A stretch of DNA of 64,000 nt from Gordionus sp. m RMFG-2023 (taxonomy: Eukaryota; Nematomorpha; Gordioida; Chordodea; Parachordodidae). Of this stretch, positions 1 through 64,000 are shown piece by piece. The notes beneath the pieces were generated by a model. That model was given only the letters and a program-made list of their open reading frames with translations, ran no database searches and was not told where the DNA came from. The stretch spans positions 30,729,366 through 30,793,365 of the forward strand of contig NC_088777.1 of the NCBI RefSeq assembly GCF_954871325.1, in the 5' to 3' direction. Each line of letters starts with the position of its first letter. Position 1 is the first letter of the stretch. Position numbers and translations under genes: made by a program.

Positions 1-1149
1 AAAATGGCTATTGATATCAATCATAAAATTTGGATATCAAAAGGTACAAACCGGTTTTAGAAATTCGGTTTAGGTTCGGGTGAAATTTTTTTAAATAATT
101 TATTGGGAAATAATATCGGGTTTTGATGTTTTATAAGAGTCTTTGCAATATATGTTACAAGTCCTTACAATCTACTTAAACTCATGACCATCCCAAATGG
201 GGCAAATTTAAATGATAGTAATCAAACTAAAACTGTGAGCTACTAAACCAGGCTCTAATAAGAAAAAATGCTTTTCGTCTACAAACAAAACTCATGAAAA
301 ACTCAGCGGATGACCAGACCATGGATGAATCCAAGTCCGAACATGACAATGTATAATTTATTTTATAAAATTATGGATAGTAAATCGTAAAAAATCGTGA
401 AATCTAAAAATTCTTGAAACATAAAGTGAATATGCAAAATGAAAAATTGGGATCACGAAAAATAGTGAATCACGAATTTGAAAAAAGAAATTAAGACCCG
501 CCCGATGAAATTAAAATCAAATTTAAGGCCCAAGCACGAGTTACTAAATTACCCATTTTATAAAATTATGCCGTGAAATTTAAAGCTTATATCCAATACA
601 TTTGTACCTATACAATTTTATTTTACTATTTTTATCATTTTAAAATATTTTTTTCTATTTTTTTTTAAAAATATTTTTACGAGTTTTTTACAACTAATGT
701 TGTAATTGAACGCATTCCTGAATGAAATTTGTTTTTTCGAAAAAAAATATGGACGCCGCTTTTATTTTTTACAAACTTTGAACGTGAACGCGTTCCTTTT
801 TGACTAACGCGTTCGTTTTATGCTTTCAATTTTAGAAAATCTTCTTATTTTTATTTATTTAAAAATGAAAAATATTCATTTAATATTAATCTAAATTTTT
901 TAAGATAAAAGGGTTATTTTTTAATCTATTTCCTTTATCACATTTTAATTTTTTTAACCAGCCACTTTTTCTGTTGTTATTTCATCATCATATGATTCTG
1001 AATTAATTAACATGACCATGACACAAATTAAATAATAGTAATATCATATATTCAACAAACTAATTCTACCCTTACCAAATCTAAAATGTGTCCAAAAAGT
1101 ATATCAGTTATAAAATCTTCAAGTTCTAATTTAAAGAGATACATGATTG
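1..1149. other. AT-rich intergenic DNA, no gene seen
   Basis: No coding region is recognisable here. It contains short higher-GC scraps around 40-85 (CGGTTTAGGTTCGGG) and 495-540, and GAACGCGTTC-like palindromic words near 770-825. Similar GAACGCG words recur near 7425-7475, outside the right end of the adjacent hAT fossil. These look like transposon debris, but no element can be bounded. Confidence 0.5.
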
Positions 1150-1899
1150 TAGAGAATGAGAACTGCATGGGCAACCGACATTAAAAAATAATTTTGGGGC
1201 TCGGGGGGTTGTAAGAGCTATGACCGGACCGGAAAAATAAATATTAATATAAATATCCAAATAATCATTATTATTCATTCAATCATTAAACCAATCATTT
1301 TTTATTTATCACATTTTATCCTTAAAAGTGTCAATCTTAATAACATGTCATTTTCAATTATTATTTTATAATTTACATAACAGCTATAATATTTTTCTTT
1401 TTCTATTATGTCTTATATTTTTTATTATATTTTTTTCCCAAATTCTTTTTATTCATTTCATAATCAATTTTTCTTCTGAAAAATCGATAATCAAAAAAAA
1501 ATATTTATAATTCCGATAAAAAAATAAATTCCATGAAAAATATTGATAAATTTCAAAAATCGATAATCAAAAATAATATTGATAATTCCGAGAAAAAATA
1601 AATAAATAAAAAAAATGATGAACATAACAACAGCCACCAAACTATTTTAAGTATTATATTTTAGTACATTGCATTGCATAGTTAACGATTTTATTAAATA
1701 TTTTACTTTCATCATATCTATCAAGTTAAATAAAATATTTTTTAATAATATCTATTTAATTAAATAAACTCATATTTTTATATTAAAAAAATTATTTCAT
1801 TGGAAGCCAAATTTAAAAAAATTGGTGAAAAGATTAGGAGCAATGAATATAAAGTAAGGGAAGATGTCAATGGCAAATCTGAGGTCTACAAAAAGTTTT

Positions 1900-3822
1900 C
1901 ATTTATATGATTAAAACAAAGAAAAACTTAACTATGTAAGTTGTAATTTTTAATATATATGTTTATAATTCTATAACAACAGGTTAATATATTTATACAT
2001 AAAATATATGCTATTAAATTATTTTAGGCACAATCAACTAAGATATAAATGTGTATTTACAATAGAGAGTAAAAAGGCTCAATTAACAAATTTTTTGGTA
2101 CTGATCCCAAAAAACTCAAAAGTTGTACTAAAAAAAAGAAGAGGAGTGTACAAAGGTGCTTACCATGTTTGATGACGTGATTTGAGATCATTATATACAA
2201 TTCACGGGGAAAGCTTTGTTGATTGTTGCCAATATTTTGCCAAAATTGGCTCAATATTGGAAATATTGATGTTAAAAGCATCATCCCAAATCCCATTACA
2301 ATTTCTCGAAATTTAATCGATATTACTGATGGTATACGCAATAAATTATTTCCCAAATTACACGCATATATGAAAAAGAATCGATGTGAACATATATATG
2401 AAAATATGGTAATATTATCTATAATTTTTTATAGCCACTATCCAAGTTTGGAGAAGAAAAGAAGATGGGTGAAAATATTAAAAAGAAAATTATTAGAAAT
2501 TTCACCTCATTAGGTATTGATTTCAAAAAAAATTTATAAAAATTAATGTATTTTTTATATCAGGGTACAGCAGGGCATTATTATCTTAAATGCCATTCAT
2601 TACAGACCAAGGAGCTAATATGGTTAAAGCATTTGAAAATCATAAACGATTGGATTGTGCTTCCCATCTTTTAAATACAATATTAAGGAATACTTTGATA
2701 AAAATATTGAATTTCAAGGTTCAGAGATATATCAATGTTTTTTTGGTTGTAAAAGTTTAGTTACTTTTATGAAAAGAGTGGGTATGTTAAATTAATTTCT
2801 TATTATATGGCATTAAATTTTAGATTATTTAATCAACGTAAAACACTCCATTTGTGTGTTGAAATTGATGGAATAGCAGACTAAAGATGATTGAATCGAT
2901 TTTTAATTAGTTCAATAAAATATAGGAGATTCTTAGTTCTAGAGGAGAGTAGATTAGGCTCGAAGAGATTTTGAAATGATGAGGGATCTTATCAAGTTGA
3001 CGTCTTTTAAAATTGCGAATGATGAACTTGAGGGTGATATAAAACCCACCATTCACAAAGTTATATTGAGTTATCTCAAAATATTGAGTTTTTTAGCTCA
3101 CCCAAACTTAAATTCACAGCTTAATCAGCTTTAGCAAAAATGCCGGGAAATAATGGTGGATAAATTTCATAGATATATTTCACCAAATTTCGACTTGTGC
3201 TCAAAATTTCGCAATATGAAAATGTTATCTTGAGAACATTATAAAGATTTGTGCCAACATATTAACACGTTAATTAATGCAGAGAAGATCAACAGATATT
3301 ATTGAGCAAAAATCTATAAATATCAACTCTCTGTCTCCTACTCAACTGATAAAGTAGTAAGTAAAGGTTATTAAATTAATAATAAAATTATTTATTAAAA
3401 AATAATTAAGTAATAATATATTTTTTAAAATTATGAATATTTTTTTTCTTAGGAAAATACTGGGGCAGATACGTTTTTGGATTTCTCACTATGGGAGGCT
3501 GGCAATGCGTTTTCTGATGCTAGCGTTGAAGTTGACTAACTTCAAAAATACCTAGATACTAAATGATATATTGAAGATGATATTTTAAATTGGTGGAAGA
3601 CAAACTATAATGAGTTTCCAAATTTAAGTATTTTGGCTCTTAAATTCCTAGCTATCCCTGATTCGTCGGCTAGCAGTGAAATATCGTTTTCAGCTGCTGG
3701 TAGGACCTTTGAAGAGAAAAGGACTCGCTTAAAGCGAGATAAACTGGACTCCTCATTATTTATATATCATAATTATTTGCTTAGCGATACTTTTGATAAG
3801 GATATTGATTTATCATTATAAT
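1900..3822 (+). pseudogene. Decayed hAT (ZBED-type) transposase
   Basis: Plus-strand fragments in shifting frames follow the order of a hAT transposase. Near 1880 there is a BED-finger-like tail (KSEVYKKF). Around 2280-2390 comes NPITISRNLIDITDGIR followed by a lysine-rich stretch. Around 2590-2700 is the second catalytic-acid segment (FITDQGANMVKAF, then RLDCASHLLN). At 3590-3822 lies the C-terminal dimerisation domain (LAIPDSSASSEISFSAAGRT, then KRTRLKRDKLDSSLF). Several stops and frameshifts interrupt it, so it is not functional. The antisense open frame at 2057-2356 is a shadow of it. Confidence 0.85.
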
Positions 3823-3861
3823 ATGTTAATTATTATATTTTTTAGTATCTATATTAACTAT

Positions 3862-6714
3862 CAGTGTCGTCATTAGGGAAGGGGAGCGCAGGGGCTCGAG
3901 CACCTTAAAAAATTTGAATAGCCACCTGAAACAAAATTTTTTTTTTAATGGCTCCTTAATATTCCCTTGAACTAAAAATAAATTTTTTTGTTTGCCCCCT
4001 GAACGATTTCTTTTATATATCTATTAAATAATATATAGATTTAATTTTATTTTTTTTAAATTAATAAGACTATCTAAATTTTTATTAAATGCTATTTTAA
4101 TTATTAGATTAGATTAATACATGTAAATTATATTTTTACTATGTCAGTTTGCAGTCAAAGTTTGTCTTAAAATAGAATATCAATATCACTCACTAAATAT
4201 TAATTTGGCATTTACAGTTGAAGCTTAAGTATCTTTTATTATTTAAATTATTATATAACTCTAATTAAATAAATATAATCATTTATTAATTGAAAATTAA
4301 CATATTTAATATTGTAATTAGCCGAGTTAAAAATCACTAATCAACTATATTATTCATTTTTAAATTTAAATACCATGCCTCTTCCTAAAAATATTTTCAA
4401 GGTCCAAATAAATATAAGAGATTTATTTATAAAAAGTAAGTAGACATATAGTTTATAATCCTCTATTATATATAATTGGTATTAGGTAAAATGCCACTTT
4501 TACAGACATATTTGACAGTTATATAATATATTGCAGTTAATATTTTAATAAATTTTTAAATAAATGCTTTTGATAATAATAAGTACATAACAATTTGCAT
4601 TCAATTCTATAACGCCATCTATTTATATAAAAATATTATTAAAAATTAAACTCTTATTATTCATCTCACAATGGGTGTAATAAATTAGATATCTTTTCTT
4701 CTCATTTTTTACATGTTTTTAGGAAAGCTATTTTTTTCTTCTTTGAAAAACAGTTTTCCCTTAAATTTATAATACAAGTATATTTTTGAGATTATTACAT
4801 ACTACTATTATTTTAAGATATAATATACCAACTCGAGGTTGTGCGACAATAATATATAAATCTTAATTGCTTTTATTATATCACTCTGGTTAAAATGTTT
4901 CATTTTTAATATGGCATCCTTATCGTGTAAATAACGTAAGGCTTCAATATATTTACATAATTTCTTCTAAAGATTTTTAGTGTTTTTGTTTTATCAATTT
5001 ATCTAACATAATAAATTCTGATATGAGTTAACATCATGAGTGTCATGGCTATGACTGCAAATTAACTAGCATCTATTATTTGTGTGGAAATGTATGTTAA
5101 GATTATTACTATAGCTGCTGAGAGCATATTCTATATAAAAAATAATGGTCAACTTTGTAGTCGTTTATATATCATTAAAAATGGAAGATAATCTTTTAGA
5201 AATTTAATATCTCAAAATAATTTTCTCGATTACTTATCTAGCTTCCATCATATCATTTAAGAGGAAGCTCTAACCACTATTTATTTTTATGATACAATTA
5301 TACTTGTTTTTTAGGTACATATTCATTATAAAATTAAACTCTTTTTAGAGCCTTCGATATTTATATTTTATATATTTATTTTTATTTAGTAATTTTACAT
5401 ATTTTTATACTTGTTTTAATATTTTAAAATAAATAAAAAGTATCAACATAAAAAAAAAATTGGTCGTTTATAATCTCTTCTTCAAGAATTGTTGATTTGG
5501 TTAGGCCTATAAAATTTTCCTTATTAGTCCATTCTATAAAACATTTTCGAAAATGGTAACAGAGGTTTCATGACCTTTTGTTAATGTAAGTTGCTAAGAA
5601 TTATATTATATTACATGGTTTTTAAAAACCTAATTATCAATTGAGGCATATGTATGAATTAATTAACCTTTTTTATCAATTTTAATTTTTTAGAATCAAA
5701 ATTCTTTTATATCAACAATCGAAAATATTTTATACAGTAATAAATAGATTTTTTATTAAAAAATATTATTTTTAGAAATGTCTTGTATTGTTTTAATTAT
5801 TTATATGTTTATCTTGTATGTATAATATAATAAATGACAAAATATGAAATTCAGAATAATTGTTCAGAGTTAGCAAATTTAAAAAAGTATAATATGGTTT
5901 CAATATTGTATAATTTCTTCTAAAGATTTTTAGTGCTTTTGTTTTATCAATTTATTCATAATAAATTCTGATATGAGTTAACATCGTGAGCGTCATGGCT
6001 ATGACTAACCAGCTTTTATTATTTGTGTGGCTATGTAATTTAAGATTATTACTACAGCTGCTTATATAAGCAATAATAGTCAACTGTGCAGTCGTTTATA
6101 TATCATTAAAAATGGAAGCTAATCATTAGAAATTTAATATCTCACAATAATTTTCTTGATTACTTTTCTAGCTTCCATAATGTTAACCACCATATAGTTT
6201 TAGATTTGGATTGGTCGTTTATATTCTCTTCTTCAAGAATTGTTGATTTGGTTAGGCCTATAAAATTTTCCTTATTATTCCATTCTATAAAACATTGTCT
6301 AAAATGGTAACAGAGAGTTATACTAGTTTCATGACCTTTTATCAATGTAAGTTTCTAAGAATTAATTATATTGCCTTATGTGGTTTTTAAAAACCATTAA
6401 ATTAATCTTTTTTATCACTTGTAATTCTTTAGACGCAAAATTTTTTTATATAAGCAATCGAAAATATTTTATACTATAATAAATAGATTTTGTATTAAAA
6501 AATATTAATTTTAGAAATGTCTTGTATTTTTTTAATTATTTATATGCTAGTTTATTTTGTACGCATAATATAATAAAAGATAAAATATGAAATTCAGAAT
6601 AATTGTTCAGAGTTAGCAAATTTTAAAAAAGTATTCAAATTAGGTGGAGGCTTGCCCTCCTAAAAATTTTTTTAGTAGAGCCCCCTGAGATTGTATAGGC
6701 TAGCGACGCCCCTG
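3862..6714. mobile_element. Non-autonomous hAT-type DNA transposon inserted in the hAT fossil
   Basis: The element is flanked by a perfect 8-bp duplication TTAACTAT (3854-3861 and 6715-6722). Its ends are imperfect inverted repeats: CAGTGTCGTCATTAGG on the left, and CAGGGGCGTCGCTAG read inward from the right, followed by GGGGCTCGAG-like and GGGGGCTC sequence. The 8-bp duplication and CAG ends fit hAT. No convincing transposase is present. About 4440-4700 matches the inverted interior of the MITE at 25732-26324, so the two are family members. The short MITE at 28342-28480 shares the outer ~80 bp. Confidence 0.85.
4962..6640. repeat. Internal direct duplication inside the 3862-6714 element
   Basis: Sequence from about 4962 to 5880 recurs at about 5912-6640 in the same orientation. 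Both copies contain TTCTTCTAAAGATTTTTAGT, a stretch around GAGTGTCATGGCTATGACT (GAGCGTC in the second), and TCAAGAATTGTTGATTTGG. The second copy is shorter through small deletions. On the minus strand both copies read a short similar peptide (FIEWxNKENFIGLTKSTILE), possibly a relic of a coding region. No function is assigned. Confidence 0.75.
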
Positions 6715-7082
6715 TTAACTATTATATTATCTAAATTCGACATAAATCATGCTTATTGTTTTTATATAATTGCAATAATTTTTAAATTTGATTGTATTTT
6801 AACTTTTTTATAATATTTTTTACCAATTAAATAAAATGCAACTTAATATATATCTTGATTAGATTATAGCCGTCATATAAACTTTTATTTAAGGTGGCGA
6901 TGAATAAATACACATAAATTTTTTTTTGTTTATTATAATATTCAAACTCAAATTGTAAAATTTTATTCGGGCTCGGGTGGGGTTGGACTAAAAAATGTGT
7001 GGTCGGGCTCGGGTCGTGCTGTTTATTAAATTCGGGCTCAGGTTGGGCTCGTGTTGCGAAAAAATTACTTTGCAGACTTCTA

Positions 7083-10000
7083 CTTGATTGTAATAAAATA
7101 ATATATATTATATATTAGTTATAAAATAGTTAAAGAATTTATTTATTTTTAGTGTGATTATTTGAATTTTTATCAAGGTTTTATATTTTAATAGTTGAAC
7201 ACAATTGAAAGTATTATTAATTTACATATTTTATAAATAACTAAATTTTATATGATATATAAAAGTTTAAATTAATAAGAATTTTTTTTATATAAATAAA
7301 AATACTTTTTTATTCACAACTATTAATTTTAAACATGGCTAATATATTTGTTAAAAATATATTTGGTATTTATTTATATTAAATTAATTATTAAATGAAA
7401 TTTTGAAAATTTATTCATAAAGTTTTGAACCAACGTGAACACCGATTTTTGTAGATGAACGTTCAACGCGAACGCGATTAATATTTTTAATGTTTACTGC
7501 ATTATTTATACTTATTTACATAAACAGCTAATAAATTTTAGACAAATTTTTTAAAATATTCTTTATTTTATTTGACTTGATTGATCCAGATGCGATAACA
7601 AAATTCTTAATATGAGGCATGCCATGTATATTTAATATATGATCCCGACTTGGCCCTAAATCTTTAGTAATTTTTAAGCCTCATCCCGGGCTAAATTTTT
7701 ATTTTAGACCCATGCTAAGCCCGAAAATTAATTTAAAAAAATTAAGTTATCATCATTAAATGCATTTTTATAAAGTCTAATATAATAAAAATCATTAATT
7801 ACCTTGTCTAACCAAAGAAATTATAATTATCATTTATTTTAATAAAACATTATTTACTGTTTTCATTTTAAAATTATTTTTATTCTTCAGACCGACTTGC
7901 AGGGCTACCTCATCCAAAAAAAAATAATCAATTTTGAGTCTCTAACTAAAACTATAGATGAAGAAAAAAAAACTAATCAGAAAAACGCAATGTTCATCTA
8001 TTGAATTCTTTTAGTCAATATACAAATTCCATGTAAAGGCATTTAAATGTAAATAATATTATCCTTATCTTATTACATTACAATACAATGTAACATATTT
8101 TAAATTTATTTATAATTAATTCTTAGAGACTAGTTTATTTAAATAAAAATCTACAACTAGAAGATCCGATCTAAATTAAATAAATTTAAAACTATTCTAT
8201 TTGTCATTAACAAAACTCATGAATTATTTCCCCAAAAATCTTTGAAAACATTACTCATACATGTGTAGACGATATAATAATTGGTTTTGTTATAGCTGGA
8301 TGAATTATTTTTAAAAGTATAGTTGAGAAACAGACTGTTTACACCAAAATTTGAAATTTAACAATCATCTAATAAAAAGTTATTATATCGAAATATATCG
8401 TGAAAATGGTATCTAAATCTAGATAAATTCAAAAAGTATTCTATAATAACTTTGACATCTTTTTACTTCCCAATCAAAAATACTATATTAATCTTCATTC
8501 GCTACTATATTTGAAATTATAGTTTGAAAAAAAATGTAAAAAATACCTGCTTACCAAAATATATTATGTAAAGATATATAGAATATATTGTTTCAATTAA
8601 GCTGAAAAAAATATAACAAACATGATGAAATATGAACAATGTTATTTATGCGTCAATTGCCAAATCAACAAAAGCTTTAAATATAAAAACTAATTTTAAT
8701 AAAATGTTATTTTGCAAAAAAAATTTTCAGGGGGATTAAATTTCCCCCACCCCTTACTTATTTTCTTCATAATGTTTATAATATAATGTGTTTTACTTTG
8801 CATTTCTTTGATTTAAATGTATCCTTTGTCGTTGTTTGATTAAAACTAATACGGTTACTCCGAGCAAAATTAAGAAACCCATAAACGCGCACAAGAATAG
8901 GGAATAATCTACGCTCCGTTTCCCCCTGTCGCAACATAGAGCTTTACTTATGTTTTAAATATTTTTATATTTCAGCAAATTCAATAATTCCAAAAAAGAA
9001 GCATAAAATAGATAAAATAATTTTACCCACAAACTTTCACAGTTGTAATGAAACAATTAAACTTAGATTTATATTATGACTACAAAATATCTTTATCGGT
9101 GTATTATATTCGTTATTATGGAATAAATCAATATTACAAAATTGTAAAGTCTTTTAAACAAAACTGCCACTCAGAAAGGAATAGAACAAGTTCCAATTGA
9201 TTTTAAATGTTCTATTGAAGTATTGGAGTCATCATTATCATATTTACATTACAGTAGGTAAAATACATTTAAAATAAGAATTATTAAGTTTTCATTCTAA
9301 TATTTTTATTCGTCAGTTAACTTACCTTTTGGTTTGTAGTTCTACAAAAAAATTTGCAAAATTTGATTTCCTCGATATTTCGTGAGAATCAGCATTTGTC
9401 TTTGCATCCGGATTATTTTTCATTAGATCTCTAACTCCAACTCCATTGCTTTATTTATTTATTTTTACTGTTAACTATTTTCATAAAATTTTGATATTTA
9501 ATAGGTTCCCTTTAAAAAAGATAATATTTAATTTATGATTGTTAAAAATAAATAGCATATTTCCAATGCAATCAATGAGTAATTAGACTCTACATATGTG
9601 AACAAATTATTGTTATATGTTATATACTATAAACTGTTACTTAAGTTAATTGGTGCCCATTTAAATCAATATGCTCTTGATTTTTTAGGTTAATTCCGTC
9701 CCTTTTAACTTAATGGTTCATTGGCATCGTTCTCTACACTTAGGAATTGTAAAGAATCATTTTCCTTCTATTTAACCGTGCTAAAAAAAGGGTTTTGTGC
9801 AAATTGAAAGCCTTATAAGTTCTCGATTTATAGAAGTGTCCCGCTTTTCCATTCAACGGGTGGCTTTTTCAATCTAATAGATATATCATTTGCTAATTAG
9901 TTTTACAAAGGATAACAATAATTTAGTTGTTTTTTTACAAAACAAAAACACATTCATTTATGGTTAAAATATAAAGAAAATACGCAATATATTTTTTTGA

Positions 10001-11136
10001 AAAAACGAATATTTTTTATCTCGAACTAAAAAAATTTCTGTCTCAAGATTTTGATTAGATATTTTTTAAATTTGGTGTCTAATTAAAAAAAAACTATTAT
10101 TTATCTGATACGGGTAATTGAGTATTCGTTCTCTAATAATTAAAATATTCGGCTCAATTGATTTAAGTTTTAAGCGAGGTCTACACTTCCCGGATAAGAA
10201 AAAACAAACTCTATTAACTTTCAATAACCTTATTCTTTCAAAAAAAAATTATTTCTTTCAAAAATTTAATCCTTTATTTTTTTTTATAAAAAATTAGCAT
10301 ACACTTCAATAAAATAAAAATACGAAAAAAAAATTATTTTAAATAAAATATTAATAGGAGTGTTGAGTTTGAGGAATCATTGGGATTACGATAACCTTTT
10401 ATGGGTTAGGCATAATTTCGAAAATCACATCAATCATTAAAAATTTTTTTTATAATATACAATAATTTGGGTCAAAACCATATAGATATATACCTTAATA
10501 TATTTTAAAATTAATTCATAAAAGTCATTTAATAATTTTTTTTTTAAAATGAGATAAAGTATATATAAATATCGATATCGAACCAAATCTACGCCATAAA
10601 TTATTTTGTTAATTTATAACATTTTTTTTAATATAAATATATATAACGATATTATAAAAATTACAGAAAATCTTAAACACAATATAAAGTAAAGAATTCA
10701 AATATTTTTTAAATGATACTTTATTTAAGCTATATGTAAAATACATATTGAAATAAATTATTTTAAAATTCGTTTATATATTTATTTTTCATCGCATAAA
10801 TAGCTTCTCGATTGTATAATATATCAGTATTAAAATTTTATTTAAAATTTAATGATTTGAGCCAAAAATTTTATCTAAATTTTTAATTTTAATGGTTAAT
10901 ATTTCTTTTTAAAGTGTGACATTACATACGATTGTATAAATGTTTAAATTTGGCATATTTCTAAAAGAATTCTAGTTTTCTTTTGCCAATAATTTCAAAA
11001 TATATGAATTCCCATGTTTATCTTATTTATGGACAAAGATTTGCATCAGCTTTATCCATTCTTTAAATATAAATGTTTTATTATAACTCTATGAATAACT
11101 AAACATTTTATACATACCTTTTTTAAATAAATAAGA
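7083..11136. other. AT-rich intergenic region upstream of the collagen gene
   Basis: No gene or RNA is recognised over 4 kb. The region is mostly poly-A/T-rich DNA with small higher-GC islands near 8740-8940 and 9655-9860 that have no open reading frame. The promoter of the collagen gene should lie toward the right end. I see no secure TATA or initiator motif amid the AT background. Confidence 0.5.
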
Positions 11137-36798
<25,662 letters not shown>

Positions 36799-36799
<1 letters not shown>

Positions 36800-36804
36800 A
36801 TAAA
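36799..36804 (+). promoter_or_regulatory. Candidate polyadenylation signal of the collagen gene
   Basis: AATAAA overlaps the last base of the TAA stop codon, and a T-rich tract begins about 25 bp downstream. In such AT-rich DNA the hexamer is expected often by chance, so this is only a candidate. Confidence 0.3.
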
Positions 36805-37499
36805 TGTAAAAACATATATTTTTTTTCTCTAATTTATTTATAGATAATATTTTTTTTTAACTGTTGTATAGGTTATAAGGTGTTATTAGGAAAACTTACA
36901 AATGTCTAAATAATATACTTAATGCCACCAATTGCATTTAATTTCCTTCAATCAAAAAATAATTTGGAAGTTTATTATGATTTTTTTAAAACCCAGTAGT
37001 TTGGTGCTGTATTTTAACAAATGCTATTTGTTCGACGGTTTATACTTATAATTTTAAATGAGTGACGAATCTCTTGTCAATTGTATAATATTATTGCTTA
37101 AAATCTATGTTTGCTTTAGAATTTATTTTTAGAGCATTATTTATACTCATAATTTTTATATAAATTAATATACATTAATTATTATAATATTTTATTTCTT
37201 TATATTATAATTTTTTAATAAATTTGTTTATATAAATTTTTATATCAATAAATTGGTGCATTAAATAAGTTTTTTAATATCATGAACACGATCTTTTATG
37301 TGTACATTCATAATAATATTCAATCCTTTTAAAATATATTTCTGTATATATCCTACACCATAATTTCTAAATAACTTTCGTTCATCTGGTTTATAAAAAA
37401 TTCCAAATTAATCATGATTTTAAAACCTATATCATTTTTTTAAAAATACATTTGTTTCATTATTTTGAAATAATGTTATTTTGATAGTTATTCAAATAA
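36805..37499. other. AT-rich intergenic DNA downstream of the collagen gene
   Basis: Nothing recognisable beyond poly-A/T-rich sequence. Confidence 0.5.
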
Positions 37500-38555
37500 T
37501 TATGGTTGTTAACGCCCCTTTTTAAAAGTAGCCAGATCCCGCTCCCACTTACTTTCTCAAAAGGAGCTAGCTCCCGCTCCAAGTAATGGTGTGCATATCC
37601 ATAGCCGCTCCTTTGTTCATTTTTTTTTTAGAAAGTACACGAAACAGAATCACAGTTTTTGATCAAAAATGTTTTATTTATATTAAATGATATCAAAATA
37701 TTTCTAACCTTTGATTAGCTTTTAAAAGTAATAAATTTTCTAAATTTGAATCTAACAAACATCCACACTTCTCTCCTAAAACCCTTTTAGTCGCTCAACA
37801 TGAGCACTAGAAGGAAGCGATATTTTATAAAAAATATTTTTCAATTCAGGAAATTTATCAAAAATGGTAATTTTGATATCATTATTTAAAAAATATTTGT
37901 CCAATATATTATCTTCCTGATGATCAATTTCATGGAATCCAAAAAAAATCTTCCAAAACATTGCAGGGTTCCCGTGAACTGTAACTATTTTTGCATCAGG
38001 AATTTGTTTCCTTAAAAAATTAATTAATTTGTATTTTAGTTCCATATTTTGTGCACATTTTATCCATTCCCAATTTAAATTGAATGCAGGATGGATAATA
38101 GCAGCAAAGAAATTTTCAGCATTATAAATATTTGAAAATCTGCAATAAAGTCATTTAAATAGATAAATTATTTTTTATTTCGATTTCTTCTTCTATGATG
38201 TCTGGATCCATAATATCAAAAACTATTTTTTATCATATATATATATAAAATGAATATTGTAACTTAAAAGATTTTCCAAGAAATTTTCAATATTAAAAGA
38301 AAGAAAAACTTGATTTTAATATTTTAACTGATTAGGTGAAAAACGGCTCAACATTTAATATTGCATAAATTTAAATAAAATAAAATTTCATTTTTATTAA
38401 ATTTTAAAATAACTAAATAGATTTATTAATATTTAAAAAATAATTTAATTTATACATTACATTTAAAAGAGCGGTTGAGCAGCGCTGCTCCACTCCAGCT
38501 CTAAAAGGAGCTAATTCCCTCCTCTCTCCTGGAGCGCCCTGAACAACTCTACTTG
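37500..38555 (-). mobile_element. Internally deleted hAT transposon
   Basis: The ends are related inverted sequences. Left is GGTTGTTAACGCCCC with AAAAGGAGCTAGCTCCCGCTC further in. The right end read inward is AGAGTTGTTCAGGGCGCTCC with AGGAGGGAATTAGCTCCTTTT further in. The minus-strand open frame at 37776-38045 is the C-terminal piece of a hAT transposase. At about 1 kb the element lacks most of the transposase. No target duplication was found, and the outer ends are approximate. Confidence 0.7.
37776..38045 (-). pseudogene. hAT transposase C-terminal fragment
   Basis: A 89-residue open frame. The segment FPELKNIFYKISLPSSAHVE followed by RL matches the hAT dimerisation signature (aliphatic..LPSSA..ERLFS) but stops right after it. 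The N-terminal two thirds of a transposase are absent upstream, so this is a relic. Confidence 0.8.
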
Positions 38556-39304
38556 CAATACCAATATAATTGATATTGTATTAATTTTGATATTGGTTTT
38601 AAATATCGTATCGGTTAAACAATATTTTCTCTCTTATTTTGCATGGGTTTCTTGAAAGAAGGTTTACAGGAACCACGGAAAAAATATCTCTATGGAAAAA
38701 AAATCAAGATAAAAAATCAAGAAAAAAGCCAATATGAAAAATAAAAACTTACTTCAAATTAAGTATCTTTTATTTGATAAAATGCTTGCATCATTAAAAA
38801 TTATATAATGTTTAGTATTATATAATGTGCAAATAATTATTTTGCGGTTCTAATCACTTAACTTCGTAGATAATAATCCAGTGCTAGCCCATATAAGATT
38901 TTACGTAATTGGTAATTTCTCAATTAAAAAGCTTTGCGATCACATGAAATTCTTCTAACAAATAATTTAAAAATTTTTATTTATATTTGAATTTGTATAT
39001 TTTGGATAAGTTAAGTCGGTTGCCGCCATCTATTTTTATAATACAACACTATTTAGGAACAATAGAAACTAAAAAAGTTATATTACATCTGCCATATTAT
39101 CTAAAGATGGTAATATTATCTTCTAAAAATTTTTTATTATACAAACTAATTTTGTCTCTTAAATAAAAGGATAATGGAGTATTATCTTTTATTTAGCTTG
39201 GTCTCAAGAGGGGGCGGAGGAAATTAATTTAAATTTGAGCAACCCTAAATAAAAAAATACTAGCAAGCTATACTTTTAATTTATTACCTAAATACTTATA
39301 TGCT
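38556..39304. other. AT-rich intergenic DNA
   Basis: No gene or bounded repeat recognised. Confidence 0.45.
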
Positions 39305-39900
39305 TGGAAACAGAAGGACGCAGTGGACGCAGGTTCAATCCTGGTAAGGAGCTAAAAAATTTCGGGTTTTTCTTCAATGATGTATGGCTTTAGATATGAT
39401 AAATTTCTGAGCTGAGAAATGCCACCCCGGTCACCGACAGGCTTGGACAGCCGGGTGCTAGGATACTTGTCCAATAAACCAAAAAAGACGGCCAGCTGAA
39501 CCGTGTGTCAGATGATGAGGATTTCTTGGCCAGCGCTAGGATGATGGTGATTTCGGGGGATGTCTACCAAGTTACAATGAACTTGATAACGATACTTTGG
39601 TGGGAGATCCATCGGGATTGATACCAGTGGGAGATCAGGATTGGGATATCTGTCGATTTGATAATTCAGTGTGAGGAATACTCAGGTGGGATATCTGGTC
39701 GATATTAATTTGATACACCGGTGGGGGAGATCAAGATACTTTGGCCTCGATAGTGATACACCGGTGATCGATACAAATGAAATCGATCAGAAATACAAAG
39801 ATAAAAATAGATAGCCTGAGTCATAATATAATAGATAAGTGAAGGAGCTTACCACCACAAGAGGTGAAAGCTTTAAAGGAAAAAAAAACAAAAAACTTTT
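39305..39900 (+). repeat. SINE-like unit with a tRNA-type B box
   Basis: A locally GC-richer 600-bp block begins near GGACGCAGTGG (A-box-like) and AGGTTCAATCCTGG (B box, about 39331-39344), the internal pol III promoter pattern of tRNA-derived SINEs. The body has short degenerate internal repeats (GATACACCGGTG twice, GTGGGAGATC twice, GGGATATCTG twice). The block ends at GGTGAAAGC followed by an A-rich tract. Spacing of the two boxes is shorter than in a functional tRNA promoter, so this copy is probably dead. Confidence 0.5.
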
Positions 39901-40671
39901 AAATGAAGAATAGATTTGTTTAAAAGCCAGATTTAATGGCCGGATTAAGATTTTAACCTAAATGATATTATTTAAGCATGAAAATTTTGCTCATAGAAAT
40001 CAAAAAAGTGCGGACTTCTATTTGTCGAATATCGAAGTTTGCATAATTGTCAATCCGAATTATTTATGAGAAATCTATAAATTTAAAAAAAAACTTTCTT
40101 AAGCAAACCTAAATGATAAGATCCAATGCCATTCAAGTCTCAATTTTATATACAAATTAATTTAAAACTATGTAAATTATATATATCGATACCCTTTTTT
40201 GCCTCCAAGCCTAACTAGGCTAAGCCATAGGGATGGTCCTGTCAACCTATGAGCTAAGCAAAAAATTTCTGTTAAAAAAAAATTGTTAAATAGTTTATAA
40301 CTATTGCATAAAAATCAAATAATGTTAACAAAAAAAAAAGTAAAAAAAAAAGAAGTTATGATTGTGAAACATGTCATTATTAATGTCTGTCACTTACAAA
40401 CGTGTGAATTTAGCAATTTAATATTACCAGATGATATGATACAATGCAGAAGGACTCTTATTATAAGAAATATACCCTACTTTTAAATGAATATAGTGAA
40501 GTTCTGAAAGTAAATAACCTATTTTATTCTTAAGCACTTTTCCGATAGTATAATAAAGATTTGATTATAAAAATTTCAAACATGAATGCTGTTTTAAAAT
40601 CTCTTCAATCTAAAAAAGAGTTAATTATATTATAATGCAACACATTAATTATCTGTAAATTTAGATTATTC
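39901..40671. other. Intergenic or upstream part of the candidate gene
   Basis: Contains a palindrome-rich spot at 40203-40258 (CCTAACTAGGC; CCATAGGGATGG near CCTATGAGC). The plus-strand open frame 40304-40486 and a short one starting at 40581 (MNAVLKSLQSKKEL) could be upstream exons of the gene at 40672, but I cannot support them. Confidence 0.3.
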
Positions 40672-41607
40672 ATGCAAAAACTTGACCAATACAATGATCC
40701 ATATAGAAATATTTCAAATTCTATTAACTTAAAAGACAATTTTCAATCTAGCATCTATTTGTTAAATAAACAATTAATGACTGATGAATTGTCAAATAAA
40801 TCAGTATAAAATATATTTTATTATTATATATATTATTTTATTATTAATATATATTTTATTTTTAAGAGCATTTTACAAAAAGGTAAGATAACCCTTTCTG
40901 AAGAAAATCTTACATTGATGCCTAGTGATTTAATTTTAAAAAATAAAATAGTAGCACAACCAAATTTTGCAACAATTTTAAATTCTTCTATATCAAGTTG
41001 TAATAATAATTTTTCAAGCCCTATTCAAAATATCAAAATTGATAATGCACACTCTAAAAATATATCTCAAATAATAATAAATAATAATAAAAGCATGAAC
41101 ATCAATAAACTCAATTCATTACCACCTCATATTCGGCAACTTTTAATTATTCAATATCCAAAACATACAAATAAAAACGATGGCAGTGTTAATTAATTAT
41201 ATTTCAGTCCCTTATATTCAATTTATATTTTCATATAAATAAAATTTTGCTTTCAAAACATACTAGTAATTTACTTTAAATTCTTGCATCATTACATATG
41301 TTTAATTTAATGTTTAAGCGTAAAAGAAAATATTTTTTAATTTCAAATATATTGAGGAAATCCTTTTTATTGGTTTGACTAAATTTTACTTTTTTATAAT
41401 TTCATATCAAATATTAAAAAAATAAATAATGTAAGGTTCTAAAAAATGCTTAGATAATTATATTACCTTACCTTTTACCAATTTTTAGGGAGTGGGGCTT
41501 TACATCATATGACACCTGATTCTAATTTTTATCGACTTGGTTCAAAATGGCAATCAAAATATGTAGCTATAAAACAATCATTCACTAAGGGTGATTTTAA
41601 ATTTTGA
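40672..41607 (+). CDS. Unrecognised candidate gene, three exons
   Basis: Exons 40672-40803, 40867-41185 and 41489-41607 join in phase (0, then 1) into 189 codons and a stop. Donors are TCA before GTATAA and GCA before GTGTTA; acceptors are TTTTAAG and TTTTTAG. The product is Asn/Ser-rich in the middle, with a conserved-looking C-terminal part (LPPHIRQLLIIQYPKHTNK; then GALHHMTPDSNFYRLGSKWQ). No family is recognised. The start is provisional, since upstream exons may exist. Closed phase over three exons argues for a real gene. AT-rich composition and lack of homology argue for caution. Confidence 0.4.
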
Positions 41608-42354
41608 AATATTCTGATTAAACTAGAAATGTATTCCAAATTTCACAATCTTGCTTGGAGTCAGCATCTATATGATAGAATATTCATTAGGCAAACCACC
41701 TCAAAAATCTTTATCTACTCCCCATACATTATGAATTGCAAGATTTTAATGATAATAGTACTCTCTTCATATATTTAAAAAAATACTTAAATGATCAATA
41801 CTCTACTAAAAAAACTATGAATGTATAAAGATTTATTTTTTAGAATATAAATTAGAATAAAAACCTTCCCCTCATTTACGATTAATTTATTCATTTTAAA
41901 ATATCAGAAAATTATCCATGAATAAGTTTTATTTGAAAAATAATGATTATGATTATATGCAATAGATAGTTTTAGTCAGGGTTGGCAAGTTAGTCAATGA
42001 AGGAGTATTTGACCTGGCCAAATATTTAAAAAAATACAAATATATGTTTGATAAAAAGATATAAATATATGTGATCACAATGCTGCATATTTATTGATCC
42101 CCAAGAGGTAAATCTTATTAGTCATGAATTAGGCATTTTACAAGGTGATGATCAAAATATTTCAAGTGATATCATAAATTTCAGAAGTAAAAGCATGTTT
42201 AATAGAAAATTATGTAGAAAGCAGTAACTTCTATAACAAACAATCAGATTTTAACCTCAAGTTAGTAGAATGGGTTTTTCTAACAGTTCTAGTAAGAGAA
42301 GTGGCATTTTACTAACAATTCCTAGAAATTGGTCGATTTGTGTTAATATTCTTA
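41608..42354 (+). other. Coding-like fragments, unresolved
   Basis: Short open stretches with non-random look occur at about 41690-41830 (LPIHYELQDFNDNST, then LKKYLNDQYSTKKT) and 41970-42060 (KLVNEGVFDLAKYLKKYKYM). They are separated by stops and lack a clear splice path. They may be a degenerate paralogue or distal exons of the upstream candidate gene. Confidence 0.25.
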
Positions 42355-43314
42355 GGGCATGACTAAAATACGCATCCCCGGAAACTACGCGTCCTTACGG
42401 GTCCCCAGTCAAACGGGTTTAATTTATATAATATTAATAAAAAATCTTATTTAGCTTTATAAGATGAGTTAAAAAATGTTTTTTATGATTTAAAAAAATT
42501 AATAACTTGTAAAATTTTTAAAAAATTATTTTTTACATGAAAAAACTATGCGTCCCCGGTCAAGATACAATTTTTTTAAAAAAATAAAAGCAGATTCATA
42601 TTTAGATCATTAAATGAATATAGAAAATGTTTTTTATGATTTAAAAAAAATGATAACTTAGTAAAATTTTTAAAAAATTATTTTTTTAAATGAAAAACTA
42701 GGCGTCCCCGGTCAAGATACATTTTTTTTTAAAAATAAAAACAGATTCTATTTAGCTCATTAAATGGATACAGAAAATGTTTTTTTTTATTTTAAAAAAA
42801 GTAGCAACTTAGTAAAATTTTGAAAAAACACTTTTTTTTCATTTTTTGACTAAAATACGCATCCCCAGTCAAGATAGATTATTTTTATAAAAATAAATAT
42901 AGAATCGTGTATAGTTTTTCAAGGAGATTCCGAAAATGATATTTATAATTTTTTTTGACTAAACTACGCGTCCCCGGTCAAGATACATTTTTTTTTTTTT
43001 TAAATAAAATAATTTTTTAAAAATTTTACTAAGTTATCATTTTTTTTTTAAATCATAAAAAACATTTTCTATATTCATTTAATGAGCTAAATATGAATCT
43101 GCTTTTATTTTTTAAAAAAAATTGTATCTTGACCGTGGACGCGTAGTTTTCTCATGTAAAAAAATAATTTTTTAAAAATTTTACTAAGTTATCATTTTTT
43201 TAAAAAATCATAAAAAACATTTTTTAACTCATCTTATAAAGCTAAATAAGATTTTTTATTAATATTATATAAATTAAACCCGTTTGACCGGGGACGCGTA
43301 TTTTAGTCATGCCC
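42355..43314. mobile_element. Foldback MITE, Tc1/mariner-type (TA flanked)
   Basis: Perfect outer inverted repeats GGGCATGACTAAAATACGC and GCGTATTTTAGTCATGCCC are each flanked by TA (42353-42354 and 43315-43316). The arms extend about 240 bp or more inward (TTAAACCCGTTTGAC and GCTTTATAAGATGAG are mirrored). The centre is built from tandem ~120-130-bp units carrying CGTCCCCGGTCAAGATAC. No open reading frame. Confidence 0.9.
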
Positions 43315-43316
43315 TA

Positions 43317-44019
43317 AAAACAGAAATCTATTGAAGATCTTGAAACAGGAAAATTATTAAAAAATAGGAAAGAAAATAATAATATTGAATATGAATCAGA
43401 ACAAGACCATATAATATTTTTATCTAGTATTTCAAATTTTTATTTTAAACTAACATTTTGGTATTTTAATTTTCATAAATTTATTGTAGGATTAAATTTT
43501 AATTAAATTTACTGAAGGCTAGCATTTTAATTTTCTCAAATTTATTGTAAACTTTTTGATGACACAACATTTAATTTAACTTGAATTTTGCTGATCCACA
43601 ATATTAATGTTATACTTATAAATTTTTTTAAATGTATTGTAAGTATCTAACATAACTATGAACTGCTCCACAATAATTTTCAATTAAAATATTTGATGAA
43701 TCAAATTGAATAATTTTTTTATTATTCATAATAAATAAATAATTGAAAATATGAATATTGTATTTTGTAGGTATATTTATAAGTACAATGCACTAACCAA
43801 AAGATATTACTAAATTTTATATGAATATTTTATAAGTTAATTTAACTTTATAAATATATCATCTTTATAAGATCACTTAAATTATGCATCAGTAAATAAT
43901 GCATTTTTAATTATATTTATAAAACATGTAAACTTGAAATAACTATATTTAATTCACATCATAATATAATTATCTGATTTTATCATATTTAATGGAATTT
44001 TAATATTTAAATCATGAAA
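43317..44019 (+). other. Short open stretch, then AT-rich intergenic DNA
   Basis: From 43317 to about 43506 one plus frame stays open with a polar, acidic peptide (KSIEDLETGKLLKNRKENNN, then EYESEQDH) that looks coding. It starts at the edge of the foldback MITE, which may have split it from sequence left of 42355. The rest is AT-rich with no gene. Confidence 0.3.
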
Positions 44020-44292
44020 TTAAGCATTTTCATAATATAAATGTTTTAAAGATCTATATTTTTTAATCATATATAATGCTTCTAATTCTTTTATCACATA
44101 ATTTCCTCTATCAATTAATTTATGAATTTCCAAAGGATCTTTGATGTCTTTATTTTTCATAAATGCCTCTTTTAACTTTTTCCTAAAGAATTGTGATCCT
44201 TTTGGATAATCTTTTCCCATATAATACAAGTTTTTATAAAGTTGAATAACATGTTTTTTTAAGGTACTATTATTAACGAGTTTTGAATTCAT
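44020..44292 (-). CDS. ETFRF1: ETFRF1/LYRM5-like mitochondrial LYR protein
   Basis: 90 residues in a single exon, the usual length for this family. The sequence follows ETFRF1 along its whole length: [20 protein letters not shown] (LYR-type LYK motif, then YPKG), [15 protein letters not shown], a DP.EIHKLI segment, and [20 protein letters not shown]. Members of the LYR family are small mitochondrial matrix proteins that bind acyl carrier protein. ETFRF1 binds the electron-transfer flavoprotein and lowers its FAD occupancy, restraining fatty-acid and amino-acid oxidation. The ATG at 44292 gives the standard N-terminus. About 100 bp upstream an AAAATGGCG (44390-44398) resembles a YY1 site, a common element of mitochondrial gene promoters, though this is weak. 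No poly(A) signal is assigned. Confidence 0.9.
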
Positions 44293-45188
44293 ATTACAAA
44301 ATTAAAAATTTTGTAAAATATTAACCAATGAAGAATAATTTGGGCCCACTTTTTCGAAAATTAAAAAATACCACAAAGGCAAATAAGCTAAAATGGCGTT
44401 CAATATGGTCCATACCAATGACATTATGTCATTGGGTTCATAGTAAGTTTGAAGCGAGTTAATAATATTAAATTAAAACATAAAACTTAGCTATAAAAAA
44501 TAAGTTAAATATATAGTATTATTTATACTGACTTAACTATGACGAAATTTAACTATCGAATTAAGTAAGCTACACAAACACTTAATGAAATCATGGCTGT
44601 TACAATTCTGTATAATTGTAATATATTTATCGAAGGATTTAAGGGAGACCAACTAAAAGCTCTAAGGCATACCGAGCTTATTATATGACTTTATTCACGA
44701 GAGATTTCAACAATTTGCACCAAAAAGATTTTATTCACGAGATTCCAACAATTTACACTAAAAATTTACTAAATTATTCTAAATTTTTTGTGTATTTATA
44801 TAAATTTTTATTATGCAAAAAAAAATTGAAAGTAAATTAAAGTTCATCATATAATATATTCCTAAAACTAAATATTCAATAATGTCTAAATATTAAATTA
44901 CAATCGTCGTAAACTCGATTAATTAAATTAACGCGTAATTATAAAAAATGGAATAAACACATAAATATAACAATGGCTATAATATATTTGAAACATATTA
45001 TTTAGGCTGATATGAATGATATATAAAATGGCAAAAGGAGAAGGTCTAAATTATTAGATTGTTGTCATTTTTGAGACAGCAAAAGACAAAGTTTCTGGTA
45101 TTAAAGGCAAAATTTTGTAAATACATTGATTATGGGTACTATTTGGTATAAAATATAAAAATTATTTCAATAATTCCATTGTACTCAT
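44293..45188. other. Intergenic DNA between ETFRF1 and the LTR element
   Basis: No gene seen. A direct repeat near 44690-44770 (TTTATTCACGAGA...TTCAACAATTT..CACC/TAAAA, twice) is the only local structure. Confidence 0.5.
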
Positions 45189-45332
45189 TGTTATAAATGA
45201 GATTTATATTTATATTATCGTTATAAATGTCATATATATATTATCAATGCCATAAATGTCATAGATACAAATCAATCATATATTAATATATTTCATGAGG
45301 TGATTGCCAGTCAAATAAACTTAATTAGTATA
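45189..45332 (+). repeat. 5' LTR of Gypsy copy 2
   Basis: 144 bp starting TGTTATAAATGAG and ending AATTAGTATA. It includes small internal repeats of TTATAAATGTCAT. Nearly identical to the 3' LTR. Confidence 0.93.
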
Positions 45333-48300
45333 TTGGCGACGTTGTCGGTGATTTATTATGAACAAAGAAAACAAAAATAAAGTAATTATGAATAAAGAAG
45401 AAAAAAATGATAACATTATGATCAAATTCGATAATTTCGATAATCAAAACAACTTTGCTGATTACATTGAATATATTGATGATATGTTGGAGATAAGAGG
45501 TATATTAATAAATAATGAAACCAAAAAAATAATATTATTTGCGTATATGGGTATTAGTAATTTAGCAGAGATGAGGTCCTTTGTTTATCCAAAAATATTG
45601 AAAGATCTTAATTATGAAGAGATTATTGAAGTTGAAGAAAGTTTTTAAGCCTATTTCAACATTATTTAGCTCGAGAATTAAATTTATTCGGATAGAAAGA
45701 GGGGTTGGTGAATCAGTTGCGGAGTTTGCAGCTCGACTTAAAATTGGCTCAAGAATGTAAATTTGAATCTGACCTAGATGAGAGATTGAGGGATCAGATG
45801 GTGGCAGGAATCAAAATGAGTGCATTGGAGAAAGATATTCGCACTAGATTTCTAGATGGAATAAATGACTTAGGAGAAATGGTGAGTTTTCAACAGGTTT
45901 TAAATATGGCTTTGGCAATGGAAAGGGCTGAGGATGAAGTGACAAATATGATGGTAAAAAAGTCAATAAACCTAAGGAGCAGATAGAGAATAATCAAGAA
46001 AATTTTTCAAATCAAAAGTACTCATATAATAATAATAACAAAGAAAAGGGTAATTTTAGTTATTACAATAATAATAATTTTAAGTTTAGAGATAACAATA
46101 AATTTAACAATAATGATATGTATAAGTTTAATAAATGCTCAAAATGTGGAAGAACTCATCCCCCTTTTCAATGTTTTGCATCAAGGGTCAAATGTTATAA
46201 TTGCCAAAAGGTAGGGCATTATGCTAAATATTGTAAGGGACAGAAGTTACATGCTATGCATATAGATGACAATGATTCATCAGATTCAATTAATAATATT
46301 TCCCAAATTGGTAGAAATAGTGCACAGATATTGGTTTGGATAAATGGAGTACCTAGAGAATTTGACTATGATACGGGGGCACAGGTATCGGTGATTGGGA
46401 AACAATATTGGGATGAAATTGGCCGACCCAAACTTGGACCAACCAAACCTTTATCAGTATATGGTAACCAACCGCTAGATGTGCTGGGTGAAACTATGGT
46501 GAGGGTTCGCCTTGGAAAGATAAGCAGATCACTACCGATTGTGGTGACCAGTTCAAATGACATTCCATTATTTGGACTACCATGGATACTGGCATTTAAT
46601 ATGTTTATTCCACGACAAGTGACTATACGTATCACAAATAAAGAGGTTATGACAACCAATAAACAAATTGCTGGCATGACAACAGAATTTATAAGTGTTT
46701 TTGATGACATGCCTGGGCGGGTGAATGATATAGAAGTTAGCATACATTTGAGTGAAGCAGCAAGGCCGAAATCATGGCCAGCTCGTAGAGTACCTTTTCC
46801 ATTACGAAAACCAATTGAAATGGAACTCGATAGATTGGTTAAATCAGGAATATTGAAGGCGATTGATCCAACACAAAAACGATTGACATGGGCCACTCCA
46901 ACGGTAAACGTACGAAAAACAAATGGAGAAATCAGGATTTGTGCGGATTTTAAGGTGACATTAAACCCATATATTTTGTACGATTATAACATTATACCAA
47001 CGGTGGATGATCTTTTAACCAAATTAAAAGATGGATTGAAATTTACGGTAATAGATTTGAAAGATGCATATTTACAATTACCAATAAAAGAAAGTTCAAA
47101 AGAATACTTAACCATATCGACCCACATTGGTTATTTCCAATATCAATGTATGCCTTTCGGTCTTTCTAGTGCGCCGACCATATTTCAAAGATATATGGAC
47201 AATTTATTACAAGACTGCCAAATGACTGGAGTATATCTTGACGATATTATCATAACGGGGAAAAATGATGTAGAACATTTGAATAACGTAAAAAAAGTAC
47301 TAATGAAACTAAAACAGGTGGGTATGATGGCAAAATGGGCCAAAATACGTTTTTTAAATGAATCAGTTTCTTTTTTGGGTTTCGTAATAGACAAATATGG
47401 AATACATCCAGCGAAAGAAAAAATAGATGCTATTCGAAAGATACCAACTCCTAATAATATACACCAATTACGATCTTTTTTAGGACTTGTGAATTATCAC
47501 GAGAGATTTTTGCCACATCTACATGGAATTGCCGCTCCTCGGCATAAATTAACAAGCATTAAATTTTGCTGGGGTTGGTCGGACAAGGAACAAGAGGTAT
47601 TTGATAAAATAAAACAGCTTTTGTCAACAAATAAAACGCTAATTCCATATTCGCCAAACTTGCCAATTATATTGGAATGTGACGCTTCCAACACTGGTTT
47701 TGGAGCTGTGTTATGTCATTTAGTGAAAAAAGATATTAGCAGACCAATCGCATTTGCCTCGCGAACACTTCTAGAGTCAGAGAAAAATTATGCACCAATA
47801 GAAAAAGAGGCACGAGCACTTTTGTTTGGTATGGAAATCATACATTCATTTTTGGTCGAAAATTTTTATTACGAACAGATCACAAACCTTTGGAAAAATT
47901 ATTTGGTGATAAACGGGAACTACCAAAAATATCCAATAGTCGATTAACGCGCTGGGCTTGGAAAATGTCCGCATATGATTTTGATATTGAATATGTTCCT
48001 GGAAAAGATAATAAAGTAGCTGATACATTATCTAGACTGCCAATAGATGGCCTAAAATCAAATAATGATCAAAAAAACGCGTTAAAAATTAGAGCTATAA
48101 ATTTGCACGATATAAATATTAGTCAAGTTGAACTCCAAAAGGAAACAAGGAATGATAGCTTGTTTAAAAAAGTAGTTAAAAAACATTGAGCATGGATGGG
48201 TGGATTTTGAAGCGAAAAAAAATACAGAGTTAGTTAGTTTTTATAATCGTAGAGAGAAATTGTCAGTAGATCATGATGTTATTGAATGGAATGGGAGGTT

Positions 48301-49438
48301 GGTAATTCCAACCATTTTGAGGAAATCAATTTTAACGATTATACACAGAGGGCATCCAGGAATAAATGCTATGAAATCAATTTTTAGAATGTATTGCTGG
48401 TGGCCGAATTGCGATAAAGATATTGAACAATATGTTCGTCAATGTATGCCTTGTCAAAGTAATCGGTCGAATATTATGGAGGTTCCTTTATATTCGTGGA
48501 ACATATCTAATATACCATGGGAACGAATTCATTTGGATTTCGCGGGGCCTATTGATTCGTATTCATGGTTAGTTGGAGTTGATGCACATACTAAATGGGC
48601 TGAGGTTGAGTTAATGAGAGAGACCACGTCCACGACAATGATCAGGGTTTTAAGGAAATGGTTCGCACGGTTTGGAACACCTAGACAAATCGTATCAGAT
48701 AATGGACCTCAATTTATTTCTGGAGAATTTCGAAAATTTTGTTTCGAGAAAAATATTAAATTGATACATACAACACCGTACCATCCAAAAACGAACGGTT
48801 TAGCGGAAAGAACGATACGAACCCTCAAGAGTCGATATTTTGCAACTAGGAAAGACATCAGGGAGCCCGAGGAAGCCATGGGAGAAGTTTTGCTAGCATA
48901 TAGAATGGGTGAGCATCAATCAACTGACGTTCACCGGCTAGGTTATTATTGGGGCGAAATTTAAAAACGGGATTGAATTGGTTACGTCCTAATGTTAGTT
49001 ATGAAATGGAACGATCGAATATACGACAAAAAGTAGCGCATGATGAACATAGTCATAGGAGAGAATTTGAGATTGCACAACCGGTATGGGTGCATAATGA
49101 AATAAATTCAGGTTGGAGAGAAGGAATTATAAAATCCAGAACTGGCAGATATTCTTATTTGGTAGAAAGCAAGGATAGAATGGTACGAAAGCATACGGAT
49201 CAACTTCGAAAAAGGGAGGTAGCTAAAGAAATGGAGAAGTCTGGGCCAGGGAAAGAAAATGGAGAAAATATGGAGTCAGAGAGAGAAGAGGAAAATATAA
49301 AAAATAAAGAGTCGGATATAGTTGAGATTTTAGAAAATGTGGAAGATAACAGAAAACTAGAAACGCGGAAATCACAAAGAGCCAGGAAACCTACAAATCG
49401 GCTTATTAAGGAATTGTAAGATCATATGTGTGGGGATA

Positions 49439-49587
49439 TGTTATAAATGAGATTTATATTTATATTATCAATGTTATAAATGTCATATATATATATTATC
49501 AATGTTATAAATGTCATAGATACAAATCAATCATATATTAATATATTTCATGAGGTGATTGCCAGTCAAATAAACTTAATTAGTATA
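49439..49587 (+). repeat. 3' LTR of Gypsy copy 2
   Basis: 149 bp, collinear with the 5' LTR with a few differences, mostly in the TA-rich internal repeat. Confidence 0.93.
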
Positions 49588-49592
49588 CTCAT

Positions 49593-51735
49593 TATATCTA
49601 TTGATTTGTGATATTATTTTGATTATTATCTTGAGTAAATAAATCATAATGGTAAATAGCCTTGTAAAATAAGAAATGGAAATATTATATATATTGTTAC
49701 ATTGAACTGGAAGATAATTGTTTACTAATAACACTTTCTTGAATAGTAATTATTTATAATCTTCCATTGCATGGTTCGTTAGGACATATATGATATACTG
49801 TATAACTAATGTAGTCTGTTTTTTAGAGGTAAATAATGTTAGAAGAGAATGCTAATACACAATCTTTCATTTGGTTTGTTAGAACATGTATGATATGCTG
49901 TACGCATAATGTAAATTGTAATCTTTTATTTTAAATGTAAACAATGTTAGAAGAGGATAATCATACATAATCTTTTATTGAAGGGTTTGTTAGGACATTT
50001 ATAATATGCTATTTAACTCATTGACCTTAAAGGTAAATAATGATAGAGATATTTTTTGACTGATATGACATATTCTAACAAATGTATTTAAAAAAATATA
50101 TATTTATATAAAATACTATATATAACCATTCTTTTTCATTATTCAAAACTCAAATATAGAATTAGATATTATAGATTTATACATGTATATTTAGGATCAT
50201 GCCCAATATTTTCCTATGGGGAGGGGGTAGAAATTGAAGGTCTTTAGTTCTACTTATTGTGAACCAAGGGCGTAGTTGGGTAGGTGCTTATGCCCCCCCC
50301 CCCTTAAAAATTATCAAATTTTGTAAAATACCCTATTTTTATAAAAGCACCCAATTTTTATATAAAGCACCAAACAAATACATTAATAATTTATTTAAGT
50401 GCTAATTGTCAAATTTTAGTACTTATATAATATAATATAAAAATTATTTCCCTAATGGCATTAAATCATTTTCATACATTCATTTTTGCGCTGATTTTTA
50501 AATATAAAATGCTATTTTCTAATTAACTTTATGTGTTTTTGATTAGTCCTATTTTAATCTGAAAAAGTACAAAATCGAAAAAAAGATCTCAGCAAAAGTT
50601 CTGCTATAAAAAAATTATCGATAGCTAAACGGTATGCAAATGTGGATTCACGATAAAAATATATTCATAAATCATCTTTAATAAACTAGCTATAGAAGCA
50701 GAGTCGAACCACGAAACCTGGACGAACTGTTTTAATTTTCTGAATTGTAAACGAAAGGTTTTAAAGAAATATAAAAAGAATTAACCGAACTGTCATGAAT
50801 AATATTGAAAACAGTTTTTAAAATAATTAATTTACTAAATTATAAATTTTAATTTTCCTTGAGGGCAATTTAAATTCGTGATCTTTTCAAATTATACTTT
50901 TTTTATACAAATAAATCGCCTTTATCTTCATAACAATATAAAGTTTATTGTTTTTACTTTATATACTTAATTTAATAGAATTTAGGAATTACTAATTAAT
51001 TAGATAAAAAATGATCTTAAAACAGTTATTACACAATACTATTTTTGGCTAAATTAACAAGTTTTCTTATATATATGTCGTATTGGGATATGGAATCACG
51101 TGGGAGTCGGAATCCCAACGTGGGGATTAAAGATCTTGAATCCCCACGTCGGGATCTTTTTTTTTAAATATTTTTTTTAAAATATTTAAAAAATATTCCG
51201 AATCCCTATAAAAAAAAATTCCGAATCCCCATGAAAAAAAAATATTAAAATATATTACTTTTTCTTCTCTTTTGCAACTGGCACCATATAATTAAAAGGC
51301 CAAAATAAGGGATTTAAAAAGATAGTTTAAAAAAAAGTAAATAGTAAAATATTAAGGCATATAATGAATGAAAAGAGATGAGGTTAAGACTATTTTGTTT
51401 TAAAAAATATTTATAAATATATTTATAAAAAAATCCGAATTATTGCAACAAATCTCGTTGAACATTTAAGCAGGGACCCGAACGGTTCAGTTTGGTTACG
51501 GTTCAGTATGTAAAAAATTATAATGGTTTACATTTTGGTTACGGTTCTTGAGAAGAAATTTATAAAGGTTTGGTTCGGTTCAACTAATTATAAAGGTTTA
51601 GTTCATTACGGTTAGAAATTTATTTTTTATTGAAGCAACACCATCTTCTAATTTATTTATATTATAAGCATCTATGAAATATATATACCCCCCCCCCCAC
51701 CCCCACCACCACTTCCCAAACCAAGTCATACCCTC
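49593..51735. other. AT-rich intergenic DNA with transposon scraps
   Basis: No gene. Around 49745-50030, four diverged copies of a ~100-bp unit share words such as AATCTT(C/T)(C/T)ATT and TTAGGACATATATGATA..CTGTA. A hAT-like terminus, AAGGGCGTAGTTGGG followed by a C-run, lies at 50268-50300 without a partner. 51475-51610 has repeated GGTTACGGTT/GGTTCGGTT words. Confidence 0.45.
51111..51155. repeat. Perfect-type hairpin ATCCC.ACGTGGGGATT
   Basis: ATCCCAACGTGGGGATT is followed 10 bp later by AATCCCCACGTCGGGAT, an inverted repeat with 16 of 17 pairs. A further GGAATCACGTGGGAGTCGGAA lies just upstream. The repeated AATCCCCAC words at 51200-51235 suggest a degraded MITE. Confidence 0.6.
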
Positions 51736-52161
51736 CAGAGGTCTGCATTGGGGTATTTTTGGATCAAACGCCCGCCCATCCAATGTTTTAAAAAATTTAA
51801 CCCGCCCGCCCAGCCCGCCCATAGTTTTCAAAAAAATATATACCCGCCCGCCCCGCCCATTTGTCTAAAATTCCTTACCCGCCCGCCCATCCACCCATTA
51901 GTCTAAAATTTTTTACCCGCACGCCCATTATTTATAAAAAAATTTTAACCCAAGCCCGCTTATAAAATTTAATTATGGTCATTCTTTCATTTTTTTTAAG
52001 CATCTAATAAAAATATTTCAGCATTACATCTATACAAAAAGTTTATAATTTAGAAAATTAATATAAGTATAAAAATAATCAATGTAAATTATGGACAATT
52101 TATTTGATCAAATTGAATATTGAAAAAAATATAAATGTAAAATTAATATTATATGTAATTA

Positions 52162-52275
52162 TAATGCAAAAATAATAATGAATCGATATTTTCTGGATCC
52201 AAACACGTTCTTCTTTGTTCTAAAAATCTTCCAGCAATGCTAATTCCGCGTTCGGAAGAAGCACTAGAAAAGTTT
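52162..52275 (-). pseudogene. hAT transposase C-terminal relic of the outer element
   Basis: The minus strand reads FSSASSERGISIAGRFLEQR, then LDPENIDSLLFLHYN, matching the hAT dimerisation signature SSASSERLFS.AG....RR..L.PENVD.LLFL. It is the only transposase part left of the deleted outer hAT. Confidence 0.85.
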
Positions 52276-52827
52276 TATTACATTCCCATAAAAGGAAATT
52301 TTTAATAGACAAAAACATATATTTATTCTAAGAAAAAAGTTTTATTGTTGTGTTTATTACATAATATAGTTAGGTAAATGTTCTTCACTTAAAAAAAATA
52401 CGATTGGTACAATAAAAAAAGAAATATTGTTATAGATCATTAAAACAATTATTTTTAGTTTGTTTTTGAACAGCGTCTACATGGCAGAAAATTTGATGGA
52501 GGCAACCCCCATCCCAAATCTACCCCTACCCCCCTAAAAAAATTTCGCGGCCTTCGGCCGCGATATTTGCCTTAATCAAGAAAATCTTATATTAAGTCAC
52601 TATTTATACCCTTACAAACATTCAGACCTGCTTTGGAAAAAAAAATTTACAAACTGATAACTATTGTTACTATCCGTTTTCAATTAACTTATATTTAAGT
52701 AGGTAGTGCAATCTTTTCATAATTTGATTGATAATCAATTTATTTTCATAAAAATTAATATAATAGTATTAAATGAGATAACATATTTACATTACTATAA
52801 AAAAATATCAAAAATTTAGTAAAAAAA

Positions 52828-52965
52828 TATAAGATGAGTAATTTTAAAGAGGTATAGCTTGATTCTATAATTACTAATACCTTTATATTAAGTAAAAAAA
52901 ACAAAATGAGTAATTTTAAAGAGGTATAGCTTGATTCTATAAATACTAATGCCTTTATATTAATT
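52828..52965. repeat. Two ~68-bp direct repeats near the hAT right-hand gene end
   Basis: GAGTAATTTTAAAGAGGTAT followed by AGCTTGATTCTATAA and a CCTTTATATTAA tail occurs twice in tandem. It is downstream of the transposase stop, inside the element. Confidence 0.8.
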
Positions 52966-52974
52966 AAAAACATT

Positions 52975-53370
52975 CATATAGATATAACTATTATATAAAA
53001 AAAATTTTTATGTAAATATAACTTTTATATAAAATATTAGAATAAAGAATATAGTATATTTTGCACAAGAATTATAAAAACATTTATGTAAATATAACTA
53101 TTATATAAAATATAAAATGAATAGAGTATATTTTGCACTGGAAATATAAATTTTTTTATGTAAATATAACTTTTATATAAAATATGAGAAAAAAATGAAT
53201 ATAGTTGCACTGGAATTATAAAAACATCTATGTAAATATAAGTTTTATATAAAATATTAAAATAAAATGAATATAATATATTTTGCACTGGAATTATAAA
53301 AACATTTATGTAAATATAACTATTATAAAATATTTAAATAAAATGAATATAGTATTATATTATGCACCGG
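52975..53370. repeat. ~60-65-bp tandem repeats, about six copies
   Basis: Units contain TATGTAAATATAACTATTAT, AAAATGAATA.AGTATATT and TTGCACTGGAATTATAAAAA. They lie just 3' of the transposase stop. The minus-strand open frames across them (52755-52973 and 53037-53288) are repeat artefacts. Confidence 0.85.
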
Positions 53371-53451
53371 ACTAGAATGATATAAAAAACTATTAAATTA
53401 AATTTACATTATTAAAAAGGCGTATATAATTAGCTGTGAAAAAGATATAAC

Positions 53452-56400
53452 TTATTTTATTAATAATTTAGTTAATCTTTTAGACGTAGATGCAAATCGC
53501 GTTATAATGTCGTCTATTTTAAATCTTTCAAAAACATCAATTTCGCTGGATATTAGAAGTAAATTTTCTAAAAAGGGGTCAGAAATTTTATTCCGCATTC
53601 TAGTTTTATTTATTTTGACTTTGCTCATCACTCTTTCGGCTGAACAAGAAGTAGTTGGTAGAGTCAATAAATATTTATATAATAAATATAAATTAGAATA
53701 AGAATTTAATTTATTTAAAAGACGATATGGTAGTATAAATGAATATTTTATCCATTTTTTTGTATTAATTATGTTATCGTTATTGATATCTTCCTCGGTT
53801 TCATCGTTTACAATACCTTTAATTATATATAATTTTAAATAAAATATCAATAAATTACTTTCATCAATATATAACCCATCATTCTTTTTTATTTTCAAAA
53901 GATCCTTGCAATAAATGATTGCTTGTGAATCCAAATATAAAGATCGAAAATCATTATATTCACGAGCAATATCTTGAGCATTTAATTGGTAAGTATGACA
54001 AATTTGAGATATTTGCCACCCTTCTATTCTATCATTGGCTATAATTCCAGCTGGTGTAAAAAGAGATATTTGAGATAAAAAATTTAAACAATCATAATTA
54101 AATCTTTCATTTAAATCATTAATGATTGTATCAAGCACAGGGAAAAATATTTCCCTTTTATATCTATAATGCTAAATAATAATTTTAAATCTTTTTTTAT
54201 TCAACTTGTTTTTTTTTGTTTAACATAATTATTGAATGCTGTTTGATCAAATTTGAATATTGATTTTATATTATGCAATTCCGTTGTAACATTATTCTTT
54301 TTCAAATAACTGTTAGATAAGGAATGCAATTTTAAAAAAATATTATCCCCATTAGCTACATTTTAAAATTATTTATAGAAATCGTAACTAATTTTAACCT
54401 CTTAGTCTTTGTAATTTATTTTTTGTGTGTTGTATTAATTTAGTTACCATAGCCAAATCATTACCAACTGCCTGCATTTCAATACAAGCCTCATGTGTGC
54501 ATTTCAATATTTCTTTCAAAATAAATAGACTTAATATGAAATCTTCATCCTTAATTCTTGTTAATAATCCATCGGCAATAGAAGAGGTGCTTGGGTCATT
54601 AGAATCTTTTAATTCATTTAATGATGCTATAATATGTTCATAAACATCTAAAAAAATTTCTACAGCTTTATAAGATGATGACCAATTTCTAAAAAAAGAT
54701 AAGTTACATTAAAAATATTATATTTACCTTGTTGTATTTTTTATTCTTTTAAGAGATTTTTTAGACTTTGTCATTTGATATTTAACAAACACTCCTTGAC
54801 GTCTTACCCCATTCATGAAATTATATAACTCATCCAATATTCCCATTACCTTTTTCATTTCTATTTTGCATCCACAAACATGAGCAACTACTAAATTGAG
54901 CCTATGTGCATGGCACCAAATATATATGGCTTTTGGAGCCTCTTTCAATATTAAAGCCTGCATTCCTTTGTATACTCCTCTCATATTCCCTGCACCATCC
55001 ATACTTTGCCCAACCATATAATCAAGAGGAAGACCAAGATCTTTGAACTTAGAAAAAACATGTTTCTTTATATTTTCCCCGGTGGTTTCTGATGTTGTAA
55101 AAACATGGATGATCCTTTCTACAGGATGTGGATGCGGATCATCTTCTATATATCTTACAAGTAAAGCAATGCATTCTTTTTTAGACACATCATATGTTCC
55201 ATCTAATATGATGCTATAGGCACAATTCTCTTTAATTTTTTGAATAATACATTTTATTATTTTTATCTTAATGACTTCAATAATTTTTTTCACATGGCCA
55301 TATGACAATAAATTTATATAAGGTCTTGAAATTTTATCTGATTTTTTTCTCCTCAATTTTTCGTTGTTATCAATGTATGCCCGTAAAGTTGGAACCGTTT
55401 TTGCCATTAATTTTATGAGGCACATAAAATTACCTTCATTCGAATTAGTGCCCCAAAAGGCTATGTTACATTTTATAAGGTATATAATGGCATCAATAAT
55501 ATTATGAACTATATTACGATTTTCCATTATTATATCAAGCCTATTTGATAGAAAATGATCTTGAATACGCTTATTTGCAAGCCAAGTCATGTTGGTGTAT
55601 TCACAATCCTTATGAATAGAAGATGACTCATGTCTCTCTAAGTCACGCTTAAAATTTTTCCAATTATTTACTCCAAGTTGAGTCCAAAAAGTATTGGATT
55701 TAGGGCCACCAAACATAAGACAATAAAGACAAAAGACTTTGTCTAAAGTGGTGCTATAGGATAACCAATTTCTTGGTTTGAGGGAACCATCAATATTAAC
55801 CTTTTTATAATAGGATATATTCATGCTCCTATTTAAAAGTAGAAATAATGGATGCGTAAAAATTAATAAAAATTAAATTTTTTAAAAACCTTTTGTGAGT
55901 AACAGGATATTGAAATATATTTGAACATGGCTGACATGGGCCTATGGAAATTATGAAATTAATCAAGATATTTGTCATTCTAAAGAATATGAAATGAAAA
56001 GGGTCATTAGGCTCCTTTTTTTTATATAATTGAATAATATTTGGGCCTTTAATGTTTGAAATATTTTGGCTTGCATTGGGATTGATAATTGGATGAAAAA
56101 AAGATATAATTGGGGAATTTTCAATAACTTTGTGTGTTTGCTAATTATTATTAAAGAGTGTATAGTTTTATTTAAATTAAATACCTCATCATTCAAAATC
56201 AGCAGATCACTGGAACTGGGCATTGTATGAGAAGATAATATAATTTGGGAATCTTCAGTAAAAGATTTGTGCTAATTATTAAATAAAGAATAATTAAAAT
56301 TTGTTTATTCATGAAAATATCTGAATATCCTCATTTATTCCCTTCAAAATTATAAAAGAAATCTTATTTAAATTAAGTACCTCATTATTCAAAATCAGCA

Positions 56401-58334
56401 GATCACTGGAACTGGGCATTGTATGAGAAGATAATATAATTTGGGAATCTTCAATAAAAGATTCATGCTAATTATTAAATAAAGAGTGGTTAAAATTTGT
56501 TTACTTATGAAAATCTTAATTTTAATAAAAATTTTATTCTTAATTAAGATATAGAAAAGTGGAAAATATTTCATAATTTATTCACTTCAGAATTATCAAA
56601 CAAATCTTATTTAAATTAAGTACCTCATCATTCAAAATCACCAGATCACTGGAACTGGGCATTGTATGAGATAATATAATTTGGGAATCTTCAGTAAAAG
56701 ATTTGTGCTACTTATTAAATAAAGAATAATTAAAATTTGTTTATTCATGAAAATATCTGAATATCCTCATTTATTCCCTTCAAAATTATAAAAGAAATCT
56801 TATTTAAATTAAGTACCTCATTATTCAAAATCAGCAGATCACTGGAACTGGGCATTGTATGAGAAGATAATATAATTTGGGAATCTTCAATAAAAGATTC
56901 ATGCTAATTATTAAATAAAGAGTGGTTAAAATTTGTTTACTTATGAAAATCTTAATTTTAATAAAAATTTTATTCTTAATTAAGATATAGAAAAGTGGAA
57001 AATATTTCATAATTTATTCACTTCAGAATTATCAAACAAATCTTATTTAAATTAAGTACCTCATCATTCAAAATCACCAGATCACTGGAACTGGGCATTG
57101 TATGAGATAATATAATTTGGGAATCTTCAGTAAAAGATTTGTGCTACTTATTAAATAAAGAATAATTAAAATTTGTTTATTCATGAAAATATCTGAATAT
57201 CCTCATTTATTCCCTTCAAAATTATAAAAGAAATCTTATTTAAATTAAGTACCTCATTATTCAAAATCAGCAGATCACTGGAACTGGGCATTGTATGAGA
57301 AGATAATATAATTTGGGAATCTTCAATAAAAGATTCATGCTAATTATTAAATAAAGAGTGGTTAAAATTTGTTTACTTATGAAAATCTTAATTTTAATAA
57401 AAATTTTATTCTTAATTAAGATATAGAAAAGTGGAAAATATTTCATAATTTATTCACTTCAGAATTATCAAACAAATCTTATTTAAATTAAGTACCTCAT
57501 CATTCAAAATCACCAGATCACTGGAACTGGGCATTGTATGAGATAATATAATTTGGGAATCTTCAGTAAAAGATTTGAGCTAATTATTAAATAAAGATTA
57601 ATTAAAATTTGTTCATGAAAATATCTGAATATCCACATTTATTCCCTTCAAAATTATAAAACAAATCTTATTTAAATTAAGTACCTCATTATTCAAAATC
57701 AGCAGATCACTGGAACTGGGCATTGTATGAGATAATATAATTTGGGAATCTTCAATAAAAGATTTGTGCTAATTATTAAATAAAGAGTAGTGAAAATTTT
57801 AGGCAAATGACTTATTTTATTCTTAATTATAATATATAAATTTTTTTTTAACAAAAGTTGAAATATTTAAATATTCTTATAATTTATTTCCTTCAAAATT
57901 GATAAAGGGCATAATAAAAATGTACCTATATATTAAAAATCTTATCTTTAATAAAAATTAAAAGTATTATGCTCAAATTATAGATGAAGAATTGGTTTCT
58001 ACTAATTCACAAAATTTAAGGTTATTTTTACTTATATTTATTGTCATGAATTAAAATAATATATATAAAAAATTACTTTTTGGAAGTAAGATGTTATTGA
58101 TTTTTTTTGTAACTTGGTTTCAACCCCATTTGTGATATTGAATGGAATATCTTTATTTAAGGATACCCAATTATTATCCTTTTTGATAGCTATCTTTGTA
58201 AATTTGATATCAGATAACTTGACATGAGGATGTTTATGTTTATAATGGTTATTTATTTTGTCACTTCTTATTTTAGAAGTTTTACAATTAATATAGTCAC
58301 ATTTGACTTTATATATTGTTTTGTTACTTGGCAT
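53452..58334 (-). CDS. hAT transposase, ZMYM1-like, spliced, with an amplified exon
   Basis: Minus-strand exons: 58334-58077; eight array exons (57768-57685, 57579-57496, 57339-57253, 57143-57060, 56903-56817, 56707-56624, 56467-56381, 56271-56185); then 56140-55890, 55828-54728, 54688-54399, 54355-54225 and 54171-53452. If all are used the frame closes at 3435 nt (1144 residues); without the array it gives 916. Residues 1-86 carry a C2H2-type finger (CDYINC, then HYKHKH) and the SITSYFQK motif. Next come the array and GPCQP. A TTF-type finger follows (CLYC, then H and C). Catalytic core: LDGTYDVSKKE (Asp near 607), GQSMDGAGNMRG (Asp near 675), CHAHRLNL. The C-terminal dimerisation domain has TLPTTSCSAERVMSKVKINK. 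Introns outside the array are mostly 39-61 nt. It encodes the enzyme that cuts and inserts the element. No stop was found in the model. Splice use is inferred. Confidence 0.85.
56185..57768 (-). repeat. Tandem array of eight phase-neutral exons (436-bp dimer units)
   Basis: Eight exons of 84 or 87 nt, each between a TAG/C acceptor (seven with ATTAG or GTAG contexts after A/T-rich sequence) and a GAG/GTA(C/T)TT donor. All have lengths divisible by three and phase 0 at both ends. Two types alternate: one begins HESFIEDSQIIL with SSSDLLILNNE, the other HKSFTEDSQIIL with SSSDLVILNDE. Equivalent positions recur at exactly 436 bp (57579, 57143, 56707; and 57339, 56903, 56467), with near-identical intron sequence. 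The next exon (56140) starts with a diverged homologue (THKVIENSPII), the probable source. Confidence 0.9.
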
Positions 58335-60189
58335 CTAGAATAAAAATGAAATAAATATTTAGATAATATTTTTTTACTCACTGATGGCCATCAAGAATGA
58401 TGGAGAATCATAATTTTATCCTTTATTTGACGGTGGATGGCTGAATCTTAAAATTCTCCTATCTTATGAGGTGTGATTCAGAAATTAAATTTATATTTGT
58501 TTAAATGAGGGTGTAATTTTAAAATTTTCCAGTGGTTTTACAAAATATATTAAAGAAATATATATTTAGATATTTTAATATATGTGCACAATAAATTTTT
58601 ATTCATTTGTATTATATTTTTAATCTAAAAAATATATTAAAATCTTTTAAAATAAATTCTTATTCATTTGTATTTGTAATTTATAATCAAAAAAATATAT
58701 TCTAGACCCTTATTGTTTTTAAATTAAAATTCATAAATATACACTCTATTAACATATTTTATAAAAATAATGAAAAATTTACTGATTCAATCATCATCAT
58801 ATAAAGGAAATTTATTATGCACCCATCATTGAATAAAGAAGAAAATTCTGATTACCAGTCATTCATAATGGACTATCAGCTATTAACTTATATTTTTGAT
58901 AATGTTTTCTTAAAAGATTCCTATTATATTATATGTAAGCTTAATGCATGGTCACAAAAAATATAATATTTTTTGTTATTTATGCCAAAACAATCATGGA
59001 TCAATATTTCCTCCATTATACACTTCACAATTGATTTCTTTATTTCTTAGTGTCCAACAATTTTTAGAAATGTATGATGCTTTGAAATCATAGTTTCTTT
59101 AAATTAACAATCCTAATAAATTTTGCAAATAATTGAAAACAGGCATATTTGTGATTTGCCCATTCATTTATCTTCAAATAAAGTCTGAGAAATGATATAT
59201 TTTAATCATTGAAATTAGAGACCTTCACTGGCATTGATTTCTTCATCCAGCCTAGGTCATAAGTAAAAATAATTTTCAGGCCCAGTTCATGTTTAATGGA
59301 AATCCAAACCCAAACCACATCATAGGTTTCAAAGATTATTCCCAAGCCATATCCAAAAATTTAATTTATTGTTAACAAAAATAAACAATATTTCAGTATA
59401 TGGAATCACTTTGTCAATTCATTTAATTGAAATCTTTTCTTAAATCAATAATCAAATGAGAGGAATAGATTATCTGTTCATTCTCCCAAGATTTCTATAA
59501 ATATTTAGAAAAAAGGCCAAATATATTATGGAAAATTTGATGTTATATAAAATTTATCTAATAATGAAATAAAAAATTTATCAATTCTTTTAACAAATTT
59601 TTTATCACACAATGGTTTTCACCTCTCACTTATAATTTTGTATATAATTTACACTTACCTCAAAGAATCATTTATCATAAATAGAAATCAATTATGGGTC
59701 CAACCTGATTGCCTCACAAAAATGTGGTAATATTTACCCCATTGAAAATGATTATTTAAAAAATTATTAGCAAAAATAATTGCCATGGTTCAAAACCCAG
59801 ATAACTTATTAAGTATACATATTAAGATTAAATAAAAATAGCTTCATTCTTTATTATATTTATTTATCTATCATCAAATTAAGGAAAATGCAATTATATG
59901 CTTAAAAAATTACCTTTTTAAAATCCAAAAATGTTTCTTTATATTGTTAATTGAGTAGGATTATCTTATCATAAAAGGGATTCTTTATTCAAAAGGTCCT
60001 TATTATAAAAAAATATATATTGATAATTTAAAATTGATACTGTGAAAATCTAAATCCCATTATGTAAATGAATTTTCTAAAAATTTAAAAAAATAAATAT
60101 AGTGTATAATATTTATAAATTGACAGATATCTTTTCTTTAATTGACATTTTTCAGAAAATCAACGATAATCATATCGATTATTGGATTT
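58335..60189 (-). other. 5' region of the hAT element, upstream of the transposase
   Basis: 1.9 kb without a recognisable open frame. It should hold the transposase promoter. No other coding exon was recognised, and the SITSYFQK exon at 58334 starts with a suitable ATG. Confidence 0.45.
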
Positions 60190-60325
60190 AAAAATATCAT
60201 AATACAAGTCAAAAATTACCCTCCAAAAATCAATACCTACCCCCCAAAAACAAATGCCTACCCCCCAAAAATCAATATCTACCCCCCAAAATTAATACCT
60301 ACCCCCCAAAATGCCAATATTTTTT
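60190..60325. repeat. Subterminal CTACCCCCCAAAA repeats of the hAT
   Basis: Five ~20-bp units of the form (C/T)CTACCCCCCAAAA followed by (T/A)CAAT(A/G)(C/T) lie just inside the right terminus. A shorter CTACCCCTACCCCCC occurs inside the left terminus (52520-52536). Such subterminal repeats are typical binding sites for hAT transposases. Confidence 0.75.
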
Positions 60326-60679
60326 GGAGGCATTTGTCTCCTACCCCCCGGCCATGTAGACACTGTTTTTGAACAAAAATTTTAAATTTCCTTAACCCGC
60401 CTGTCCATTGTTTAAATTTCTTAACCCGCCCGCCCAGCCAGCCCATAGTTTCAAATTTTTTAACCAGCCCGCCTGCCCATTCTCGAAAAATATTTTACCC
60501 ACCCATCCGCCAGCCCACTTAGTGGGCGGACGTAGGCGGGCGGGCCGAAACCTCGCCCAATGCAGACCTCTAATACCCATTAAGACCAAGAATGAAGACT
60601 TTCAGTAAAAATATTAAAATTAGCTATTATTTGATGCCCATATCGATATTTTGTGTTGATAAAAATATTTCTGACCCCC

Positions 60680-60930
60680 AAGACCTAGACTCGTGGTTGG
60701 TTTTTTTCGACCAAGAACCCGAGTCGAAGTCGTAAAAAATGGCCCAACCCTGAGCCAGGGTCGAAAAATCGACTACGACCCAGCCCGACCCATTGGGCCT
60801 GTTGACCCGATCCGGGTAGTTTACTGGGCCTGCCTACTGGGTCGACTTGCGGGTCGATTGGCTGGGTTGGCCTGCTGGGTCGATCTGCTGGGTTGGCTTA
60901 CTGGGTCGATTTGTTAGGTCAACAAAATAT
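60680..60930. repeat. GC-rich degenerate GGGTCGA/CTGGG repeats
   Basis: Short words GGGTCGAT.TGCTGGGTTGG and ACCCG..CCAGCCCGACCC recur in a local GC-rich island within AT-rich DNA. It resembles the subterminal sequence of ZBED-type hAT ends, but no terminus is defined. Confidence 0.55.
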
Positions 60931-60959
60931 ATAGAAAATTAAACTAGTTTGTTTTAATC

Positions 60960-63300
60960 CGTGTTTATTGTTTTTGATTTAGAAAGATGTTCAAAAATCT
61001 TTGGTTCTAGTAATAAATAGGCACTGCCATTATATTTTACTCCACGAGGAAAATATAAATGTAAAATTTAAAAAAAATTTATCTTAAGCCTATTTAAAGT
61101 TTTTGATACTAGAAAGATGTTTGTAAACCTTTGGGTCTTGTAATAAATTGGCACTGCTGTTATATTTTACTCCACGAGGAAAAGAATTGCGAATTATTTT
61201 TAAGACTTGGTTTAAACCTAGTTAAATGTTTATGATATTAGGAAGATGTTCTAAAACTTTTGGGTCAAGTAATAAATTTGCATCGCCATTATATTTCACT
61301 CCACAAGAAAAAAATAAATTGTGAAAATTTTTTAAAAATATATTTTATAGCTTGTTAATAGTTTTTGATATTAGAAAGATGTTCTTAAATCTTTGGGTCT
61401 TGTAATAAATTGGCACTATTGTTATATTTTACTCCTTGAGGAAAGGAGTTTATATTTTTTAAGTTGTTTTAAACCTAGTTAAATGTTTATGATATTAGGA
61501 AGATATTCTAAAACCTTTGGGTCTAGTGATTAATTGGCACTGCTATTATATTTTACTCCACAAGGAAAAAATAATGTGAAAATTTTTTAAAATTTATCTT
61601 AGGCTTAGTTAAAAGTTTTTGATACTAGACAGATGTTCTTAAACCTTTGGGTCTTTAAATAAATTGCCACTGCTGTTATATTTTACTCCACGAAGAAAAA
61701 AATTTATGAATTATATTAAAGACGTTGTTTAAACCTAGATAAATGTTTATGATATTAGGAAGATGTTCTAAAAACTTTGAGTCTAGTAATAAATTTGTAC
61801 TGCCATTATATTTTACTCCACAAGAAAAAAATAAATTGCAAAAAAAATTTTAAAATTTTTTTATACCTAATTAAAAGTTTTTGATACTAGAGAGATGTTC
61901 TTAAACTTTGTGTCTTGTAATAAATTGGCACTGCTGTTATATTTTACTCCACGATGAAAAAAATTGTGAATTTCTTATAAGACATTGTTTTAAATCTAGT
62001 TAAATGTTTATGATATTAGGAAGATGTTCTAAAATCTTTGGATCTAGTAATAAATTTTCACTGCCATTATATTTTACTCCACAAGAATAAATTCTAAAAA
62101 TTTTTTAAAAATTTATCTTAAGTCTATTTAATAGTTTTTGATACTAGAAGGATGTTTTAGTATCTTTGAATCTTGGAATAAATTGGCACTACTGTTATAT
62201 TTTAACTCACGAGGAATATAAAATTGCGATTTTTTTTTAAGACGTTGTTATATACCTAGTTTGTTTGTGATATTAGAAAGATTGTCTAAAACCTTTGAGT
62301 CTAATAATGAATTGGTACTTCCACTATATTTTCTCCACGAGGAACTAAATTATTAATTTTTTAAAAAATTTTGTCTTAAACTTAGTTTAAAGTATATGAT
62401 ACTAAAAAAAGTGTTCAAAAACTTTTGTGTTTAGTAATAAATTAGCATTGTTATTATATTATACTCCACGAGGAAAAAAATTTAAGAAAATTTATTAAAA
62501 ATTTGCTTTAAGTTTTTAGTTAAAAGTTTTTGATAATAGAAAGAGGTTCTAAAACTTTACGATCTAGTAATAAATTGGCACTAGCATTTTATTTTACTCC
62601 ACGAGGAAAAATATATTACGAAAATTTTTTAAAATTATGTTTTATGCTTAGTTAAAAGTTTTTGATACTAAAAAATGTTCAAAAATCTTTGGCTCTAATA
62701 ATAAATTGGCACTGCCATTATATTTTACCCCACGAGAAAAAATAAATTATGAGAAAAAATAAATAATTTAATTTTTTTTTAAATTTATTTTAAGCCTAGT
62801 TATATGTTTTTGTTACTATAAAGATGTTCTAAAACATTTGTTCAAAGAAATTTCTAGTTCTAATATTTTTTAACCCCCGCGTAAAATGTAAAAATAAATT
62901 ATATATTTGTGTTTTGAGCAAGGTTCATATAGTATTAGATCCACACTGCTATTCCATTTTATTCCACGAGGAAAGTTAAAATATAAATATTTTTAAAAAC
63001 TTGTTTATGAGACTAGTTAAAAGTTCTTGATACTATAAATTTTTCTTAGAACCTTAGATTTCATAGAGAAATTCCCATTGACATTATTTTTTATAATTCC
63101 TTGCGTTAAAATTTAGAAATATTTAAAAATATATATTTATGTTTTGAGCTCAATAGTAAGTTTGGGTCTAGTAATAAGTTGTCGCTATCATTCTATTTTA
63201 ATCCACAAAATTATTAAAAATTGGAAAACGAACTTTATTTTGTGCCTAATAAAATGTTTTTGATATTAGAAAAATGTTCCAAGGCCCTAGTGTATAGAAT
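60960..63300. repeat. Satellite of ~130-bp units
   Basis: At least 14 clear copies, and three to four diverged ones at the right end, share TTTTTGATA(C/T)TAG(A/G)AAGATG, CTTTGGGTCT.GTAATAAATT, GGCACTGC(C/T)(A/G)TTATAT and TTTTACTCCACGAGGAAA. The last word recurs near 61040, 61170, 61300, 61430, 61556, 61686, 61816, 61946, 62076 and onward, giving the period. Neighbouring units alternate (GTTTATGATATTAGG versus GTTTTTGATACTAGA), so a ~260-bp dimer is the higher-order unit. No coding content. Confidence 0.93.
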
Positions 63301-64000
63301 AAATTGATATTACTATTTATTTTTTTTAACTTGACTAAATTTTTTGGTATTAGAAATGAGTGGTATACCATTTGAAACTTTTAAGGGGATTGGTAGTTGA
63401 AAATAAATAACTGGGGAAGTTTATCAGTCATCCCATTTTATAATTTAAGTCACTTTTGGGTATATTAATTTCCTAAAATTATCTTAAATCGTCCATCTAT
63501 ATGCTAAAAATATTTTAAAATATTTAACTATTACAAATTTTTTATATCAAATTGAAAATGTTTGTAAGACAAATAATTTTAGCAAAATTTGAATTATCGT
63601 AATTTGTGATTTTTACAAAAATTTATGATGAATTTTACAAACATATATGATGGAAATGGGTAAAAATTTTTAGAAATAACGATAAATCCACAAAAAGATG
63701 TACTGTACTTATTTTAATTTTGCTTTAATTTGTCCTCTTAAAAAAAAAATTTTAATAATTTTTTTTTTTCAATTAACAATCCACCAATTATCAGAAATTT
63801 TTTGAACTGATTTAAAAAACGAATATCTTTGGTTTTCCCATTTCTTGATGTATAAGTTTCATTAAAAAAAATTAAATCAGTTATTGAAATATTAATTAAT
63901 TTAAAATCATTAAAATATTTGTTAACCGAAAGAAAAATGAAATATTTTTCCATTAAAAGTAAAGGCAATATTTAAAACAAATATAATAAAAATGGACAAA
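63301..64000. other. AT-rich DNA at the window end
   Basis: No gene is supported. The minus-strand open frame 63738-63968 (76 codons) is low-complexity and resembles nothing known to me. A truncated exon of a gene beyond the window cannot be excluded. Confidence 0.4.

Follow-up and report, generated by a model that had tools for sequence, protein, structure and literature searches.

The window, a 64,000-nucleotide stretch of the genome of the nematomorph Gordionus, holds a 7.9-kb hAT element with its gene on the minus strand (Table 1). The terminal inverted repeats start with CAG, with CAGCGTCTACATGG at one end and CAGTGTCTACATGG in the opposite orientation at the other, and are flanked by an 8-bp target duplication (TTTTTGAA in the window copy, CATCGAAG at locus L012). 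In the Pfam comparison both DUF4371 (PF14291, 49.5 bits against a cut-off of 32.1) and the hAT dimerisation domain (PF05699, 24.2 bits against 21.4) exceed their thresholds; the hAT transposase gene that an initial annotation had read here and the span it proposed for that gene both stand. The finger in exon 1 scores 18.7 bits as zf-C2H2_aberr, under the cut-off of 27. Among six copies examined for target duplications, the window copy and L012 have a plain one and at L013 the flank matches at a second, inverted element end; L009 and L011 show no duplication, and at L014 the sequence examined revealed no right element end. The motif TACCCCCC is repeated near both ends (52527-52534 and 60238-60349) and nowhere else in the element, and its repeats may be subterminal transposase sites.

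Table 1. Features of the hAT element in the window; array exons are listed in gene order, from 57768 to 56185. P0014 is an NCBI-annotated protein.
Feature	Position	Strand	Details
hAT element	52471..60365	-	inverted ends CAGCGTCTACATGG / CAGTGTCTACATGG; borders common to genome copies
Target site duplication, left, TTTTTGAA	52463..52470	.	8-bp
Target site duplication, right, TTTTTGAA	60366..60373	.	8-bp
Exon 1 (86 aa), with the start codon and a weak C2H2-like finger	58077..58334	-	100% to P0014 residues 1-86; GT 3'
Array exon 1, 84 nt	57685..57768	-	
Array exon 2, 84 nt	57496..57579	-	
Array exon 3, 87 nt	57253..57339	-	
Array exon 4, 84 nt	57060..57143	-	
Array exon 5, 87 nt	56817..56903	-	
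Array exon 6, 84 nt	56624..56707	-	
Array exon 7, 87 nt	56381..56467	-	
Array exon 8, 87 nt	56185..56271	-	followed directly by a 44-nt intron
Linker exon 3' of the array	55890..56140	-	AG before, GT after; QTHKVIEN..YPVTHK as in P0014
Main transposase exon (DUF4371)	54728..55828	-	PF14291; AG before, GT after
Remaining transposase exons, several, with hAT dimerisation region	53455..54688	-	PF05699; P0014 pieces stop-free; AG before 54688

The array at 56185-57768 comprises eight phase 0-0 exons of 84 or 87 nt between AG and GT, each with TAG on its 5' side and GAG/GTA on its 3' side, a length that is a multiple of three and no stop. Introns of 105/109 nt and of 156 nt alternate between them, and Tandem Repeats Finder reports a period of 436 in 3.8 copies with 98% matches at 56168-57799. 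Adjoining homologous exons of equal phase, with splice signals on each, are the feature of tandem exon duplication, and the dimeric 436-bp array of eight such exons is present as first described. Its placement after the N-terminal finger and ahead of the core likewise stands, and exon skipping is indeed frame-neutral given the lengths and phase. It is important to note that the eight intact window exons should not be counted as eight separate pieces of evidence, since the dimers are near-identical duplicates of one another.

With the array as genome query, 40 of 225 first-look candidates were scored: two are full length with eight exons, 33 have the six-exon length, one is about 1.0 kb, three have 861 bases and one has 756. 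A direct count in 21 copies (the window copy and 20 of the 39 others), made with an exact 18-base core that mutated exons would escape, gave eight exons in two copies, six in 16 (of the 33 with the six-exon length), five in one and four in two. The proposed genome search thereby did recover other array sizes, and the eightfold form holds for the window copy and one other but is not the family norm. Arrays of 4, 6 and 8 exons differ by whole 436-bp dimers (193 + 243 bp spacing), and the five-exon copy is damaged. The exact core pattern identified 232 array exons genome-wide and none in a reversed control. Among fourteen six-exon copies the mean divergence is 0.025% and the maximum 0.068%; L016 and L025 stand outside this alignment, L025 for want of a key sequence. 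In 14 of the 21 copies all seven non-array coding pieces are present and stop-free, and no piece departs from P0014 by more than one difference, in a comparison that leaves out two residues at each piece end; the set fails in L010, L016, L021, L025, L026, L027 and L028, the last of which yielded no exon 1. Splice signals, frame and freedom from stops are kept in 124 of the 125 array exons of these copies, the one broken exon (by frameshift, stop or lost donor) lying in one of the 21.

Array peptides occur in frame in annotated proteins: six in P0014, five in P0008, three in P0001, two in P0002 and one in P0007. P0014 (1077 aa, in a cluster of 17) consists of exon 1, six array peptides, the linker and the full transposase; among the loci examined it fits best to L011, a six-exon copy on the same contig C5, and the six array peptides encoded at L011 are all present in it, placed after the N-terminal finger and before the transposase core. 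P0008 fits best, among the same loci, to L030 of a sister family and includes all five array exons seen there, with neither a further array exon nor its exon 1 found in 1.9 kb upstream. P0001 and P0002 were placed at L037 and L036, each by two residue strings that occur in no other examined locus, and P0001 includes the three array exons seen at L037, a sister locus with 588 bases covered upstream for array exons. Of the four array proteins that could be placed, three thus include the full complement of array exons visible at their own locus. The exception is P0002, labelled isoform X3: L036 carries three array exons whose signals are intact, its exon 1 is located upstream, in L050, with no further array exon on the way, and P0002 therefore skips the first of the three. 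Exon skipping as initially proposed is supported in part, by this one annotated isoform, but P0014, P0008 and P0001 carry full sets and speak against the further claim of many N-terminal variants with 0-8 copies from a single element. Nor do the annotated models follow the one-exon-per-transcript pattern of the Dscam type, as two to six array peptides stand together in P0014, P0008, P0001 and P0002, against one in P0007. P0007, with its one repeat, and P0003, where array exons lie out of frame by eye, match no single locus among those examined. NCBI isoforms are built from RNA-seq, and near-identical element copies could exchange short reads; the models may derive from reads shared among copies or from homology. 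Besides Gordionus proteins, the searches matched only P0010, a protein of 421 aa that lacks the array.

The sister family of the window's element has arrays of its own. In 20 sister loci, the best-scoring of 132 matches listed and hence biased toward intact copies, 48 of 56 array exons are intact and eight, in eight of the loci, are broken by frameshift, stop or lost donor; the array sizes of 1 to 5 are lower bounds, with 1.5 kb covered upstream of each match. The window exons form one clade separate from the sister exons with local support of 1.0 (26 distinct sequences of the 56 intact exons), and array introns can be aligned from one family to the other, a pattern that fits an early duplication and, after it, separate amplification or homogenisation. 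By eye, the last sister array exon is followed in annotated models by a 40-nt GC-AG intron; at L036 (1132-1260) this intron lies in sequence like the start of an array intron, as if a former exon start had turned into array intron. A third family, represented by P0013 (59% identical to P0014; best locus L055, with L057 upstream), has one 84-nt phase 0-0 exon directly after exon 1. Its agreement in place, length and phase suggests the single-exon state, but its sequence is too distant to prove homology.

Comparison of the two families separates the array from the rest of the gene. The transposase core has a dN/dS of about 0.1, with dN of 0.032-0.034 and dS of 0.27-0.30 in the main exon (window against three sister copies, L030 not being comparable), and the corresponding window-sister values are 0.10 and 0.43 in exon 1 and 0.084 and 0.72 in the linker part. 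For the array exons dN is 0.23-0.27 and dS 0.21-0.23 in five window-sister pairs, imprecise estimates from about 18 synonymous sites each; because dN about equals dS, the array peptides evolve at about the neutral rate. Between families the array exons diverge by 15-21% and the introns by 11-18% in their alignable parts; each intron pair also shows 8 to 11 indels, many not divisible by three. Exons of both families measure 84 or 87 nt and differ by whole codons only in a codon alignment that is in frame by construction, having been built from the protein alignment; when exons of the two families are paired in a gapped DNA alignment, 2-nt gaps appear in pairs, along with some of 3 nt. The evidence on frame is modest, since the copies are not independent, the codon alignment has its frame built in and the introns, being AT-rich, align with many gaps. 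From these divergences and whole-codon gaps, array exons are no better conserved than array introns in substitutions, with frame and splice sites alone being kept. The initial annotation had offered exon-intron divergence and broken exons elsewhere as challenges to its own reading: on the former the exons show no excess conservation in substitutions, and on the latter broken array exons do occur in other copies, 1 of 125 in the window's family and 8 of 56 in the sister, so that on this half of its own refuting condition the outcome goes against that reading.

We propose, with a probability of roughly 0.62, that tandem duplication of a linker exon gave rise to a spacer of variable repeat number that is mostly spliced in constitutively. 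The starting point would be a ZMYM1/DUF4371-type hAT transposase in which one linker exon, 84 nt long and phase 0-0, separated the DNA-binding finger from the catalytic part; this exon would then have been duplicated in tandem along with its flanking intron. The duplicated exons would have retained splice sites and frame, from which we infer that they are joined into mRNA, mostly all of them, in the window copy as well; the product would be a transposase whose linker is made of Ser-rich repeats of 28-29 residues, their number being set by the element copy (4, 6 or 8 in the window's family). Array length would shift fast, normally by whole 436-bp dimers and probably through unequal exchange or slippage in gap repair after excision. 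As selection would hold frame and splice sites, and not peptide sequence, the repeats may be best regarded as a tolerated spacer in which occasional exon skipping would be harmless to frame. Direct support for this reading is provided by the array structure, the annotated proteins with in-frame peptides, the variation in copy number, the near-neutral peptides and the single exon in a relative. The gene structure is real and unusual; deliberate production of many variants is unproven, and regulated use of exon number is possible given the one annotated skip.

Under a stronger version of such regulation, one element would yield transposases of differing repeat number, for example active and inhibitory forms, by regulated skipping. 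The uniform 84- or 87-nt lengths and phase 0-0 of all eight exons would permit it, the omission of an intact exon in P0002 and the isoform labels X3 (P0001, P0002, P0005) and X4 (P0013) agree with it, and DNA transposons with alternative splicing are known in Spm and SmTRC1 (PMC1636069, in excerpt). We nevertheless consider it unlikely: most placeable array proteins use the full set of exons at their locus, and no constraint is detectable on the array peptides. In a search of the array region for inverted repeats that might serve docking/selector pairing, 34 pairs came up, mostly AT-rich and with none above 30 nt among the 25 longest shown, with no chance control. A Dscam-like variant generator is not shown. 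More speculative still, and quite improbable in our view, is a self-adjusting module of protein length, where mutation of the dimer array in amplification bursts, combined with a splicing layer, would let both the element population and each single copy make transposases of graded linker length that tune activity or yield dominant-negative forms.

A passive origin has to be weighed from the opposite side, namely a neutral, minisatellite-like intragenic expansion spliced in or out without consequence and intact only because it is recent. The lack of excess exon conservation in substitutions, the near-equality of dN and dS, the labile array size and the single clade of window exons, by which the present copies are young or homogenised, are all in keeping with it, but arrays exist in two families separated by a main-exon dS of 0.27-0.30 with frame and splice signals kept in 124 of 125 and 48 of 56 exons, many between-family intron indels are not divisible by three, and annotated proteins contain the array peptides, which together render it rather unlikely. 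A role at the DNA level, with the array units as binding sites or enhancers of the element, is very improbable: strongly similar units do recur in the 5' part of the gene, but the end motif TACCCCCC, the only one checked, occurs once at 52527, five times within 60238-60342 and nowhere in the array. The tolerated spacer is our preferred reading. As to what the repeats might do as peptides, a SUMO-binding-motif role for EDSQI[IV]LS was considered and dropped, the exon being without constraint overall. AlphaFold2 (nine sequences) modelled P0014 with a mean pLDDT of 45.7 and rendered the array as strands, for which the means per block were about 35-60; with a repeat protein and a shallow alignment these predicted strands are not trusted, and folding of the repeats cannot be deduced from them. 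A search of solved structures gave one chance-level match (E 0.035).

The element has in common with ZMYM1/DUF4371-type hAT transposons the inverted CAG ends, the 8-bp target duplication and the DUF4371 and hAT dimerisation domains, and among the members described we know of none whose gene carries symmetric exons in a tandem array. In titin's PEVK region, too, a repeat spacer of variable length is encoded by successive short in-frame exons, but titin is a structural gene of the host, its exons are divergent and their use is regulated by tissue. Among the matches listed from open-licence PubMed Central titles and abstract starts, none concerned an exon array in a hAT transposase, an absence that is not proof. 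Alternatively spliced exons duplicated in tandem, in Dscam-like and other genes (PMC9013439, in excerpt), are likewise adjoining and homologous, whereas the array described here lies in a mobile element, consists of near-identical exons included several together in the models and varies in size between copies of one genome. Schistosome micro-exon genes, according to the excerpted source (PMC8293314), also have symmetric exons that can be dropped without loss of frame, but these are mostly 36 bp or less and encode host-exposed proteins, unlike the 84/87-nt duplicates in a transposase. Spm and SmTRC1 are likewise DNA transposons that make several proteins by splicing; both belong to the CACTA superfamily, and SmTRC1 is drawn with a tandem-repeat region, with no duplicated exon array in the excerpt of that report (PMC1636069).

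The locus captures tandem exon duplication in a DNA transposon that has spread recently and whose copies, though closely similar, differ in array size. The copies form a naturally occurring dosage series of 4, 6 and 8 repeats, to which a relative adds the one-exon form, and this series can be used for probing the role of the linker between finger and catalytic part in hAT transposases, as well as how exon arrays arise and change.

Several minor features accompany the element and its relatives. The 5' part of the linker exon looks by eye like one further degenerate repeat. Tandem repeats of 72 bp (4.7 copies, 53000-53353) lie between the gene end and the element's left end, and a 130-bp tandem repeat (7.7 copies, 73% matches, 60970-61970) lies just beyond the element. 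The reverse strand of L057 has a reading frame at about 1905-2070 that resembles a cytochrome oxidase 1 fragment, perhaps nuclear mitochondrial DNA. Finally, L013 and L028 (C5, about 5.929-5.942 Mb) are element copies close together in opposite orientation with their left ends facing; the sequence flanking one copy on its right is the same as that flanking the other on its left, an arrangement like that of a composite insertion.
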